Positions 1-64,000 of a stretch of 64,000 bases of DNA are shown in pieces. Every line of letters starts with the position of its first letter. Within the stretch, counting starts at the first letter, position 1. The notes below the pieces were generated by a model that made no database searches, was not told the origin of the DNA, and saw only the letters and a list, made by a program, of their open reading frames with translations. Origin of the DNA: Shinella zoogloeoides (GTDB lineage Bacteria > Pseudomonadota > Alphaproteobacteria > Rhizobiales > Rhizobiaceae); assembly GCF_003574625.1 (NCBI RefSeq), contig NZ_QNUJ01000001.1:558001-622000 (forward strand). Reading direction: 5' to 3'. The position numbers and the translations under genes are program-made.

Positions 1-318
1 CCGGCGGCGGAGGCTCTCTCGCTCATCGAGCGGTCGCCCTTGCAGGCCTTCACGCCGCAGACGGTACACACGGTCGATGGGCTGGTCGAACGGCTCGATG
101 CCGCACGTAGTGCCGGTTATGCGACGACTTGGGGTGAGTTCTTTCCAGGCGATCTCTCGGTCGCTGCCGCGGTGATTGACCAGATCGGACGTCCTGTTGC
201 AGCGGTCAATATCGGTGTGTCCAACGCGCGCTACACGGCGGAAAAGGCGGAAGAGACATTCGCGCCTCTCGTCGTGGCAGCCGCGCGCTCGATCTCGCAG
301 GCCTCCTCTACCTTCTAA
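1..318 (+). CDS. IclR-family transcriptional regulator, C-terminal part (truncated by window edge)
   Basis: The open frame enters from the left edge and ends at TAA 316-318. The last ~105 residues match the end of an IclR effector-binding domain: a helix with L-x-x-A-R-x-x-G-Y, an acidic turn (E-F-x-P-G-D), then V-A-A-A-V-I-D-x-x-G-R-P-V-A-A-V-N-I-G, and a final helix with A-A-R-S-I-S. The DNA-binding half lies outside the window. A terminator follows, and then an operator-like inverted repeat in front of a catabolic operon, so this is the best candidate regulator of genes starting at 442. Family call is firm; effector and target are inferred from position. Confidence 0.82.
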   Translation, partial: PAAEALSLIERSPLQAFTPQTVHTVDGLVERLDAARSAGYATTWGEFFPGDLSVAAAVIDQIGRPVAAVNIGVSNARYTAEKAEETFAPLVVAAARSISQASSTF

Positions 319-340
319 CGTCTTCAATGCACGATTTTCG

Positions 341-374
341 AGCCTTCGCCGACCTGCCGGCGAGGGCTTTTTTG
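341..374 (+). terminator. Rho-independent terminator after the IclR gene
   Basis: AGCCTTCGCCG (341-351) pairs with CCGGCGAGGGCT around a short loop and is followed by a T-run (368-373). It lies 23 bases after the IclR stop and separates that gene from the next promoter. Confidence 0.8.
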
Positions 375-390
375 TGTCGTGAAAACCCCA

Positions 391-441
391 TTGACAATTT
401 CGTGTATTGAAATACGATACTCCGTATCGCAATACAATACG
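391..441 (+). promoter_or_regulatory. Promoter with overlapping 39-bp inverted repeat (operator candidate)
   Basis: TTGACA at 391-396 and TACGAT at 413-418, 16 bases apart, form a plausible sigma70 promoter. From 403 to 441 two 18-base arms are inverted around TCC (421-423). The inner arms CGATAC/GTATCG and outer GTATTG/CAATAC match exactly, 14 of 18 positions in all. The repeat covers the -10 region and start of transcription, as expected for a repressor or IclR-type site. Confidence 0.6.
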
Positions 442-1224
442 ATGGATCACATGACAAATTTCATTTTGACAGAGCAGCGCGGCTCTTGCCGCGTGATCAC
501 GCTGAATCGCCCTGAGGTTCTCAATGCCTGGCATTCCCACATGCGCCTTGACCTCATGGCTGCGCTGGAATCCGCCGAAGAGGACGCCGCCGTCGGTGCG
601 ATCATCATGACCGGGGCAGGCGAACGCGCCTTTGGTGCCGGGCAGGATCTCAACGAGACCAAGACCTTCGACCCCGACCGCGCGGAGCTCTGGATCGGCG
701 AATGGGAGCGGCTCTACGATCGGATACGCAGCCTCTCCAAGCCGTTGATCATGGCGCTGAACGGCCTGGCTGCAGGCTCGGCTTTCCAGGTGACCTTGCT
801 CGGCGATTTCCGCATCGGCCATGACGGCGTGAAGATGGGGCAGCCGGAGATCAATTCCGGGATCGCGAGCACGACTGGTCCATGGATCATGATGGAGATG
901 ATCGGGCTTGCGCGCACCACCGACCTGACCCTCAGCGGTCGCATGATGGAGGCGGCGGAATGCGTCGCCATCGGCCTCATCAACCGGATCGTCCCGCGCG
1001 TGGAGGTGCTGGAAGCATCATTGGCGCTCGGCGAACAGCTTGCCGCCAAGCCGAGGCTTGCCATGAAGCTCAACAAGCAGCGTTTCCGTGAAGTCACCGA
1101 GGTCCGTTTCCGCGACGCGCTTGCAGCCGGCGTGCGCAACCAGCGCATCGCCTATGGCGACGGCGAGCCCAACCGCATGATGGAACAGTTTTTCGCCGCC
1201 AAATCAAAGGCGAAGTCCGGCTGA
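442..1224 (+). CDS. Enoyl-CoA hydratase/isomerase (crotonase) family protein
   Basis: A 260-residue crotonase, the usual family length. Both oxyanion-hole segments are visible: the A-F-G-A-G-x-D-L region near residues 63-70 and the L-A-A-G-S-A-F segment near 109-115. The later G-Q-P-E-I-N-S-G-I stretch (133-141) occupies the catalytic Glu region. The frame is open upstream to 379, but that part overlaps the promoter and operator, so ATG 442 (or 451) is preferred. It is the first gene of a long catabolic operon and is followed 29 bases later by an acyl-CoA ligase. Together they suggest CoA activation followed by hydration or isomerisation of an acyl chain. The true substrate is unknown. Confidence 0.85.
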   Translation: MDHMTNFILTEQRGSCRVITLNRPEVLNAWHSHMRLDLMAALESAEEDAAVGAIIMTGAGERAFGAGQDLNETKTFDPDRAELWIGEWERLYDRIRSLSKPLIMALNGLAAGSAFQVTLLGDFRIGHDGVKMGQPEINSGIASTTGPWIMMEMIGLARTTDLTLSGRMMEAAECVAIGLINRIVPRVEVLEASLALGEQLAAKPRLAMKLNKQRFREVTEVRFRDALAAGVRNQRIAYGDGEPNRMMEQFFAAKSKAKSG

Positions 1225-1253
1225 ACCGCATTGCAGTCCGCTTTTCAAGATCA

Positions 1254-2801
1254 ATGATTTTTCAGGACTATAGTGTGGAAGACCAAGGTTTCATTTCTCG
1301 CCTGCCGGCTCGGGCCGCCGCTTCGCCCGATGCCATCTATTCGACGTTCGACGGCGAACCGATCACCTTTGCCGCTCTTCATTCCAAATCGGACAATGTC
1401 GCGGTCGCGCTTCGTCGCCTCGGCGTCGAGAAGGGCGATCGCGTGGCGCTGATGCTGCGCAACAGCCCCGACAGCCTCGCCGTGCTGTTCGCCATCGCCA
1501 AGTGCGGCGCCGTCTGGGTGCCAGTGAATGTGCAGCTGCGTGGCGACGGGTTGAGATACATTCTGGAACATTGCGATCCGCGCGTCGTCTTCGCCGATCG
1601 TGATCTCTTTCCGAATATCTCGGAATGCGGTGCCGACATCTCGGCGTTCCGGCTCATCGCAGAGGCAGGCGACACGGAATCGCTCGACCGGCTTGCCAAC
1701 GGCGATCACGTTTTCGCCGAGCCGCTGCCGGCAGCCGATGACCTCTTTGCGCTGAATTACACGTCCGGCACGACCGGCCGCCCGAAGGGGGTGCGCGTCA
1801 CCCATCGCATGTTACGCTATGCGGCGGAGGGCGCGATGCTCTGCTCGGATGCGCGCGATGGCGATGTCTTCTTCGTCTGGGAGCCGCTTTATCACATCGG
1901 CGGCGCGCAGCTTATCCCGATCCCGTTGCTGCGCGACGTCAAACTGTCCATGGTGCAGCGCTTCAGCGCCAGTCGTTTCTGGGATCAGGTGCGCGACTGC
2001 GGCGCGACGCAGATCCACTATCTCGGTGGTGTGTTGCAGATCCTCCTCAAGCAGCCAGAGAGTGCGCGCGATCGTGACCACAAGGTTCGCGCCGCCTGGG
2101 GCGGTGGTTGTCCGCGCGATATCTGGCGCGCCTTCGAGGAGCGCTTCGGCACGCCACTGCGCGAATGCTACGGCATGACGGAATCCTCCAGCATCACCAC
2201 ATTCAACGCGGCCGGCGTACTCGGTTCCGTCGGCACGCCTGTGCCTTGGCTTTCCGTCGAGATTCTCGACGAACAGGGTGCGCCCGTAGCGGCGGGCGTG
2301 CATGGCGAGATCGTCGTCCATCCGCGTCAGGCGGGCGCGGTCTTCGCCGGCTATTTCCGCAATGAAGAGGCGACAGCCAAGGCGCTCCGGCCGGACGGTT
2401 TCCACACCGGCGACCTTGGCATGATCGATGCGGACGGCAACCTCTTTTTCCTCGGCCGGCTGACGGACAGCGTTCGGGTGAAGGGCGAGAACGTTTCGGC
2501 GTTCGAGGTGGAGCACGTCGCCGGCAGTCATCCGATGGTTGAAGACTGTGCGCTGATCGGCGTCAAGGCCGAAGTCGGCGAACAGGAGATCAAGCTGTTT
2601 ATCAAGCCCAAGGAAGGGGCGGCCATCGACTATCCGGCTTTCTCCGATTGGCTTGCTCATCGTCTGGCGCCGTTCCAGAACCCGCGCTACCTCACCGTGG
2701 TCGAGGAGTTCGAGCGCACGCCAAGCCAGCGCATCATGAAGCACCGACTGCCCGTATCCGTCGAAGGCAGCTGGGACAGGCAGCAACGCACCGGCCGATG
2801 A
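1254..2801 (+). CDS. AMP-forming acyl-CoA synthetase/ligase (ANL superfamily)
   Basis: A 515-residue ANL enzyme that adenylates a carboxylic acid and transfers it to CoA. The P-loop-like core Y-T-S-G-T-T-G-R-P-K-G-V lies near residues 168-179. The Y-G-M-T-E-S motif follows near 306. D-G-F-H-T-G-D-L-G is near 380 and the hinge region G-R-L-T-D-S-V-R-V-K-G near 400. A C-terminal lysine in S-Q-R-I-M-K near 496 fits the catalytic lysine. The N-terminal region resembles carnitine/crotonobetaine-type ligases, but substrate cannot be read from sequence alone. Its position between a crotonase and two dehydrogenases supports stepwise breakdown of an imported acid or alcohol. Confidence 0.85.
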   Translation: MIFQDYSVEDQGFISRLPARAAASPDAIYSTFDGEPITFAALHSKSDNVAVALRRLGVEKGDRVALMLRNSPDSLAVLFAIAKCGAVWVPVNVQLRGDGLRYILEHCDPRVVFADRDLFPNISECGADISAFRLIAEAGDTESLDRLANGDHVFAEPLPAADDLFALNYTSGTTGRPKGVRVTHRMLRYAAEGAMLCSDARDGDVFFVWEPLYHIGGAQLIPIPLLRDVKLSMVQRFSASRFWDQVRDCGATQIHYLGGVLQILLKQPESARDRDHKVRAAWGGGCPRDIWRAFEERFGTPLRECYGMTESSSITTFNAAGVLGSVGTPVPWLSVEILDEQGAPVAAGVHGEIVVHPRQAGAVFAGYFRNEEATAKALRPDGFHTGDLGMIDADGNLFFLGRLTDSVRVKGENVSAFEVEHVAGSHPMVEDCALIGVKAEVGEQEIKLFIKPKEGAAIDYPAFSDWLAHRLAPFQNPRYLTVVEEFERTPSQRIMKHRLPVSVEGSWDRQQRTGR

Positions 2802-2853
2802 GGTCCGGTCCCGATACGCCCACAACCGCATACCCCAAGGGGAGACAGTCAGA

Positions 2854-3957
2854 ATGAAGGCCGCCGTTCTCTACACGTTCAACGAAGACCTCGTCATCGA
2901 GGATGTGCCGATCGCTAATCCCGGCGATCGAGAGGTGCTGGTGCGCATCATCGCGACCGGCGTCTGCCACAGCGATCTCAGCGCCGCAAAGGGCAAGTCG
3001 CGCCCCAGCCTGCCTGTCATCCTTGGCCATGAAGCGGCCGGCATTGTCGAGCGCATCGGTTCGGCAGTGTCGAAGGTGAAGAAGGGCGACCACGTCATTC
3101 TCTCCTGGGCGCCCAACTGCGGCGAATGCTTCTACTGCCACAAGCGCCTGCCGACTATGTGCGACACCTATGGTGACGCTGCGGGCGGCAACACGCTCTG
3201 GAACGGTGCCCGCCGGCTCGGCAGTGCGCAAAAGCCGGTCAATCATTTCACCTGCGTGTCGAGTTTTGCAGAGCTCGCGGTCGTGCCGGAAGCGGGCTGC
3301 TCCAAGATCGAGCACGACATTCCCTTTGAGGTCGCAGCCCTCGTCGGTTGCGCGGTAACGACGGGTTTCGGCGCGGTGGTGAACGATGCGCGCGTCGAGC
3401 CCGGCGAGATTGTCGGTGTCATCGGTATCGGTGGTGTGGGCATCAATGCCATCCATGCGGCGTCCATCGCTGGAGCCGAAGCGGTCGTCGCCATCGATAT
3501 CAATCCGGAAAAGGAAGCGGTCGCCCGTTCGTTCGGCGCGACGCACTTTCTGAATTCCGCAACGCAGGATGTCACCGCGGAACTGAAGGCGCTGAGCCGC
3601 GGCCGCGGACCCGACAGCATCATCGATTGCACCGGGCGGCCCGCGGCAATCGCACTTGCCTATGACAGCGTCCGGCTCGGCGGTTCAGTGATTTCCGTGG
3701 GCATCGCCGCCAAGGGCGAGATGGTCTCGCTGCCGGCCTCGACTTTGCCGAATACCCAGAAGCGCATCATCGGCAGCAACTATGGCGGCGGGGTTCCCGA
3801 GCGTGATTTCGAACGCATCCTCGGCCTCTACCGGGCCGGCCGTTTCGACCTGGATCGCCAGGTCGGTGCGCGCGTGCCGCTGGAGCAGATCAATGAGGCC
3901 TTCCGCTGGCTGGAGCAAGGCGTTCTTGCCCGCACGCTCGTGTGCTTCGACCGATGA
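2854..3957 (+). CDS. Zinc-dependent medium-chain alcohol dehydrogenase
   Basis: A 367-residue zinc MDR enzyme that would oxidise an alcohol with NAD(P)+. Catalytic zinc ligands are visible as C38 (G-V-C-H-S-D) and H59-E60 (G-H-E-A-A-G). The structural zinc site has C89, C92, C95 and C103. The Rossmann motif G-I-G-G-V-G lies near residue 191-196. A good Shine-Dalgarno (AAGGGGAGA) precedes ATG 2854. The gene sits 14 bases before an aldehyde dehydrogenase, so the two probably act in sequence alcohol to aldehyde to acid. Class resembles AdhC/AdhB-type enzymes; no substrate can be assigned. Confidence 0.88.
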   Translation: MKAAVLYTFNEDLVIEDVPIANPGDREVLVRIIATGVCHSDLSAAKGKSRPSLPVILGHEAAGIVERIGSAVSKVKKGDHVILSWAPNCGECFYCHKRLPTMCDTYGDAAGGNTLWNGARRLGSAQKPVNHFTCVSSFAELAVVPEAGCSKIEHDIPFEVAALVGCAVTTGFGAVVNDARVEPGEIVGVIGIGGVGINAIHAASIAGAEAVVAIDINPEKEAVARSFGATHFLNSATQDVTAELKALSRGRGPDSIIDCTGRPAAIALAYDSVRLGGSVISVGIAAKGEMVSLPASTLPNTQKRIIGSNYGGGVPERDFERILGLYRAGRFDLDRQVGARVPLEQINEAFRWLEQGVLARTLVCFDR

Positions 3958-3970
3958 CTGACGAAATCCA

Positions 3971-5416
3971 ATGAGACAGAACATGTATCCTGATACCCAA
4001 CTCTTCATCGCCGGCGAATGGACGAACGGCTCAGACGGTGAAACGCTCGCGGTTCTCAATCCGGCGACCGGCGGCGAAATCGGCCGTGTCGCGAAAGCGA
4101 CCACCCGCGACATGGATCGTGCGCTCGCAGCCGCTGCCAAAGCCTTCGAACAGTGGCGCAAGACGACGGCACGCGACCGCGCAAAACTGCTCCATGCGGC
4201 CGCCGACAAGCTGCGTGCCCGTATCGATGATATCGCGCCCGTCCTGACCATGGAACAGGGCAAGCCGCTTGCCGAAGCCCGGTCGGAACTGCGCAACGCC
4301 GATGATGTCATCCGATGGTTCGCGGAAGAGGCCATCCGCTCCTACGGCCGCATCATCCCGGCGCGCAAGCCCGGCGTGCAGCAGATGGTCATGAAGGAGC
4401 CGATCGGCGTGGTCGCTGCGTTCACGCCCTGGAACTATCCGGTCGCCCAGGCGATCCGCAAGATTTGCGCGGCTCTTGCCGCCGGCTGCACGGTCATCCT
4501 GAAGGCCGCCGAAGAGGCGCCGGCCTCCTGCGCAGCCATGGTTCGCGCCTTTGCCGATGCCGGTTTCCCTGATGGCGCGATCAACCTTCTCTACGGCACA
4601 CCTTCGGAAATTTCCGAGTATCTCATTCCGCATCCGGTGATCCGCAAGGTGTCCTTCACCGGTTCGACGCCGGTCGGCAAACATCTGACCGCGGTCGCCG
4701 GCGCCCACATGAAGCGGGTGACGATGGAGCTGGGCGGCCATGCGCCGTACATCGTCTGCGCCGATGCGGACCTTTCGTCCGCGGTTTCGATGCTGGCCGG
4801 CCACAAGTTCCACAATGCGGGCCAGGTCTGCATCGCGCCGACGCGCGTGCTGGTGGAAGAGCCTGTCTTCGACACTGTCCTCGAAGACTTCGTCACCGCG
4901 GCGAAGGCCGTGAAGGTGGGAGATGGTCTTTCCGACGGTATCGACATGGGGCCGATGGCGAATGCCCGCCGCCTCGACGCGATGGACCGACTGATCGGCG
5001 ACGCGGTCGCCAAGGGCGGCCGCCTGCTGACTGGCGGCAACCGCATCGGCAATGCCGGCTTCTTCTTCGAGCCGACGGTGCTGGCCGACGTGCCGCAGGA
5101 CGCCGCGATCATGAACGAGGAGCCGTTTGGGCCTGTCGCGGTCGTCAACCGTTTCGCGGCGGTGGATGCGGCAATTGCCGAGGCGAACCGGTTGCCGTTC
5201 GGCTTGGCCGCCTATGCCTTCACGCGGTCCCAGAGACACGCGCAGCGTTTCGCCGAAGACATCGAAACGGGCATGCTTTCGATCAACGATTACGGCCTTG
5301 CCTATGCGGAGGTTCCCTTCAACGGCGTGAAGGATTCCGGGTACGGCTCCGAGGGCGGGCCTGAGGCACTTGAGACATTCCAGACGATCAAGTTCGTTTC
5401 ACAGACGAATTTGTGA
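3971..5416 (+). CDS. NAD(P)-dependent aldehyde dehydrogenase (succinate-semialdehyde type)
   Basis: A 481-residue aldehyde dehydrogenase. E253 in M-E-L-G-G and C287 in N-A-G-Q-V-C are the catalytic pair. F-T-P-W-N-Y-P-V near 151-158 and S-F-T-G-S-T near 228-233 bind cofactor. Overall pattern is closest to the succinate-semialdehyde/aldehyde dehydrogenase group. It follows the alcohol dehydrogenase closely and is the last gene before an AT-rich gap with an inverted repeat (5424-5449), so it may end the first transcript. ATG 3983 is a possible alternative start. Confidence 0.88.
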   Translation: MRQNMYPDTQLFIAGEWTNGSDGETLAVLNPATGGEIGRVAKATTRDMDRALAAAAKAFEQWRKTTARDRAKLLHAAADKLRARIDDIAPVLTMEQGKPLAEARSELRNADDVIRWFAEEAIRSYGRIIPARKPGVQQMVMKEPIGVVAAFTPWNYPVAQAIRKICAALAAGCTVILKAAEEAPASCAAMVRAFADAGFPDGAINLLYGTPSEISEYLIPHPVIRKVSFTGSTPVGKHLTAVAGAHMKRVTMELGGHAPYIVCADADLSSAVSMLAGHKFHNAGQVCIAPTRVLVEEPVFDTVLEDFVTAAKAVKVGDGLSDGIDMGPMANARRLDAMDRLIGDAVAKGGRLLTGGNRIGNAGFFFEPTVLADVPQDAAIMNEEPFGPVAVVNRFAAVDAAIAEANRLPFGLAAYAFTRSQRHAQRFAEDIETGMLSINDYGLAYAEVPFNGVKDSGYGSEGGPEALETFQTIKFVSQTNL

Positions 5417-5423
5417 AAATCAC

Positions 5424-5449
5424 AAAAATGAAATCTTGACTTCATTTTT
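5424..5449. promoter_or_regulatory. AT-rich inverted repeat, operator/promoter candidate
   Basis: AAAAATGAA (5424-5432) and TTCATTTTT (5441-5449) are perfect 9-base arms around ATCTTGAC. A TTGACT -35-like hexamer (5436-5441) starts in the spacer. The site lies 55 bases before the decarboxylase-like gene and is much richer in A+T than its surroundings, so an internal regulated promoter is likely. Confidence 0.45.
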
Positions 5450-5503
5450 TCATTAGTGTGAATTTCGTTCTGAAGTGAACACACAGGAAAGACCCTCTCT
5501 GCC

Positions 5504-6199
5504 ATGTCCCAGAACGCCTATGCCCTCCCGCAGCGCGCGCCCCTCTATCAGGCGCCGCCGTTCGATTACAAAGCCTTCAGCAAGGTCAGCGTGTTCTGCC
5601 GCGTTGACGAGGCGGCGATCCGCGCGGCTTTGCCGGCGCAGTTCGACGTCCGGGGCGACGTTATCGAATTCTTCATCATGGACGTGCCGGCCGGCGGCGC
5701 GCTCGGGTCCTATGCGGAAGGCGGCATCGTGGTGCCGATGAGCTACCAGGGTCGCCCGGGCGGTCACGTGCTGTACGAGATCGTCACCAATGATGACTCC
5801 ATGGCGGTCGGCCGCGAGGTCTGGGGTTATCCGAAGAAAATGGGCGAAGTCGAGTGGAAGGCGAGCGAAACGGCAGTCACGGCCAAGCTCTCGCGCCGCG
5901 GCACGTCGTTGATCGAGATCGACTTCAAGGCTGATGGTCCGGCCTTCGAGAAGCCGGCTCTACACCCGCGTTTCCAGACCCGTATCATTCCGTCGCCGGA
6001 AAATGCGGCCGTCGAGACGCAGATCATCGAAAACTCGCTCGGTCAGTCCGAAACGCTCCGTCATGCCCTCGGCAGGGCCGAGATCAAGATCGGTGGCAGC
6101 GCCAGCGATCCGTTCTCCGACTTCCAGATTCGCGAGATCGTCGGTGCGGAAATGATCGTCGCCAACTTCGTCCTCGGCTTCGGCAAGATCGTCGGCTGA
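5504..6199 (+). CDS. Acetoacetate decarboxylase family protein
   Basis: A 231-residue member of the acetoacetate decarboxylase fold. R-E-V-W-G-Y-P-K-K (104-112) carries the Schiff-base lysine and its neighbouring lysine, and the preceding R-E pair matches the active-site arginine/glutamate of the classical enzyme. Members decarboxylate beta-keto acids, or in other clades act as hydratase/aldolase-type enzymes. Here it follows an alcohol/aldehyde oxidation module and precedes an SDR, so it may handle a beta-keto or pyruvoyl-type intermediate. The promoter region before it suggests a second transcript covering this gene, the SDR and the ABC importer. Exact reaction is unknown. Confidence 0.8.
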   Translation: MSQNAYALPQRAPLYQAPPFDYKAFSKVSVFCRVDEAAIRAALPAQFDVRGDVIEFFIMDVPAGGALGSYAEGGIVVPMSYQGRPGGHVLYEIVTNDDSMAVGREVWGYPKKMGEVEWKASETAVTAKLSRRGTSLIEIDFKADGPAFEKPALHPRFQTRIIPSPENAAVETQIIENSLGQSETLRHALGRAEIKIGGSASDPFSDFQIREIVGAEMIVANFVLGFGKIVG

Positions 6200-6226
6200 A
6201 AACGAGCTGAACAGGGAACCGTACAC

Positions 6227-7015
6227 ATGATGTGTGCAAATGCGCCCGAAAAGATGTTCAGGCTCGATGAAAAGCGGGTCTTCATCACCGGTGGCGGTGG
6301 TGGCATCGGTCGCGCTGCGGCGCTGATGTTCGCTGCTTTCGGGGCGCATGTGGTGGTTCTCGATCGGGATCGGCCGGCGGCGGAAGCCGTTTGCCGGGAG
6401 GTGCAGGAGGCTGGCGGTGCGGCGACAGCCTTCGCCCTCGACGTTACCGATGAGGGCGATGTTCTGGCTGTCTTCGCCGCGGCGGAGCAGGAGGCAGGCG
6501 GTCTCGACATTCTGGTCAACAATGCGGGCATCTCGATCCGACGACCATCGATCGAGCTTGCGATCGAAGATTGGAACAGCGTCGTCTCGGTCAATTTGAC
6601 GGGCATGTTCTTGTGCTCGCGGACGGCTGCCCGCTCCTGGATCGCTCGGGGCATGCCCGGCGTGGTGATCAACACGGCCTCGATCATGAGCTATTCGGGT
6701 GGTGGCCTCCATCCGAACCTCTCGTATCAATCGACCAAGGCCGGCGTGGTGAACCTCACCCGGACGCTGGCCGTCGAATGGGCCGATCACGACATTCGCG
6801 TCAACGCGGTGGCGCCGACCTGGGTTCGCACGCCTCTGATCGATCATTTGATGGCCGACGGATCGCAGATGGAAAAGATCCGCAGCCTGACGCCACTGAA
6901 GCGCCTGGCCGAACCGGACGAGGTGGCCTCCGCCATGATTTTTCTGGCCGGACCGGCCTCGGCAATGACTACCGGCCACGTGCTGGCGGTTGACGGTGGT
7001 TATCTCGCGAAATGA
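6227..7015 (+). CDS. Short-chain dehydrogenase/reductase (SDR)
   Basis: A 262-residue classical SDR. The cofactor loop T-G-G-G-G-G-I-G is at 21-28, the N-N-A-G motif at 98-101 and the catalytic pair Y167/K171 in Y-Q-S-T-K, with serine near 152. D46 after the second strand suggests NAD+ preference. It follows the decarboxylase-like gene by 27 bases and is the first of three SDRs in this cluster. Such enzymes oxidise a hydroxy intermediate; the substrate is not recognisable. Confidence 0.85.
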   Translation: MMCANAPEKMFRLDEKRVFITGGGGGIGRAAALMFAAFGAHVVVLDRDRPAAEAVCREVQEAGGAATAFALDVTDEGDVLAVFAAAEQEAGGLDILVNNAGISIRRPSIELAIEDWNSVVSVNLTGMFLCSRTAARSWIARGMPGVVINTASIMSYSGGGLHPNLSYQSTKAGVVNLTRTLAVEWADHDIRVNAVAPTWVRTPLIDHLMADGSQMEKIRSLTPLKRLAEPDEVASAMIFLAGPASAMTTGHVLAVDGGYLAK

Positions 7016-7148
7016 GGAAGGGAAGGGAAACTTCAGGTAGTCGCGTGCCTGGTCACTTCTGTGAAGAATGTGCCGAATAATTTCATGCGTGCGTTGCCCG
7101 GACGGGAGTTCCGTGCGACGAATCTCAACGAGCAAAAGGGGAACCAAA

Positions 7149-8267
7149 ATGAACAGAACCCATATACTTCTTTCTGCCGCAGCACTCCTCTTCGCCTCCG
7201 GTGCCATGCCGGTGCTGGCAGATGACATCGTGCTGGGTGGCAGTGCGCCGATGTCCGGCGCACAGGCCGAGTTCGGCCAGTCGCAGATCGACGGCGCCCA
7301 GCTCTATTTCGACCAGCTCAACGAGAAGGGCGGCATCAAGGGCAACAAGGTGGTCTTCCGCCCGCTCGATGATCGCGCCGACCCGCGTCAGGGAACGCTC
7401 GTTGCCCAGCAGTTCTGCGACGACAGCGCCGTCATCGGCGTCATCGGCCACATGAACAGCGGCGTCACCATGCCTGCCCTCGATATCTACTCGGAATGCG
7501 GCATGCCGCAGGTCGTCCCCGCGACCAACCCGGAACTCATGCGCATGGGCTTTAAGACCGTTGTGCGCCCCGTCGCAAACGACTTCGTGCAGGGCGCATT
7601 GCCGGCGAAATATGTGACGGAGAAGCTCGGCCTGAAGAATGCCGTGCTCGTGCATGACAAGACCGTCTTCGGCCAGGGCATCGCGGGCGTCTTCAAGGAC
7701 AATTTCGAGGCCGGCGGCGGCAAAATCTCCGGTACCTTCGGCACGAACCCCGAGGACGTCGATTTCTCGGCGCTGATCGCCTCCATCAAGCTGGAAAACC
7801 CCGATGTCGTCTATATGGGCGCCGGCATGCCGCAGCTTGCCCTGTTCCTCAAGCAGATGCGCGAGCAGGGCCTGAAGGCCCAGTTCATCGGCCCGGATAT
7901 CGGTTTTACCGTCGATTTCATCACACAGGTCGGTGCAGCGTCCGCTGAGGGTGCGCTCATGACCTTCCAGCTTCCGCCCTACGATTCCTCGCCGGAACTG
8001 AAGGACTTCTCCGACCGCCACCAGGCCCGCTTCGGCCGTGCACCCGGTCCCTATGCCTCGCTCGGCTTCGCCAATGCGCAGGTGATGGCCGCCGCGGTGG
8101 AAAAGGCTGAAAGCCTGGACCGCACGGGCGTTCTCGCGCAGTTGCATGGCGTGACGGTAGAGACATTGCTCGGCCCGGTCGCTTTCGATGAGAATGGTGA
8201 AAACACCACCGCGCCGATGTACCTCTACGTCGTCAAGGACGGCAAGTTCGAACTGATCAAGCAGTAA
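7149..8267 (+). CDS. ABC transporter substrate-binding protein, branched-chain amino acid (Leu/Ile/Val) type
   Basis: A 372-residue periplasmic binding protein of the type I (LivJ-like) fold. A signal peptide covers about residues 1-24 (positive start, hydrophobic core, A-x-A cleavage near V-L-A-D). The mature part opens D-I-V-L-G-G-S-A-P-M-S-G, typical of the family. The open frame extends upstream to 7068, but ATG 7149 is chosen because it begins the signal peptide and has AAAAGGGG upstream. It heads a five-gene importer. Such systems also carry aromatic acids, amides and other small carboxylates, so the ligand may be the substrate of the flanking catabolic genes. Confidence 0.87.
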   Translation: MNRTHILLSAAALLFASGAMPVLADDIVLGGSAPMSGAQAEFGQSQIDGAQLYFDQLNEKGGIKGNKVVFRPLDDRADPRQGTLVAQQFCDDSAVIGVIGHMNSGVTMPALDIYSECGMPQVVPATNPELMRMGFKTVVRPVANDFVQGALPAKYVTEKLGLKNAVLVHDKTVFGQGIAGVFKDNFEAGGGKISGTFGTNPEDVDFSALIASIKLENPDVVYMGAGMPQLALFLKQMREQGLKAQFIGPDIGFTVDFITQVGAASAEGALMTFQLPPYDSSPELKDFSDRHQARFGRAPGPYASLGFANAQVMAAAVEKAESLDRTGVLAQLHGVTVETLLGPVAFDENGENTTAPMYLYVVKDGKFELIKQ

Positions 8268-8289
8268 TCAGCTGGACATTTGTTCAACG

Positions 8290-8314
8290 GGGCCGGCGCA
8301 GTCCGTGCCGGCCC
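8290..8314 (+). other. Stem-loop between binding-protein and permease genes
   Basis: GGGCCGGC (8290-8297) pairs with GCCGGCCC (8307-8314) around a 9-base loop. There is no long T-run, so partial termination or 3'-end protection of the binding-protein mRNA is more likely than full termination. Confidence 0.6.
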
Positions 8315-8335
8315 GTCGTCATAGAGGCGATCCCC

Positions 8336-9286
8336 TTGTTTGACTACTTTCTCCAACAGCTGATCTTCGCGCTCGCTATCGGTGCTATCTACGGATTGAT
8401 CGCCCTTGGCTACACGATGGTCTACGGCGTGATGCGCCTGATCAACTTCGCCCATGGCGAGTTCTTCATGCTCGGCCCGTATATATACACGTTCATTTTC
8501 AGTGGGCTTATCGGCCTGGGTGGTTTGGCGCCGGTGCTCGATTCCGCCGTCGCGATCATCGCGAGTTTCGTTATCGTCGGCCTGCTCGGCGTGGCGATCG
8601 AGCGCTTCGCCTACCGGCCGCTGCGCGCCTATGGCCGCCTTGCGCCGATGTTGAGCGCGCTCGGCATGTCCATCGTGCTGCAGAGTGCGGTGCGTGTGAC
8701 GGTCGGCCCGCAGCCGGTGCATTTCCCGGCGATCGTGCCAAGCACACCGATCGATGCGCTCGGCGGCATGGTGACAACGGTACAGTTCGGTATCCTCGTC
8801 GCTGCGGTCCTGTTGATGGTGGGCTTGACGCTCTTCGTCAACGGCACGCGCCTCGGTATCTGGATCCGTGCGGCGTCCGAGAGTTGGACGACATCGAGCC
8901 TGCTCGGCATCCGTGTCAACCGCGCTGTCAGCCTTGTCTTCTTCATCGGCCCCGGGCTCGGGGCCATGGCCGGCATCATGTACGCATCTTACTATGGCAT
9001 CATGCAGCCGACCATGGGCTCCGTCATCGGCCTGAAGGCTTTCACAGCGGCCATTCTCGGCGGCATCGGGTCCATTCCGGGCGCAATGCTCGGCGGCTTC
9101 CTGCTCGGCGCTATCGAGACTTTCGGCACGGCCTTCCTGCCGATTATCTCCTTCGGCTACATCGGCACGGAATATCGCGATGTCTTCGCCTTCGCCGTTC
9201 TCATTCTCGTTCTTCTGTTCAAGCCCGCCGGCTTGCTCGGCGAGACCGTCTCGGAAGAAACGACCGTTGCAAAGAAGGATTACTGA
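8336..9286 (+). CDS. Branched-chain amino acid-type ABC permease (LivH-like)
   Basis: A 316-residue integral inner-membrane protein with many hydrophobic segments and the LivH pattern near the start (A-L-G-Y-T-M-V-Y-G-V, L-I-N-F-A-H-G-E-F). It forms half of the translocation channel with the next gene. The start codon is TTG 8336, with GAGG eight bases upstream; no ATG fits the conserved N-terminus F-D-Y-F-L-Q-Q. It lies 68 bases after the binding-protein gene, with a stem-loop in between. Confidence 0.88.
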   Translation: MFDYFLQQLIFALAIGAIYGLIALGYTMVYGVMRLINFAHGEFFMLGPYIYTFIFSGLIGLGGLAPVLDSAVAIIASFVIVGLLGVAIERFAYRPLRAYGRLAPMLSALGMSIVLQSAVRVTVGPQPVHFPAIVPSTPIDALGGMVTTVQFGILVAAVLLMVGLTLFVNGTRLGIWIRAASESWTTSSLLGIRVNRAVSLVFFIGPGLGAMAGIMYASYYGIMQPTMGSVIGLKAFTAAILGGIGSIPGAMLGGFLLGAIETFGTAFLPIISFGYIGTEYRDVFAFAVLILVLLFKPAGLLGETVSEETTVAKKDY

Positions 9287-9289
9287 TCC

Positions 9290-10285
9290 ATGGGGAATTC
9301 GGTGATCGCCCGGCGGCTCAGTCTTCTTGCGGTTCTCGCGCTTTGCGTGGTTCTGTTGGCGCTGGTGCCGTACCTTCCATCCTACTACGTCCGCGTCGTG
9401 GACAGTATCCTGATCTACATCATCCTGGCTGTCGGCCTGAACCTCGTGGTCGGTTACGCAGGTCTGCTCGATCTTGGCTTCATCGCTTTCTACGCGGTGG
9501 GCGCTTATGCCTATGCCCTGCTTGCCAGCGGGCAATTCGACATCCACCTGCCGTTTGTCGTCATCCTGTTCATAGGAGCCGCAGCCGGCGCCATAGCGGG
9601 GATCCTGCTCGGGTTTCCGGTTCTGAAGCTGCGCGGTGACTATCTCGCCATCGTCACGCTCTCCTTCGGCGAGATCATCCGCATTGCCATCAACAATGCC
9701 GATGACCTGACCAACGGTCCGCAGGGTATTGCCGGCCTCGACCGGGCGAGCCTCTTCGGCCTGCCGCTAACCAGCCCGGTGCATTTCTACTGGCTGCTGC
9801 TCATGCTGGCCATCATCGTCTGCGCTGGCGTCTACTACATGGAACGCTCAATCCTCGGGAAAGCCTGGCGGGCGCTGCGCGAGGACCAGGACGTGGTGCG
9901 TGGCCTCGGCATCAACACCACGACGCTGAAGCTGCTGGCCTTTGCGCTGAGTGCCGCCATCGGCGGTGCCGGCGGCGTGATCTTCGGCTCCTTCCAACGC
10001 TTCGTCAGCCCGGAAAGCTTCACCTTCCAGGAGTCGTTGCTCGTCGTGCTGATCATCATCATCGGCGGCGTTGGTAATATCGTCGGCGTCATCGCCGGGG
10101 CCGTGGTGCTCATCGTGCTGCCGGAAGTCCTGCATTTCGCCGCGCAATATCGCCTGCTGATCTATGGCGTCGTCCTCGTGACCGTTATCGTTCTTCGTCC
10201 TGCCGGTCTCGTCTCGCCCCGCTTCAACCTCGGCTTCATCATTCGAAAGGTCCGGAACCTATGGCTCTCGCCCTCGAAAACGTAA
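9290..10285 (+). CDS. Branched-chain amino acid-type ABC permease (LivM-like)
   Basis: A 331-residue polytopic membrane protein, the second channel subunit. Y-I-I-L-A-V-G-L-N-L-V-V-G-Y-A-G-L-L-D-L-G is the LivM signature near residues 43-63. The cytoplasmic coupling segment with R-A-L-R-E-D and V-V-R-G-L-G-I-N near 195-208 should contact the ATPases. The start follows the LivH stop by three bases, and the 3' end overlaps the LivG gene by 25 bases, so the importer genes are translationally coupled. Confidence 0.88.
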   Translation: MGNSVIARRLSLLAVLALCVVLLALVPYLPSYYVRVVDSILIYIILAVGLNLVVGYAGLLDLGFIAFYAVGAYAYALLASGQFDIHLPFVVILFIGAAAGAIAGILLGFPVLKLRGDYLAIVTLSFGEIIRIAINNADDLTNGPQGIAGLDRASLFGLPLTSPVHFYWLLLMLAIIVCAGVYYMERSILGKAWRALREDQDVVRGLGINTTTLKLLAFALSAAIGGAGGVIFGSFQRFVSPESFTFQESLLVVLIIIIGGVGNIVGVIAGAVVLIVLPEVLHFAAQYRLLIYGVVLVTVIVLRPAGLVSPRFNLGFIIRKVRNLWLSPSKT

Positions 10286-11085
10286 GCAAGCATTTCGGTT
10301 CACTCGTCGCGATCCGGAGCCTGTCGTTGTCCTTCGACGTCGGTTCGATCTATTCGATCATCGGGCCGAACGGTGCCGGCAAATCCACCGTCGTCAACAT
10401 GATCGCCGGCTCCTATTCGGTGACATCAGGTACGATCCGGCTGGGCGCGACGGCGCTCAACAGGTTGCCGAAGCACCGCATCGCCCAGCTCGGCGTGTCG
10501 CGCACCTACCAGAACCTCCGCCTCTTCGACGGCATGACGGTTCTCGAGAATCTCGAGGTCTGCTTCTTCCCGCAGTCGTGGTTGACCTTCCTGACCGGTG
10601 CGAAACGGCTGAGTAAGGCCGAGCGGCTCGAGGTCTGCCACGCCTGCCTCACCGAATTTCATCTTTCGGATGTGGCGGATGTTCTGGCCGGCGACCTGCC
10701 GTACGGGCGGCAGAAGATCCTCGAACTGGCGCGCGCCTTCGTCACACAGGCGCCGATCGTGCTGCTGGACGAGCCGGCCGCTGGCCTCAACCATACCGAA
10801 ACGAAGGACATGGCGGCGATGATCGCCGGCCTGAGACGTGAAGACCGCGCGATCATCCTCGTCGAACACGACATGGACATGGTGATGTCCATTTCCGACC
10901 GGATCGACGTCTTGAACTATGGCGAGCTGCTTTGCTCCGGCACGCCGGATCTGGTGCGCACGAACGAAAGAGTGCAGGAGGCCTATCTTGGAACCACGGA
11001 AGAACTCGACGATATCCGCAAGCTTGCTCAAAGTCGCCGGGCTCAAGGCGGGTTACGGGCGAACGCAGGTATTGTTCGGTATTGA
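10261..11085 (+). CDS. Branched-chain amino acid-type ABC ATP-binding protein (LivG-like)
   Basis: A 274-residue ATPase. Walker A G-P-N-G-A-G-K-S-T is at residues 35-43, the signature is the atypical L-P-Y-G-R-Q common in LivG, and Walker B is L-L-D-E-P. Typical LivG proteins end shortly after the V-x-E-A-Y-L-G motif. This frame continues about 30 residues further, until 98 bases inside the LivF gene. That tail has no family resemblance and is probably read-through sequence dictated by the overlap, or the result of a small indel. Confidence 0.88.
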   Translation: MALALENVSKHFGSLVAIRSLSLSFDVGSIYSIIGPNGAGKSTVVNMIAGSYSVTSGTIRLGATALNRLPKHRIAQLGVSRTYQNLRLFDGMTVLENLEVCFFPQSWLTFLTGAKRLSKAERLEVCHACLTEFHLSDVADVLAGDLPYGRQKILELARAFVTQAPIVLLDEPAAGLNHTETKDMAAMIAGLRREDRAIILVEHDMDMVMSISDRIDVLNYGELLCSGTPDLVRTNERVQEAYLGTTEELDDIRKLAQSRRAQGGLRANAGIVRY

Positions 11086-11725
11086 TCTGGAAGTCCGCGC
11101 CGGCGAGATCGTCACGATCATCGGCGCGAACGGCGCGGGGAAGACATCGACCCTGCGCTCGATTTCCGGCCTGACACAGATCTATTCCGGTGAGATCGAG
11201 TTTAAGGGCCGGCCGATCAAGGGCCTGCCGCCTGAAGAGATCACCCGCCTCGGTCTCGCCCATTGCCCGGAGGGTCGCCAGATCCTCCAGCGGCTGACGG
11301 TCGAGGAGAACCTGCTGGCCGGCTACATCCCCGGTCGTGGGCGCGGCTTCGACGAGATCAGGACCCAGGTCTACGACATGTTCCCGATCCTCAGGGAGAG
11401 GCGGCATTCGCTGGCGAGCCGGATGAGCGGCGGCCAGCAGCAGATGCTGGCGATCGGCCGCTCGCTGATGGCGACGCCCGAGCTCCTGATGCTGGATGAG
11501 CCTTCGCTCGGTCTGGCGCCGAAGATCATCAACCAGATCTTCGAGATCATTATCACGCTGTCGAAATCCGGCATCAGCCTCATCGTTGTCGAGCAGAATG
11601 CCGCGGTGGCCCTGGAAATCGCCGACTATGCCTATGTGATCGATGCCGGTTGCTGCTCGGTGGAGGGGGGCGCCAACAATGTGCTCAACGACCCCGATCT
11701 CAAGGCTGCCTATCTCGGCGCCTGA
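10988..11725 (+). CDS. Branched-chain amino acid-type ABC ATP-binding protein (LivF-like)
   Basis: A LivF-type ATPase: Walker A G-A-N-G-A-G-K-T, signature M-S-G-G-Q-Q-Q, Walker B L-M-L-D-E-P-S-L-G-L-A-P. TTG 10988 is proposed as start because AGGAGG (10976-10981) lies six bases before it, giving 245 residues; TTG 11024 would also preserve the whole domain. The open frame extends further upstream to 10919 without family resemblance. The gene overlaps the 3' end of LivG by 98 bases. It completes the five-component importer. Confidence 0.85.
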   Translation: MEPRKNSTISASLLKVAGLKAGYGRTQVLFGIDLEVRAGEIVTIIGANGAGKTSTLRSISGLTQIYSGEIEFKGRPIKGLPPEEITRLGLAHCPEGRQILQRLTVEENLLAGYIPGRGRGFDEIRTQVYDMFPILRERRHSLASRMSGGQQQMLAIGRSLMATPELLMLDEPSLGLAPKIINQIFEIIITLSKSGISLIVVEQNAAVALEIADYAYVIDAGCCSVEGGANNVLNDPDLKAAYLGA

Positions 11726-11746
11726 CAGGGCATATACGGAGGAAAC

Positions 11747-12514
11747 ATGCCTAAGGTCCAGACATCCGTCCTGATCTCCGGCGCGGCCTCCGGGATCGGG
11801 CGGGCAACCGCGATTTATCTGGCTAAAGACGGTGTCGCGCTCACCCTGTTCGATCGCAACGCGTCGGCGATGGCGGAGGTAGCAAGCGCCTGCCAAAGCC
11901 GGGGAGCGGCGGTCATTGCGGTGGTGGGTGACGCGTCGGCGGACAACGACGTCGGGAGTGCGGTCGGCCGGGCTGTCGAAGGACACGGCCTTCTCTCCGG
12001 TGTTGTCGCCGCAGCCGGCGTTGCACGGAAAGGTGACGTCACGACGCTAACCGACGAGACCTGGGAGATCACGCTGGCTGTGAACCTGACAGGCCCTTTC
12101 CTGCTGGCGCGGCATGCGGTTCCGCATCTGTTGCACAACCCGTCCTCCGCCTTCGTCGCGGTCAGTTCGGACTCCGGTGTGCGTGGTTCACGTGGTTATG
12201 CCGCCTACAGCGCATCAAAGCATGGTGTGGTCGGCCTGATCCGTTGCATGGCGCTCGATCATGGCCCCGAAGGCCTGCGCAGCAACGTCGTCTGCCCGAG
12301 CTTCGTCGACACGCCGATGGCTGACGGTCTCCTGAAGGAAAGCTGCGGCGGCTACGACCGAGCCTTCTACGAGCGCCGCGTGCCGCTCGGCCGTTTCGCC
12401 CGGCCGGAGGAAGTGGCTGATGCGATCGGCCACCTGCTGTCGCCGCAGGCGAGTTATGCCAACGGTATGGTCTATATGTTGGATGGCGGCACCACGGCGG
12501 GAACGTTTGGCTGA
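11747..12514 (+). CDS. Short-chain dehydrogenase/reductase (SDR)
   Basis: A 255-residue classical SDR: cofactor loop S-G-A-A-S-G-I-G (11-18), A-A-A-G variant of the N-N-A-G motif near 88-91, catalytic Y154/K158 in Y-S-A-S-K and serines near 140-143. It begins 21 bases after LivF behind GGAGG, so it belongs to the importer transcript. It is the second of three SDRs in the cluster, and the three are clearly divergent in sequence, suggesting different substrates rather than recent duplication. Confidence 0.84.
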   Translation: MPKVQTSVLISGAASGIGRATAIYLAKDGVALTLFDRNASAMAEVASACQSRGAAVIAVVGDASADNDVGSAVGRAVEGHGLLSGVVAAAGVARKGDVTTLTDETWEITLAVNLTGPFLLARHAVPHLLHNPSSAFVAVSSDSGVRGSRGYAAYSASKHGVVGLIRCMALDHGPEGLRSNVVCPSFVDTPMADGLLKESCGGYDRAFYERRVPLGRFARPEEVADAIGHLLSPQASYANGMVYMLDGGTTAGTFG

Positions 12515-12633
12515 GATGGCCTGGTAGATGGGGACAACCGGCCCGGTGGGGATTGCAATCCAAGGCTGGCGTTGACTTCGATGAAGTGTTTGATCAATTC
12601 CATCATTCAAGTGAATTTATCAGGTTATGCTCG

Positions 12634-13218
12634 ATGTCCAATTCTGTTTTCGAAGCCCCGACGCCCGATCATGTAGGCAAGACGCTGCGTGAACTTCGAC
12701 GCTCACGACGCATTACCATCCAGCAGCTTGCCGAAGGGCTGAACCGTTCAACGGGTTATGTCAGCCAGCTCGAACGCGGCCTGTCGCAGCCGACACTGAA
12801 GGACTTGTACGCAGCCTGTACGATCTTCGGCGTGCCGATGAGTTGGTTTGTCGATCTGGAAGAGAAGCAACCGGACGCCGAGCGCGAAAAGGATATCGTC
12901 GTTCGCAGCGGGCAACGCCGCTTCATGCTGCATCGCGGTGCACGAACCGAACTCCTGACGCCGCAGCTCGATTCCGATGTCGAATTCATGATGTCGACTT
13001 TCGAACCCGGTCTTGAGACGGAACCCAAGAACGTGCCGACGTCCGGCGCCGAATACGGGTACATTCTCAAGGGGCGTCTGGAGCTCTGGGTGGATGAAGA
13101 AAAGTTCGAGCTCGTCGAGGGCGACAGCTACCGCTTCAATCGCTCGTCGACCTACCGCTCCCACAATCCCTCAAAGACTGAACCGACCATCATCATCTGG
13201 GTCGGCGTTTACAAGTAG
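12634..13218 (+). CDS. XRE-family regulator with C-terminal cupin domain
   Basis: A 194-residue protein with an N-terminal helix-turn-helix (about residues 12-66, with I-Q-Q-L-A-E-G-L-N-R-S-T-G-Y-V-S-Q-L-E-R-G) and a C-terminal cupin domain (about 115-190; G-Y-I-L-K-G-R-L-E-L-W and S-Y-R-F-N). This is the PuuR/SinR-like architecture in which the cupin binds a small effector. The cupin lacks the usual histidine pair, so metal-free ligand binding is likely. The frame is open from 12553, but ATG 12634 is preferred because upstream residues are not family-like. It sits between two SDR genes and is a plausible second local regulator. Confidence 0.82.
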   Translation: MSNSVFEAPTPDHVGKTLRELRRSRRITIQQLAEGLNRSTGYVSQLERGLSQPTLKDLYAACTIFGVPMSWFVDLEEKQPDAEREKDIVVRSGQRRFMLHRGARTELLTPQLDSDVEFMMSTFEPGLETEPKNVPTSGAEYGYILKGRLELWVDEEKFELVEGDSYRFNRSSTYRSHNPSKTEPTIIIWVGVYK

Positions 13219-13238
13219 GTCACGGCAGGCGTAGACGC

Positions 13239-14003
13239 ATGGCATCTCCCCTTTTCGATCCCGCGGCATTTTTGGGCAAGGTTGCCTTCGTTTCAGGCGC
13301 CGCTTCGGGTATCGGCGCTGCGACTGCCCGCAGACTAGCCGATCTCGGTGCGAAGCTCGTTCTCGTGGATCGGGATAAGATACGTCTGGACGCCTTCGCC
13401 AAGACGCTCCCATCGGAGACCGTGCTGGCGGTCGAAGTCGATGTCACAACGATAGCCAGCGTGGAAGAGGCTATCAAGCGTGGTGTCGACAAGTTCGGCG
13501 GCCTGGATTTCGCCGTCAATTCCGCCGGCATCGACTTGCCGCGCTGCGCAACCGCGTCTTATCCGTCTGAGCAATGGGACAGGATCATTGCGGTCAACCT
13601 GACCGGCGTGTTCAACGCGGTGCGGCACCAGGTTCCGGCCATGCTGGTGCGCGGCGGTGGTTCCATCGTCAATGTCTCTTCCATCATGGGGTTTCGCGGC
13701 TTTGCCGGCCAGCCGGCGTACACTGCCGCCAAACATGGCGTCATCGGCCTCACCAAGGCAGCCGCCCTCGACCATGCAGCACAAGGCATCCGCATCAACG
13801 CTGTCGCGCCGGGCTTTATCGACACGCCGCTGCTGGGACATTTGAACGACGAAAAACGCCGGGCCGCTGCCGCACTTCATCCGATGCAGCGGGTCGGGCA
13901 GGCGGACGAGATCACCAATGTCATTCTCTTCCTGCTATCCGATGCCTCGTCCTTCGTCACCGGCGCATGCTTCGATGCCGATGGCGGGTACCTCGCGAAA
14001 TGA
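13239..14003 (+). CDS. Short-chain dehydrogenase/reductase (SDR)
   Basis: A 254-residue classical SDR: cofactor loop S-G-A-A-S-G-I-G (19-26), S148, Y161 and K165 (Y-T-A-A-K). D45 after the second strand predicts NAD+. N-S-A-G replaces N-N-A-G at 94-97. It starts 20 bases after the XRE-cupin regulator and is the last gene of this cluster. Resembles 2,5-dichloro-dihydrodiol/glucose-type SDRs, which is not informative about substrate. Confidence 0.84.
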   Translation: MASPLFDPAAFLGKVAFVSGAASGIGAATARRLADLGAKLVLVDRDKIRLDAFAKTLPSETVLAVEVDVTTIASVEEAIKRGVDKFGGLDFAVNSAGIDLPRCATASYPSEQWDRIIAVNLTGVFNAVRHQVPAMLVRGGGSIVNVSSIMGFRGFAGQPAYTAAKHGVIGLTKAAALDHAAQGIRINAVAPGFIDTPLLGHLNDEKRRAAAALHPMQRVGQADEITNVILFLLSDASSFVTGACFDADGGYLAK

Positions 14004-14156
14004 TGGCCCTGTTCCGCCTGCTTCAATGAAAGATGGAGTCAGCGGTTCGTATCCCTTCAAGAGCTTAATAGGGACATGTCGGCGCGAAATGGTTTGGGTT
14101 CACTATGGGTTTTGTCATGCAATTGCATTGCCTTATCCTTGGATGTGGAGATAACT

Positions 14157-14352
14157 ATGGCTGCAAACGCACTTGTCCAAGCACGCATTGATTCTGAAGT
14201 CCGCGATCGTGCCTCCGCCGTGCTTGAGAGCATGGGGCTTACGGTATCTGATGCGGTGCGTGTCCTGCGTATGCCGTTACCGAAACGACATACGTATTCT
14301 TCGCGTCCTACATGGCGCGCAGGAATGGCCAGACTCATTGCCAACCGGGTGA
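14157..14352 (+). pseudogene. RelB/DinJ antitoxin – ParE/RelE toxin fusion relic
   Basis: ATG 14157 opens a frame whose first ~38 residues are a RelB/DinJ-type antitoxin N-terminus (A-L-V-Q-A-R-I-D-S-E-V-R, then G-L-T-V-S-D-A-V-R-V-L). The family resemblance then stops. A different frame from about 14269 to TGA 14350-14352 reads Y-R-N-D-I-R-I-L-R-V-L-H-G-A-Q-E-W, the C-terminal strands of a ParE/RelE toxin. The middle of the module (antitoxin 3' end and toxin 5' end) is missing. The antitoxin frame runs on to 14378 with nonsense sequence. An internal deletion is the simplest explanation. Confidence 0.65.
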
Positions 14353-14389
14353 TTCGACGCCAATCAGTCGGGCGGTAGCTCCTGCCCTT

Positions 14390-15325
14390 TCAAGAGCTTT
14401 GGTTAGCTGTATTTTTTGTTTCGTCCCGCGGCCCCAACGGCGAGGCCGCTTCCTCGATGAGCCAGTCGATGAAGGAACTGACCTCGGCGGTTTCGCGCTT
14501 CACGTCGGGGCAGATGCAATAGTAGTTGTGAAGAGCTGGCACGATCAGGCGGAGCGGCTGCACGAGCCGGCCTTCGTCGAGATCGCGTGCCGACACGACT
14601 TCATCGCTAAGCGCTACGCCAAAGCCATCTCTAGCTGCCTGGAGTACAATGCCGAAATCGTCGAAATGCACGTCGGACTCGCCGGCATAGGGAATGCCTG
14701 CTTCGGCTTGCCAGCGTCGCCACTGCGAGCCGTCGTCCTCATGCAGTAACCGATGAAAGGCGAGGTCCGAGGGCTGGCGGATGGCGTTCGGCCCGCGCAG
14801 GAGTTGCGGGCTGCAAACCGGCGTCATGTGGATGCCGTGCAGCAGACGCCACCAGAAGCCCGGCCATGGCGGCATGCCGTAGATGATCGCGACATCGGTC
14901 TTGCGCCAGTCGACGCCGTGGAAATGGCTAGAGGTCAAAACCTTCAGCTGGAAATTCGGGCTTTCAGCCATGAAGGTGAAAAGCCTGGTGGCAAGCCAGG
15001 CAACGCCGTGTACCTGCGGGATGGAGATGGTCAGGGCCCGCTTTGGCGCTCCGCCATATTTATGCGCCGACAGCTGACGCACGCCGGTGTGGATGGCCTC
15101 CATGGCGCTGGCCACGGAGCGCTGGAGTTGGCTCCCGCTCGGCGTCAAAGCCAGTTGCCGGCCGCGTTTTTGAAAGAGATCGACGCCGAGCGTCACCTGG
15201 AGAGCGCGGATCTGCTGGCTGATGGCGCCCGGCGTCACATGCAGCTCGGCCGCCGCCGCGCTGACATTGCCAAGCCGCGCGACGCTTTCGAAAACGCGAA
15301 GTGCATGAAGGGGTGGCAGCGCCAT
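14390..15325 (-). CDS. LysR-family transcriptional regulator (GcvA-like group)
   Basis: A 311-residue LysR protein. The N-terminal winged helix has F-E-S-V-A-R-L-G-N-V-S-A-A-A-A-E-L, then T-P-G-A-I-S-Q-Q-I. The substrate-binding domain carries V-D-W-R-K-T-D-V-A-I-I-Y and L-L-H-E-D-D-G-S-Q-W, features of the GcvA/AmpR group. It lies 31 bases beyond the neighbouring LysR gene on the same strand, and the two share these motifs, so they look like old tandem paralogs. No gene is clearly divergent from this one, so its target may be the hydrolase/transporter operon beyond its paralog. Confidence 0.87.
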   Translation of the reverse strand: MALPPLHALRVFESVARLGNVSAAAAELHVTPGAISQQIRALQVTLGVDLFQKRGRQLALTPSGSQLQRSVASAMEAIHTGVRQLSAHKYGGAPKRALTISIPQVHGVAWLATRLFTFMAESPNFQLKVLTSSHFHGVDWRKTDVAIIYGMPPWPGFWWRLLHGIHMTPVCSPQLLRGPNAIRQPSDLAFHRLLHEDDGSQWRRWQAEAGIPYAGESDVHFDDFGIVLQAARDGFGVALSDEVVSARDLDEGRLVQPLRLIVPALHNYYCICPDVKRETAEVSSFIDWLIEEAASPLGPRDETKNTANQSS

Positions 15326-15356
15326 CAGTCTCTTCCCTCAATTGATGTTCAACGGA

Positions 15357-16292
15357 TCAGGCATTCTGGTCACGGCCCGGCCGTAGTTGCTCGACCACGC
15401 GGTCGGCCAGGGCGCGCAGCACGGGGTCGTTTGCACGATCGACCGGGCAGACGATGTAATATTCCCGCGCCGCATTGATCGTGGTGGAAAACGGCTGGAT
15501 AAGCCGCCCTTCGCTCAGATAGCTTCGCGTCAGGACATCCGAGACCAGCGCCACGCCGCGGCCCTGAACGGCGGAAGCGATCGCCTGCGCCACCGAGTTC
15601 ACCCGGACACGGGTGTTGCCCTCAAGGGCGATCCGTGCGGCGACGGACCATTTTGCCCATTCCCCACCGTCGTCTTCATGCAGCAGAGCGACGGAGCTCA
15701 GCTTTCTGTCGCGATTGCGCAGGTCGAGCCGCGGGAACAGGGTCGGCGAGCACACGGCACAGAGCCGGACTTCGCTGAGCAAGCGCCAGTATTTTCCGGT
15801 GAACGGTGGATTGTCGTAGACAACAGCCAGATCGTTCTCTGCCCAATCCACCTCCGCAGCGGTGATCGCCTCGTTGATGGTGAGGTTGGAAATACCATGC
15901 GACTGCGCGAAATCGACGACGGTTGCCGTCAGCCAGGCAATCCCGAGCGCGGTCGGTACGGAAACCGACAGCGCTGCGGGCTGGTCGCCGGCGGTTATTT
16001 TTCGCGATGCCCGTGTCGCCGTATCAAGCTGCCCCAGGGATATGGCGACGGTCTGCGAAAAATCCCTGCCCGCCTGGGTGAGGGCAACATTCCGGCCCGA
16101 CTTTCGGAACAGAATGATGCCCGTCGCATCGCTCAGCTTCTTGAGCTGCAACGAAATGGCGCTCGGGCTGAGGTTCAGTTCCTCCGCCGCCTGGCGCACG
16201 CCGCCGAGGCGTGCAGTCGCTTCGAAAGCGGGCAGATATTGCAGGTAGGGCGGGAGGCGGCTCATCTGGATATCCGACTGTTCGTTTAGCAT
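15357..16292 (-). CDS. LysR-family transcriptional regulator (GcvA-like group)
   Basis: A 311-residue LysR protein: F-E-A-T-A-R-L-G-G-V-R-Q-A-A-E-E-L and S-P-S-A-I-S-L-Q-L in the winged helix; A-E-V-D-W-A-E-N-D-L-A-V-V-Y and L-L-H-E-D-D-G-G-E-W in the ligand domain. A start at M10 (16265) is also possible. It is divergent from the hydrolase operon at 16374 with an 81-base AT-rich gap containing a T-N11-A motif, the classical LysR arrangement. It is therefore the likely activator of the hydrolase, GYD and possibly amino-acid importer genes. Confidence 0.88.
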   Translation of the reverse strand: MLNEQSDIQMSRLPPYLQYLPAFEATARLGGVRQAAEELNLSPSAISLQLKKLSDATGIILFRKSGRNVALTQAGRDFSQTVAISLGQLDTATRASRKITAGDQPAALSVSVPTALGIAWLTATVVDFAQSHGISNLTINEAITAAEVDWAENDLAVVYDNPPFTGKYWRLLSEVRLCAVCSPTLFPRLDLRNRDRKLSSVALLHEDDGGEWAKWSVAARIALEGNTRVRVNSVAQAIASAVQGRGVALVSDVLTRSYLSEGRLIQPFSTTINAAREYYIVCPVDRANDPVLRALADRVVEQLRPGRDQNA

Positions 16293-16318
16293 TATAGAAC
16301 GGTATCGGTGATTTTAAA

Positions 16319-16331
16319 TTGATTTTTTCAA
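16319..16331. promoter_or_regulatory. LysR box candidate (T-N11-A dyad)
   Basis: TTGATTTTTTCAA is a 13-base T-N11-A motif with TTGA/TCAA dyad arms, in the AT-rich gap between a LysR gene and the divergent hydrolase gene. Confidence 0.5.
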
Positions 16332-16373
16332 ACTATTAGGGGTGCTATCCCATCGACAAAGAGGAGCGTGGTC

Positions 16374-17048
16374 ATGATCTCGGCAAAACCATTCGACTAT
16401 CCCTATGACGGCAATCTCGATGTCCGCAAAACGGCGCTTGTCGTCATCGACCTGCAGGAGGATTTCCTTTCCACCACGGGCTATTTCGCAAAGCAGGGAT
16501 ATGATCCCGCACCGCTGCGCGCGATCCTTCCCGCGGTAAACCAGCTCATCGCTGCCTGCCGCGAGGCGGGCATCCTGATCATCCACACGCGACAGGGTTA
16601 TCGCGAAGACCTCGCGGACATGACCCCTTACGAAAAATGGCGCCGGCAGCGGTCGGGTCTTGAGGGCACGACGGCGTTGCTGCGGTCGAGCCCCGGTTTC
16701 CAGATCGTTCCCGAACTCGATGTGCGACCGGAAGACATCATCGTCGACAAGACCTGCAACAGTGCCTTCACCTATACCGATTTCGAGCATGTCTTGCGCG
16801 CACAGGGCATTACACATCTGTTGTTTTCCGGCTGCACCACCGACGTCTGCGTTCACACGACGCTGCGCGAAGCCTGCGACCGGAATTTCCAGTGCCTGAC
16901 GATCTCGGACGCCTGCGCCAGCGGCGATCAATATGCCCATGAGGCTGCCCTGCACATGGTCACCGTCGAGAACGGCATTTTCGGCGCGCTGACCGATACG
17001 GCGGCGGTGCTCGAAGGCCTGAAGAAGCTCAGGAATTCGAAGGCATGA
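16374..17048 (+). CDS. Cysteine hydrolase of the isochorismatase superfamily
   Basis: A 224-residue hydrolase. The catalytic triad is visible as D26 (V-V-I-D-L-Q-E-D-F), K126 (V-D-K-T-C-N-S-A-F) and C159 (G-C-T-T-D-V-C-V), as in biuret, ureidoacrylate and N-carbamoyl amide hydrolases. GAGGAG (16361-16366) is seven bases before ATG 16374; GTG 16368 is too close. The stop overlaps the next start (ATGA). Context with an amino-acid-type importer and an MBL hydrolase suggests hydrolysis of an amide or ureido nitrogen compound, but substrate is unproven. Confidence 0.86.
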   Translation: MISAKPFDYPYDGNLDVRKTALVVIDLQEDFLSTTGYFAKQGYDPAPLRAILPAVNQLIAACREAGILIIHTRQGYREDLADMTPYEKWRRQRSGLEGTTALLRSSPGFQIVPELDVRPEDIIVDKTCNSAFTYTDFEHVLRAQGITHLLFSGCTTDVCVHTTLREACDRNFQCLTISDACASGDQYAHEAALHMVTVENGIFGALTDTAAVLEGLKKLRNSKA

Positions 17049-17347
17049 GTGAGATCCAGAAATACGTTTCGCTGATGCGCCTGACGCAGAAGGGGCTTGA
17101 CGAACTGACCGATAGCGCGAAGCGCCGGAAGGTCAGTGAGGACCGCGTCGCTGCGCTCGGCGGGCGGTCGATCGCCTTTTACGCCCTGCTTGGGAACTAT
17201 GATTTCATGCAGGTTTTCGAAATGCCGAGCAATGAAGCGATGATGCAATACGTGCTTACGGCGCGCCGGGACGGCCATGTCGAGCCACTCATCCTCCCCG
17301 CATTCGACACCGAGACATACGGCCAGATTATCAACGCCGTAGGCTGA
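17045..17347 (+). CDS. GYD-domain protein
   Basis: A 100-residue protein of the GYD family: Y-V-S-L-M-R-L-T-Q-K-G near the start, then a conserved G-N-Y-D-F-M-Q-V-F-E-M strand near 55-65, matching the G-x-Y-D core. The fold is a small ferredoxin-like alpha/beta dimer with no well-established function. It is translationally coupled to the hydrolase (ATGA overlap at 17045-17048), so the two products probably work on the same pathway. No catalytic residues can be assigned. Confidence 0.78.
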   Translation: MSEIQKYVSLMRLTQKGLDELTDSAKRRKVSEDRVAALGGRSIAFYALLGNYDFMQVFEMPSNEAMMQYVLTARRDGHVEPLILPAFDTETYGQIINAVG

Positions 17348-17359
17348 TCAAACATTTTA

Positions 17360-17386
17360 GTTTTCCTGCGGTTTTTTGAGGAAAAC
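17360..17386. promoter_or_regulatory. Inverted repeat upstream of amino-acid importer
   Basis: GTTTTCCT (17360-17367) and AGGAAAAC (17379-17386) are perfect arms around an 11-base T-rich spacer. It lies between the GYD gene and the binding-protein gene, 82 bases before the latter. It could be a weak terminator for the hydrolase transcript or an operator of the importer. Confidence 0.45.
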
Positions 17387-17467
17387 ATTTAGCTTGTTTG
17401 CGAAAGGCACTCGTATACGACTTCACAAAACACCGATGCAAGACATCAAAAACAAGGGAACACGACC

Positions 17468-18307
17468 ATGATGAAAGCAACACTGGGAATGAAAATGTCG
17501 CTTCTGGCAGGCACTATATTTGCCGCCATGTCCAGCGCCGGTACCGCCCTCTCCGCCGATCAGAAACCCGATTTCGTATCGGGTGGCGTCTTGAAGATCT
17601 GCACCAGCGGCGAGTTCCCGCCGATGGAATATTATGAAAATCCGGGCGACAAGGACCTTGTCGGCTTCGAGATCGATGTCATGGATGCCATCGCCAAACG
17701 GTGGGGTGCGAAGGCCGAGTATGTCGTCGGCGACTTCAAGGGGCTGCTTCCGTCGCTCGATTCCAAGCGCTGCGACCTCGTCGCAAGCGGCATCATGATC
17801 ACGCCGGCTCGCCTCGAAAAATACGACGGCATCCCGTATTTCGGCTCTCACGTCGTGCTTGTCACCGCGGCGAGCGACACGGAGACGAAAGTCCCGGCCG
17901 ATGTCAGCGGCAAGATCATGGCGATCGAAGCCGGCACGACCTACGAAAAGACGGTCGCCGATCTCAATGCCGAACTGGAAGCAGCCGGCAAGGACCCGAT
18001 CCAGGCACAGACCTACCCGTCCGCATCAGGCGTCATCGAGCAGATCCTGGTCGGCCGCGCGACCGCGACGATCACGCAGGACACGACCGCTGCCTATCGC
18101 ATGCTGCAGGTGCCGGGCCGGCTGGCCATTCCCTACACCTATGAGGAAAGCGAGAACTACGGCATCTACCTGCGCAAAAGCGATGGCGACCGGCAGATGC
18201 TGAAAGAGGCGATCGAGGCCCTGCAGGCGAGCGGCGAGATGAAGGCGTTTCTCAAGAAGTGGAACCTGCCGGAAACCTCGACCAACGTTTCGCACGACGT
18301 GAACTGA
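17468..18307 (+). CDS. Polar amino acid-type ABC transporter substrate-binding protein
   Basis: A 279-residue family-3 periplasmic binding protein. A signal peptide covers about residues 1-29 with cleavage near A-L-S-A. The mature part has L-K-I-C-T-S-G-E-F-P-P-M-E-Y and the family signature G-F-E-I-D-V-M-D-A-I near 66-75. It begins a four-gene unit with permease, ATPase and MBL-fold hydrolase. Unlike the other binding-protein genes here, it is followed by the permease after only 16 bases with no stem-loop. Ligand probably an amino acid or a small N compound linked to the upstream hydrolase. Confidence 0.88.
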   Translation: MMKATLGMKMSLLAGTIFAAMSSAGTALSADQKPDFVSGGVLKICTSGEFPPMEYYENPGDKDLVGFEIDVMDAIAKRWGAKAEYVVGDFKGLLPSLDSKRCDLVASGIMITPARLEKYDGIPYFGSHVVLVTAASDTETKVPADVSGKIMAIEAGTTYEKTVADLNAELEAAGKDPIQAQTYPSASGVIEQILVGRATATITQDTTAAYRMLQVPGRLAIPYTYEESENYGIYLRKSDGDRQMLKEAIEALQASGEMKAFLKKWNLPETSTNVSHDVN

Positions 18308-18323
18308 CGATAGGCGGTTTCCG

Positions 18324-19001
18324 TTGTTTGAGCTCGACCTCTTCCTGCAGGCGATCTTCAGCGCCCCCCTTTTCAAGGGGGCGCTCCTGACGATTGGCCT
18401 CTCCCTCTGTGTCATGGCCGTGTCCCTCGTGCTCGGCATGGGGCTTGGCTCCATGGCAGGCTCGCCGCGCCGCTCCGCCCGTTGGCTGGCGACGCTCTAT
18501 GTCTGGCTGTTCCGCGGCGCACCGGCATTGCTCGTGCTGCTGTTCGTGTGGAACGGCCTGCCGCAGATCTCCGAAATCTTTCGGGCCGGCTGGTTCACGC
18601 CGTTCTTCGCGGCCTTCCTGGCGCTGTCCCTGATCCAGATCGCCTATCTGGCGGAGATCCTGCGAAGTGCCTTTGCCGCCGTCGGACATGGGCAGCGCGA
18701 GGGTGCGGCGGCGCTCGGCATGCACCGCTGGCAGATCTTCCTCGTCATCACCATGCCGCAGGCGCTTCGCATCGCGGTCCCCTCGCTGATGAACGAGTTC
18801 ATCTCTCTGTTGAAGACCACGTCGCTTGCGACCGTGATCTCGCTCAAGGAACTGATGACTGTCTCGCAGTTTGCGATCGCCACCAGCTTCCGCTTCCTGG
18901 AGTGGTACGGCGCGGCCCTTGTCTACTATCTCGTCATCGTCTCGGTGCTGACGCTCGCCCAGAACCGCATCGAATATGTGCTGTCGCGCGGCTATCGCTG
19001 A
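18324..19001 (+). CDS. Polar amino acid-type ABC permease (HisM/GlnP family)
   Basis: A 225-residue inner-membrane permease with the coupling-helix region G-Q-R-E-G-A-A-A-L-G-M-H near 126-137, the EAA motif of the family. Start TTG 18324 gives the expected N-terminus. Only one permease gene is present, so it should form a homodimer. A GC-rich inverted repeat (AGCGCCCCC 18360-18368, GGGGGCGCT 18377-18385) lies within codons 13-21 and could fold in the mRNA. Confidence 0.88.
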   Translation: MFELDLFLQAIFSAPLFKGALLTIGLSLCVMAVSLVLGMGLGSMAGSPRRSARWLATLYVWLFRGAPALLVLLFVWNGLPQISEIFRAGWFTPFFAAFLALSLIQIAYLAEILRSAFAAVGHGQREGAAALGMHRWQIFLVITMPQALRIAVPSLMNEFISLLKTTSLATVISLKELMTVSQFAIATSFRFLEWYGAALVYYLVIVSVLTLAQNRIEYVLSRGYR

Positions 19002-19025
19002 TCGCCGCAAACCCACGGGTTGGAT

Positions 19026-19766
19026 ATGAACATGCAAACCGCAATTCAGGTTGCCGGCGTCAACAAATGGTATGGCGCCTTCCAGGTCCTCAAGGACATT
19101 GATCTGACTGTGAACAAGGGCGAACGCATTGTCATCTGTGGTCCGTCGGGCTCGGGAAAATCGACGCTGATCCGTTGCATGAATCGGCTGGAGGTGCATC
19201 AGGAAGGTTCGATTACTGTCAACGGGGTCGAGCTGACCAGTCAGCTCAAGCGCATCGATCGCGTGCGAAGCGACGTCGGCATGGTCTTCCAGCACTTCAA
19301 CCTGTTCCCGCACCTGACGGTTCTGGAAAACTGCACGGTCGCCCAGCGCTGGGTGCGCAAGCTGCCGAAAAAGCAGGCGACCGAGATCGCCATGAAGTAC
19401 CTTGAACGCGTGCACATTCCGGAAAAGGCCGACAAGTATCCCGGCCAGCTTTCCGGCGGACAGCAGCAGCGCGTCGCCATCGCGCGCGCCCTTTGCATGA
19501 ACCCCAGCATCATGCTGTTCGACGAGCCGACTTCGGCGCTCGATCCCGAAATGGTCAAGGAAGTGCTGGACACGATGATCTCTCTTGCCGCCGATGGCAT
19601 GACGATGATCTGCGTCACCCACGAGATGAACTTCGCGCGCGAGGTCGCCAGCGAAGTCGTCTTCATGGATGGTGGCCAGATCATCGAACGCAACAAGCCC
19701 GACATCCTGTTTTCCGCGCCGGCACATGAGCGCACAAGGCGCTTCCTCGGCAAGCTGCTGCATTGA
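19026..19766 (+). CDS. Polar amino acid-type ABC ATP-binding protein (GlnQ family)
   Basis: A 246-residue ATPase from ATG 19026. Walker A G-P-S-G-S-G-K-S-T, Q-loop V-F-Q-H-F-N-L-F-P-H-L-T, signature L-S-G-G-Q-Q-Q-R and Walker B L-F-D-E-P-T-S-A-L-D-P are all intact. The frame is open to TTG 19020, also usable. The stop overlaps TTG 19763 of the hydrolase gene. With the preceding two genes it makes a complete minimal amino-acid importer. Confidence 0.9.
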   Translation: MNMQTAIQVAGVNKWYGAFQVLKDIDLTVNKGERIVICGPSGSGKSTLIRCMNRLEVHQEGSITVNGVELTSQLKRIDRVRSDVGMVFQHFNLFPHLTVLENCTVAQRWVRKLPKKQATEIAMKYLERVHIPEKADKYPGQLSGGQQQRVAIARALCMNPSIMLFDEPTSALDPEMVKEVLDTMISLAADGMTMICVTHEMNFAREVASEVVFMDGGQIIERNKPDILFSAPAHERTRRFLGKLLH

Positions 19767-20500
19767 GCCAGGCCATGTTGAGCAATACGAACTGGTTTTC
19801 AACGCAGGCGATCTCGGACCGGCTTACCCGTGTCTGGGAGCCGCATGTTCATGGTTTTTTCCGGGCCAATATGTTCCACGTCGTCGGCAGGGATGCCGAC
19901 CTCGTCATTGATTTCGGCATGGGCCTAGCCGATCTCCGGAGCGCGCTCCGCATCCCTTCCGGGAAACCGGTGCTGGCTGTAGCGACCCATGTGCATGTCG
20001 ATCATGTCGGCTCGTTTCACGAATTTGAGACGCGGCTGGGCCACGCCGTCGAAGCCGAGGCCTTCGCACGCATGCCGGATGCGGACACGCTCGCCGACTA
20101 TTTTCGCAAGCAGCCGGACGCCCTGACCGCAGCAGCACCCACCGGCACTACGCCGGAAGCCTACAAAATTTCGCCGGCTCCGCTCACCAAGGCCCTGGCA
20201 GAGAACGACATCATCGACATCGGCGATGCCAGCTACACGGTTCTGCATCTTCCCGGCCACTCTCCCGGTTCCATTGGCCTGCTCGACCAGAGGACGGGGG
20301 AGTTCTTCAGCGGGGACGCCATATATGAGGGTGGCCTCGTCGATGATTTGCCGGGATGCGATATCGAAGCCTACAAAATTACCATGAATCGCCTATCAGA
20401 CCTCGACGTCGATGTCGTTCACGGCGGTCATGGACTGATGTTTGGCAGAGATCGGCTGTGGGAAATCGCAATGAGCTATCTGGCTTCGAAGGAAGGGTGA
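19763..20500 (+). CDS. Metallo-beta-lactamase-fold hydrolase
   Basis: A 245-residue MBL-fold protein with the metal-binding motif T-H-V-H-V-D-H (H76, H78, D80, H81), H-L-P-G-H-S-P-G-S near 161-169 and a later F-S-G-D-A. Glyoxalase-II/lactonase-like enzymes have this pattern. TTG 19763 overlaps the ATPase stop (TTGA), suggesting coupling; ATG 19775 is the alternative. Position after a hydrolase and an importer suggests hydrolysis of a cyclic amide, lactone or thioester from the imported compound. Specificity unknown. Confidence 0.83.
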   Translation: MSQAMLSNTNWFSTQAISDRLTRVWEPHVHGFFRANMFHVVGRDADLVIDFGMGLADLRSALRIPSGKPVLAVATHVHVDHVGSFHEFETRLGHAVEAEAFARMPDADTLADYFRKQPDALTAAAPTGTTPEAYKISPAPLTKALAENDIIDIGDASYTVLHLPGHSPGSIGLLDQRTGEFFSGDAIYEGGLVDDLPGCDIEAYKITMNRLSDLDVDVVHGGHGLMFGRDRLWEIAMSYLASKEG

Positions 20501-20600
20501 AGAAGGCAAACGATCCAGGTGATCAATCCGGAGCGATGCTTCATTTTTAGGCACGGACGTAATGTTCGCCAAATATGGGTAGTCGCCGGTTCATCTCCTT

Positions 20601-20912
20601 TCAAGGGACCGCTCTTACCCTATCGAGAGTTGATGCTTCCATGCGCTGGCCTGCTGCCGAGGCACTTCGCAAATGGTCCTGAAACAGCGCTCGAAAGTCG
20701 CGAAAACGAGCAAAACCAAGTGCGCGTATCAATCGCATGATTGTCGACGGCGACACCGTAAAGGTCTGTGCGATGGATCTCGCCGTGCCGAATGCGACGA
20801 TCTCGGGCCGCTGGAAAACAATGCGAGCGATGCGCTCGCATTGTGCGGGAAGGCGAACGGCGCGATTGGCGATCTGCAGCTTTAGCGCGGCCATGTCCTT
20901 TGGCTGTTCCAT
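20601..20912 (-). pseudogene. RpiR-family regulator, N-terminal fragment only
   Basis: From ATG 20912 (AAGGAT upstream) a 103-residue frame encodes an RpiR-type helix-turn-helix: A-R-I-V-F-Q-R-P-E-I-V-A-F-G-T-A-R-S-I-A, then V-S-P-S-T-I-M-R-L-I-R-A-L-G-F. Full-length members are about 280 residues and have a SIS sugar-isomerase domain. Here translation stops just after the helix-turn-helix, and no SIS coding sequence was seen beyond it. It lies 13 bases after the inositol-dehydrogenase-like gene, whose regulator it presumably was. Truncated gene, or less likely a stand-alone DNA-binding domain. Confidence 0.7.
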
Positions 20913-20925
20913 GGCCGCATCCTTT

Positions 20926-21948
20926 TTACGAAAGCATTGAAACGGCGGACTTTGTTTTGACCGAATCGATGCAGGCCAAGGCAATTGCCAGGGCATTGCG
21001 GGCGTCGGCGCCGGTGGGCGCGTGCGCGACGCCTTCGCCACGGACGGATCGGACGAAAGAGGCGAGCTGGGCCGTGTAGCCGTGAATGAAATGGTCGGTG
21101 TCGCGGCGCCACGTGTCGTTCGAAACACCATTGGCGTCGAAGAGCGTCATGCTGGAGCGGCGGACGTCACCCATCGTCACCATGCCGGCGGAACCGAAAA
21201 CCTCGCCACGAATGTCATAGCCATAGAGGGCGGAGAAATTGGCTTCTGCGACGGCGACCGATCCATTGTCGAAGCGAATGGTGACGACCGCGGTGTCGAG
21301 AAAGCCTTTGTCGCGGGAATCCGGACGAACCAGAGCATCGGCCGTGGCGTAAACCTCGACCGGTCGCGCGCCGGGGTTCAACCAGAGCAATGTGTCGAAG
21401 TCATGGATCAGGGTCTCGTAGAAGATCGTCCAGAGCGGGATCTTCTCCGGATCGGCGCCGAAGGGGCCGGGGTCGCGCGTCAGCGAGCGAATCAATTGCG
21501 GCGTGCCGATCTTGCCGGCGTCGATAGCAGCACGGCCCTCGGCAAAAGCCTGGTCCCAGCGGCGGTTGAAGCCGACCTGAAGCGGTACGCCGGCGGCCTT
21601 CGCCGCGGCAATGGCCCTGTCGGCTTCATCGAGGGTAAGAGCCATGGGTTTCTCGCAGAAGATCGCCTTGCCGGCTTCGGCAGCTTGTACGAGCACGTTG
21701 GTGTGGAAGCGCGCGGGCGTCGCGATGATCACGGCTTCCAGGCCGGGATGGGCGAGAAGGTCGGCAATATTGGTATAGGCTGCGTCCACTTCGAGGTTTT
21801 TAGCGAGTTTCGCGGCTGCGTCCGGCGCAGGGTCTGCGATGGCGACGAGGTCGGCGTCGACAAGGCGACGCGCAACAGTTTCGCCGTGGAAGGAACCGAT
21901 GCGACCGGCGCCGATCAGGCCGACGGAAACGGGGTTGGTCTTGGGCAT
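20926..21948 (-). CDS. iolG: Inositol 2-dehydrogenase-like oxidoreductase (Gfo/Idh/MocA family)
   Basis: A 340-residue Gfo/Idh/MocA enzyme from ATG 21948. The Rossmann motif G-L-I-G-A-G-R-I-G is at 10-18, C-E-K-P-M at about 96-100, and the later H-D-F-D segment contributes to the active site. Closest by pattern to myo-inositol 2-dehydrogenase (IolG). The frame is open far upstream on the same strand, but those residues are a shadow of the isomerase gene. Its neighbours on both sides are truncated, so this may be the last intact gene of a decaying inositol locus. Confidence 0.8.
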   Translation of the reverse strand: MPKTNPVSVGLIGAGRIGSFHGETVARRLVDADLVAIADPAPDAAAKLAKNLEVDAAYTNIADLLAHPGLEAVIIATPARFHTNVLVQAAEAGKAIFCEKPMALTLDEADRAIAAAKAAGVPLQVGFNRRWDQAFAEGRAAIDAGKIGTPQLIRSLTRDPGPFGADPEKIPLWTIFYETLIHDFDTLLWLNPGARPVEVYATADALVRPDSRDKGFLDTAVVTIRFDNGSVAVAEANFSALYGYDIRGEVFGSAGMVTMGDVRRSSMTLFDANGVSNDTWRRDTDHFIHGYTAQLASFVRSVRGEGVAHAPTGADARNALAIALACIDSVKTKSAVSMLS

Positions 21949-21973
21949 GGGATTGTCCTTGATTGGGAAGAAT

Positions 21974-22471
21974 TCAAAGGGTGAAGGCGGTGCGGAAAGC
22001 ATCGAGAGCGATATCGGAATCACCCGCCGCCCAGGCTTCAAGGCCGATGGGGCCGGAGTAGCCCATGGCGTGGAGCGCTTTGGTGACACCGGGCCAATTG
22101 ACCTCGCCGGTTCCCGGTTCGCAGCGTCCGGGAACATCGGCCACCTGGATTTCTCCGATCCACGGCAAGCATTTGCGGCAGAGTTCGATGAGATTCCCCT
22201 CGCCGATCTGCGCGTGGTAGAGATCGAGGTTGAGCCGCAGGCGCGGATGATCAATGCTGGAGACGAGGGCAAGCGTGTCCTCGGCGCGGCCGAAGGGAAC
22301 ACCAGGATGGTCGACCGGTAGGTTGAGGTTCTCAAGCGTGAAAGTGACGTCTTCCGCTTCCGCCAGATCGACGATGCGGCAAAGGGTGTCACGGGCCTTG
22401 AGCCACATGGCGCCGTGACGAAATGCGTCCGCCGCGCGCCGATGAACAGAACCAGGATCGCATCGTCGCAA
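21974..22471 (-). pseudogene. Hydroxypyruvate isomerase/IolI-like TIM-barrel protein, 5'-truncated
   Basis: The 165-residue frame matches the C-terminal ~60 percent of xylose-isomerase-like TIM-barrel proteins: F-T-L-E-N-L-N near 44-50, N-L-D-L-Y-H-A-Q-I near 80-88, H-A-M-G-Y-S-G-P-I-G-L-E-A near 133-145. These carry metal-binding Glu, Asp and Glu residues. The usual protein is about 260 residues; the first barrel strands are missing, and sequence upstream of 22471 shows no resemblance in any frame. It lies directly upstream of the inositol-dehydrogenase-like gene on the same strand. Probably inactive. Confidence 0.72.
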
Positions 22472-22479
22472 TGGACCAA

Positions 22480-23056
22480 GCGGCTTCAGCCCGTCCTTTC
22501 GGCTTGGCTGCTGGCTTTGGTCTATTCGGATTGAGAATTCCTGGTGCTGATCGGTCTGCCATCACGAAGGTAAGACCTCATGAGCATCGATTTCATCTGT
22601 GAGGAACGTAGCCCTTCTTCCGGCGGCCGGAGGCAATGGCCCAGCTCAAGTTCGGTTCAAAAGAAATTTGCCTTCAGCCAAGCCAAGGAATCCTCGGGCA
22701 TAGCCTTCGCCTTCAGTGCCTCAGCGAGCGAACCAGCGACAACGGCGCGATGATCAGCAGCGGCCCGCCGACCGCGCCGTCGGCCAGCCCGACGCCGTGC
22801 TCGACCGCCTCCCTCTGACGATCGTTGAGTTTTCCAGATATGCCGCCGCCATGTGTCCCCAGCGCCTAAGTAAATTCCCTGTCTCTCCTAGCGGCGGATA
22901 TTCCCTTGATTCAGCTATGGTCTTCGTTTCAACGCTTTAGCTGTGGTGAGACTTCTCGGTCGGAGGCCCGATTGACTCGCTTCGTCAATCGGAACGAATA
23001 AAGAACTTATCGGCTTAAACGGCGGCTGAAAACCCTGAAGAAGCGGCAGTTCTGCC
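22480..23056. other. Gene-free stretch between truncated isomerase and imuA relic
   Basis: No frame in this 577-base stretch has recognisable family resemblance. Short open frames exist on both strands but lack plausible ribosome sites and composition typical of genes here. It is flanked by two damaged genes and is probably the debris of a deletion or rearrangement. No insertion-sequence ends or target duplications were seen. Confidence 0.5.
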
Positions 23057-23700
23057 GTGGCGAGCCATGCCATCGATCCCGTGCTTGTCGAGCTTCGCGA
23101 GCGCATGGTCCGCTTGAAGGTGCGGTCGTGCGCCCCCCCCTCTTCACTGTCCTTCGCGGTTCCCGATATCGATCGGGCCTTACCGGGAGGAGGGCTGGCC
23201 TTCGGGGCGTTGCATGAGGTTGCCGGCGGGGAGGCGACACGGTCGACGGAGCGGCTGCGGCGCTGGTTTGCCGCCCAAACGAAAGGAAAGTCTTGTGGCG
23301 CATGTCGCGCCCCGACCTGTTCTTCCCGACGATCACTTAGGCCGATTTGCATCGATTACGGTTTTTGGTGTGAAAGCGACCGGGAGGGAGAGGTGCCGTC
23401 TGCCACGGAGGAGGGCTATCTTTCGGCGAACTCCTCCGTCTGTCGATGACCGCCTCGCGCCGCCTTAGTTTGCAGCTAAAAAACCGGCTACATGGCGATC
23501 GTGCTGAAGCGTTGGCGGCGGCAGAGAAGAATGCCGCGACCCATCTTGAAATCTCGCTTGATAAATGCGCTTCGTGCCACCGACAACTTCCGCCCGGCAG
23601 AAATGATCTACGCAAGACATAGAACGCCACCTCGAGAAGATGCGGGGCGGGCGGCTCTCATGCGGGTGGCAATAGCCAAAGGATTGGGTCGTGGATCCGA
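23057..23700 (+). pseudogene. imuA: imuA (RecA-like mutagenesis accessory) pseudogene with several frameshifts
   Basis: ATG 23057 opens with L-R-E-R-M-V-R-L, then F-A-V-P-D-I-D-R-A-L-P-G-G-G-L-A-F-G-A-L-H-E-V-A, the typical ImuA start. After about 23290 the match moves to another frame (L-W-R-M-S-R-P-D-L-F-F-P). Later pieces appear in other frames: T-A-S-R-R-L-S-L-Q-L near 23448, and A-I-V-L-K-R-W-R-R-Q near 23493. No single frame covers the protein. ImuA normally works with ImuB and DnaE2 in SOS mutagenesis; neither partner follows. The gene is dead here. Confidence 0.72.
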
Positions 23701-23741
23701 TTGACGCATCGGAATCGCACCACCGGATCGGTACGGGGACG

Positions 23742-24548
23742 TCAAAGCTTGAAGAAGCTCGCCATCAGTTCGAGCTGCTGTTCCAGCATCGGCTTGCCGA
23801 GATGGATGCGGCAGCCCGCGTCGCGGGCGGCGGCCAGCAGGGGGGTGATCTCCGGCTCCATGACGACCTCGGCGACGACCATTCCGGGCGCAAGGCCCGC
23901 TCCGTCGAGCGGTAGCGGATCGCCGGGCTTCATGCCGAGGGAAGTGCCGTTAATCACGATGTCATGGCCCGCCGGGTCGGCCGTGCCGACGCTGACGGAG
24001 ACGTCGGGCGCATGGTCGCGGATTCGGTCGCAGAGATCCTGCGCCTTGGCCGACGTGCGGTTCGCCAGCGTCAGGTGGGAAACGCCCGCCTCGATCATGG
24101 CGAAGGCGATGGCGCTCGCCGCCCCGCCGGCGCCGACGAGATAGACCCGCCTGCCTTTGACGGAAACACCCTCGGACGCGAGCCCAGCGACGAAGCCCGC
24201 CCCGTCCAGCATGTCGCCGACGAGCCGGCCGTCATCCTCGCGACGGATGACGTTGACCGCGCCCATCATCCGGGCGCGCGGGGTGATCTCGTCGCAGATA
24301 TCCGCCATCGCGCCTTTGTGCGGCACCGTAACGATGCCGCCGTCGAAGCTCTTCAGCGTGCGTAGCGAGGTGGCGAAGGCCGCGAGGTGCTCCGGCGCGA
24401 CCTGGAACGGCACCATGACCGCATCCCGCTCGCGCCGGATAGCGATGGCATTGATGCCGGGCGGCGCCTTCACATGGCCGATCGGATCGGCAAGGATGCC
24501 GAGGACGCGGGTCTTGCCGGTGATGGCGGTGAGGTCGCGGCCCGGCAT
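23742..24548 (-). CDS. Shikimate/quinate dehydrogenase family protein (AroE-like, atypical)
   Basis: A 268-residue AroE-fold protein. V-T-V-P-H-K near 74-79 keeps the catalytic lysine, and G-A-G-G-A-A near 138-143 is the NADP-binding loop. The substrate Ser-x-Ser motif of true shikimate dehydrogenases is replaced by G-H-V-K-A-P-P near 23-29. The N-T-D-G segment reads M-L-D-G, keeping the aspartate. So shikimate itself may not be the substrate. It is the last gene of a sugar-acid operon, three bases after a keto-deoxy-acid dehydratase, suggesting a catabolic dehydrogenase for a cyclic or sugar acid. Confidence 0.8.
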   Translation of the reverse strand: MPGRDLTAITGKTRVLGILADPIGHVKAPPGINAIAIRRERDAVMVPFQVAPEHLAAFATSLRTLKSFDGGIVTVPHKGAMADICDEITPRARMMGAVNVIRREDDGRLVGDMLDGAGFVAGLASEGVSVKGRRVYLVGAGGAASAIAFAMIEAGVSHLTLANRTSAKAQDLCDRIRDHAPDVSVSVGTADPAGHDIVINGTSLGMKPGDPLPLDGAGLAPGMVVAEVVMEPEITPLLAAARDAGCRIHLGKPMLEQQLELMASFFKL

Positions 24549-24551
24549 CTC

Positions 24552-25481
24552 TTACTTGCCCCAGGTGAGCGCGAGCGGGTTCACTTCGCGCGCCAGCTCC
24601 AGCAGCCCTTCGCGCATAGCCGGATGGACCGGCTCCAGTGGATGGCGCACGGCATCCGAGCCGATCACGCCGCCCTCTGCCATGACGATCTTGGCGGCAC
24701 GAAGACCGCACTGGCGGTTCTCGTAGTTGATAAGCGGCAGGATGCGCTGGTACGCGGCGGCGGCGAGATCGCGCCGGCCGGCAACGTGATGCTCAATCAC
24801 CGGTCGGATGAGATCGGGCAGCAGTGCGCTCGACATAACGCCCGTCGCACCCGCATCGAGGTCGGCCATCAGCGTGATCGCTTCCTCACCGTCGAACGGC
24901 CCCTCGATCACCGCGCCGCCGGCGGCGATCAGTGCGCGCAGCTTGGCAGCGGTGCCTGGCACCTCGATCTTGAAATAGCGCACCAGCGGCAGTTCGCGCG
25001 CCAGCCGCACAAGGAAGGGCACGGACAGGTGTACACCGCTGAGCGGTGCATCCTGCACCATGATCGGAATGCCGGCGGCGTCCTGCACGCGGGCGAAATG
25101 GTCGAAGATCGCCTGCTCGTCGACGCGCAGCGCGCCCGCGCCATGATAGGGCGGCATCATCATCAGGAGGCTCGCGCCGTGCTTTCGCGCATGGGCGCCG
25201 CGCTCGGCGGCGATGCGCGTGGAAAAGTGGCTGCACGTCACCATGACCGGCACGCGGCCGGCGACATGGGCAAGACTGTCCTCGGTGAGGATGCGGCGCT
25301 CCTCGTCGGTCAGGAGGAACTGTTCGGAATAGTTGGCAAGCAGGCAGATGCCGTCCACGCCCTGGTCGATCATGCAATCGAGCACGCGGCGCTGACCCTC
25401 CAGGTCGATATCGCCATTGTCATGGAAGGGCGTCGGTGCAACGGGGAACAATCCGCGATAGGGCATAGCGTCGGCGGTCAT
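24552..25481 (-). CDS. Dihydrodipicolinate synthase-family dehydratase (L-2-keto-3-deoxyarabonate dehydratase-like)
   Basis: A 309-residue class-I aldolase-fold protein. K171 in Y-F-K-I-E is the Schiff-base lysine. The N-terminal pattern L-F-P-V-A-P-T-P-F and L-A-N-Y-S-E-Q-F, then M-V-Q-D-A-P-L-S-G, match L-2-keto-3-deoxyarabonate dehydratases, as I recall them, better than DapA. A related role in dehydrating 5-keto-4-deoxyglucarate would fit the divergent galactarate-type dehydratase. Either reaction would give 2-oxoglutarate semialdehyde. It follows the importer genes after a strong stem-loop. Confidence 0.8.
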   Translation of the reverse strand: MTADAMPYRGLFPVAPTPFHDNGDIDLEGQRRVLDCMIDQGVDGICLLANYSEQFLLTDEERRILTEDSLAHVAGRVPVMVTCSHFSTRIAAERGAHARKHGASLLMMMPPYHGAGALRVDEQAIFDHFARVQDAAGIPIMVQDAPLSGVHLSVPFLVRLARELPLVRYFKIEVPGTAAKLRALIAAGGAVIEGPFDGEEAITLMADLDAGATGVMSSALLPDLIRPVIEHHVAGRRDLAAAAYQRILPLINYENRQCGLRAAKIVMAEGGVIGSDAVRHPLEPVHPAMREGLLELAREVNPLALTWGK

Positions 25482-25515
25482 GGTCTATCCTGTACTGAAA
25501 ACGGTCATGAGAGGA

Positions 25516-25540
25516 CCGGCGCGGGTTTTTCCCGCGCCGG
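25516..25540 (-). other. Strong stem-loop after binding-protein gene
   Basis: CCGGCGCGGG (25516-25525) and CCCGCGCCGG (25531-25540) are perfect 10-base arms around TTTTT. It lies nine bases past the stop of the binding-protein gene and before the dehydratase gene. No T-run follows on the minus strand, so mRNA 3'-end stabilisation or partial termination is likely. Confidence 0.65.
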
Positions 25541-25548
25541 CAAACGGC

Positions 25549-26358
25549 TTATTCTTCCGGAATGGTCTTTGGCAGCGACTGGTGGAAATACTTCTCGTAG
25601 ATCGCGTTCAGCTTGCCGTTTTCGAGATTTTTGGCAACCCATTCGTCGACCCAGGCCTTCAGCTCGTCGTCGCCCTTGCGCAGGCCGACGGCCATCGGAT
25701 AGGCGGCCATGTCGAGCTTGACTTCCAGGTTGAGTGCCGGGTTCTGCTCGGCCACCTCGTTCGCCGTCGAAAGCGCGGCGGCGAGAATGTTCTGCTGGCC
25801 GGTCGCGACCGCGGTGTTCGTGGTCGCCTCGTCCTCGTAGCGCACGATATTGGCGTCGACGCCATTGTCCTTGACGATGCGGGTCAACTCGATGTCAGCG
25901 GTAGTGCCGCGCGCCACGGCGAGCGACTTGCCGGCCAGATCGGCGGGCGCCTTGATGGCTGTGTCCTTGGAGGCCGAGACGACGACCGGAATGACGCCGT
26001 AGGGCTTGGAATAATCAATGACTTTCTTGCGCTCGGCGGTGATCGAGAACGAGGCGATCACCATGTCTACCTTGCGGCTGATCAGCGAGGGCACCCGGTT
26101 GGCACCGGAAACCGGGACGATCTCCAGCGGGACGCCCATGTCTTCGGCGAGCAGCTTGGCCGTCTCGACGTCCGAGCCGGTTTCCTTCGCCTCTGAATCC
26201 AGCATGCCGTAGGGCGGGTGGCTGACGTCAATGGCGACGATCACTTTGCCGCGTTCCTTGATGGCGGCGGGCACATCGGCCGCGCCGGCGGCGGTGACGC
26301 CGAAGGCAAGGCCGATCACGAGGCTTGCGGCCGTTGCGGCCAGTTTGAGTTTCAACAT
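25549..26358 (-). CDS. ABC transporter substrate-binding protein, family 3 (polar amino acid/sugar-acid type)
   Basis: A 269-residue family-3 binding protein from ATG 26358, chosen because GGAGGAGA precedes it; an upstream M at 26388 is unlikely. Signal peptide about residues 1-26 (cleavage near A-G-A-A-D). Mature signature S-D-V-E-T-A-K-L-L-A-E-D replaces the usual G-F-D-v-D-l segment. It belongs to the minus-strand importer with an ATPase and two permeases, and feeds the downstream dehydratase, so the ligand is probably a sugar acid despite the amino-acid-type family. Confidence 0.87.
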   Translation of the reverse strand: MLKLKLAATAASLVIGLAFGVTAAGAADVPAAIKERGKVIVAIDVSHPPYGMLDSEAKETGSDVETAKLLAEDMGVPLEIVPVSGANRVPSLISRKVDMVIASFSITAERKKVIDYSKPYGVIPVVVSASKDTAIKAPADLAGKSLAVARGTTADIELTRIVKDNGVDANIVRYEDEATTNTAVATGQQNILAAALSTANEVAEQNPALNLEVKLDMAAYPMAVGLRKGDDELKAWVDEWVAKNLENGKLNAIYEKYFHQSLPKTIPEE

Positions 26359-26384
26359 GGTTTCTCCTCCTTGGGTTGAATGGT

Positions 26385-27125
26385 TCAAAGCCCGTTGCCG
26401 ACAAACTGCCGAAGTTCGGCCGTTTGCGGATCGAGCAGCATGTCACCGGGTCCGGTTTCCCAGACACGGCCCTGATGCATGAAGACCACCTGGTCGGCGA
26501 CCGAGCGCGCGAAGGCCATCTCGTGTGTCACCAGCATCATCGTCATGCCGTTCGAGGCGAGGCGCTCGATGGCCTTCAGCACCTCGCCGGTCAGTTCGGG
26601 GTCGAGCGCCGAGGTGACCTCATCGAAGAGCATCAGGCGCGGATGCATGGCGAGCGAGCGGGCGATGGCCACGCGCTGTTGCTGGCCGCCGGAAAGCTCC
26701 TCGGGGTAGGACGAGATTTTGTCGGACAAGCCGACCTGCGCCAGCACCTCCTTGGCAAGCTCCCGCGCCTCGGCCGGGGCGATGCCCTTGACCTTGCGCG
26801 GGGCGAGCGTGACGTTCTGCTCGACCGTCAGATGCGGGAAGAGGTTGTAGCTCTGGAAGACGATGCCGACGTCCTGGCGCAGCGTGCGCAGGTCGACCTT
26901 CGCCGCGGCGAGGTCATGGCCGCAAACCTGCAGCTCGCCGGCCTGGAAGCGTTCTAGTCCGTTGACGCAGCGCAGCGCCGTGCTCTTGCCGGAGCCGGAG
27001 CGTCCGATCAGCGCGACGACCTGGCCGGGCGCCACTTCGAGATCGATGCCCTTCAGCACCTCGATCTGGCCATAGCTCTTGCGCAGGTTATGGAAACGAA
27101 CCATCGGTTGGGTTACGCCTGACAT
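26385..27125 (-). CDS. Polar amino acid-type ABC ATP-binding protein
   Basis: A 246-residue ATPase. Walker A G-R-S-G-S-G-K-S-T is at 41-49, Q-loop V-F-Q-S-Y-N-L-F-P-H near 89-98, signature L-S-G-G-Q-Q-Q-R at 144-151, Walker B L-M-L-F-D-E-V-T-S-A-L-D-P at 164-176. The usual D-E-P is D-E-V here, a common variant in this group. Start ATG 27125; the frame remains open upstream as a shadow of the permease. It lies between permease and binding-protein genes. Confidence 0.9.
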   Translation of the reverse strand: MSGVTQPMVRFHNLRKSYGQIEVLKGIDLEVAPGQVVALIGRSGSGKSTALRCVNGLERFQAGELQVCGHDLAAAKVDLRTLRQDVGIVFQSYNLFPHLTVEQNVTLAPRKVKGIAPAEARELAKEVLAQVGLSDKISSYPEELSGGQQQRVAIARSLAMHPRLMLFDEVTSALDPELTGEVLKAIERLASNGMTMMLVTHEMAFARSVADQVVFMHQGRVWETGPGDMLLDPQTAELRQFVGNGL

Positions 27126-27178
27126 AATGGATTGTCCTTCGTGTGATTGAGCCGATGATGGAGTCTGGGCCCGGCGGT

Positions 27179-27823
27179 TCAATTGCGGTGAAGCTTTCGT
27201 TCGAAGCGGCGCGCGATGACCGACATCGGGAAGCAGATGGCGAAGTAGATCAGCGCGGCGATGGTGAAGACGGTGAAGGGCTTGAAGGTCGAGTTGTTGA
27301 TGACCTTGGCCGAATAGGTGAGGTCGAAGAAGTTGATGACGACCGCGTAGGACGTGTTCTTGACGATCTGCACCAGGAAGCCGACCGTCGGCGGGATAGC
27401 GATGCGCAAGGCCTGTGGCAGGATGACATAGATGAAGCGCTGCGGCTTGGTCAGCGCCAGACATTCGGCCGCCTCCCACTGGGTCTTCGGCACGGCCTGG
27501 ATGCAGCCCTTCCAGATCTCGCCGAGATAAGCGCCGGAATAGAGCGTCATGGCAAGGCCGGCGGCCGCCAGCGCGGGCACCTCGAAGCCACCGATACTGA
27601 TGCCGAAATAGACGACGAACATGATAACCGGCAGCGGCACGCCCTGGATGAATTGGACGAGGCCCGAGGAGACGATGCGCAGCCACCTGGCTTTGGCCGA
27701 GCGGGCGAGCGCCAGCGGCAGGCCGAGGATCGTGCCGCCGACGAAGCCGAGCAGCGACAGGACGATGGTCCAGCCGGCGCCTTGGAAGATATAGGCGATC
27801 TGTTGGATGGTGAGTCCCAGCAT
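27179..27823 (-). CDS. Polar amino acid-type ABC permease
   Basis: A 214-residue membrane permease with hydrophobic segments near 20-40, 55-75 and 180-205 and the coupling region W-E-A-A-E-C-L-A-L-T near 116-125. Paired with the next permease, it would form a heterodimeric channel, unlike the single-permease importer at 18324. Nine bases separate it from the upstream permease. Confidence 0.88.
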   Translation of the reverse strand: MLGLTIQQIAYIFQGAGWTIVLSLLGFVGGTILGLPLALARSAKARWLRIVSSGLVQFIQGVPLPVIMFVVYFGISIGGFEVPALAAAGLAMTLYSGAYLGEIWKGCIQAVPKTQWEAAECLALTKPQRFIYVILPQALRIAIPPTVGFLVQIVKNTSYAVVINFFDLTYSAKVINNSTFKPFTVFTIAALIYFAICFPMSVIARRFERKLHRN

Positions 27824-27832
27824 GGTTCTACC

Positions 27833-28513
27833 TCAGAGGGGCGTGCGTAGCCGGCGGCGGCGGGGGAAGGAGACTTCCGCGATGCCCATCAGGACCACGC
27901 GCAGCAGCGAGGCGAGGCCGAGATAGAAGACGGCGATGACGAGGTAAACCTCAAACCCGCGGAAGGTGAAGGACTGAATCATGTAGGCGACGCCCGTCAG
28001 TTCCTCAGCGGAAATCTGCGACATGATGGAAGTGGCCAGCATCATCAGCACGAACTGGCTGACGAGGGCGGGATAGACCCGCTCCACCGCCTGCGGCACC
28101 TCGACATAGACGAGGGACTGGAACGGGCTCAGCGAAAGACAGGATGCCGCCTCGAGCTGACCGCGCGGAATGGTCTGGAAGCCAGCGCGCATGATCTCGG
28201 CGGTATAGGCCCCGACATTGATGACGAGCGCGATCACCGCTGCGGCGAAGGGGCCGACATGGACCTGCAGCGAGGCAAGGCCGAAGAATAGCCAGAACAC
28301 CTGAATGATCAGCGGCGTGTTGCGGATGGCCTCGACATAGACCGTGGCGATGCGCTGCGCCCACGGCCCGCCGCGAAGGCGCGCGACGGCGACGAGGGTG
28401 CCGAGAAGGAAGCCCGGCAGGATCGAGGCGACCGTCATGCCGATGGTCAGCCAGACGCCATTGATGAGGTCCAGCAGGTAATCGTTCAGGAACGAGAAAT
28501 CGAATTCATACAT
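27833..28513 (-). CDS. Polar amino acid-type ABC permease
   Basis: A 226-residue membrane permease, first gene of the minus-strand sugar-acid operon. It has the HisQ/GlnP pattern: G-V-W-L-T-I-G-M-T-V near 19-28, then R-N-T-P-L-I-I-Q near 64-71, and the EAA-like coupling segment Q-L-E-A-A-S-C-L-S-L near 118-127. The 201-base gap to the divergent dehydratase gene should contain promoters for both directions. Confidence 0.88.
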   Translation of the reverse strand: MYEFDFSFLNDYLLDLINGVWLTIGMTVASILPGFLLGTLVAVARLRGGPWAQRIATVYVEAIRNTPLIIQVFWLFFGLASLQVHVGPFAAAVIALVINVGAYTAEIMRAGFQTIPRGQLEAASCLSLSPFQSLVYVEVPQAVERVYPALVSQFVLMMLATSIMSQISAEELTGVAYMIQSFTFRGFEVYLVIAVFYLGLASLLRVVLMGIAEVSFPRRRRLRTPL

Positions 28514-28671
28514 GGCGGCACGCGATTCCGGACTTCACGACGGAAGGCAGTGCAGCCCCCGCATTTCGAGCGGGCATCGGGCGACATCGCAAGATCGCAA
28601 CAGGCATCTGTCCGGGCCTCCTCCCCACGCCAATTTTCCCTCGACTGGCAGTTGACTTTCCGGCCTCTACC

Positions 28672-28699
28672 ATGAATGATCTATGCACGCAATATTCAT
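28672..28699. promoter_or_regulatory. Inverted repeat in divergent promoter region of sugar-acid genes
   Basis: ATGAAT (28672-28677) and ATTCAT (28694-28699) are inverted 16 bases apart, just before the dehydratase start (28715). A TTGACT (-35-like) is at 28652-28657. A plausible operator for the GntR regulator encoded downstream; short arms keep confidence low. Confidence 0.4.
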
Positions 28700-28714
28700 T
28701 TTAGGATTTCTCTC

Positions 28715-30256
28715 ATGACGACGGATACGATCTCCCCGGTGATCAGGCTCAACCCGGCCGACAATGTGGGCGTGGCGCGTACGGCGATACCCAGCGGCAC
28801 GGCGATTGCCGAGGGTGGGGAAATCGTCATCGCGCATACGGACATCCCGAGCGGCCACAAGGTCGCGCTACGCACCATCGCGCCGGGTGAAGCCGTCCTG
28901 AAATACGGCCAGGTCATTGGCGTTTCGACCGGAACTATCGCGCCGGGCGACCATGTGCACCTGCACAACCTCGCTATGCAGGAAAGCCACGCGACCCATC
29001 ATTTCGCCGAGGACGCCCGCGAAACGCCTCTTCTTCCTGAAGGCGAGCGTCGCGGCTTTGAAGGCTATGTGCGGCCCGATGGGCAGGTCGGTACACGCAA
29101 TTTCATCGGCATTGTCACCTCTGTGAACTGTTCTGCCACGGTGGCGCGCGCCATCGCCGACCATTTCAATCGCGGCGGCGGGCTCGACGGCTACGATAAC
29201 GTGGACGGGGTGGTCGCGCTGACGCACGGCACGGGCTGCGCCATCAACATGAAGACGGAGGGCTACCTCTATCTCCAGCGCGTGCTTTCCGGCTATGCGC
29301 GCAACCCCAATTTCGCCGGCATCCTCTTCATCGGCCTCGGCTGCGAAACGAACCAGATTGACCCGATCGTCCAGAAATTCGGGCTGACGGAAGGCCCGCT
29401 CCTTCGCACCATGACGATCCAGAACCTCGGCGGCACGCGCAGGACCATCGAGGTGGCGAGCGACATCATCCGCGAGATGTTACCGGAAGTGAACGCCGCC
29501 AAGCGCACGACCGTGACGCTCACCGGCCTCAAGGTCGCGCTGCAGTGCGGCGGCTCAGATGGCTATTCCGGCATTTCCGCCAACCCGGCGCTCGGCTATG
29601 CGGCCGACCTCATCGTCCAGCACGGCGGCACTGCCGTCCTCAGTGAGACACCGGAAATCTATGGCGCCGAACATCTTCTGACGCGCCGGGCCGTCAGCGC
29701 CGAAGTGGCGCAGAAGCTGATGGACCGCATCGAGTGGTGGCGCCACTATACCGAGCGTAACGGTGCCGAGCTCAACAACAATCCCTCCCATGGCAACAAG
29801 CTTGGCGGGCTGACAACCATTCTCGAGAAATCGCTGGGCGCGGTCGCCAAGGGCGGTTCGATGCCGCTGGAGGCGGTCTACGAATATGGCGAGATCATCG
29901 ACCGCACCGGCTTCGTCTTCATGGACACGCCCGGCTACGACCCCGTCGCCGTAACGGGACAGGTGGCGGGCGGCTGCAACGTCATCGTCTTCACCACCGG
30001 CCGTGGCTCGGTCTCCGGCTTCAAGCCCGCCCCTTGCATCAAGGTCGCCACCAATACCGAGATGTACGAGCACATGAGTGACGACATGGACATCAACTGC
30101 GGTGACATCGTCAACGGAACGGATAGCATCGAGGCGGCCGGCCGACGTATCTTCGAGAAGATTCTGACTGTCGCTTCGGGCGAGCACACGCTAAGCGAGG
30201 ATTTCGGATTCGGAGACAACGAGTTTGTGCCATGGCAGATCGGAGCCGTAACCTGA
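28715..30256 (+). CDS. Galactarate/altronate dehydratase (UxaA/GarD family)
   Basis: A 513-residue UxaA/GarD-type dehydratase from ATG 28715 (TTAGGA upstream). The N-terminal ~90 residues form the SAF-like domain (I-P-S-G-H-K-V-A-L-R). The large catalytic domain begins near 120 with G-Y-V-R-P-D-G-Q-V-G-T-R-N, the conserved family motif, and has H-G-T-G-C-A near 180, G-L-G-C-E-T-N-Q near 217 and G-G-S-D-G-Y-S-G near 288. These enzymes use iron to dehydrate aldaric or aldonic acids. With the divergent keto-deoxy-acid dehydratase it would convert galactarate to 2-oxoglutarate semialdehyde. Its 3' end overlaps the regulator by 25 bases. Confidence 0.87.
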   Translation: MTTDTISPVIRLNPADNVGVARTAIPSGTAIAEGGEIVIAHTDIPSGHKVALRTIAPGEAVLKYGQVIGVSTGTIAPGDHVHLHNLAMQESHATHHFAEDARETPLLPEGERRGFEGYVRPDGQVGTRNFIGIVTSVNCSATVARAIADHFNRGGGLDGYDNVDGVVALTHGTGCAINMKTEGYLYLQRVLSGYARNPNFAGILFIGLGCETNQIDPIVQKFGLTEGPLLRTMTIQNLGGTRRTIEVASDIIREMLPEVNAAKRTTVTLTGLKVALQCGGSDGYSGISANPALGYAADLIVQHGGTAVLSETPEIYGAEHLLTRRAVSAEVAQKLMDRIEWWRHYTERNGAELNNNPSHGNKLGGLTTILEKSLGAVAKGGSMPLEAVYEYGEIIDRTGFVFMDTPGYDPVAVTGQVAGGCNVIVFTTGRGSVSGFKPAPCIKVATNTEMYEHMSDDMDINCGDIVNGTDSIEAAGRRIFEKILTVASGEHTLSEDFGFGDNEFVPWQIGAVT

Positions 30257-31251
30257 CAGCATCCGCGACCGAGCCCGCCGCTCCGGCGGGCTCGACCACC
30301 TATGCGACGATCGCGGCGCAGATCCGCAAAAGCATCGAGGCCAGCGCCCTGTCGGAAGGGACGGTGCTGTTGGAAGGGCCGCTTGCTGCAATGTTCGGTT
30401 CCAGCCGCTCGCCGGTCAAGCGTGCGCTCGCCTCGCTGGAAGAGGAGGGCCTCGTCAGTCGCTTCGACGGGCGCGGGCTCCTCGTCGGCAAGGGCGAGGC
30501 GCCGCGCAGGCTGAAGATTACTCCGAAGATGTTGATGCTCGACGACGAGGATGGTTTGAACGCCAAGATCTTCGCTTGGCAGCCCTTCTACTACGAATTC
30601 GAACGCGAGATCATTCTGCGCTCGGTCTTCGGCAGGGCGCGCGTCAACGAACTGGCGCTGGCACGCCACCTCGATGTCGGCCGCACTGTCGCCCACGATC
30701 TTCTGACCCATGCCCGTGAGGTTGGCATCCTGCAGAAGGACGACGGGTCGCGCTGGTGGATCGTGCCGCTCGACGAGGTACGTTTCGAGAATCTCTACCA
30801 GTTGCGAATCCTTCTCGAACCGGTCGCCCTCACCGGCGCGATGGAGCACATACCCCCTGCCAAGCTCGACGCGGTCGAAGTGCGGCTTCACCGTGTGCAG
30901 CGCGAATTTCCCGCCGTTCCCGGCGCCGACTTCGACCGACTGGAGGCCGATCTCCACATCGACTGCATCAGCTACAGCCCCAATCCCGAGATCGTCGAAG
31001 CCTTGAGGCGCAGCCGCTGTATCCTGGTGGCGGGCAAGCATATCCAACTCGCACTCGAGAACGGCAACGGCGTCGATCCCTTCATGGAAGAGCATCTGGA
31101 GATCGTACAGGCCTTGCGTGACAAGGATGGGGAGGCCCTTCGCAGCCGCCTCATCCGCCATCTTGCGCTCTCGGCGGAAAAAGCCGCCCTCCGGCTTCAG
31201 TCCTTCCGCAGTTCCCAGGTCATGGCCGATTTGCCTTACGTCTTCGACTAG
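30232..31251 (+). CDS. GntR-family regulator with two winged-helix domains and FCD-like C-terminus
   Basis: A 339-residue regulator. A first GntR winged helix spans about residues 24-87 (Y-A-T-I-A-A-Q-I-R-K-S-I, then S-S-R-S-P-V-K-R-A-L-A-S-L-E-E-E-G-L-V). A second winged-helix-like segment spans about 120-182 (V-N-E-L-A-L-A-R-H-L-D-V-G-R-T-V-A). A helical ligand domain follows (L-R-I-L-L-E-P-V-A-L; E-A-D-L-H-I-D-C). Standard FCD members have one winged helix and about 230 residues. The overlap with the dehydratase suggests co-transcription and autoregulation of the sugar-acid genes. Confidence 0.8.
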   Translation: MADRSRNLTASATEPAAPAGSTTYATIAAQIRKSIEASALSEGTVLLEGPLAAMFGSSRSPVKRALASLEEEGLVSRFDGRGLLVGKGEAPRRLKITPKMLMLDDEDGLNAKIFAWQPFYYEFEREIILRSVFGRARVNELALARHLDVGRTVAHDLLTHAREVGILQKDDGSRWWIVPLDEVRFENLYQLRILLEPVALTGAMEHIPPAKLDAVEVRLHRVQREFPAVPGADFDRLEADLHIDCISYSPNPEIVEALRRSRCILVAGKHIQLALENGNGVDPFMEEHLEIVQALRDKDGEALRSRLIRHLALSAEKAALRLQSFRSSQVMADLPYVFD

Positions 31252-31965
31252 AGACCGCGCCGCCGGGATATGGACGTTGAGCTCGTCAGCGACCGGTTGC
31301 AGGCGTCGGAATGAAGGGGATGGGCACGAAGCCGATGTCGTTCATGATCGTCCCGAGTGCAAGCCGGGTGAACCTCTATGATAGGGTGGAGGTGATCCCG
31401 CTCGACAAGATCACCGGTTTCTTTCGACCAGCACCTTGCCGCACATTGGACATGGCGAAGGGCTTCGGCACGTCGGAAAAGATCATCGTAACGGGCTGGG
31501 ACCCGGGTGGCGAGGCGCCCATGGCCCATGCCTTGTAGCGCCGCGCCCGACGAAGGGGTGAGAAAGGAAGCAGACGATGAGGAGCCGCGCGTCGGCGCCA
31601 CCGGCCCCCGAACCCGCTTAGCGGACCGTCACCGTCACGCAGCCGGACAGGGTTTGTCCCCTCACCTTGGTCGTCGCGTTGCGGGTGGAGAACCGGTCTT
31701 TGCCCTTGAAGCGGGCCCTGGGCGTGTCATCGACGAGGGGTCACTCACCGCCGCCACGCCCAGCGGAAGTGAGACCGAGCGGTGATCCGCTTTGGGGAAC
31801 TCACGCCATGGCCGGCTCGCCGTGCAATTTCGGCCAATGACACATCCCGGCGCAATACTGCAGCGTGAATCCCTGAATTCCGCCGTGCTCCTTCGCCTTG
31901 TGCTATCGAGGGCGGTTTCCTATGGTGGCCGCGTTCGAGGCGACAAACGATCGGGAGGATCGCAG
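31252..31965. other. Gene-poor 714-base stretch
   Basis: Several short open frames exist (for example 31311-31538 on plus and 31248-31601 on minus), but none has a recognisable domain or convincing ribosome site. The GC content stays high. It probably carries the promoter of the two-component operon near its right end; no -35/-10 pair or sigma54 site was convincing. Confidence 0.4.
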
Positions 31966-33351
31966 GTGCCGACTGAAGCCGCGCGTGCATCGCGCGACAC
32001 GTCCGCCGATCCGGAATTCGGCCCCTGGCTGGCGCAAGCCTCCATTCTCATCGTCGATGACGAGCCGGGGATGCGCAACTTCCTCATGCGCACGCTCGGT
32101 CCGCGCTGCAAGCGGCTGGAGCTGGCGGCCGATACGAACGAGGCTTCGCAGAAGCTTGATCGGCATCATTTCGACATCGTCATCCTCGACAACATCATGC
32201 CCAGGAAGAACGGGGTAGAATGGCTTGCCGAGCAGCGGGCGATCGGCTTCTTCGCCGATGCCATTCTGATGACCGCCTATGCCGATCTCGAAACCGCGAT
32301 CCAGGCGCTGCGTGCCGGAGCCGTCGATTTCATCCTCAAGCCCTTTCGGTCGAACCAACTGCTCAATGCGGTTGCCCGCTGTCTTGATCGGATTCGGCTG
32401 CAGCGCGAGAACTACGTGCTGCGCTACGAGCTGAAGGCGGCGTCCGACCACATGCTGCTGCGTGACCGGCTAATCGGCGAATCCGCCGCGATCGCCGGGG
32501 TGCGCGAAACGATTGCCCGCGTTGCACCGCTGCCGACCTCCGTGCTGCTGACAGGCCAGTCCGGCACGGGCAAGGAGGTGGCGGCTCGTTCGCTGCACGC
32601 ATTATCCGATCGGGCTGGCAAACCCTTCGTTCCGGTCAATTGCGGCGCGATCCCCGCGGATATGATCGAAAGCGAGCTGTTCGGTCACCTGAAGGGCGCC
32701 TTCACTGGTGCCGACCGAGGGCGGGAGGGCCTATTTCAGCATGCGCAGGGCGGTACGCTGTTCCTCGACGAAATCAGCGAGATGCCGCCCGCCACGCAAG
32801 CCAAGCTGCTGCGCGTGCTGGAGGATCGCAGGGTGCGGCCGGTCGGTTCCGAACGTGAGGTTCCGGTCGATCTGCGCTTCGTCTTCGCCACCAATGCGGA
32901 ACTGGAAAAGGAGGTGCAGGCTGGTCGTTTTCGCGCCGATCTCTTCTTCCGCATCAACGTTATGCATATTCATCTGCCGCCTTTGAAGGAACGGGATGGC
33001 GACGCGGTGGAGCTTGCGACCCTCTTTATGAAGAAGCTTTCCGCGCAGCTCGCCATGCCGGTAGTGCCAATCGACAGTGCGGCGCGGCGGGCGCTTGCAT
33101 CCTATGCCTGGCCAGGCAATGTGCGCGAACTGCGCAACCTCGTCGAGCGGGCCTTAATCCTCGGCCGCTTTCCCGAAAGCTTCGGATCTGGAGCTGCTGC
33201 CGCCGGTGAGGGCGGGTCGCTGGCGGACGTGGAGCGCCGGCACATCCTTGCGGTTCTCGCTGCCTGTAACGGCCAGCGCGAAGAGGCGGCGCGCCAGCTT
33301 GGCGTCTCCCGCAAGACCATCGACCGGAAGCTGGCTGCCTGGGATGGCTGA
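31966..33351 (+). CDS. Sigma54-dependent response regulator (NtrC/DctD type)
   Basis: A 461-residue protein from GTG 31966, chosen because GGGAGG (31953-31958) is seven bases upstream; the longer frame from 31792 is not family-like. Receiver domain about residues 20-140 with phospho-acceptor D75 (V-I-L-D-N-I-M-P). AAA+ domain about 168-390 with Walker A G-Q-S-G-T-G-K-E and the sigma54-contact loop G-A-F-T-G-A at 244-249. C-terminal Fis-type helix-turn-helix ([12 protein letters not shown]). It overlaps the histidine-kinase gene by eight bases. Likely target is the MFS transporter gene downstream, which has a sigma54 promoter. Confidence 0.92.
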
Positions 33352-35353
33352 CCGTGGGCACGGGATTCGCCCGGTGCGCTCCGTGCGCTACAGGTTGCTC
33401 GCCATCGCGCTGCTGCCCATGCTGGTTATCCTGCCGCTGCTGCTTGGCGTCACCGTCTATCGCTGGAACGAGAAGTTCGATGCAGCGTTGATCTCCAAGG
33501 TCAATGGTGACCTCACCATCGCACACCAGTACCTTGCCCATATTCTCGACAATACCGGCGAGCACATCACTGCGCTCGGCGGTTCGGTGCGTTTCCGGGA
33601 TGTCGTCGGTGACAAATCCCGGCTGACGGCTCTTCTCGATGAGGCGAGGTCGCGGCTGGATCTCGATTTTCTCTATCTGATCGATCCGGAGGGACGGCTC
33701 GTCACATCCGTGACGGCGCAGACCGCCAGCGTCCTTCGCACCGACTGGCCCGTCATCCGCGATGCGCTCTCGGGCACGCCATCGACGGGCATCGCCATTT
33801 TCGACAATGCCGATCTCGAAAAGCTCTCTCCGGGCCTTGCCGCCCGCGCGCGCCTGCCGCTCGTCCCGACGCCGAATGCGATGCCGACGGAACGGCTGGA
33901 GGAGACGCGTGGCATGGTAGTGCAGAGCGCCAGCCCGGTGACCCTCGCCGAGGGACGCAGGGCCGTGCTTGTCGGCGGCATGCTGCTCAACCAGAACCTC
34001 AATTTCATCGATACGATCAATGATCTCGTCTATCGCGAGGCGAGTTTGCCGGAGGGCAGCCAGGGAACGGCGACGCTGTTCCTCGATGACGTGCGCATCA
34101 GCACCAATGTACGCCTCTTCGAAGGCCGCCGCGCGCTCGGCACGCGTGTTTCCGCGGCGGTGCGTTCGGCCGTGCTCGGCGAGGGGCGTACATGGCTCGA
34201 CAGCGCCTTCGTCGTCAACGACTGGTATATCTCCGCCTATGAGCCGATCACCGACAGTCGCGGGAAGCGCGTCGGCATGCTCTATGTCGGATTTCTGGAA
34301 ACGCCTTTCACCGCTGCGAAACGCCAGACGCTGCTCACCATCGTTCTCGCCTTCCTGGCGATCACGGCGGCGAGCGTGCCGATCTTCCTGCGCTGGGCGC
34401 GCGGTATCTTCGAGCCGCTCGAGCGCGTCGACGCGACCATCGCCAAGGTCGAGAGCGGGAATCTCGGCGCACGTACCGGCGCAGTTGACAGCCGGGACGA
34501 GATCGGCCGGGTTGCCGTGCATCTCGATGATCTGCTCGACCAGTTGGAGCGCAGCGACCGGCAATTGAGGCGTTGGAACGAGGAGCTGAACGCCCGCGTC
34601 GACGAGCGCACGCGTGAACTCAAGCTTGCCAACCGGCAACTCGAGGCGACCACCAAGCAGCTCATCATGTCGGAAAAGCTTGCCGCCATCGGTGAGATCA
34701 CGGCTGGCGTGGCGCATGAGATCAACAATCCCATCGCTGTCATGCAGGGCAATCTGGAGGTCATCCGGTCCGTGGTGGGAGAACAGGCCGAGCAGGCGAA
34801 GGTGGAGTTCCAGCTTCTCGATGATCAGATCCAGCGCATCAGCTTGATCGTCACCAAACTCCTGCAATTCGCCAAACCGGAGGAATTCGCGGGTTTCGTC
34901 GACCGCCATGCACCCGATATGGTGATCGCCGATTGCCTGCCGCTCGTCCAGCATCTGCTCGCCAAGGCGGCAATCGAGGTGCGGCTGGAGAATACGGCGG
35001 AGCGGCTGGTGCTGATGAACCGCACGGAGCTGCAGCAGGTCGTCGTCAATCTGGTAGTGAACGCCATTCATGCCATGCCCGACGGCGGCAGGCTCGGTAT
35101 CGAGACGCACGACAGCACGCGCGGGGGGCGGCGCGGCGTGGAGATCGTCGTCAGCGACAGCGGCGTTGGCATGGATCCGGAGGTGGCGGCGAGGGTGTTC
35201 GATCCATTCTTCACCACCAAGCGGCAGGAGGGCACGGGCCTCGGCCTTTCCATCAGTCAGACGCTGGTGACGCGGCAGGGCGGAGCCATCTCGCTCGCCA
35301 GCCGGCCGGGCGAGGGCGCGACCTTCATCGTCTGGCTGCCGGAGGCGGAATGA
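33344..35353 (+). CDS. Membrane sensor histidine kinase
   Basis: A 669-residue kinase from ATG 33344. TM1 is about residues 17-37 and TM2 about 329-349, enclosing a ~290-residue periplasmic Cache-like sensor domain (D-L-D-F-L-Y-L-I-D-P-E-G-R-L near 104-117). HAMP follows (about 350-405), then a coiled-coil region and a HisKA domain with H458 in G-V-A-H-E-I-N-N-P. The ATPase domain has N-A-I-H-A-M, D-S-G-V-G-M and G-T-G-L-G-L-S. Translational coupling with the regulator identifies them as partners. Signal is probably an external carboxylate, inferred from the neighbouring transporter. Confidence 0.92.
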   Translation: MADRGHGIRPVRSVRYRLLAIALLPMLVILPLLLGVTVYRWNEKFDAALISKVNGDLTIAHQYLAHILDNTGEHITALGGSVRFRDVVGDKSRLTALLDEARSRLDLDFLYLIDPEGRLVTSVTAQTASVLRTDWPVIRDALSGTPSTGIAIFDNADLEKLSPGLAARARLPLVPTPNAMPTERLEETRGMVVQSASPVTLAEGRRAVLVGGMLLNQNLNFIDTINDLVYREASLPEGSQGTATLFLDDVRISTNVRLFEGRRALGTRVSAAVRSAVLGEGRTWLDSAFVVNDWYISAYEPITDSRGKRVGMLYVGFLETPFTAAKRQTLLTIVLAFLAITAASVPIFLRWARGIFEPLERVDATIAKVESGNLGARTGAVDSRDEIGRVAVHLDDLLDQLERSDRQLRRWNEELNARVDERTRELKLANRQLEATTKQLIMSEKLAAIGEITAGVAHEINNPIAVMQGNLEVIRSVVGEQAEQAKVEFQLLDDQIQRISLIVTKLLQFAKPEEFAGFVDRHAPDMVIADCLPLVQHLLAKAAIEVRLENTAERLVLMNRTELQQVVVNLVVNAIHAMPDGGRLGIETHDSTRGGRRGVEIVVSDSGVGMDPEVAARVFDPFFTTKRQEGTGLGLSISQTLVTRQGGAISLASRPGEGATFIVWLPEAE

Positions 35354-35355
35354 AG

Positions 35356-35388
35356 GGACAATTTGTCTGCCGGACGGACAAATTGTCC
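35356..35388. promoter_or_regulatory. Paired palindromic upstream activator site
   Basis: GGACAATTTGTC (35356-35367) and GGACAAATTGTCC (35376-35388) are two near-identical palindromic half-sites. Together they form a larger perfect inverted repeat. They begin three bases after the histidine-kinase stop and lie about 60-85 bases before the -24 element, the normal spacing for an NtrC-type activator binding as two dimers. Confidence 0.75.
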
Positions 35389-35439
35389 GGTTTCTCCGTC
35401 GGCGCTTTGCTAAATCCCTGATTTGAAAAGTCATACTCT

Positions 35440-35456
35440 TTGGCATGCGCCTTGCA
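35440..35456 (+). promoter_or_regulatory. Sigma54 (-24/-12) promoter of the MFS transporter gene
   Basis: TTGGCATGCGCCTTGCA matches the consensus TGGCAYR-N4-TTGCA with GG and GC exactly ten bases apart. Transcription would start near 35467, giving a leader of about 120 bases before ATG 35587. Confidence 0.85.
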
Positions 35457-35586
35457 GGGTTCGTTGCGGGAGGCCCGGCCTGTCGTCTGCATGGAGGATG
35501 CGGGCGTTTTGCCGGGTGCGGGGGAAATCGTTCCTCTCCCTGTCGCGACATCTGCGCATCAGGACGATGCGTTGCGGAGGAGAAAC

Positions 35587-37239
35587 ATGACTGTATCGAC
35601 CGAAACCTATGCCGGCGGCTATTCCGGCAGCATCCTTGACCGGGAGCGCATCGTCGCCAGGCCCGGCTTCAATCGCTGGCTCGTTCCGCCGGCTGCGCTC
35701 GCCATCCATCTGTGCATCGGCATGGCCTATGGCTTCAGCGTGTTCTGGCTGCCGCTGTCCAAGGCGATTCCGGGCGCTGCCGATGGGACCTGCGCGGATA
35801 TCAATCTCCTGTCCGCGCTTGTCACCACGAGCTGCAACTGGCGGGTTGCCGATCTCGGCTGGATCTACACGCTGTTCTTTGTGCTCCTTGGCTGTTCGGC
35901 CGCCATCTGGGGCGGATGGCTGGAGCGCGTCGGCCCGCGCAAGGCGGGTTTCGTCTCGGCCTGCTGCTGGTGCGGCGGCATTGCTGTCGCAGCCGTCGGC
36001 GTCATGACGCACCAGCTCTGGCTGATGTGGCTCGGCGCCGGCGTCATCGGCGGTATCGGCCTCGGGCTCGGCTATATCTCGCCGGTCTCCACGCTGATCA
36101 AGTGGTTCCCGGACCGGCGCGGCATGGCGACCGGCATGGCGATCATGGGCTTTGGCGGCGGAGCGATGATCGGCGCGCCGCTTGCCAATCTCCTGATGAA
36201 CGTCTTCAAGACCGATACGTCCGCCGGCGTCTGGCAGACCTTCCTCGTCATGGCGGCGATTTATTTCTGCTTCATGATGGGGGGCGCCTTCGGCTACCGC
36301 ATCCCGCCGGCCGGCTGGCGGCCCGAGGGCTGGACGCCGCCGGCGGCCAAGTCGACCATGGTCACCGCCCGCCATGTCCATCTGCGCGACGCGCACAAGA
36401 CCGCGCAGTTCTGGCTGATCTGGCTCGTCCTCTGCCTCAACGTCTCCGCCGGTATCGGTGTGATCGGCATGGCTTCGCCGATGCTGCAGGAAATCTTCGG
36501 CGGTCGCCTCATCGGCCAGCCGGAACTCAGCTTCGGCCAGCTCGACACGGACCAGAAGGCGGCCATTGCCGCCATCGCGGCGGGCTTTACCGGCCTTCTG
36601 TCGCTCTTCAACATCGGCGGGCGCTTCTTCTGGGCCTCGTTGTCCGACAAGATCGGCCGCAAGAACACCTACTACACCTTCTTCATCCTCGGTATCGTTC
36701 TTTACGCCCTGGCGCCGACGCTGGCGGATATGGGCAGCAAGGCGCTCTTCGTGCTGGCCCTTGGCATCATCCTGTCGATGTATGGTGGTGGTTTCTCTAC
36801 CGTTCCCGCCTATCTCGCCGACATATTCGGCACGCAGTTCGTGGGAGCCATCCACGGCCGCCTGCTGACGGCCTGGGCGACGGCCGGCATCGTAGGTCCG
36901 GTCGTCGTCAACTATATCCGCGAGGCGCAGATCTCCGCCGGCGTGGAGCCGGGCCCGGCGCTTTATACCGGAACGATGTATATCCTGGCCGGCATGCTGG
37001 CACTCGGTTTCATCGCTAATCTTCTGGTACGCCCGCTCGCCGACAAGTGGTTCATGTCTGACGAGGAGGTCGCTTCGCTACAAGCCAAATCCGCGGCGGC
37101 AAGTGCCGGTCCGAGCGGTTCGTTCGGCATCGGCACGGGCGGCCTCGATGCCAAGGCGGTGCTTGCCTGGGCTGCCGTCGGCATTCCGCTGCTCTGGGGT
37201 ATCTGGGTAACGCTGAAAAACACGGCGGCACTGTTCTAG
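35587..37239 (+). CDS. MFS transporter, oxalate/formate antiporter-like
   Basis: A 550-residue major-facilitator protein with about 12 membrane segments. The N-terminal domain has G-M-A-Y-G-F-S-V-F near 45-53 and G-G-W-L-E-R-V-G-P-R-K-A-G near 110-122, the MFS loop 2-3 motif. Later S-D-K-I-G-R-K-N-T-Y is the equivalent in the second half. Overall pattern is the oxalate:formate antiporter (OFA) group. ATG 35587 is preceded by GGAGGAGA. The sigma54 promoter and paired activator sites just upstream tie it to the preceding two-component system. Substrate probably a small carboxylate. Confidence 0.88.
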   Translation: MTVSTETYAGGYSGSILDRERIVARPGFNRWLVPPAALAIHLCIGMAYGFSVFWLPLSKAIPGAADGTCADINLLSALVTTSCNWRVADLGWIYTLFFVLLGCSAAIWGGWLERVGPRKAGFVSACCWCGGIAVAAVGVMTHQLWLMWLGAGVIGGIGLGLGYISPVSTLIKWFPDRRGMATGMAIMGFGGGAMIGAPLANLLMNVFKTDTSAGVWQTFLVMAAIYFCFMMGGAFGYRIPPAGWRPEGWTPPAAKSTMVTARHVHLRDAHKTAQFWLIWLVLCLNVSAGIGVIGMASPMLQEIFGGRLIGQPELSFGQLDTDQKAAIAAIAAGFTGLLSLFNIGGRFFWASLSDKIGRKNTYYTFFILGIVLYALAPTLADMGSKALFVLALGIILSMYGGGFSTVPAYLADIFGTQFVGAIHGRLLTAWATAGIVGPVVVNYIREAQISAGVEPGPALYTGTMYILAGMLALGFIANLLVRPLADKWFMSDEEVASLQAKSAAASAGPSGSFGIGTGGLDAKAVLAWAAVGIPLLWGIWVTLKNTAALF

Positions 37240-37259
37240 AGTTCCAGTAAAACCGCTGC

Positions 37260-37414
37260 GCACTTTTGCTGAAAGTGCTCTGAGGATACTGGCTACAGTC
37301 CCGGCCATCGGCCGGGGCTGATGGAGGATCGATCTGGCAGGAATTTGCCAGATCCCGGCTTGGTTCGGCAATAAAATGCCGTTCGGACCGGAAGGGCCCG
37401 GCCGAAGCCGGGCC
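37260..37414. other. Four consecutive stem-loops after the MFS gene
   Basis: GCACTTT/AAAGTGC (37260-37278), CAGTCCCGGCC/GGCCGGGGCTG (37296-37320, one G-U pair), GATCTGGCA/TGCCAGATC (37331-37354) and GGCCCGGC/GCCGGGCC (37395-37414) occur in a row. None has a T-run. They may act jointly as a rho-independent-like terminator or be leftover repeats. Confidence 0.5.
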
Positions 37415-37463
37415 TTGGAATGACGTCGCGGAAGGGCTGCGCGTGCAATTGCGGAATCGGGCG

Positions 37464-37620
37464 GAGCTCGCTCTCCTCCTCGTTCAGGGTGGAGCGAACG
37501 TGGAAGAGCCTCGCAATCTTGCCGGCGAAGAACAGGTCTGGGAGCAACACGCCGACGAGAACGCCCTTTGCAAGGTCGTGTATACCGACCACAGTGGCCA
37601 TCGTCGCCGGCGTCACGATC
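37464..37620 (-). pseudogene. SulP-family anion transporter fragment
   Basis: Within a minus-strand open frame, about 50 residues match the last membrane segment of SulP transporters and the following linker: V-G-I-H-D-L-A-K-G-V-L-V-G-V-L-L, then L-F-F-A-G-K-I-A-R-L-F-H-V. Full proteins are about 500-560 residues; everything before and the STAS domain after are missing. The frame around it (37293-37793) is nonsense. A deletion relic next to an intact chloride channel gene. Confidence 0.6.
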
Positions 37621-37793
37621 GGCGCAGGTTCAGGATCGAGCACCAGGAAAACGTGCCGATCGATATGTTGTCTGGCCGATCGGCGGCCAGAAGAGCCACT
37701 CGGAGTTTTACCAGATCCGGGAAACGAAGCCGTTATAGAAAATGTTGCGCGCGGCTCAACACCGTTCCGCTTTCCACATGCATCGGAGCGCAT

Positions 37794-39155
37794 TCATGCG
37801 CTTGGCGGAATTTCTTCCTGTCCCTTCTCCGCTGCCCGCCGCGCCCGGATGGCCGCGGCGATGAAGACGCGCGACAGTCCATGGTAGAGCGGTTCGCGCG
37901 AGAGGATGCGCGACGTCAGGTAGCCGAGCATTGCCACGGCCATGATGGGGATCACGGCCTCGTGGTCGCCGGTCATTTCGAGGATGATGACGAAGGCGGT
38001 CATCGGCGCCTGCACGACGCCGGCGAAGTATCCCGCCATGCCGAGCACCGCCGAAAGGGCGATGCTCGTGCCGAGGAGCGAGCCAAGCGTGCTGCCGAGG
38101 CCGGCCCCGACCGAAAGCGATGGCGCGAAGATGCCGCCGGGTATGCCTGAAAGCATGGAGAGGAAGCCGGCTGCGAATTTTTCGAGGAAGAAAAGCAGCG
38201 GCAGGGCTTCGCCCTGCACGGCGCCCTTGGCCTGCTCGTAGCCTGTGCCGAAGGTCTTGCCGCCGGAGATGACGCCGATGGCGGCGATGGCAAGGCCGCA
38301 GCAGAGCGCCAGCAGCACCATGCGCCTCATCGGCGCCGGCTGCGCCCAGCGACGGATGCGCTGGCCGAAATGCAGTGCCATGCCGCTGAAGGCGGCGCCG
38401 AGCGCGCCGCCGCCGATGCCGCAGGCCAGAACGAGCCCCCAGTCCCGCATGCTTAGCGGTGCGACGGAGGTGGAGCCGAAATAATGATAGCTGCCGGAAA
38501 GGCCGAGCGCGGCAAGGCCTGAGAGGATGACGGCGGCGAGAACGATGCCATTGGTGCGGGCCTCGTAGGTGCGGCCCATCTCCTCGATGGCGAAGACGAT
38601 GCCGGCGAGCGGCGTGTTGAAGGCGGCGGCGATGCCGGCGGCCGAACCCGCGAGGATCAGGCCGCGTGCCTGTGCCATGCCGCCGAAGCGGGCGACTGCC
38701 AACATGATCGACGCGCCGACCTGCACTGTCGGGCCCTCGCGGCCGATGGAGGCGCCGGAGAAGAGGCCGAGCACGGTCAGGAGAATCTTGCCGAAAGCGA
38801 TACGCAACGAGAGCAGCCTGCCGCGATCCTCGTCATCTTTGAGATGCCGCGCGGCGATCGCCTGCGGAATGCCGCTACCCTGTGCGTTCGGGAAGAAACG
38901 GATCGCAAGATAGGCGGAGAGGGCGAAGCCCGCCGGCGTCAGAAGCAGCGGCAGCAGAAAGCTCCATTCCGTCGCCGTCGTCAGGCGGCCGAACCCATGC
39001 TGCGCCAGGTCGGCCAGCTTGGCGAAGCCGACGCTGATCACCCCGGTCGCCAGCGCCCCGCACCAGAAGACGAGCCGCGGGCGCCAGAGGGAGAAAGAAC
39101 CCCAGAAAACGCGGGATCGGCGGAGCAGCTTGGATTTTCTGTAGAAGGTGGGCAT
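37794..39155 (-). CDS. ClC-family chloride channel or H+/Cl- antiporter
   Basis: A 453-residue ClC protein. The selectivity-filter motifs are present: G-S-G-I-P (93-97), G-R-E-G-P (138-142) with gating glutamate E140, and G-G-I-F-A-P near 337-342. Roughly 18 membrane helices fit the length, and no CBS domains follow. The A-I-E-E segment near 188-191 supplies the inner proton glutamate of exchangers, favouring an H+/Cl- antiporter. Nothing in the neighbourhood explains its regulation. It is upstream of a SulP remnant on the same strand. Confidence 0.9.
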   Translation of the reverse strand: MPTFYRKSKLLRRSRVFWGSFSLWRPRLVFWCGALATGVISVGFAKLADLAQHGFGRLTTATEWSFLLPLLLTPAGFALSAYLAIRFFPNAQGSGIPQAIAARHLKDDEDRGRLLSLRIAFGKILLTVLGLFSGASIGREGPTVQVGASIMLAVARFGGMAQARGLILAGSAAGIAAAFNTPLAGIVFAIEEMGRTYEARTNGIVLAAVILSGLAALGLSGSYHYFGSTSVAPLSMRDWGLVLACGIGGGALGAAFSGMALHFGQRIRRWAQPAPMRRMVLLALCCGLAIAAIGVISGGKTFGTGYEQAKGAVQGEALPLLFFLEKFAAGFLSMLSGIPGGIFAPSLSVGAGLGSTLGSLLGTSIALSAVLGMAGYFAGVVQAPMTAFVIILEMTGDHEAVIPIMAVAMLGYLTSRILSREPLYHGLSRVFIAAAIRARRAAEKGQEEIPPSA

Positions 39156-39360
39156 TCTCGACTTCAGGCATCGTGGTTGGAAGAACCGGACGGGCAGCCG
39201 ATTTCACGCAAATCCCAGTACCCTGTCCAGCCCTTCCCGCCAATTTCCTGCTCCGCAAATGCCTTCCATTGTCGCCTCGCCGGGGCTGGTTGAGCATATC
39301 TGGTCCCGTTGAGGGCCCTGCGATTGGAAAATCCGGCCCGGTTTGCTCGAAGAGATTCGT

Positions 39361-40584
39361 TCATGCCGGCACCCTTGAAAGAACCTGAAGGTCGCTGCCG
39401 GTTGGGCTCTGGAATACACGCAAGCCGAATTCCGGAAGGATCGCGAACAGGTGGTCGAAGATGTCCGACTGGGTGCCTTCGTATCTGGCCCAGGCCGTGG
39501 TGTTGGCGAAGCAATAGATTTCCAGTGGCAGGCCTTCGGGCTGGGGCGGGAGCTGACGCACCATGATCGTCATGCCCTGATGGACGCCGGGATGATTGCG
39601 CAGATAATCCTCCACATAGGCGCGGAAGGTGCCGACATTGGTCGCGCGGCGCGTATTGGCGGGAATGCGGGCACGCTCGCCAAGCCTGCCGTTCCATTCG
39701 GACAGTTCCTCCTGCTTGTGCTTGAGATAGGTTTCCAGCCGGTCGAGCCTGGAAAGCCTTTCCTCCTCCTCGGTGTCGAGGAAGCGGATGCTCGTCTGGT
39801 CCAGATAGAGCGCGCGCTTGATGCGCCGGCCGCCCGCTTCCTGCATGCCGCGCCAGTTCTTCACCGGCTCGGTCACGAGCTTGCGGATGGGGATCGTGGT
39901 CACGGTCTTGTCGAAGTTCTGCACCTTGACGGTGTGAAGGGCGATCTCGACGATGTCGCCGTCGGCATTCTGGCCGGGCATCTCGATCCAGTCGCCGACA
40001 CGCACCATGTCCGTGGAGGATATCTGGATGCCGGCTACCAGCGACAGCAGCGTGTCCTGGAAGACCAGGATGAGGACGGCGGCCATCGCGCCGAGGCCGG
40101 ACAACAGGATCAGCGGCGAGCGATCTATCAGCGTGGCGATCATCAGGAGTGCGGCGATGACGTAGACCGCGATCTTGACGACCTGGATATAGCCCTTGAT
40201 CGGCTTCAGCCGCGCGTCGGGACGGCGATGATAGGTGGTGTCGACGATGTTGAGTGCCGCGCTGATGGCCATGGCGACCGTCAGGATCATGAAGGCGCTG
40301 GAGACGTTACGCACCACGACGACGACGAAGGCTGGCAGATTGGGCACGAGCGCGATGCCCGCCGAGACGACGAGCGCCGGCATGACATTGGCAAGCCTCT
40401 CGATCAGGCCATGCCGGCGTAGTTCCGGGTCGCGGCCAAAGGCGGTGAAGGCAAGCACGCGGTTGAGCGTACGCACCAGCAGTGCCTTCACCACATAATT
40501 GGCGAACAGCGCGGCAAAGCCGAGAGCGAGAAGCGCTATCCCGGTCGTGAGGATCGGGTGGATATCGGCAAAGTTTGAAATCAT
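39361..40584 (-). CDS. Mechanosensitive ion channel protein, MscS family (YbdG/MscM-like)
   Basis: A 407-residue channel from ATG 40584 (AGGAGTGACG upstream). Several membrane segments cover about residues 10-175. The MscS core follows, with G-L-G-A-M-A-A-V-L-I-L-V-F-Q-D-T near 161-176 and a beta domain (G-D-W-I-E-M-P) near 200-206. The acidic insertion near 280-330 and the N-terminal segment layout match the YbdG group rather than short MscS. It would release osmolytes on hypo-osmotic shock. Confidence 0.87.
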   Translation of the reverse strand: MISNFADIHPILTTGIALLALGFAALFANYVVKALLVRTLNRVLAFTAFGRDPELRRHGLIERLANVMPALVVSAGIALVPNLPAFVVVVVRNVSSAFMILTVAMAISAALNIVDTTYHRRPDARLKPIKGYIQVVKIAVYVIAALLMIATLIDRSPLILLSGLGAMAAVLILVFQDTLLSLVAGIQISSTDMVRVGDWIEMPGQNADGDIVEIALHTVKVQNFDKTVTTIPIRKLVTEPVKNWRGMQEAGGRRIKRALYLDQTSIRFLDTEEEERLSRLDRLETYLKHKQEELSEWNGRLGERARIPANTRRATNVGTFRAYVEDYLRNHPGVHQGMTIMVRQLPPQPEGLPLEIYCFANTTAWARYEGTQSDIFDHLFAILPEFGLRVFQSPTGSDLQVLSRVPA

Positions 40585-41379
40585 CGTCACTCCTGAACGT
40601 CTGTGCGGCGCCCCTTGCGGAGCCTGCCGCTGAAAGGAATTGTACCGGCTGCGCAACGCTTCGGCGTCTTCTTCGACCGGCCAAAAAGGGGCTTCAGGCG
40701 GCCTTCAATGCGACACCGGGCGTGGCGTCTTTGCCTTCCGGGCGAATATTCCCGAAAGGTGGGAAGGTCGGTGCGATGCAGAATAGGGCTGAGTTTTTCC
40801 CTGCCGATGAAAGAAACAATCCGAAAAAATCTGCGGATTCTGGCCGATACCAATTGATAATCCGTGTCGCGAAACACTGGAAGAATGATAATATAAAGAC
40901 AAAGAGAGCGATTGATCCGGAAGATGCTTTGATGGTGTTCTTTCCAATCTCTGTCATCGGCGATTCCTTTCGCTTTTTGTCCGCAGGCATATTCGGACAC
41001 ATTCCTCCGGTCGGGATCAATACGTTCTTATTCCATGAATTGCCGGGCAGGGCAAATCTGTGATGAAAAACAGTGCGGGCGGCCTGCATCGCTCCGGGGC
41101 GACTGGCCGCGCTGCTCGGGTGGCGGACGCGGCGCGCTATGCACCCGACAGGAAACCAGGCACCCAGCGCCGTGGTTGTCCCGGTCATCGATCGGTATGC
41201 AGGCGTTATAAAACCGCAACTTTAGAGGCGGCCGCGTCAAGGCCGCGTACCAGCCTCTTGTTTACGCTCCGCAAAACAGTTGGCCGGACGGCCCCGCGAT
41301 GTTGCGCCGGACGTTGAACGGGCGTCTAAGGAAACAGGCAGTCGCCTTGCGTTTGGCGATGACGAGCACTCCGCGCCCG
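40585..41379. other. Gene-poor stretch with an AT-richer core
   Basis: No recognisable domain. The portion near 40790-40980 is distinctly more AT-rich than the rest of the window and contains one possible small membrane-protein gene on the minus strand (listed separately). The right end (41240-41379) is the 3' flank of the bufferin-type operon and shows no clear terminator. Confidence 0.4.
40694..40957 (-). CDS. Possible small membrane protein (hypothetical)
   Basis: From ATG 40957, with AAAGGAAT eight bases upstream, an 87-residue frame has one hydrophobic segment (about residues 14-31: S-G-S-I-A-L-F-V-F-I-L-S-F-F) followed by basic and aromatic residues. No family is recognised. It lies in an AT-richer patch, so could be foreign or simply non-coding. 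Confidence 0.25.
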   Translation of the reverse strand: MTEIGKNTIKASSGSIALFVFILSFFQCFATRIINWYRPESADFFGLFLSSAGKNSALFCIAPTFPPFGNIRPEGKDATPGVALKAA

Positions 41380-41859
41380 TCATCCCGGGCGTCGGACCCG
41401 GCGAACAATCATCGCATCCAGCGACAGCAGCCCCGGGCCCCGAGCGGCGATGAACAGCAGGCAGACGGCCCAGGTGCCATGCGTCGGCCATGCGTCGGGA
41501 TAGACGAAGATCTCGATCACCAGCGTCATGCCCAGAAGCGCCAGCGCCGACAGGCGGCTTGCAAGGCCGACGACCAGCAGGACCGGGAAGACATGTTCGG
41601 CAAGAGCCGCAAGATGCGCGGCGAGCCATGGATCGATGAGGGGCAGCTTGTACTCGTTCTCGAAGAGATAGAGCGCATTATCGGAGAGCATCCAGCCGTT
41701 CACCTTCGTCTGGCCGGATTGCCAGAAGACGGCGGCGATCGAGAGCCGGGCAACCAGTGCGATGAGATCGTTCGGGATGCGGTCGAGTGCAGCAATGACC
41801 TGTCCGCCGAGACCCTGCGGCGCGGAAGTTACGGGGTCAGACATCGTGTCGGTCTTCAT
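41380..41859 (-). CDS. DoxX-family membrane protein of bufferin-type operon
   Basis: A 159-residue DoxX-like protein with four hydrophobic segments (about residues 30-48, 78-100, 104-122, 128-148) and the family's [12 protein letters not shown] near the first helix. GGAGG lies seven bases before ATG 41859, and ATGA overlap with the DUF2063 gene indicates coupling. DoxX proteins are frequent in operons with DUF2282, DUF692 and DUF2063 genes, where a redox or membrane role is suspected. Last gene of the four-gene operon. Confidence 0.85.
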
Positions 41860-42614
41860 GGAACGTCCTCCTTGAATGTCGTGAATGCGCCGGAACGGAG
41901 CAGGATGGCGAGCGCTTCGGTGAGATCGAAGCCGTTGTCGTCCAAAGCCGCGGCCGCTTGCGCGAGGTTCGCTCCTGCGGCGAGGCGGCGGAAGAACCGC
42001 GCGCCGGCCGGCGGCAGGGGAATAACTTCGACGGCAAGGCGCGGGCGAACGATGAGCGCATGTTCTCCTTGCCAGGGATCTATCGGGCCGAGCGGCCTCT
42101 CGCCGGCATTCATCGCCCAGATCGTCACCATGGGATGGGGTGAGGAGAGGATGGACAGTGCGGGGTGCGGTACGAGAACGAGGCTGCCGAGCCGGGCCGG
42201 ATCGACCGCGGCCAGCGCTGCCGGATCGAGCGGTCGCGCGTTGGCCGCGTGATAGGCGCGTCCGCGCGCCACTTCGAGACGCATCACATCGGGCAGATAG
42301 GCCAGCGGCCGTGCAGGCTCGAAAGCCGCTGCGAAGTCCGGAAAATCGTCGCCATAGGCGAGTAGCACCGGCGAGTGTGGCGGATGGTCTTTTATGAAGT
42401 CCGCTGCCATGGCCCGGAAGAAATCCGCCCCGACGATGCTTTCCGCCGCGGGAAAGCGCGAGGCCAGGGCACCCGCGAGGCTTGCCTTGACATTGTTCCG
42501 ATAGACGTCGTAGCGGCGCTGCGGCACGGCTTCGTTCCATGCCACCAGGCCATCGGGCGGCAGGCTTGTTCCGAAAAGTCCGGCGGCAAAGGCGTTCTGG
42601 GTGATCTCTGACAT
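41856..42614 (-). CDS. DUF2063 putative DNA-binding-domain protein, bufferin-operon partner (BufC-like)
   Basis: A 252-residue DUF2063 protein. The N-terminal helical domain has [14 protein letters not shown] near 33-46, then [10 protein letters not shown] and F-F-R-A-M-A near 53-69, the family hallmark. The C-terminal half resembles the partner-protein fold that docks on DUF692 enzymes. It begins two bases after the DUF692 stop. In systems of this type it is thought to present the precursor peptide to the DUF692 enzyme. Despite the name there is no sign that it binds DNA. Confidence 0.87.
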
Positions 42615-42616
42615 GG

Positions 42617-43471
42617 TCAGGCCGCTCTCTGCCGTGCGGCATCGTCGAGCATGCGCTGCGCCGAGACCACTTCCTTGCGCAGCACCGGCCAGGCCGGCAC
42701 GTCATTGTCCCATTCGATGAGGCTTGCCACCGGCCCGATACGGCGAAGAACGGTCTGGTAGAGCGCCCAGACGGGGTCCTTCACCGGCGTGTCGTGGCTG
42801 TCTATGAGCAGGGGCGCACCGAGATCGTCCACCGTTTCGGAATGGCCGCTGAGGTGGATTTCCCGCACGGCTTCGAGCGGGAAGCGGGCGACATAGGCGT
42901 CGGGATCGAGATTATGGTTCGTTGCGGCGACGAAGACATTGTTGACGTCGAGCAGCAGGCCGCAGCCGGTGCGCCGGACGATCTCGGCCAGGAAGGCGGT
43001 TTCCTCGATCGTACTTTCGGTAAAGAGCAGGTAGGTCGCGGGGTTTTCGAGCAGCATCTGCCGGCCCAGTGCCGACTGTACCTCGTCGATGTGATCGGCG
43101 ACGCGGACGAGCGTTTCCCCCGTATAGGGCAGGGGCAGGAGGTCGTTGAGGAAGACGCTGTCATGGGTCGACCAGGCGAGATGCTCGGAGAAGCTCTCCG
43201 GCTGATAGCGGTCGCAGAGCGCCTTCAGCCGGGCGAGATGATCACGGTCGAGCGGCTGCAGGGAGCCGATGGAAAGGCCGACGCCGTGAATGGAGATGGC
43301 ATGGTCCTCGCGCAGCTTGCCGAGCTGCGCATGCGGCGGGCCGCCTGCGCCCATGTAGTTTTCCGCATGGACCTCGAAGAAGCCGATGGGCTCCGGCGCG
43401 GCGAGGATATCGGCGAAATGCTCGGGCTTGAAGCCGGCGCCGGCACGGCGCGGAAGCGTGGAAGGGATCAT
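42617..43471 (-). CDS. DUF692 multinuclear non-heme iron oxygenase (MNIO; BufB-like)
   Basis: A 284-residue DUF692/MbnB-family TIM-barrel enzyme. Metal-ligand regions are visible along the barrel: H-A-E-N-Y-M-G near 35-41, S-I-H-G-V-G-L near 55-61, S-E-H-L-A-W near 94-99, E-N-P near 141-143, L-D-V-N-N near 173-177, H-L-S-G-H-S near 206-211 and E-W-D near 257-259. Such enzymes modify cysteines in RiPP precursors, giving oxazolone/thioamide or thiooxazole groups that bind copper. It lies 63 bases after the precursor gene, with a palindrome between. Substrate is presumably the neighbouring DUF2282 peptide. Confidence 0.9.
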
Positions 43472-43495
43472 GACGAGACCTTTCTGAAGAGAGGT

Positions 43496-43518
43496 GACGG
43501 CGCCGGGCCGGCGCCGTC
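43496..43518. other. Perfect palindrome between precursor and modifying-enzyme genes
   Basis: GACGGCGCCGG (43496-43506) and CCGGCGCCGTC (43508-43518) are 11-base arms around a single G. In RNA it folds into a hairpin with stem of about ten base pairs directly 3' of the precursor gene. It would lower downstream expression relative to the precursor, or protect its mRNA end. Confidence 0.7.
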
Positions 43519-43534
43519 CGCTGCAGGACTCGCG

Positions 43535-43816
43535 TCAGGCCGGGGCCGGGCCCTGTTCCAGCATGCCGTGCCCGTCGGGGGTCTTCATCGACATGCAGGT
43601 GCCCTTGGGAACCAGCTTGAAGGCGTTCTTCTGATAGTCGATCTTCGAGGTGCCGGCGCAGGTCGTGCCCGGGCCTGCGGCGCAGTCGTTCTGGCCCTTC
43701 ATCGCGATGCCGTAGCACTTCTCCTTGGCGTCATCGGCGGCGGCGGGCGTGGCAATGGCGGCAAGCGCGGAAGCAAGCGAACCGGCAAGGGCGAGGGTGG
43801 CGATCGTGGTCTTCAT
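43535..43816 (-). CDS. DUF2282 bufferin-type RiPP precursor (BufA-like)
   Basis: A 93-residue DUF2282 protein from ATG 43816 (GGAG upstream). Signal peptide about residues 1-27 (cleavage near A-A-A-D). The mature part has four cysteines at 34, 45, 53 and 74, in E-K-C-Y-G, Q-N-D-C, T-T-C-A-G and K-G-T-C contexts, the conserved DUF2282 pattern. The tail after C74 has H83. First gene of an operon with DUF692, DUF2063 and DoxX genes. Related peptides in Caulobacter are DUF692-modified copper-binding bufferins, exported to the periplasm. Function here is inferred from gene content. Confidence 0.88.
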
Positions 43817-43864
43817 TCTCTGTCTCCGTTTTGGGGCCAGCCGCAATTGGCTGTGCAGGATCGG

Positions 43865-43892
43865 CTACGGAGGGAAGGAGACGGCTCGTTAC
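43865..43892 (-). promoter_or_regulatory. ECF-type promoter of the bufferin operon
   Basis: On the minus strand GTAAC (43892-43888) is followed after 18 bases by CGTAG (43869-43865). The same pair occurs upstream of the divergent sigma-factor gene. The predicted start is about 40 bases before ATG 43816. Confidence 0.65.
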
Positions 43893-44005
43893 AGCGGGGC
43901 CTATCGATTTTTCACGAAAACCTTGACGATGGATCGATCCGTTTAAGAAAAAATCCTTTTGTATCAGCTGTTTGGGCGTTCCGTGCATTTCTCGCTGCAC
44001 GCGCG

Positions 44006-44032
44006 GTAACAAATTCGTGTCTCCCGGCGTAG
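44006..44032 (+). promoter_or_regulatory. ECF-type promoter of the sigma/anti-sigma operon
   Basis: GTAAC (44006-44010) and CGTAG (44028-44032) are 17 bases apart. The start codon GTG 44044 is only 11 bases past the -10 element, so the mRNA would be almost leaderless. Matches the motif facing the bufferin operon, implying autoregulation. Confidence 0.65.
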
Positions 44033-44043
44033 GGTAGACAGCA

Positions 44044-44598
44044 GTGAAACAGTCGGCGCGCGAAGAGGAATGGGCAGCATGGCTGCGCCTTGCCATGAAG
44101 GGCGAGACGCAGGCCTATAGCCGTTTCCTCGTGGCGGTAACGCCGTATCTGCGCGCCATGGCGCGGCGGCGTTGCGACCAGTACGGCGCTCCGGCGAGCG
44201 AGGCGGAGGATGTCGTGCAGGAGGTGCTGCTCGCCATCCATCTCAAGCGCGGCACATGGGACCCCGCCCGACCGCTCGGCCCCTGGTTGACGACCATCGT
44301 GCGCAACAAGCTGGTCGATAGCCTGCGGCGCCGTGGTCGACACGGCAATGTGCCGCTGGAGGATGTTGCGGATTTCCTGGAGGCGGAGGACGAGACGCAC
44401 GAGGCTGCCGACCGGCTCGATGCGAAGACCATGCTCGACCGGCTGAAGGATCCGCAGCGTGACATCGTGCGCTCGATTTCCCTGGAAGGTGCGAGCGTCA
44501 GGGAGACGGCGGAGAGGTTGAAGATGACGGAGGTCGCGGTGCGCGTATCCCTCCACCGGGCGCTGAAATCGCTGGCGGCCCTTTATCGGAGCGAATGA
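44044..44598 (+). CDS. ECF-family RNA polymerase sigma factor (SigF-like)
   Basis: A 184-residue sigma factor with only regions 2 and 4. Region 2 covers about residues 20-95 (E-D-V-V-Q-E-V-L-L-A-I and P-W-L-T-T-I-V-R-N-K-L-V-D). Region 4 covers about 125-180 (Q-R-D-I-V-R-S-I-S-L-E-G-A-S-V-R-E-T-A-E-R-L). GTG 44044 is used since no ATG fits the N-terminus. It is followed by an NrsF-like anti-sigma gene and is divergent from the DUF2282 operon. The shared promoter motif predicts that it transcribes both units. The inducing signal is probably metal or oxidative stress. Confidence 0.9.
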   Translation: MKQSAREEEWAAWLRLAMKGETQAYSRFLVAVTPYLRAMARRRCDQYGAPASEAEDVVQEVLLAIHLKRGTWDPARPLGPWLTTIVRNKLVDSLRRRGRHGNVPLEDVADFLEAEDETHEAADRLDAKTMLDRLKDPQRDIVRSISLEGASVRETAERLKMTEVAVRVSLHRALKSLAALYRSE

Positions 44599-44601
44599 CA
44601 T

Positions 44602-45237
44602 ATGAAGACCGACGACCTGATCACCCTGATGACGCAAGATGCATCTGTCGACCTGCGCTACGGCCGGGCGCTTGTACTTGCGCTCGGGACGGGCACTGTC
44701 TTTTCCGCGGTGCTGCTGATCGTCACGATCGGTCTGCGGCACGACATGGCGAGTGTCTTCGAGACGGTGCGTGTGCTCTTCAAGATAAGCGTTACCTTGG
44801 TGCTCGCCGTCCTTGCAGCCCGGCTTGCCATGCGCATCGGCCGGCCGGGGGCGGAGATGCGTTTCCCCGCTCTCCTGCTCGGCGTGCCCTTTGCCATGGT
44901 CGCTGTCGCCGTCATCATCGAACTCACCACGCTGCCGGTTGATGCTTGGCGGACGAGTCTCGTCGGACGCAACGCGCTGTTCTGTCTGTTCTTCGTGCCG
45001 GTCCTGTCGCTTGCGCCCTTGACGGGCCTGTTCTGGGCGCTGAAAAAAGGCGCACCCGAAAATCCGACGGCGGCCGGTGCCGCTGCCGGCCTTGCGGCAA
45101 GCGCAATTGCCGCAGCGATTTACGCCTGGCATTGCCCTGACGACAGCCCACTCTTTCTTGCCACCTGGTACACGATCGCCATCGCCGGCGTGACCGTCGC
45201 AGGCGCACTGCTTGGCCGGCGATTGTTGCGCTGGTAA
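44602..45237 (+). CDS. NrsF/DUF1109-family membrane anti-sigma factor
   Basis: A 211-residue protein with six hydrophobic segments (about residues 26-46, 54-72, 89-108, 124-144, 152-170, 184-204). This is the NrsF/DUF1109 layout, with a short cytoplasmic N-terminus that would hold the sigma factor. Cysteines occur in N-A-L-F-C-L (helix 4) and A-W-H-C-P (loop 5-6); the second is in the position proposed for metal or redox sensing. It begins three bases after the sigma stop. Release of the sigma factor on metal stress is known in Caulobacter and inferred here. Confidence 0.87.
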   Translation: MKTDDLITLMTQDASVDLRYGRALVLALGTGTVFSAVLLIVTIGLRHDMASVFETVRVLFKISVTLVLAVLAARLAMRIGRPGAEMRFPALLLGVPFAMVAVAVIIELTTLPVDAWRTSLVGRNALFCLFFVPVLSLAPLTGLFWALKKGAPENPTAAGAAAGLAASAIAAAIYAWHCPDDSPLFLATWYTIAIAGVTVAGALLGRRLLRW

Positions 45238-45308
45238 ATCGCGAACCGAGCTGGCGTGTGATCAGCGAAAGGCTGTGACATCACAGGTACGGCAGGGCTT
45301 TCTGCAAT

Positions 45309-45535
45309 CGTAGTGTTAGACAGATTTCTGCCGGTGTCTTCATCGTGCAGGGCTGGCAGGACGACACGGTCTTCAAGGACCTGCGCATCCAGGCGCGCGC
45401 CGCGGCGGATATCTCCGTCGCGCTCCTCAAGGGCGAACCGCTTGCGAAGGGCCTGATGAACACGAGCTTCGACAATGGCGGCAATGTCATCCCCGGCGCC
45501 TCGCTGCCGGTGCCCTCGGCTAGAACCCTTCAAGC
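45309..45535 (+). pseudogene. Sugar ABC substrate-binding protein, C-terminal fragment
   Basis: A plus-strand frame (no good start) reads V-F-I-V-Q-G-W-Q-D-D-T-V-F-K-D-L-R, then A-A-D-I-S-V-A-L-L-K-G-E-P-L-A-K-G-L. This matches the C-terminal lobe of XylF-type sugar-binding proteins. The rest (about 250 residues) is absent. Its 3' part overlaps the end of the minus-strand permease gene at 45530. A broken remnant of another transporter beside the YtfQ-like system. Confidence 0.6.
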
Positions 45536-46513
45536 GCTGCGGTGCCGCGCCATCAGCTTTGCCTGCAGCACGACGACGACGAGCAGGAAGGCGCCCCGGA
45601 TGACGGATTGCCAGTAGGCGGAAAGCGAGATCCAGCCGAGGCCGTTTTCGAAGTTGAGGATGTTGAAGACCATGGCGAGGAGCAGGGCGCCGGCGAGCGT
45701 CGCCCCGACGGAACCCGAGCCGCCGGTAAGCAGCGTGCCGCCCACCACGACGGAGGCGATGGCGAAGAGCTCCCAGCCGACGCCCTCCGTCGGCTGGCCC
45801 GCGCCGAACTGCGCGGCGAGGATGACGCCGGCAAGGCCGGCGAGCGTGCCGGAGGCGAGATAGACGGCGGCCAGCGTGCGCTCGACCTTGAGGCCCATCA
45901 GGCCGGCCGTCGCCTCGCCGTCGCCGATGGCGAGGATATGGCGGCCGACCGGCAGCTTCTCGAGCACCAGCCAGCCGAGGACATAGGCGGCGATGCCGAT
46001 CCAGGCAGGGATGGGAAAGCCCAGGAAATCGTCCTGGCCGATGGTAGTGAAGCCGCTGTCGTAGGAGACGGAGACCGACTGATTGTCGGCAAGCAGCAGC
46101 CCTGTGCCATAGGCCGCCAGCATGGTCGCGAGCGTGGCGATGAAGGGCTGGATGCGCATCTTCGTGATGATGAAGCCGTTCAGCGCACCGACGGCGAAGC
46201 CCGCCGCCATGCCGCCGAGGAGGCCGGCCGCCCAGTGATAGGGCGACAGGAGGGCCGCCACCACGCTTGCCATCGCCGCCGTGCCGCCGACCGAAAGATC
46301 GATGCCGCCGGTGATGATGACGAAGGCCATGCCGAGCGCGATCAGCGCGAACATGGAATTGTAGCGCAGGAAGCTGAGGATATTGAACGATGACAGGAAG
46401 TTGTCGTAGCGCAGCGCGCCGAACAGGATGAGGCCGGCGAGCGCGAGAATGACGCCGGCGCGGGCGAGATCGCCCGAGGACTTGATGGCGAAGGGGCGGA
46501 GGAGGGCGTGCAT
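45530..46513 (-). CDS. CUT2 sugar ABC permease (YjfF-like)
   Basis: A 327-residue permease from ATG 46513 (GAGGAGA upstream; TTG 46528 also possible). It has the RbsC/YjfF signature F-V-I-I-T-G-G-I-D-L-S-V-G near 69-81 and many hydrophobic helices. With the next gene upstream it forms a heterodimeric channel in a galactofuranose-type system. Three-base spacing and overlap of stop and start codons with the upstream permease suggest coupling. Last gene of the operon; its tail overlaps a pseudogene on the other strand. Confidence 0.87.
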   Translation of the reverse strand: MHALLRPFAIKSSGDLARAGVILALAGLILFGALRYDNFLSSFNILSFLRYNSMFALIALGMAFVIITGGIDLSVGGTAAMASVVAALLSPYHWAAGLLGGMAAGFAVGALNGFIITKMRIQPFIATLATMLAAYGTGLLLADNQSVSVSYDSGFTTIGQDDFLGFPIPAWIGIAAYVLGWLVLEKLPVGRHILAIGDGEATAGLMGLKVERTLAAVYLASGTLAGLAGVILAAQFGAGQPTEGVGWELFAIASVVVGGTLLTGGSGSVGATLAGALLLAMVFNILNFENGLGWISLSAYWQSVIRGAFLLVVVVLQAKLMARHRSA

Positions 46514-46524
46514 GATGGGTCTCC

Positions 46525-47535
46525 TCAATGCCTGTCGGCGCGCTGCTGGATGAAGACGGCGAGCACGATGAGCCCGGCCTTGACGATGAGGGCGGCGGCA
46601 TCCGGCACGCCATTGGCCAGCAGCGTGTAGCGCACGAGCTGGATGACGAAGGCGCCGATGACGGTGCCGACGATGTTGGCCCGCCCGCCCGTCAGGAGCG
46701 TGCCGCCGACGGCGACGGCCGCGATGGCGTCGAGCTCCATGCCGAGGCCGACGAGATTGGCGTCGCTCGCCGAATTGCGCGCGACCACGACGAGGCCGGC
46801 AAGACCGGCCAGCGCACCGCTGATCATGTAGACCAGCAGCTTGACGCGCTTGACCGGAATGCCCGTCAGCCGCGCCGCCTTCTCGTTGCCGCCGACGGCG
46901 ATGACCTGGCGGCCGATGACGGTGTAGCGGATCATGGCGGAGGCGAGCGCGACGATGACGATCATCAGCACGACCTGCGCCGGAATGCCGGCGACGCGGC
47001 CCATGGCGATGAACTGGAATCCTTCGTTTCTGAAGACCTGCAGATTGCCGTTGGTCATGACCTGCGCGATGCCGCGGCCGGCGATGAACAGCACCAGCGT
47101 CGCGATGATCGGCTGGATCGAGAAGCGGGTCACGAGCAGCCCGTTGAACAGGCCGAACAGGCCGGCGACCGCGACCGGGATGACGAAGGCGAGCGCCACG
47201 GCGAAGGCCATGTTCTCCACCTGCCAGAACTGGCTCATGAAGATCATCGGCGCCAGCGCCCCCGATATCGCCATCAGCGAGCCGACCGAAAGGTCGATGC
47301 CGCCGGTGGCGATGACCAGCGTCATGCCGGTGGCGACGATGACGATGGTGGCGACCTGCGTGAGGTTCACGTTCAGCGTCTGCCAGGACAGGAAGTTCGG
47401 CGTCACCGCGATGTTGAAGACGATGAGCGCCAGGAAGGCGACGAAGGTGCCGTAGCGGCTCGCCAGCGAAAACAGCCGGCCGCCCGAAGAGAGCGTGCCC
47501 GGCGGCTGCGGGGCGGGGGTCTCGATCGTCGTCAT
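46525..47535 (-). CDS. CUT2 sugar ABC permease (YtfT-like)
   Basis: A 336-residue permease. T-L-V-I-A-T-G-G-I-D-L-S-V-G-S near 72-86 is the family signature, followed by a second large hydrophobic half. It overlaps the ATPase gene by four bases (47532-47535, ATGA). Pairing with the YjfF-like gene and a YtfQ-like binding protein gives the E. coli ytfQRT-yjfF arrangement. Confidence 0.87.
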   Translation of the reverse strand: MTTIETPAPQPPGTLSSGGRLFSLASRYGTFVAFLALIVFNIAVTPNFLSWQTLNVNLTQVATIVIVATGMTLVIATGGIDLSVGSLMAISGALAPMIFMSQFWQVENMAFAVALAFVIPVAVAGLFGLFNGLLVTRFSIQPIIATLVLFIAGRGIAQVMTNGNLQVFRNEGFQFIAMGRVAGIPAQVVLMIVIVALASAMIRYTVIGRQVIAVGGNEKAARLTGIPVKRVKLLVYMISGALAGLAGLVVVARNSASDANLVGLGMELDAIAAVAVGGTLLTGGRANIVGTVIGAFVIQLVRYTLLANGVPDAAALIVKAGLIVLAVFIQQRADRH

Positions 47536-49040
47536 GTCATTTCACCTGATGGGTCCACCTGATGGGCCATGGCCGAAAGCAGCGCCGCCTCGCTCAGCTC
47601 CCCGCGCGGCAGGGTCGCGACCGATGTGCCGTCGCTGAGCACGGTGACGCGGTCGGCGGCGGCGAGAAGCTCTTCCAGCTCGGAGGAGATCATCAGCACG
47701 CTGAGGCCCTCGTCGGCGAGGCTGCGCAGGAGCTTGAGGATTTCCGACTTCGCGCCGACATCGATGCCGCGGGTCGGCTCGTCGATGATGAGGACGCGCG
47801 GATCGGTGGCCAGCCAGCGGGCAAGCAGCACCTTCTGCTGGTTGCCGCCGGAGAGTTCCTTGATCGGCTGGTCGGGCGAGGCGCATTTGACGCCGAGCGC
47901 CCGGATGTAGCGGGTGACGATCTCGTTCTGCCGCGCGCGGTCGACGATGCCGGCCTTCCTCAGCTTCGGCAGCAGCGCCAGCGTCATGTTCTCGCGGATG
48001 CTCATGTCGGGCACGATGCCGTCGATCTTGCGGTCCTCGGAAACGAGGCCGATGCCGTCGGCGATCGCATCCGCCGGCTCGCGATAGGCGCGCTCCCGTC
48101 CGTCCATGCGGATGGTGCCACGCTGCATCCTGTCCGCGCCGAAGACGAGGCGGGCGGTCTCCGTGCGGCCGGCGCCGAGCAGGCCCGCAAGGCCCGAGAT
48201 CTCGCCCTCGCGCACGTCGAGGCTCACGTCGCGCACGCGCACGCCCGCACCGGCATGCTCGACGGAAAGGCGGACGGGCCGGTCGGGCACGTCCCCGTCC
48301 GGCGCCATTGCCTGGAAGGCGGCGAGCTCCTTGCCGAGCATGTGGCGCACCAGCGCCATCTTGGGCATGTCGGCCATCGGGCTTTTCGCCACCGTCTGGC
48401 CGTCCCGCATGATCGTCACGCGGTCGCAGATCGCATAGAGTTCGTCCAGCCGGTGGCCGATGAAGATGACGGCGACGCCGGAGCGCTTCAGCGTGCGGAT
48501 CGTCTCGAAGAGCACCGCGACCTCCCGCTCGTCGAGCGAGGAGGTCGGCTCGTCCATGATGACGAGGCGGGCGTTCTGCGTGACCGCGCGGGCGATCGCC
48601 ACCATCTGCCGGGTCGCGGCATCGAAATGCGCGACGGGACGGTCGACGTCGATGGAAAGGTTGAAGGTCTTCAGCACCGCCTCCGCGCCGCGCCGCATGG
48701 CGGCGTGGTCGATCAGGCCGAAGCGCCTGGGCTCGCGGGAGAGGTAAATATTCTCTGCCACCGAACGCTGCGGGGCGAGGTTGATTTCCTGGTAGATCGT
48801 CGCGATGCCGGCGGACTGGGCCTCCGCAGGCATGGAGAAATCGACCTCCCTGCCGTCGAAGGTGATGCTGCCTTCGTCGCGGCGATAGACGCCGGTGAGG
48901 ATCTTGATCAGCGTGGATTTTCCCGCGCCGTTCTGCCCGACCAGCGCCATGACCTCCGCCGGCTCGACGTCGAGCGAGGCGGATTTCAGCGCGGCGACGC
49001 CGGCGAACACCTTGGAAATGCCCTGCATGGACAGAAGCAT
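47532..49040 (-). CDS. CUT2 sugar ABC ATP-binding protein with two ATPase domains (YtfR/RbsA-like)
   Basis: A 502-residue double ATPase from ATG 49040 (GGAGGAA upstream); the longer frame to 49136 is not family-like. First domain about residues 1-235 with Walker A G-Q-N-G-A-G-K-S-T near 35-43; second about 255-500 with a degenerate Walker A (G-L-L-G-A-G-R-T-E) and L-S-G-G-N-Q-Q-K. The unequal domains are normal for RbsA/YtfR. It lies 114 bases after the binding-protein gene, with a hairpin in between. Confidence 0.9.
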   Translation of the reverse strand: MLLSMQGISKVFAGVAALKSASLDVEPAEVMALVGQNGAGKSTLIKILTGVYRRDEGSITFDGREVDFSMPAEAQSAGIATIYQEINLAPQRSVAENIYLSREPRRFGLIDHAAMRRGAEAVLKTFNLSIDVDRPVAHFDAATRQMVAIARAVTQNARLVIMDEPTSSLDEREVAVLFETIRTLKRSGVAVIFIGHRLDELYAICDRVTIMRDGQTVAKSPMADMPKMALVRHMLGKELAAFQAMAPDGDVPDRPVRLSVEHAGAGVRVRDVSLDVREGEISGLAGLLGAGRTETARLVFGADRMQRGTIRMDGRERAYREPADAIADGIGLVSEDRKIDGIVPDMSIRENMTLALLPKLRKAGIVDRARQNEIVTRYIRALGVKCASPDQPIKELSGGNQQKVLLARWLATDPRVLIIDEPTRGIDVGAKSEILKLLRSLADEGLSVLMISSELEELLAAADRVTVLSDGTSVATLPRGELSEAALLSAMAHQVDPSGEMT

Positions 49041-49100
49041 CGGTTCCTCCTCTATCCCACCCATGACGAACCTACACCCGAACCGGCGGAAGATCGCTCG

Positions 49101-49133
49101 AAAACGGCCGAGACGGTGGTGCCGCCCCGGCCG
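49101..49133 (-). terminator. Terminator-like hairpin after the binding-protein gene
   Basis: On the minus strand CGGCCG (49133-49128) and CGGCCG (49110-49105) enclose an inner GCGG/CCGT pairing and are followed by TTTT (49104-49101). Probably partial termination after the binding-protein gene and before the ATPase. Confidence 0.6.
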
Positions 49134-49154
49134 CATATGGCTTGGGAGTTTCGA

Positions 49155-50135
49155 TCAATAGGCGCCGTCGAGTTCCGCGGCCGCGTTGGACGCGTCGTAG
49201 AACTTGTCGTCGTTGACGAGGATCGGGTCGATGGCCTCGCCCTTGGCGTAGCGCTGCATCGTCTCGAACGCCTTCGGCCCGAAGCGCGGGTTGCACTCGA
49301 CGACGGCCGCGATCTTGCCGTCGACCACCGCCTGCACGGCTTCCTTGCCGCCATCGATGGAGAGCACCAGCACATCCTTGCCCGGCACCTTGCCGGCCGC
49401 TTCCAGCGCCGCGATGGCGCCCATCGCCATCTCATCGTTGTGAGCGTAGATGATGTCGGCATCCGGATGCGCCTGAAGCAGCGCCTCGGCCACCTGGCGG
49501 CCCTTGTCGCGGGCGAAGTCGCCGGTCTGCGAGGCGACGATCTCGAAGCCGCCGGCCGCCTTGATCGCCTCGTCGAAGCCCTTCTTGCGGTCGTTGGCCG
49601 GCGACGAGCCGGTCGTACCTTCCAGCTCGATGATCTTCGACTTGCCATTGGCGTTCTTGGCGAGCCATTCGGCGATGCGCTTGCCTTCCTCGACGAAGTT
49701 CGAGCCGATGAAGGTCAGGTAGTCCTCGCCGGCCTTGGCGAGCGAGGGATCGACCGAGCGGTCGAGCAGGATGACCGGGATGCCGGCCTTCTTGGCGGCC
49801 ATGACGGCCGGGATCAGCGGCTTTTCCTCGCGCGGCGCGAGGAAGATGACGTCGACGCCCTGGGCGATCATCGAGTTGACGTCAGCGACCTGCTTGGCGG
49901 CCGAGCCTGCGGCGTCGGTATAGACGAGTTGGTAGCCGAGCTTCTCGGCCTCGGCCTTCATGCTGTTCGTCTGGGCGATGCGCCAGGGATTGTTGGATTC
50001 GGTCTGCGCGAAGCCCACCTTGTAGGTGTCCTTCTGTGCGAGCTTCGGCACTTCGGCGATTGCGACGCCGGCGACGGCAAGCGCGCCGATGGCCGTTGCC
50101 GCAAGCATGAAGGTGCGACGGGACATGGATGTCAT
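49155..50135 (-). CDS. Sugar ABC transporter substrate-binding protein (YtfQ-like, galactofuranose type)
   Basis: A 326-residue periplasmic-binding-protein type I protein from ATG 50135 (GGGAGGAGA upstream). The signal peptide (about residues 1-28) contains S-R-R-T-F-M, a Tat-like twin arginine, and may be exported folded. The mature protein has K-V-G-F-A-Q-T-E-S-N-N-P-W-R near 39-52, D-A-A-G-S-A-A-K-Q near 73-81 and Y-A-H-N-D-E-M-A-M-G near 228-237, the YtfQ pattern. Ligand is probably a hexose furanose. It is divergent from a LacI-type regulator with an operator between. Confidence 0.87.
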   Translation of the reverse strand: MTSMSRRTFMLAATAIGALAVAGVAIAEVPKLAQKDTYKVGFAQTESNNPWRIAQTNSMKAEAEKLGYQLVYTDAAGSAAKQVADVNSMIAQGVDVIFLAPREEKPLIPAVMAAKKAGIPVILLDRSVDPSLAKAGEDYLTFIGSNFVEEGKRIAEWLAKNANGKSKIIELEGTTGSSPANDRKKGFDEAIKAAGGFEIVASQTGDFARDKGRQVAEALLQAHPDADIIYAHNDEMAMGAIAALEAAGKVPGKDVLVLSIDGGKEAVQAVVDGKIAAVVECNPRFGPKAFETMQRYAKGEAIDPILVNDDKFYDASNAAAELDGAY

Positions 50136-50217
50136 GAGCGGTTTCTCCTCCCAGGTTCTGGCCGGTGCTCCTCTACCGGACGTGAGCAAATTCCTGCTTC
50201 ACATGCGCAAATCTTGC

Positions 50218-50232
50218 GCTAATAATATTAGC
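50218..50232. promoter_or_regulatory. Palindromic operator candidate for LacI-type regulator
   Basis: GCTAATAATATTAGC has perfect 7-base arms around one A. It lies in the divergent gap between the binding-protein gene (start 50135) and the LacI gene (start 50310), in an AT-rich island, as expected for a LacI operator. Confidence 0.65.
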
Positions 50233-50309
50233 AGTCAAGAGCCAAAATTATGAGCACTTGCAAAAAGTCCGTGTGCAGTGCAAAGCACGTCGAGGGCAGG
50301 GAGCGACGC

Positions 50310-51383
50310 ATGGCAAGAGGAAACGGGCGCAATTCGGACAGGCAGGGCAGCGGACGCCCGACCATGACGGATATTGCGCGCATTGCCGGCGTTTCGCAGT
50401 CCAGCGTTTCGCTCGTGCTCAATGAGATGTCGGGTTCGCGCATCTCGCCCGAGACACAGCAGAAAGTGCGCGAGGCTGCTCATAAAATAGGTTATAAATT
50501 ACCTGCGACGCGCAGCCCTGTCGCCGCCGCACCCGCCGTCGAGAAGGATACCATAGCCTTCATCGTCGACGAAATCTCCACCAGCCCCCATCCCGTCGTC
50601 AGCCTCGACGGCATACGCGACCATGCCTTCGAGCAGGGGCTGCTCGTTTCCGCCCATGCCACGCGCTCCAATCCGGATCTGGAGGCGGCCGTGCTGCGCT
50701 CGGTGCTGCGCGACCCGTCGATCGCCGGCGTCATCTATGCGACGATCTTCACGCGCAAGGTCTCGGTGCCCAAGGCGCTGAAATCCATCCCGACGGTCCT
50801 CCTCAATTGCTACTGCGAGCCGCGCCAGCATGTGGCGATCGTGCCGGGCGAGGTGGCGGGCGGCTTTGCCGCGACGGCGCATCTGACGTCGCTCGGCCAC
50901 AAGCGCATCGGCTTCATCAATGGCGAACCGTGGATGGACGCGGCGATGGATCGCCTCAAGGGCTACAAGCAGGCGCTCGCCACCGCCGACATCGCTTTCG
51001 ACGAGAGCCTCGTGCGCGACGGCGACTGGCTGCCGCTGCGCGGCTACGAGGCGGGCCTCGAGCTTCTTTCGCTGGACAATCCCCCGACGGCGATCTTCTG
51101 CGGCAACGACCTGATGGCCATCGGCGTCATGGAGGCGGCGCAGGAAAAGGGGCTACGCGTGCCGCACGACCTTTCCGTCATGGGCTACGACGACCAGGAA
51201 CTCGCCCGCTACACCCACCCGCCGCTCTCGACGCTGGTGCTGCCGAACTACGAGATGGGCCAGAAGGCGGCCGAAATCCTCATCGACATGGCGATCCACG
51301 GCAAGCAGATGCGTCCGATGACCATCAAGGTCGATGGGCCGCTGGTGGTGCGCGAAACCACGGGCGCCACCCGCAAAAGCTAG
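50310..51383 (+). CDS. LacI-family transcriptional regulator
   Basis: A 357-residue regulator from ATG 50310. The helix-turn-helix is M-T-D-I-A-R-I-A-G-V-S-Q-S-S-V-S-L-V-L near 19-37, and the sugar-binding domain begins around 80 and ends with S-V-M-G-Y-D-D-Q-E-L-A-R-Y-T. Some 20 residues before the helix-turn-helix are arginine-rich; a start at 50364 (M-T-D-I-A) is less likely because of spacing. It probably represses the divergent YtfQ-type importer through the palindrome at 50218-50232. Effector would be the transported sugar or a derivative. Confidence 0.89.
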   Translation: MARGNGRNSDRQGSGRPTMTDIARIAGVSQSSVSLVLNEMSGSRISPETQQKVREAAHKIGYKLPATRSPVAAAPAVEKDTIAFIVDEISTSPHPVVSLDGIRDHAFEQGLLVSAHATRSNPDLEAAVLRSVLRDPSIAGVIYATIFTRKVSVPKALKSIPTVLLNCYCEPRQHVAIVPGEVAGGFAATAHLTSLGHKRIGFINGEPWMDAAMDRLKGYKQALATADIAFDESLVRDGDWLPLRGYEAGLELLSLDNPPTAIFCGNDLMAIGVMEAAQEKGLRVPHDLSVMGYDDQELARYTHPPLSTLVLPNYEMGQKAAEILIDMAIHGKQMRPMTIKVDGPLVVRETTGATRKS

Positions 51384-51388
51384 CCGCC

Positions 51389-52090
51389 TTACTCGAACAG
51401 GTCCGGATTGTCGGCCTCGATCTGCGGCAGGTCGGCCAGGATGCCGTTGAGGTGGCTGCGCATGGCGGCCTCTGCCGCGTCGGCGTTGCGCGTGTCGATG
51501 GCGTCGATGATCGCCTCGTGCTCGGCGATCAGCCGGGTCATGGAATCGGGATGGCGGAGCTGGAGATTGCAGACCCGGTCCATATGCGCCTTGATGTCCG
51601 ATATGGCGCTCCAGGCTAGGCCGCAGCCCGCCCCCTCGGCAATCGCGATGTGGAACTGTTCGTCCTCGCGGCGGAAGGCATTGTGGTCGTGCGCCTCCAT
51701 CGCCGCCTTCTGGCGGGAAAGGATCGTGTCGATCCTGCGCCGCGTCCAGCTGTCGAAAGCCTCGCTGGCGCGGCGGGCGACGGCGGTCTCCAGCGCTTCC
51801 CGCACGAAGCGCGCCTCCATCATCTGGCGCGCCGAGATGCGCACGACGACCGTGCCCCGGTTGGGGCGGATATCCACCAGCTTCGATTTCCCGAGCGCGA
51901 TCAGCGCCTCGCGCACCGGCTGGCGCGAGACGCCCATGCGGGTTGCGATCTCCTGTTCGGAAAGCCGCATGCCGGGGGCGAGCTCCAGGCGGATGATCGA
52001 TTCCCGCAGGTCGCGCTCGACCTGCGCCGCCGCGGTTTCGCCGGTGTCGATCTTGAGGGATTCAAGGTTCATCTCTTTTACCGCCGTCAT
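51389..52090 (-). CDS. GntR-family regulator with FCD domain
   Basis: A 233-residue regulator using ATG 52090. Winged helix about residues 25-85 (I-I-R-L-E-L-A-P-G-M-R-L-S-E; G-V-S-R-Q-P-V-R-E-A-L), FCD domain about 95-225 with helix E-D-E-Q-F-H-I-A-I-A that carries metal/effector histidine. Upstream M at 52117 would lie inside an operator-like repeat, and M at 52072 is also possible. Divergent from the aldehyde dehydrogenase, with the repeat in between. Likely a repressor of the hexuronate/dehydrogenase genes. Confidence 0.86.
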   Translation of the reverse strand: MTAVKEMNLESLKIDTGETAAAQVERDLRESIIRLELAPGMRLSEQEIATRMGVSRQPVREALIALGKSKLVDIRPNRGTVVVRISARQMMEARFVREALETAVARRASEAFDSWTRRRIDTILSRQKAAMEAHDHNAFRREDEQFHIAIAEGAGCGLAWSAISDIKAHMDRVCNLQLRHPDSMTRLIAEHEAIIDAIDTRNADAAEAAMRSHLNGILADLPQIEADNPDLFE

Positions 52091-52112
52091 GCGTTGACAT
52101 CCATTTGAAGCC

Positions 52113-52130
52113 ACCATACAGTACCATACA
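52113..52130. promoter_or_regulatory. Tandem ACCATACA repeats, operator candidate
   Basis: ACCATACA occurs at 52113-52120 and again at 52123-52130, ten bases apart (one helical turn), between the GntR gene and the divergent aldehyde dehydrogenase. Read on the minus strand this gives TGTATGGT twice, and the joint segment contains a TGGTAC dyad typical of FCD-type GntR sites. Confidence 0.5.
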
Positions 52131-52193
52131 ATTCATGCGCAACAGAAATCCGGCGGCCTGACAGCCGGATCAACAGGGAGGGGCCGGCAACCA

Positions 52194-53729
52194 TTGCCCG
52201 GCCGGAAGACGATATTGCTGTCCAATTTCATTGCACCCGATTCCCGCGACCCGCGGCTGAATATTAAATCCCGCTACCGGATGCTTGTCGATGGCAAGTC
52301 CGTCGATGCGGCATCCGGCAGGACGATCGACCGCGTGAGCCCCGGCCATGCGGGCGTGGTCGTCGGCACCTGGCCGGAGGCTTCGGCGGATGACGTGCGC
52401 CTTGCGATCGCGGCGGCCCGCCGGGCTTTCGATACCGGCCCGTGGCCGCGCATGTCGGGCGCCGAGCGCTCGCGCCTGATGTTCAAGGTGGCGGACCTTA
52501 TCCTTGCGCATCAGGAGGAACTGGCGCTTGCCGAAAGCCTGGAGGTCGGCAAGCCGATCGCCCAGGCGCGCGGCGAGATCGGCTTCTGCGCGGACCTCTG
52601 GTCTTATGCGGCCGGGCAGGCGCGCGCGCTCGAAGGGCAGAGCCACAACAATATCGGCGATGACCGCCTCGGCCTCGTGCTGCGCGAGCCGGTCGGCGTC
52701 GTCGGCATCATCACGCCCTGGAACTTTCCCTTCATCATCGCCTCCGAGCGCGTGCCGTGGGCCATCGGCGCCGGCTGCACGGTGGTACTGAAGCCATCAG
52801 AATTCACCTCCGGCACCTCGATCCGCATGGCGGAGCTGGCCCGGGAAGCCGGTATTCCCGACGGCGTCTTCAACGTCGTCACCGGCTATGGCGATCCGGC
52901 GGGACAGGTGCTGGCGGAAGACCCCGGCGTCGACATGGTCGCCTTCACCGGCTCCGTGCGCGTCGGCACCAGGCTCGGCGAGATCGCGGCGCGCAGCGTC
53001 AAGCGCGTCGGGCTGGAGCTCGGCGGCAAGGGCCCGCAGATCGTCTTTGCCGATGCGGATCTGGACGCTGCGGCCGACGGCATCGCCTATGGCGTCTATC
53101 ACAATGCCGGCCAGTGCTGCATTTCCGGCAGCCGACTGCTGGTCGAGGAAAGCATCCGCGACGCGCTGATGGAGCGCCTGCTCGACATTTCCCGCAAGGT
53201 GACGTTCGGCGATCCGCTCAACGAGCGCACCAGGATCGGCGCGATGATCTCGGAGGCGCATGCGCAGAAGGTGCATTCCTATGTCGAGGCGGGCGTTGCC
53301 GCCGGCGCGGAACTGCTGCTCGGCGGCGAGAGGGTCGGCAGGGAGGCCGGGCTCTACTATGCGCCGACGGTCTTTGCCGGCGTCACGCCCGACATGTCGA
53401 TTGCCCGCGAGGAGATCTTCGGGCCGGTGCTCTCGACGCTGACCTTCAGGACGGCGGACGAGGCGGTCGCGATGGCCAATGCCACGGAATTCGGCCTGTC
53501 GGCCTCCGTCTGGTCGACCAATCTGGAAAACGCCCTGCAGAGCATCCGCCGTATCCGCGCCGGCCGCTGCTGGATCAACAGCGTGATCGACGGCACGCCG
53601 GAACTGCCGATCGGCGGCTACAAGAAGAGCGGCCTCGGCCGCGAGCTCGGCCGCTACGGCTTCGACGAATATTCCCAGTTCAAGGGCGTGCACGTCACGC
53701 TCGGGCGCCCGGCGCCCTGGTTCGCATGA
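52194..53729 (+). CDS. Aldehyde dehydrogenase (2-oxoglutarate-semialdehyde-like)
   Basis: A 511-residue aldehyde dehydrogenase. Catalytic motifs: L-E-L-G-G-K-G-P near 275-282 and N-A-G-Q-C-C near 304-309, with F-T-G-S-V near 252-256. TTG 52194 is the start of the open frame; GGGAGGGG lies about 16 bases upstream, so a slightly internal start is possible. Divergent from a GntR gene and before a sugar importer and KduI/KduD genes, so it probably oxidises a semialdehyde or sugar aldehyde from uronate catabolism. Confidence 0.86.
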   Translation: MPGRKTILLSNFIAPDSRDPRLNIKSRYRMLVDGKSVDAASGRTIDRVSPGHAGVVVGTWPEASADDVRLAIAAARRAFDTGPWPRMSGAERSRLMFKVADLILAHQEELALAESLEVGKPIAQARGEIGFCADLWSYAAGQARALEGQSHNNIGDDRLGLVLREPVGVVGIITPWNFPFIIASERVPWAIGAGCTVVLKPSEFTSGTSIRMAELAREAGIPDGVFNVVTGYGDPAGQVLAEDPGVDMVAFTGSVRVGTRLGEIAARSVKRVGLELGGKGPQIVFADADLDAAADGIAYGVYHNAGQCCISGSRLLVEESIRDALMERLLDISRKVTFGDPLNERTRIGAMISEAHAQKVHSYVEAGVAAGAELLLGGERVGREAGLYYAPTVFAGVTPDMSIAREEIFGPVLSTLTFRTADEAVAMANATEFGLSASVWSTNLENALQSIRRIRAGRCWINSVIDGTPELPIGGYKKSGLGRELGRYGFDEYSQFKGVHVTLGRPAPWFA

Positions 53730-53856
53730 CCGGCTGCTTCGGCAGGGGCAATTCCAGCAAAAGTGTGAAGCGGTTTTGCGTCCGGAATTGCAAAAAAAAC
53801 AAAGAGATAGGGCGTTTTCGCGTTTCGTAGAAGCGCGGAAAGGTTCCGGAGGAAAA

Positions 53857-53898
53857 TCTCGGCTGGCGTGATCTTTGGTCGGAGCCCGCCAGCCGAGA
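53857..53898 (+). other. Long perfect hairpin in leader of sugar importer
   Basis: TCTCGGCTGGCG (53857-53868) and CGCCAGCCGAGA (53887-53898) are perfect 12-base arms around an 18-base loop. It ends 48 bases before the binding-protein gene start (53947). Terminator of the preceding gene without T-run, or an mRNA leader element. Confidence 0.6.
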
Positions 53899-53901
53899 CT
53901 T

Positions 53902-53916
53902 GGGTCTTTTGGACCC
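53902..53916 (+). other. Short hairpin immediately after the long hairpin
   Basis: GGGTC (53902-53906) pairs with GACCC (53912-53916) around TTTTG. It directly follows the 12-base-pair hairpin. Confidence 0.4.
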
Positions 53917-53946
53917 GCATTGCACATCCAAAGGGAGGATACGCAA

Positions 53947-54897
53947 ATGAGATTGACCAGGTTGAAAGCCGCAGGCCTGGCCGCGGCTGCCGCCACCATG
54001 ATGGCGACCACGGCGCTTGCCGCGGACGTCAAGGCCACGATGATCATCTACCTCGATCCGAGTGTCCAGTTCTTTAATCCCGTGGTGAAGGGTGCGCAAG
54101 ACGCAGCCGCCCAGTTCGGCGTCGATCTCGACGTGCAATATGCCAACAACGATCCGGTACGCCAGAACGACCTGATCGAGAGCGCGACGGCGAGCGGCGT
54201 CGACGGCATCGCCGTCGCGATCTCCTCGTCGGATGCCTTCGACGAGAGCATCTGCGCGGCGGTCAAGGCCGGCATCATCGTCATCGGCTTCAACAACGAC
54301 GACCTCGAAGGCGCCAAGGGCAATTGCCGCCAGGCCTATGTCGGCATGGACGAGTTCGCCTCGGGCTACGAGCTCGGCAACCGGATGATCAAGGAATTCG
54401 GCCTGAAGTCCGGCGACGTCGTCTTCAACCCGCGCGAAATTCCCGAGGCGAGCTTCGCCGTCGCCCGCGGCGGCGGCATCGAGAAGGCGATGACGGAAGC
54501 CGGCATCAAGGTGGAGACGGTGCGCGCCGGTCTCGATCCGGCCGAAGCACAGAATATCATCGCCCAGTTCCTCATCGCCAATCCGAACGTCAAGGCGCTG
54601 TTCGGCACGGGGTCGGTCACCTCGACGGTCGGCGCGGGCGCCATCAAGGACGCCGGCGTCGATATCCCGTTCGGCGGCTTCGACCTTGCGGTCGAGATCG
54701 TCAACGCGGTGGAGTCCGGCGCGATGTTCGCGACCATGGACCAGCAGCCCTATCTCCAGGGTTACTACCCGATCGCCCAGATCGCGCTTGCCAAGAAGTA
54801 CGGGCTGACCCCGACGGATGTCGATACGGGGCAGGGCGCCTTCCTCGACAAGTCGCGCATCAGCTCGGTCAAGCCGCTGATCGGCAGCTACCGCTAA
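53947..54897 (+). CDS. Sugar ABC transporter substrate-binding protein (CUT2 type)
   Basis: A 316-residue periplasmic protein from ATG 53947 (AAAGGGAGGA upstream). Signal peptide about residues 1-26 with cleavage near A-L-A-A-D. The mature protein has Y-A-N-N-D-P-V-R-Q-N-D near 63-73, F-N-N-D-D-L-E near 118-124 and D-Q-Q-P-Y-L-Q-G near 262-269, typical of RbsB-like proteins. It heads the operon with permease, ATPase, KduI, KduD and a cupin, so ligand is probably a uronate or related sugar. Confidence 0.87.
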   Translation: MRLTRLKAAGLAAAAATMMATTALAADVKATMIIYLDPSVQFFNPVVKGAQDAAAQFGVDLDVQYANNDPVRQNDLIESATASGVDGIAVAISSSDAFDESICAAVKAGIIVIGFNNDDLEGAKGNCRQAYVGMDEFASGYELGNRMIKEFGLKSGDVVFNPREIPEASFAVARGGGIEKAMTEAGIKVETVRAGLDPAEAQNIIAQFLIANPNVKALFGTGSVTSTVGAGAIKDAGVDIPFGGFDLAVEIVNAVESGAMFATMDQQPYLQGYYPIAQIALAKKYGLTPTDVDTGQGAFLDKSRISSVKPLIGSYR

Positions 54898-54909
54898 CCG
54901 GATATCGCG

Positions 54910-54939
54910 GGAACCTGCCGGCATGAACCGGCGGGTTCC
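54910..54939 (+). other. Stem-loop after binding-protein gene
   Basis: GGAACCTGCCGG (54910-54921) pairs with CCGGCGGGTTCC (54928-54939), one G-U pair, around a 6-base loop. It follows the binding-protein stop by 12 bases and precedes the permease gene; a possible ATG at 54923 lies in its loop. Confidence 0.65.
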
Positions 54940-54967
54940 CCGTTCCCTAACGATCGAGTGCCAGACC

Positions 54968-55987
54968 GTGACACCCATCCTTGCCGACAGTGCCGCGCCC
55001 CGTTCGCGCACGCAAAGACAATCCCTTCTGAAGCAGATCATGGCGATGCCCGCCGGCGCGATCTTCCTCGTCTTTATGGCGTTGCAGATCGTCTGCATCG
55101 CCGGTGCGCTGATCTATCCGAACGAGTTCCGCTATCTCTCGCCGCAGAACCTGACGATCCTGATGAAGGCGATCCCCGTGCTCGGGTGCCTGGCGCTCGG
55201 CGCCGGCGTGCTGATGATCGCGGGGGAGTTCGACCTTTCCATCGGCTCCGTCTACACCTTCACCGCCGTCCTGATGGCAAGCCTCGTCGGGGCCGGCGTC
55301 AGCGCCTTCGTCGCCGCCCCTCTCGGCATCGTCGTCGGCCTCATGATCGGGTTTCTGAACGGCCATATAACGCTGCGCTTCGGCCTGCCGTCCTTCATCG
55401 TGACGCTCGGCGGCCTCCTGTTCTGGCGCGGCGCGGTGCTGCTCTACAACGGCGCGGTGCAGGTGCGCTTCGATCCCGAGCCGATCTTCACCAGCCTGTT
55501 TTCCGGCACACTCCTCGGCATCAACGCGGCCTTCATCTGGATCGTGCTCTTCGTCGTCGGCTTCCATTTCCTGCTCCACCGCCACCGCTTCGGCAACCAT
55601 GTCTTCGCGACGGGCGGCAATCGCGGCGCGGCCGAGGCCATCGGCATCAATACCAACCGCGTCAAGCTGATCGCCTTCGCCATTGCCGGCGGCATGGCTG
55701 CGATGGCGGGCATCCTGGCGACGGCCCGCGTCGGAAGCGTGCAGCCCGGTCAGGGCGCCGGCCTCGAACTCCAGGCGATCGCCGCCTGCGTCATCGGCGG
55801 CCTGTCCCTGCGCGGCGGGCGCGGCTCGATCGTCGGCATCTTTCTCGGCGTGCTGCTGATCCACACCATCACCGACGTGCTTCTGCTGCTGCGCGCACCC
55901 GGTTTCTATCTCGACATGTTCATCGCGACGCTGATCGTGCTGGCCGCCATCTTCAACCATCTTATCGAGCGGCGAGGCGTTGCGTGA
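54968..55987 (+). CDS. CUT2 sugar ABC permease (RbsC-like)
   Basis: A 339-residue permease using GTG 54968. The open frame reaches ATG 54923, but that codon is inside the stem-loop, so a downstream start is favoured. It has L-M-I-A-G-E-F-D-L-S-I-G-S near 82-94, the RbsC signature, and about ten hydrophobic segments. Its stop overlaps the ATPase start (TGATG at 55985-55989). Single permease, so a homodimer is expected. Confidence 0.85.
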   Translation: MTPILADSAAPRSRTQRQSLLKQIMAMPAGAIFLVFMALQIVCIAGALIYPNEFRYLSPQNLTILMKAIPVLGCLALGAGVLMIAGEFDLSIGSVYTFTAVLMASLVGAGVSAFVAAPLGIVVGLMIGFLNGHITLRFGLPSFIVTLGGLLFWRGAVLLYNGAVQVRFDPEPIFTSLFSGTLLGINAAFIWIVLFVVGFHFLLHRHRFGNHVFATGGNRGAAEAIGINTNRVKLIAFAIAGGMAAMAGILATARVGSVQPGQGAGLELQAIAACVIGGLSLRGGRGSIVGIFLGVLLIHTITDVLLLLRAPGFYLDMFIATLIVLAAIFNHLIERRGVA

Positions 55988-56718
55988 TGTCCCATCTTCT
56001 CGAACTGCACAACATCTCGAAAAGCTTCGGCGCGCTGACGGCGCTGCGCGATCTCAGCTTCCATATAGGCGAGGGGGAGGTGGTGGGCCTCCTCGGCGAC
56101 AACGGCGCCGGCAAGTCGACGACGGTCAACCTCATCTCAGGCATTCACAAGCCGACGGATGGCTATCTTAGCGTGGACGGCAGGAAGACGCTCTTCACCT
56201 GCCGGTCGGATTCGGCCGATGCCGGCATCGAGACGATCTACCAGCACACCGCGCTGGTCGACAGCCTCTCCATCACCCGCAACATCTTCATGGGCCGCGA
56301 GCTGACGGATCGCTTCGGCTTCCTCCGGCAGGCCGAGATGCGGACCATCGCCATGGAGGTGCTGCAGAACGCCGTGCACATTTCCGGTATCGACTCCCCC
56401 GACACGCTGGTCGGCAATCTTTCCGGTGGCCAGAAACAGGCCGTCGCCATCGCCCGCGCGGTCTATTTCAAGAAGCGCGTGCTGCTGCTCGACGAGCCGA
56501 CCTCGGCGCTCTCCGTGCGCGAGACGGAGGCACTGCTGAACCAGGTGCTGAAGCTGAAGGCGGAGAACGTCTCCAGCGTGCTGGTGACGCACAACATCTA
56601 CCACGCCTACCAGGTCTGCGACCGCTTCGTGATCATGAGCCACGGCACCAAGGTCTTCGATGTCGCCAAGGCCGACACGACGATCAGCCAGCTCACCGAC
56701 TACGTCGTGCTCACCTGA
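55987..56718 (+). CDS. CUT2 sugar ABC ATP-binding protein, single ATPase domain
   Basis: A 243-residue ATPase. Walker A G-D-N-G-A-G-K-S-T near 38-46, signature L-S-G-G-Q-K-Q, Walker B L-L-L-D-E-P-T-S-A-L-S-V-R-E. Most CUT2 systems use a double-domain (RbsA) ATPase of ~500 residues; this one has a single domain like FrcA of rhizobial fructose importers. It would act as a homodimer. Completes the importer upstream of KduI. Confidence 0.88.
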   Translation: MSHLLELHNISKSFGALTALRDLSFHIGEGEVVGLLGDNGAGKSTTVNLISGIHKPTDGYLSVDGRKTLFTCRSDSADAGIETIYQHTALVDSLSITRNIFMGRELTDRFGFLRQAEMRTIAMEVLQNAVHISGIDSPDTLVGNLSGGQKQAVAIARAVYFKKRVLLLDEPTSALSVRETEALLNQVLKLKAENVSSVLVTHNIYHAYQVCDRFVIMSHGTKVFDVAKADTTISQLTDYVVLT

Positions 56719-56743
56719 TCCCCAATCTTGAAAGGCAGATGCC

Positions 56744-57586
56744 GTGACACTTTCCGTATCCGTACGCCAAGCCGTAGGACCCGAGGACGCCGCAAGGCGC
56801 AACACACAGGGGCTGCGCGACGGCTTCGTCATCGAGGGCCTGTTCCAGCCCGGCGAGGTCAACCTCACCTACAGCCATCTCGACCGCATGATCGTCGGCG
56901 GCGTGGTCCCGACCGACAAGAGGCTCGAAATCGGCCATGTCGCCGAAACCGGTACGGACAGCTTCCTCGAGCGTCGCGAGGCCGCCGTCATCAATATCGG
57001 CGGCGCCGGAACGGTGAGCGTCGGCGGCAGGGACCATGCGCTCGGCTTCCAGGAGGCGATCTATATCGGCATGGGCGAGGGTGCGCTCGGCTTCGCCAGC
57101 GGCGACCCGGCGGCGCCCGCGCTGTTCTACGTCCTCAGTGCACCGGCCCACCGGGCCTGCCCGACGGTGCACATCACCCGCGAGATGGCAAGGAAGGTGC
57201 ATCTCGGCTCGGCGGAGGAATCCAACCATCGCACCATCAACCAGTATGTCCATCCCGATGTCTGCGAGAGCTGCCAGCTTCTGGTCGGTCTCACCATGTT
57301 CGAGCCGGGCTCCGTCTGGAACACCATGCCGGCGCATGTGCATGACCGGCGCATGGAGGTCTATCTCTATTTCGGCATGGAGGCGGCGACGCGCATCTTC
57401 CACTTCATGGGCGAGCCCGGCGAGACCCGGCATGTCGTCTTGAAGAACCACGAGGCGGTGCTCTCGCCGGGCTGGTCGATCCATTCCGGCGCTGGCACCG
57501 GGCGCTACGCCTTCATCTGGGCCATGGCTGGCGACAATATGAGCTTCACCGACATGGACAAGGTTCCGATGGAAGCGCTGCGATGA
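56744..57586 (+). CDS. kduI: 5-dehydro-4-deoxy-D-glucuronate isomerase
   Basis: A 280-residue KduI protein that converts 5-keto-4-deoxyuronate to 3-deoxy-D-glycero-2,5-hexodiulosonate in pectin/uronate breakdown. Zinc ligands are visible as H198 and H200 (P-A-H-V-H-D), E205 and H247. Start GTG 56744. It follows the importer and overlaps KduD by four bases (57583-57586), which carries the next step. Strongly indicates that the operon takes up and degrades oligogalacturonate or glycosaminoglycan-derived unsaturated uronates. Confidence 0.92.
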   Translation: MTLSVSVRQAVGPEDAARRNTQGLRDGFVIEGLFQPGEVNLTYSHLDRMIVGGVVPTDKRLEIGHVAETGTDSFLERREAAVINIGGAGTVSVGGRDHALGFQEAIYIGMGEGALGFASGDPAAPALFYVLSAPAHRACPTVHITREMARKVHLGSAEESNHRTINQYVHPDVCESCQLLVGLTMFEPGSVWNTMPAHVHDRRMEVYLYFGMEAATRIFHFMGEPGETRHVVLKNHEAVLSPGWSIHSGAGTGRYAFIWAMAGDNMSFTDMDKVPMEALR

Positions 57587-58338
57587 GCCTTTTCGACCTT
57601 TCCGGCCGCTGGGCCATCGTCACGGGGGCCAATACCGGCATCGGCCGCGCCATCGCCGTCGGGCTCGCGGCGGCGGGCGCGGATATCGTCGGCGTCGGGC
57701 GCTCCGCCATGGCGGACACCGAGGCGGAGGTGAGGGCGGCCGGCCGGCAGTTCAAGAGCGTGACGGTGGACCTTTCAAGACCGGGCGGCGCCGCCGCCGT
57801 CATTTCCGAGGCGCTGGCTGCCGGCGCGACGCCGGACATCCTCGTCAACAATGCCGGCATCATCCGCCGCGCGGATTCGCTCGACTTCACGGAGGAGGAT
57901 TGGGATGTCGTGCTCGATACCAACCTGAAATCGGTCTTCTTCCTCTGCCAGGCCTTCGCCAGAGCCGCGATAGCGGCGGGGCGGCCGGCGAAGATCGTCA
58001 ATATCGCCTCGCTGCTGTCATTCCAGGGCGGCATCCGGGTGCCGTCCTACACGGCGGCCAAGAGCGGCCTTGCCGGCATAACCCGGCTTCTGGCGAACGA
58101 ATGGGCGGCGCATGGCATCAATGTGAATGCCATCGCCCCCGGCTATGTCGAGACGAACAACACGACGGCCCTGCGTGCCGATGCCGAGCGCAATGCCGAT
58201 ATCCTGAAGAGAATTCCCGCCGGCCGCTGGGCGCGGCCCGAGGACATGGCCGGCGCGGCGGTTTTCCTCGCAAGCCCGGCCGCCGATTACGTTCATGGCG
58301 CCATCCTGCCCGTCGATGGCGGCTGGCTTGCCCGATGA
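57583..58338 (+). CDS. kduD: 2-deoxy-D-gluconate 3-dehydrogenase/KduD-like SDR
   Basis: A 251-residue classical SDR: T-G-A-N-T-G-I-G (14-21), N-N-A-G (87-90), catalytic Y-T-A-A-K (near 149-153). It reduces the diketo product of KduI to 2-keto-3-deoxygluconate. ATGA overlaps on both sides couple it with KduI and the cupin gene. Sequence is typical of KduD. Confidence 0.88.
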   Translation: MSLFDLSGRWAIVTGANTGIGRAIAVGLAAAGADIVGVGRSAMADTEAEVRAAGRQFKSVTVDLSRPGGAAAVISEALAAGATPDILVNNAGIIRRADSLDFTEEDWDVVLDTNLKSVFFLCQAFARAAIAAGRPAKIVNIASLLSFQGGIRVPSYTAAKSGLAGITRLLANEWAAHGINVNAIAPGYVETNNTTALRADAERNADILKRIPAGRWARPEDMAGAAVFLASPAADYVHGAILPVDGGWLAR

Positions 58339-58685
58339 GAGGACCCATGCAGCCCTATACGCTACCCGAAGACACCGTCTGGACCGAAGTCGCCCCCGGC
58401 AACCGCCGCGCCGTGCTGAGCCACCGCCCGGAACTGATGCTCGTCGCATTCCGCTTCGAGGAGGGGGCCATCGGCGCCCTGCATTCGCATCCGCATACCC
58501 AGGTGAGCTATGTCGCCGAAGGCCACTTCGACGTGACCGTCGACGGCGTCACCACGCGGCTCGGCCCCGCAAGCAGCTTCATCGTCGCGCCGAACCTCGT
58601 GCATGGGGTTGTGGCGCTGACAGATGGCCTGCTGATCGACACCTTCACGCCATGCAGGCGTGATTTTCTCGCTGACCAAAATTGA
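58335..58685 (+). CDS. Small cupin protein
   Basis: A 116-residue cupin. Metal-binding positions are visible: H-S-H-P-H near 52-56 (G-A-L-H-S-H-P-H-T-Q) and a later histidine in N-L-V-H-G. ATG 58335 overlaps the KduD stop (ATGA); ATG 58347 with GAGAGG upstream is an alternative. In uronate loci such KdgF-like cupins linearise unsaturated uronates released by lyases; that role fits here and is inferred. Confidence 0.82.
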   Translation: MRGPMQPYTLPEDTVWTEVAPGNRRAVLSHRPELMLVAFRFEEGAIGALHSHPHTQVSYVAEGHFDVTVDGVTTRLGPASSFIVAPNLVHGVVALTDGLLIDTFTPCRRDFLADQN

Positions 58686-58742
58686 GTGAGGCTGGTCCCC
58701 TTGCTTGGAGAAGGATAAGCGCGCTTCACCTAAACTTCAAAA

Positions 58743-58824
58743 GCCGGACAGTCGTCTGCGGCAAGGGTGCTGGTACCCCGACAAGGGTACCTTCACGCGC
58801 GCCCTGGAATTCTCGCTGTCCGGC
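58743..58824. other. Nested inverted repeats between convergent genes
   Basis: GCCGGACAG (58743-58751) pairs with CTGTCCGGC (58816-58824). Inside, GGTACCC (58772-58778) pairs with GGGTACC (58785-58791), and an intermediate AGGGTGC/GCGCCCT pairing is possible. The structure lies between the convergent cupin and GntR-domain genes and probably terminates one or both transcripts. Confidence 0.5.
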
Positions 58825-58854
58825 GCGCGGTCGGAAGGGGCGGGCTGGATAAAT

Positions 58855-59136
58855 TCAGGCCGGGGGATGTCCCAGCGTAACATACGTCCCCGAGCCGTGA
58901 CGTCTTTCGACCAGTCCGGCAAAGACCAGCATGCCGATGGCCTCGCGTATCGTTGCGCGGGAGACTGCATAACGGCCGCTGAGATCGAGTTCGTTGGGCA
59001 GCTTCTCGCCGGGCAGCCGGTGGCCGGTGAGGATTTCGGCGCGCAGCCGTGCCGCGACCTGGATATTCAGGGGCTGGCGTTCCAGGGGGGCGAGCCGATC
59101 GGCCGATGCGGCGAGGTCCGAGGGGTTGCGTTTCAT
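58855..59136 (-). CDS. GntR-type DNA-binding domain protein (effector domain missing)
   Basis: A 93-residue protein consisting almost only of a GntR winged helix: L-R-A-E-I-L-T-G-H-R-L-P-G-E-K-L-P-N-E near 31-49 and V-S-R-A-T-I-R-E-A-I near 58-67, ending with R-R-H-G-S-G-T-Y-V. The effector domain (usually 130-150 more residues) is missing. The start is coupled to the YfeH-like symporter stop (ATGA overlap at 59133-59136). Either a truncated regulator or a minimal repressor without ligand domain. Confidence 0.7.
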   Translation of the reverse strand: MKRNPSDLAASADRLAPLERQPLNIQVAARLRAEILTGHRLPGEKLPNELDLSGRYAVSRATIREAIGMLVFAGLVERRHGSGTYVTLGHPPA

Positions 59137-60116
59137 GCCGCGCCGTTCTGCCCGACAGGATCGGCCGGCGTGAGCCGGACGGCATATCGGCGCGCCAGGA
59201 CCGCGCCGACAAGTATCTGGATCTGGTTATAAAGCATGATCGGGAGCACGATCATGCCGAAGCCGGACGTGCCCGCGAAGAGCACCTGGGCTAGCGGCAG
59301 GCCCGAGGCCAGACTTTTCTTGGAGCCGCAGAAAACGGCCGCGATCTCGTCCTCACGGGAGAAGCCGAGCAGGCGGGAGCCACAGGTCGTGAAGGCGACC
59401 ACCGCGGCGAGCAGGATGGTGCACAGGACCACGGCCAGGCACAAACCGGCGGCCGGCAGAACCTGCCAAAGCCCTGCGGTCACGGATTTGGAGAACGCCG
59501 AATAGATGATGAGCACGATGACCGACTGATCGTAGTTCTCCAGCCAGTGTTTGCGGCTGGCGAGTAGAGGGCCGAGCCAGCGATGCGAAAGCTGTCCGAG
59601 ACCAAAGGGCAGGAGCAATTCGAGAACGACGTCATGCAGCGCCTGGCCCAGGTCGATCGAGCCGGAAGAGCGCATGAAGATGGTCATGAGGAGCGGCGTG
59701 AGCAGCAGTCCGAATACGTTGGAGCCGGCGGAGTTGCACACGGCGGCCGGCACATTACCCTTCGCCATGGCCGTGTAGGCAATCGAAGAGGAAATCGCGG
59801 AAGGGAGCACGCCGACATAGATGAACCCGAGGAGAAGGTCCGGCGGGAATATGCCTTGCGGGAGGAGACGCAGCGGCTGGACGATGAGGGGAAAGACCAG
59901 GAACGTCGTGGCGAAGATGAAGGCGTGGAGCTGCCATTGCTTGAGGCCCGTCAGGATCGCCCTATGCGACAATGCGGCGCCATGGCCGAAGAAAAGCAGG
60001 GCGACGCCGATCGTTCCGAGCAGATCGACATTGTCAGCCCAGCGACCCGTTGCCGGGAAAATTGTCGCGACGATCACCGCAGCGATCATCAGGATGAGGA
60101 AGGGGTCCATGCGCAT
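59133..60116 (-). CDS. YfeH-like SBF-family (bile acid:Na+ symporter superfamily) transporter
   Basis: A 327-residue membrane protein from ATG 60116; ATG 60149 is open but adds a non-conserved tail, and ATG 60110 is also usable. It matches the YfeH/SBF-like pattern: A-L-L-F-F-G-H-G-A-A-L-S near 38-49, G-N-V-P-A-A-V-C-N-S-A near 120-130 and A-A-V-F-C-G-S-K-K-S-L-A near 263-274. About ten hydrophobic helices. Substrate of this clade is not established. It is divergent from a full-length GntR regulator. Confidence 0.84.
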   Translation of the reverse strand: MRMDPFLILMIAAVIVATIFPATGRWADNVDLLGTIGVALLFFGHGAALSHRAILTGLKQWQLHAFIFATTFLVFPLIVQPLRLLPQGIFPPDLLLGFIYVGVLPSAISSSIAYTAMAKGNVPAAVCNSAGSNVFGLLLTPLLMTIFMRSSGSIDLGQALHDVVLELLLPFGLGQLSHRWLGPLLASRKHWLENYDQSVIVLIIYSAFSKSVTAGLWQVLPAAGLCLAVVLCTILLAAVVAFTTCGSRLLGFSREDEIAAVFCGSKKSLASGLPLAQVLFAGTSGFGMIVLPIMLYNQIQILVGAVLARRYAVRLTPADPVGQNGAA

Positions 60117-60190
60117 TTGCGATCCATAACTTTCCGAGACGTGTCTCATTCGACTTGTTGTCCTGGATTTCGTGTATTGATCTTGGGAAA

Positions 60191-60208
60191 TGGTCTACAA
60201 ATTGGTCT
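60191..60208. promoter_or_regulatory. TGGTCT tandem repeat, operator candidate
   Basis: TGGTCT occurs at 60191-60196 and 60203-60208, 12 bases apart, in the divergent gap between the YfeH-like symporter and GntR genes. Likely site for the GntR regulator. Confidence 0.4.
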
Positions 60209-60224
60209 GGAAAGGATCGGCACG

Positions 60225-60950
60225 ATGGCAGAGCGCAAGTCCGTCCATGAGGTTGAGCAGGAGCTGCGCGCCTTGCTGGAGCGTCACAATCTCGGCGCAC
60301 AGGACCGGCTTCCATCGGAGCGCGCCCTTGCGGACCTGTTCGGCTGTAGCCGGGAGACGGTTCGAAAGGCCCTGCGCCGGTTCGAGCGTGATGGCGTTCT
60401 CTGGCGCCATCAGGGACAGGGGACGTTTGTCGGCGGCGCGCCCGCAACCGTCGAACGCTCTCTGGATCGGGTGATCGATACCGTATCGAGTATGGATCTG
60501 ATGGAGGCGCGGCTTGTTTACGAGCCGGCACTGGCGGCGGCAGCGGCACGGTCGGCGACGCCCGAAGACCTTGTCGTGCTGCGGCGTCTGGCGGCCGCGA
60601 CGGGCGCGGCTCGCGACTGGCGGGAATACGAGACGCTCGACGATGCCTTTCACAAGGCCGTGGCGCGCGCCAGCGGCAACGCGCTTCTTGCGGCGATGCT
60701 GACGTCTCTGGCTTCCGTTCGCGGTCGCGCCGCATGGCAACGGCGCCACGATGCGATTTTCCGGGAGGCCCGCAAACGCGAATATGCGACCGCCCAGAGC
60801 GCGATGCACATGTCTGTCGTCACGGCGATCGAAGCGGGCGACAGCGTTCAGGCTCACGCGAGCATGAAGCTCCATCTGGAAGCCATCCGCCGGCTTCTGA
60901 TCCTTTGCGAGCAGCCCGGCCGGGTCGTCCGCCAAGACACCGCACCCTGA
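60225..60950 (+). CDS. GntR-family regulator with FCD domain (FadR group)
   Basis: A 241-residue regulator from ATG 60225 (AAAGGAT upstream). Winged helix about residues 5-70 (D-R-L-P-S-E-R-A-L-A-D-L-F-G-C-S-R-E-T-V-R-K-A-L). FCD domain about 92-228, with E-T-L-D-D-A-F-H-K-A-V near 136-146 and a final helix with H-L-E-A-I. Upstream frame to 59583 is not family-like. Divergent from the symporter and probably its repressor. Nothing else in the window looks like its target. Confidence 0.86.
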   Translation: MAERKSVHEVEQELRALLERHNLGAQDRLPSERALADLFGCSRETVRKALRRFERDGVLWRHQGQGTFVGGAPATVERSLDRVIDTVSSMDLMEARLVYEPALAAAAARSATPEDLVVLRRLAAATGAARDWREYETLDDAFHKAVARASGNALLAAMLTSLASVRGRAAWQRRHDAIFREARKREYATAQSAMHMSVVTAIEAGDSVQAHASMKLHLEAIRRLLILCEQPGRVVRQDTAP

Positions 60951-61094
60951 ATTCGGCAGAGCCTGCGGCGGCGTCGCCCGCTCGGATCGACCATCCGCCG
61001 CGTGGTCATTGCCAAGGGAATTGTCAAATCTCGGAAAAGGTGGCACGCCGAGACCGGCCCTTGAACTGAACATCTGGAAGAAGACGAGTCGTAT

Positions 61095-62396
61095 ATGTCC
61101 CAACGCTTCAGCGTCCTGGTACTGGGAGCCACGGGCTTTATCGGTTCCGTCATCGCTGGCAGGCTTCGCGAAGAAGGGCATGCCGTCACAGGGCTTGGCC
61201 GGCATCCCGACCGTGCGAGAAACCAGCATCCCGATATCCGGTGGTTGAAGGCTGACCTCAACGATCTCGGCCGGGCCGGGGATTGGGCGCCGCTCCTTCG
61301 GGATCAGGATGTCGTTGTCAATTGCGCCGGGGCCCTGCAGAACGGCCTCCATGACGATCTCGCCGCCGCGCAGGAGCGAGCCATGCTGGCGCTATACGAG
61401 GCCGCCAAGCAGGCGGGCCTCCGCCTCGTCATTCAGATTTCCGCCAACACGATGGATGCCGGCGCCGAGACGGCCTTTCTCAGCACCAAGCGCGCGGCCG
61501 ACCGTGCGCTCGCTTCCAGCGGCGTGCCATATATCATCCTGCGCCCAGCCGTCGTCATCGGCCGCAATGCATTCGGCGGCACGGCGCTGTTGCGTTCGCT
61601 CTCCGCGCTGCCGGGACCGATCCCCCTTGCCTATGCCGACAGTCCCGTAGCCACCGTTTCGGTGGAGGACGTCGCAACCTGTGTCGCCAGAGCCGTTACC
61701 GGCATGATCCCCGCCGACGGCGATTACGATCTCGCGGCAGCGGAAGACATGAGCTTCCGCGATCTGGTGACGCTGCATCGCGCGTGGCTGGGGCTTCCGC
61801 CGGCCCGTATCCTGGCGCTTCCCGGCTTTCTTGCCGGACCGGTCAGCGCGCTTGCCGATCTGGCGGGCAAGTTCGGCTGGCGGTCTGCGATGCGGTCGAC
61901 CGCGATAGCCGTGATGGCTGGCGGCGTATCGTCGGGGCGTCAGGGTGCCGTGCCGGCCGGCGTGACCTTCATGAAGGCATCGCAGGCCCTCGCGCGCCAT
62001 CCTGCGGGTGTGCAGGACCTTTGGTTCGCGCGGCTCTACCTGCTCAAGCCGCTGATCGTGGTGGTATTGTCGATCTTCTGGATGCTGTCCGGGCTGATCC
62101 CGCTTTTCGACCCCGCAGGCGCGGCCTCTTTCTTGCGGCCGTTCATGCCCGTCGCTGCCGTCTGGTTCGTGACCTTCGCCACGTGCGCCGTCGATATCGC
62201 GCTGGGGCTCGCCGTTCTCTATCGACCATGGACGCGCCGCGCCCTGCTCGGCATGCTCATCGTCTCTGCGGCCTATCTTGCCGGTGGAACGATCCTCACG
62301 CCGGGCCTCTGGCTCGACCCGCTCGGCCCGTTCGTGAAGGTTCTTCCCTCCATGGTCCTGGCGGGTGTCGCCATCGCGATATTGGAGGAGCGCTGA
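61095..62396 (+). CDS. NAD(P)-binding epimerase-like protein fused to a DoxX-like membrane domain
   Basis: A 433-residue protein. Residues 1-230 are an atypical SDR/epimerase: L-G-A-T-G-F-I-G near 10-17, N-C-A-G-A near 76-80, I-L-R-P-A-V-V-I-G near 148-156. The catalytic tyrosine is missing in the usual place, as in NDUFA9/TMR-type families. Residues ~310-430 contain about four hydrophobic helices of DoxX-like type (D-L-W-F-A-R-L-Y-L-L-K-P-L-I-V-V). It overlaps the next gene (TGATG). The fusion suggests a membrane redox function; no pathway is known. Confidence 0.8.
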   Translation: MSQRFSVLVLGATGFIGSVIAGRLREEGHAVTGLGRHPDRARNQHPDIRWLKADLNDLGRAGDWAPLLRDQDVVVNCAGALQNGLHDDLAAAQERAMLALYEAAKQAGLRLVIQISANTMDAGAETAFLSTKRAADRALASSGVPYIILRPAVVIGRNAFGGTALLRSLSALPGPIPLAYADSPVATVSVEDVATCVARAVTGMIPADGDYDLAAAEDMSFRDLVTLHRAWLGLPPARILALPGFLAGPVSALADLAGKFGWRSAMRSTAIAVMAGGVSSGRQGAVPAGVTFMKASQALARHPAGVQDLWFARLYLLKPLIVVVLSIFWMLSGLIPLFDPAGAASFLRPFMPVAAVWFVTFATCAVDIALGLAVLYRPWTRRALLGMLIVSAAYLAGGTILTPGLWLDPLGPFVKVLPSMVLAGVAIAILEER

Positions 62397-62878
62397 TGCC
62401 GGAATGGGTGGATATCCTGCGGCTGCTGCATGTCGTCGGCGCGACCGTTCTGTTCGGCACGGGCGCGGGCATCGCCTTCTTCATGGTCATGGCTCATCGG
62501 ACCCGTAATTCCTCCCTCATCGCCCATGTCGCGGGAACGGTCGTCGTCGCCGATACGCTTTTCACCGCCACAGCCGTCGTCCTCCAGCCGGTCACGGGAT
62601 ACCTGCTCGCCCGAGAGATCGGATGGTCGCTCACCGAAGGCTGGATCGTCCTGTCGCTTCTTCTCTATGTTCTGACCGGCCTGTTCTGGCTGCCGGTTGT
62701 GGCCATTCAAATCAGGCTGAGAAACCTCGCCCACGTTGCCGCGATCAACAACGAGGTACTTCCGCCAGCCTACTTTCGTCTCTATCGCATCTGGTTTCTG
62801 TGCGGTTTTCCGGCGTTCTTCGCGGTTATCGGCATTCTCTGGCTCATGCTTGTGAAACCGTCTTTTGCGTTCTTCTGA
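62396..62878 (+). CDS. DUF2269 integral membrane protein
   Basis: A 160-residue membrane protein with four hydrophobic helices (about residues 8-32, 48-70, 80-104, 130-152). L-R-L-L-H-V-V-G-A-T-V-L-F-G-T-G near 8-23 matches DUF2269, with a histidine in the first helix that might bind heme or metal. GGAGGAG precedes ATG 62396, which overlaps the stop of the epimerase-DoxX gene. The pair recurs in many bacteria as a two-gene unit of unknown function. Confidence 0.82.
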   Translation: MPEWVDILRLLHVVGATVLFGTGAGIAFFMVMAHRTRNSSLIAHVAGTVVVADTLFTATAVVLQPVTGYLLAREIGWSLTEGWIVLSLLLYVLTGLFWLPVVAIQIRLRNLAHVAAINNEVLPPAYFRLYRIWFLCGFPAFFAVIGILWLMLVKPSFAFF

Positions 62879-62941
62879 CGTGTCTCGAGCGTCCGTTGTT
62901 GAAACCGAACGACGGAATGGCCTGACGGGAGCGACGGATGA

Positions 62942-64000
62942 TCAGCCGGCCATATCCTTGTCGACGCGGGAGCTGTCAAAGCAGCGCTGATGGGCGATGG
63001 CAGCAACGCCGATGGCGCATTCGTAGGGTTCGAGACTGAACAGGCGAACCTCCGGCGCCGGCAGACCGGGAACGATGCCGGCGGCGACATCCCGGCGGAG
63101 GCCCTCGATGATGAGGGAGAGTACCGGGCCCAGCGCGCCGCCGAGGAAGACCGTCGAAGGATTGAAGATATTGGCAAGGCTGACGATAGCCAGCGAAAGC
63201 CATCCTGCAAGATCGGCCACGGACGCCATCGCCGTGGGATCGCCGGAATTGAAACGGTCGGCCACTTCCGCCGAAAGCGCCTCGAATTGCGCCTCTTCGA
63301 GACTGTCTGTCCCCAGATAGGACCGCGCCAGCGCGTCGAGCCCGACATGGCTTTCAAGGCAACCGCGGTGTCCGCAGCTGCAAACGGCGCCATCGCGGGC
63401 GATGCGCATGTGGCCGAGCTCGCCGGTGGCGCCGCTCGCGCCGCGCAGGAGCCGGCCGTTCATCACCGCCGCCCCGCCGCATCCCCGGCCGATCACGAGA
63501 AAGACGGAGCAGCCGGTCTGGAGTTCCGGCATGGTGTAGACGGATCCAAACGCCGCGGCGCCGGCGTCGTTTTCCACGAAACAGGGCCGGCCGACGGCGG
63601 CTTGCAGGGGGGTCAGGAGATCGACTTCCTTCCAGCCAAGGATCGGCAGATTGATGACAAAACCTTCCAGATTGACCACGCCGGGTACCGTGACGCCGAC
63701 GCTCTGAACGCGGCCGGCATAACGAAGATCGCGCTCCAGCATCGCTACATGCGCGGCGATCGCGTCGACGACCTCTTCCGGCGTGATCGTGCGGCTGACA
63801 TGCACATCGGACGTGGCGACGCTGTTTGCCGTCAGGTCGATAAGGGCATAGCGCAGAATGCCGACGCCGATCTCGACGCCGAGGAAATAGATCGCACTCG
63901 GGTTGAGCGCGAGTGCCACGCCCGGCCGCCCGGCATCGCGTGCTGCCCCCGGCGTCTTTTCTTCAGGCTGCACCTCGCGCACCAGTCCGCGCAGAGCGAG
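62942..64000 (-). CDS. ROK-family transcriptional regulator (5' end beyond window)
   Basis: The frame is open from the right edge (64000) to stop 62942. It shows the ROK sugar-kinase-like domain: F-L-G-V-E-I-G-V-G near 33-41, then V-T-V-P-G-V-V near 97-103, and the zinc motif C-S-C-G-H-R-G-C-L-E near 206-215. The residues before the domain continue into the edge, as expected of a NagC/Mlc-type regulator with an N-terminal winged helix outside the window. The ATP-binding sequence differs from active kinases (G-V-G rather than G-G-T), which favours a regulator. Target unknown. Confidence 0.82.
   Translation of the reverse strand, partial: LALRGLVREVQPEEKTPGAARDAGRPGVALALNPSAIYFLGVEIGVGILRYALIDLTANSVATSDVHVSRTITPEEVVDAIAAHVAMLERDLRYAGRVQSVGVTVPGVVNLEGFVINLPILGWKEVDLLTPLQAAVGRPCFVENDAGAAAFGSVYTMPELQTGCSVFLVIGRGCGGAAVMNGRLLRGASGATGELGHMRIARDGAVCSCGHRGCLESHVGLDALARSYLGTDSLEEAQFEALSAEVADRFNSGDPTAMASVADLAGWLSLAIVSLANIFNPSTVFLGGALGPVLSLIIEGLRRDVAAGIVPGLPAPEVRLFSLEPYECAIGVAAIAHQRCFDSSRVDKDMAG

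What the first reader, a model, noticed from the sequence alone, without database searches (positions are those of the whole stretch)
41380..45237. Complete bufferin-type RiPP locus with its own ECF sigma/NrsF anti-sigma switch
Seen in sequence: a DUF2282 secreted peptide with four cysteines, a DUF692 enzyme, a DUF2063 partner and a DoxX protein form one operon, divergent from an ECF sigma factor and an NrsF/DUF1109 membrane anti-sigma factor. Known: DUF692 enzymes modify cysteines of RiPP precursors (methanobactin, bufferins), and related bufferins in Caulobacter bind copper and are under SigF/NrsF control. Inferred: this alphaproteobacterium makes a periplasmic modified peptide that sequesters copper or another metal. 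The precise modification, the role of DoxX and of the single tail histidine (H83) are not established.
Basis: partly seen in the sequence, partly recalled or inferred. Interest (0 to 1): 0.9.

Follow-up and report, generated by a model that had tools for sequence, protein, structure and literature searches.

The report
Bufferin copper-peptide locus with sigma switch
A soil bacterium of the Shinella group carries a complete, recognisable gene set for making and exporting a small metal-binding peptide (a bufferin), together with its own stress-sensing on-switch; the kind of system is already known, and what this copy adds is how its peptide gene and its switch have changed in evolution.

Summary
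The locus is a Buf1 bufferin cluster (DUF2282 precursor, MNIO maturase, DUF2063/RRE partner, DoxX) divergent from a SigF-like ECF sigma factor and NrsF. As a kind it is known: Caulobacter (sigF-nrsF//CC3254-57) and Sinorhizobium meliloti (rpoE7-ecfR7//SMb20530-27) have the same layout, and there the sigma factor drives the buf side. I add four things. (1) A promoter word, GTAAC-N16-18-CGTAG, occurs exactly twice in the 5.4-Mb genome, firing outwards from this intergenic region; 12 of 12 MNIO-bearing genomes of the genus (of 21) keep the pair. (2) Its -10 is CGTA, not the published ECF16 CGAA; in relatives with both sites the two -10 words agree in 35 of 36. (3) The single precursor looks like a chimera of the two tandem precursors of related loci: signal half from copy 1, core half from copy 2. 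Agrobacterium vitis shows the same fusion independently. (4) One genome of the genus keeps sigF-nrsF without any MNIO. Copper buffering is the likeliest role, by homology only; signal, modification and metal were not testable here.

The parts
43535..43816 (-). bufA: DUF2282 (Buf1) precursor, 93 aa, Sec-type signal (by eye), four Cys (34, 45, 53, 74), steps 11/8/21
   Evidence: PF10048 89 bits; Cys positions; steps shared by 80 of 106 precursors counted, the other 26 being 11/7/21
42617..43471 (-). bufB: MNIO (DUF692) maturase, 284 aa
   Evidence: PF05114 348.8 bits, MNIO_BufB over cut-off; phmmer to 3bww E 1.3e-41, also TglH and MbnB chains; H62, H97, E142, D175, H206, D224, H226, E253 kept in 81 of 81 aligned
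41856..42614 (-). bufC: DUF2063 partner protein, 252 aa, fold of the MNIO partner proteins
   Evidence: PF09836 86.8 bits; AlphaFold model pLDDT 91.5, Foldseek best hits TglHI complex chains 8hi7_A and 8hci_A and NGO1945 3dee
41380..41859 (-). DoxX-family membrane protein, 159 aa; its start codon overlaps the bufC stop
   Evidence: PF07681 67.5 bits; below the cut-off of NCBIfam HvfX (50.3 of 80)
43865..43892 (-). predicted sigma promoter of the buf operon: GTAAC-N18-CGTAG, 48 nt before bufA
   Evidence: one of two such sites in the genome
44006..44032 (+). predicted sigma promoter of sigF-nrsF: GTAAC-N17-CGTAG, 11 nt before the GTG start
   Evidence: one of two such sites in the genome
44044..44598 (+). 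SigF/RpoE7-like ECF sigma factor (ECF16-like), 184 aa, GTG start
   Evidence: PRK12512 268.9 bits over cut-off 198; Pfam regions 2 and 4
44602..45237 (+). nrsF: membrane anti-sigma factor, 211 aa, with C128 and C178
   Evidence: PF06532 191 bits; both Cys kept in 53 of 53 aligned; AlphaFold model pLDDT 88.9, all-helical with six helices of 17 residues or more

Best explanation
An envelope stress, most likely excess copper, acts through the two conserved cysteines of the membrane protein NrsF (C128, C178) and releases the ECF sigma factor. The sigma factor fires two promoters that face away from each other: one for itself and NrsF, one for bufA-bufB-bufC-doxX. In the cytoplasm BufC presents the precursor to the multi-iron enzyme BufB, which turns the two middle cysteines (C45, C53) into thiooxazoles; C34 and C74 form a disulphide. 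The Sec signal exports the product, which buffers copper in the periplasm. Shown here: gene identities, active-site conservation, partner fold, promoter pair, conservation of both NrsF cysteines, and a precursor that looks like a recombinant of two tandem copies. Inferred from studied relatives: the modification, the metal, export, the signal and the release step. DoxX has no assigned step.
For: Family scores. MNIO relatives in the PDB and conserved residues. BufC fold as in TglI and NGO1945. All 106 precursors counted hold exactly four cysteines from the first core Cys on, in two fixed step patterns (L078 was passed over by my motif). Promoter pair: 2 sites in the genome, both here; present in 12 of 12 MNIO-bearing genomes among 21 of the genus; on both sides in 36 of 47 divergent relatives against 0 of 833 control windows. 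In Caulobacter SigF drives CC3254-57 (PMC3511200); the SigF regulon is induced by Cu in both media and cell types and a sigF mutant is Cu-sensitive (PMC8224329, passages). In S. meliloti RpoE7 overexpression induces SMb20530-27 and ecfR7 (PMC6180224). Bufferin 1 was assigned thiooxazoles (PMC12668002), on the central cysteines, the outer two forming a disulphide (PMC12452194).
Against: No product or metal phenotype is known for this organism. S. meliloti rpoE7 and SMb20530 fusions did not answer H2O2, CdCl2 or K2CrO4; copper is not among the agents named. Related ECF16 pairs in Bradyrhizobium and Brucella answer H2O2 or HOCl, and a Caulobacter sigF mutant is cited as impaired against oxidative stress in stationary phase. 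In Caulobacter sigF is not strongly self-regulated under Cr or Cd, and SigF and two of its targets were dispensable for Cr/Cd survival. In Cupriavidus the gig cluster is reported without effect on Cu resistance, possibly masked. The window's buf promoter spacer is 18 nt against 17 in all 37 relatives with a buf-side site. 9 of 21 genomes of the genus have no MNIO match, so the operon is accessory.
Confidence: 0.8

Rival explanations
1. The switch senses oxidants (peroxide, hypochlorous acid), not metal, and the peptide with DoxX protects periplasmic thiols; copper enters only through the oxidative damage it causes.
For: In Bradyrhizobium OsrA, C179 is needed for the H2O2 response and C129 for sigma binding; Brucella ECF16 answers HOCl; the same two cysteines are kept here. 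A Caulobacter sigF mutant is cited as weak against oxidative stress in stationary phase.
Against: SigF-dependent genes of Caulobacter are not induced by agents that generate reactive oxygen (PMC3511200 abstract) and are part of the Cu response in every condition tested. S. meliloti rpoE7 did not answer H2O2.
Confidence: 0.15
2. It is a bufferin, but its main target is another soft metal such as gold, silver or mercury.
For: The gig operon of Cupriavidus is named for gold and answers Au, Ag and Cu; MerC-bufferin fusions exist.
Against: The studied DUF2282 products are linked to copper; nothing in the locus points to another metal.
Confidence: 0.15
3. The locus is intact but little used: the longer spacer of the buf promoter and the single precursor mark a system in decline.
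For: 18-nt spacer in G000 and G018 only, of the 12 genomes; one precursor instead of two; no MNIO in 9 of 21 genomes, one of which keeps sigF-nrsF.
Against: Reading frames open and conserved residues kept; BufB 97.5% and BufA 100% identical in the second genome of the species.
Confidence: 0.12
4. The single precursor is the ancestral state and the tandem pair in related loci is the later one.
For: Outside the 30 nearest-type loci only L039 and L059 have two precursors, and the cores of 44 of 45 outgroup single precursors are closer to copy 2. At DNA level the window core leans to copy 2 against 4 of 5 pairs tried, but slightly to copy 1 against L005 (21 to 18).
Against: The 12 Shinella rows (support 100) lie inside the two-copy loci in the tree. 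Their signal half resembles copy 1 (0.67 against 0.50) while 45 outgroup single precursors show no such lean (0.40 against 0.40).
Confidence: 0.2

Closest known systems
[quoted passage not shown]
   Same: Same six families, same divergent layout and gene order, two NrsF cysteines, GTAAC-type promoters on both sides (PMC3511200: abstract, sections 6, 7, 9, 12)
   Different: Caulobacter has a second SigF-controlled buf operon (CC2907-05) and CC2748 in the regulon, and its -10 is CGAA. Here the -10 is CGTA, the genome has one DUF2282 and one MNIO, and I found no second target
Sinorhizobium meliloti rpoE7-ecfR7 // SMb20530-SMb20527
   Same: Same layout in a related genus; RpoE7 overexpression induces the four divergent genes and ecfR7 (PMC6180224: passages and section 9)
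   Different: Mapped -10 there is CGAAT on both sides; here CGTAG
Cupriavidus gig and Legionella GIG operons
   Same: MNIO, DUF2063, DoxX and a bufferin-type precursor, answering gold and copper (PMC5413113 and PMC8224329, passages)
   Different: For the Legionella operon RpoS, not an ECF/NrsF pair, is suggested as a regulator in the passages seen
Buf2 and EGKCG precursors (oxazolin, fontiphorin)
   Same: MNIO plus DUF2063 partner making 5-thiooxazoles (PMC12668002: abstract and passages)
   Different: Other precursor type; bufA here scores 19.5 of 60 against NCBIfam BufA2

Membership tests
Buf1 bufferin (DUF2282) RiPP cluster | DUF2282 precursor with four conserved cysteines and a Sec signal | tested here: met
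   PF10048 89 bits; C34, C45, C53, C74; step pattern shared with 80 of 106. The signal was judged by eye; no signal-peptide program was used
Buf1 bufferin (DUF2282) RiPP cluster | MNIO maturase of the BufB kind | tested here: met
   NF050167 381.2 over 310
Buf1 bufferin (DUF2282) RiPP cluster | PME-type 1 partner: DUF2063 plus RRE-type fold | tested here: met
   PF09836; model matches TglHI chain A and 3dee. NCBIfam HvfC model not reached (41.7 of 142)
Buf1 bufferin (DUF2282) RiPP cluster | Thiooxazole on the central cysteines; copper binding | not testable with these tools
   Needs mass spectrometry and metal assays
ECF16 sigma / NrsF anti-sigma pair | ECF sigma gene next to a DUF1109/NrsF membrane protein with two conserved cysteines | tested here: met
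   PF06532 191 bits, C128 and C178 in 53 of 53, six long helices. NCBIfam AntiSigF_NrsF equivalog not reached (92.4 of 300)
ECF16 sigma / NrsF anti-sigma pair | Promoter (T/C)GTAAC-N17-CGAA as published (PMC8315932) | tested here: not met
   -35 core met; -10 is CGTA on both sides here and on the sigF side in 30 of 46 relatives with a site. I therefore call it ECF16-like
ECF16 sigma / NrsF anti-sigma pair | Assignment of the sigma protein to group ECF16 by the ECF classification | not tested
   No ECF group models were available; the closest NCBIfam model over its cut-off is PRK12512
ECF16 sigma / NrsF anti-sigma pair | Sigma held by NrsF, released on stress, driving both units | not testable with these tools
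   The promoter pair supports it; no expression data for this organism

The most novel reading that the evidence does not exclude
In one lineage of Hyphomicrobiales the sigma factor and both its promoters moved together to a new -10 word (CGTA instead of CGAA), which would insulate this bufferin switch from other ECF16 factors; and within that lineage Shinella and A. vitis each fused two tandem bufferin genes into one recombinant precursor, so that bufferin cores are swapped between export signals by ordinary recombination.
Probability: 0.55. Interest if true: 0.5.

Novelty: new member of a known kind. Interest (0 to 1): 0.38.

Why it matters
Bufferins are a young RiPP class whose signals and targets are still being mapped. 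This locus is a compact version with one precursor, one enzyme and one switch (one DUF2282, one MNIO and one NrsF match in the genome), so a sigF or bufB deletion would have no paralogue to hide it. The shared -10 change on both promoters would be a natural test of how ECF sigma factors and promoters change together, and the tandem and fused precursors suggest which parts of a bufferin can be exchanged.

Tried and rejected
Sulphite as the signal: S. meliloti RpoE1 and RpoE4 answer sulphite (PMC3511301, passages), but they are put in ECF26, not ECF16, and their promoters differ (PMC6180224), so this was dropped.

A wider regulon in the own genome: GTAAC-N16-18-CGTA gives 8 places, two of them the known pair, and GTAAC-N16-17-CGAA gives 17. 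Both counts are below the backward-pattern controls (111 and 58), which are crude. For the 23 other places I read the longest forward ORF starting within 250 nt; 20 had one, 3 had none, several of the ORFs printed look like wrong frames, and I ran no family search on them. I recognised no metal or Msr gene. This is weak evidence of absence.

Residues of the sigma factor that could read the new -10: columns 44, 83, 86, 93 and others differ in make-up between 31 CGTA rows and 26 other rows. The second group also held loci without a classed sigF-side site, and the groups follow ancestry, so no residue can be named.

Replicon type: RepC (PF03428) was found on contigs 4 and 12, not on the window's contig 1, so I do not say whether the locus is on a plasmid here; in Shinella sp. 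H4-D48 it lies on plasmid p1.

Sequence search of BufC against the PDB gave no hit; the fold search did.

Paper searches: 'bufferin' by word start matched 70,329 papers, and the 20 listed are on buffering; whole words were used next. The founding bufferin paper (Leprevost et al.) did not appear; what I say of it comes from PMC12452194 and PMC12668002.
Full report
WHAT IS THERE. Minus strand: bufA (DUF2282) 43535-43816, bufB (MNIO/DUF692) 42617-43471, bufC (DUF2063) 41856-42614, doxX 41380-41859. Plus strand: an ECF sigma factor 44044-44598 and NrsF 44602-45237. All pass the Pfam cut-offs, and bufB passes the NCBIfam cut-off for bufferin maturases, 381.2 against 310. The stricter NCBIfam models for HvfC, HvfX and NrsF are not reached (41.7 of 142, 50.3 of 80, 92.4 of 300). 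The genome (5.375 Mb, 27 contigs) has one match each for the MNIO, DUF2282 and NrsF families. The nearest named loci are Shinella (L002, L003), and two genomes of the own genus carry promoter pairs identical to those of L002 and L003, so I take the genus to be Shinella.

THE COMPARISON SET. So the counts below describe near relatives, nearly all Alphaproteobacteria by title. Of 80 loci, my ORF search found bufA in 79 (not L047), bufB in 80, bufC in 80, a DoxX-like ORF in 78, the sigma factor in 56 and NrsF in 53; some loci are cut by contig ends.

THE PARTS. BufA has four cysteines, C34, C45, C53 and C74. The 106 precursors counted (window plus 105 of 106 relative ORFs; L078 was passed over by my motif) all have exactly four from the first core Cys on, with steps 11/8/21 (80, the window's) or 11/7/21 (26). 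H83 is not fixed: 57 of 106 have a His after the last Cys, 46 of 56 in the window and the near set. BufB matches 3bww, TglH and MbnB chains, and H62, H97, E142, D175, H206, D224, H226 and E253 are kept in 81 of 81; that these are iron ligands is recalled from MbnB work and not tested. BufC found nothing by sequence in the PDB, but its model (pLDDT 91.5) matches the TglHI complex chains 8hi7_A and 8hci_A and NGO1945 (3dee), the only three hits at E 0.001 or better. NrsF keeps C128 and C178 in 53 of 53 aligned, and its model is helical with six long helices. They stand at nearly the same positions as C131 and C181 of Caulobacter NrsF and C129 and C179 of OsrA; I did not align those proteins.

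THE SWITCH. GTAAC-N16-18-CGTAG occurs twice in the whole genome: 43865-43892 firing towards bufA and 44006-44032 firing towards sigF (the pattern read backwards, a crude control, gives 37). In the genus, 12 of 21 genomes have an MNIO; all 12 have the divergent pair beside it, and none of the other nine has such a pair, read from the rows. Single sites occur in every genome of the genus, so only the pair is telling. Of the 80 relatives, 47 have a divergent sigma gene by my criterion: 36 of 47 have sites in both directions, 10 on the sigF side only, 1 on the buf side only, 0 none; control windows from the same loci with both, 0 of 833 (that pattern allowed CGTA or CGAA). In the window species the buf-side spacer is 18 nt, where 37 of 37 relatives with a buf-side site have 17.

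THE -10 WORD. The published ECF16 consensus is (T/C)GTAAC-N17-CGAA (PMC8315932, passages), and the mapped S. meliloti RpoE7 promoters have CGAAT (PMC6180224). Here it is CGTAG. On the sigF side 30 relatives have CGTA and 16 CGAA; of 36 loci with both sites 26 are T/T, 9 A/A and 1 mixed, L031. In the tree all CGTA rows but L031 fall in one group of 39 rows (support 97) that holds no CGAA row, so this is probably one main event, and the concordance counts loci, not events. Sigma residues that follow the split cannot be separated from ancestry.

THE PRECURSOR. In the near set (L002-L030 and L040, 30 loci) 25 have two tandem bufA genes, copy 1 with the 11/7/21 core and copy 2 with 11/8/21; five have one: L002, L003, L004, L026 and L019. 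L019 has a broken-looking start, resembles neither signal (0.27, 0.25) and was left out of the tree. On a tree of BufB, BufC, sigma and NrsF (58 rows, 930 columns, rows chosen for having all four genes; quick search, LG+G4, no bootstraps, with long-branch warnings for L042/L035, L033 and others) the 12 Shinella rows form a group (100) inside the two-copy loci; 6 changes of copy number are needed and starred branches force at least 4. For three of the twelve (window, L002, L003) the signal half resembles copy 1 (0.67 against 0.50) and the core half copy 2 (0.74 against 0.55). Of 45 outgroup single precursors, the signal half shows no lean (0.40, 0.40) and the core leans to copy 2 in 44. The other nine Shinella precursors are 88 to 100% identical to the window's; in L144 only residues 31-93 aligned. 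Base by base, L026 (A. vitis) has 29 copy-1 against 3 copy-2 letters before the shared QNDC stretch and 10 against 35 after it, measured against L020, and 30/2 and 8/32 against L006. The window gives 14/3, 22/8, 28/10, 30/7 and 24/8 before, and 10/17, 10/25, 21/18, 10/25 and 12/16 after, against L010, L025, L005, L017 and L027; L005 is the one that does not fit. So the A. vitis case is clear and the Shinella case likely: two separate collapses of a tandem pair into one in-frame chimera. L004 and L033 show the same lean and may be further cases.

THE ORPHAN SWITCH. One genome of the genus, G009, has no MNIO match yet keeps sigF-nrsF (84% and 76% identical) with a CGTAG promoter (L134). A second similar site lies on the same contig at 1524-1550, in front of an ORF with no Pfam match (1611-2135) and a YHS-domain protein (32.8 bits, cut-off 30.3). 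This could be a second target, from one genome only.

AGAINST THE KNOWN. Caulobacter SigF drives CC3254-57, CC2907-05 and CC2748 (PMC3511200: abstract, sections 6, 7, 9, 12). There sigF is not strongly self-regulated under Cr or Cd, and the genes were dispensable for survival of those metals. Its regulon is the shared core of the copper response and a sigF mutant is copper-sensitive (PMC8224329, passages). RpoE7 overexpression in S. meliloti induces the four divergent genes, but fusions did not answer H2O2, Cd or chromate (PMC6180224). Buf1 clusters with sigma and NrsF, and tandem precursors, are noted in PMC12452194 (abstract, sections 14 and 18, passages). The modification is 5-thiooxazole (PMC12668002, abstract and passages). 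As to print: DUF2282 with 'tandem' gave 4 papers, 3 listed; Shinella with bufferin terms 21, 10 listed, with no 'Shinella' in any of the ten; 'ECF16' 17 papers, all listed, of which I saw passages of three; bufferin or MNIO with recombination and gene duplication 0. I saw no report of this locus, the CGTA word or fused precursors, but this library lacks most subscription papers and the ECF classification papers were not read.

VERDICT. A complete and well-preserved member of a known system. The identification is firm and control by its own sigma factor is well supported by sequence. Copper is the best guess. The joint -10 change and the recombinant precursor are details I did not find in print.

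Noticed in passing
window 43865-43892: Spacer of the buf promoter is 18 nt in the window and in the second genome of the species (G018), 17 in the other ten MNIO-bearing genomes of the genus.
   Followed up: partly
L134 3925-5113 (G009 contig 12): Orphan sigF-nrsF pair with its promoter in a genome without any MNIO match.
   Followed up: partly
L135 1524-1550: A second CGTAG-type site on the same contig of G009, in front of an ORF without Pfam match (1611-2135) and a YHS-domain protein (2206-2664): a possible second target of the sigma factor.
   Followed up: partly
L026 about 4532-4924: Agrobacterium vitis precursor is a copy 1/copy 2 recombinant, separate from the Shinella one.
   Followed up: yes
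L031, between its sigma gene and bufA: Only locus of 36 with mixed -10 words, CGAA towards bufA and CGTA towards sigF: a possible intermediate.
   Followed up: no
L019 about 4251-4915: Mycoplana azooxidifex locus looks damaged: no sigma hit, a partial NrsF hit, and a short bufA with an odd start.
   Followed up: no
window 44006-44044: The sigF promoter ends 11 nt before the GTG start, so its message would be nearly leaderless.
   Followed up: no
window 45530-50189: Beside the locus lies an ABC transporter on the minus strand (two BPD_transp_2 permeases, an ATPase, a Peripla_BP_4 binding protein); on the other side an MscS channel (39361-40656) and a ClC-type channel (37794-39155). No sign of a link.
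   Followed up: no
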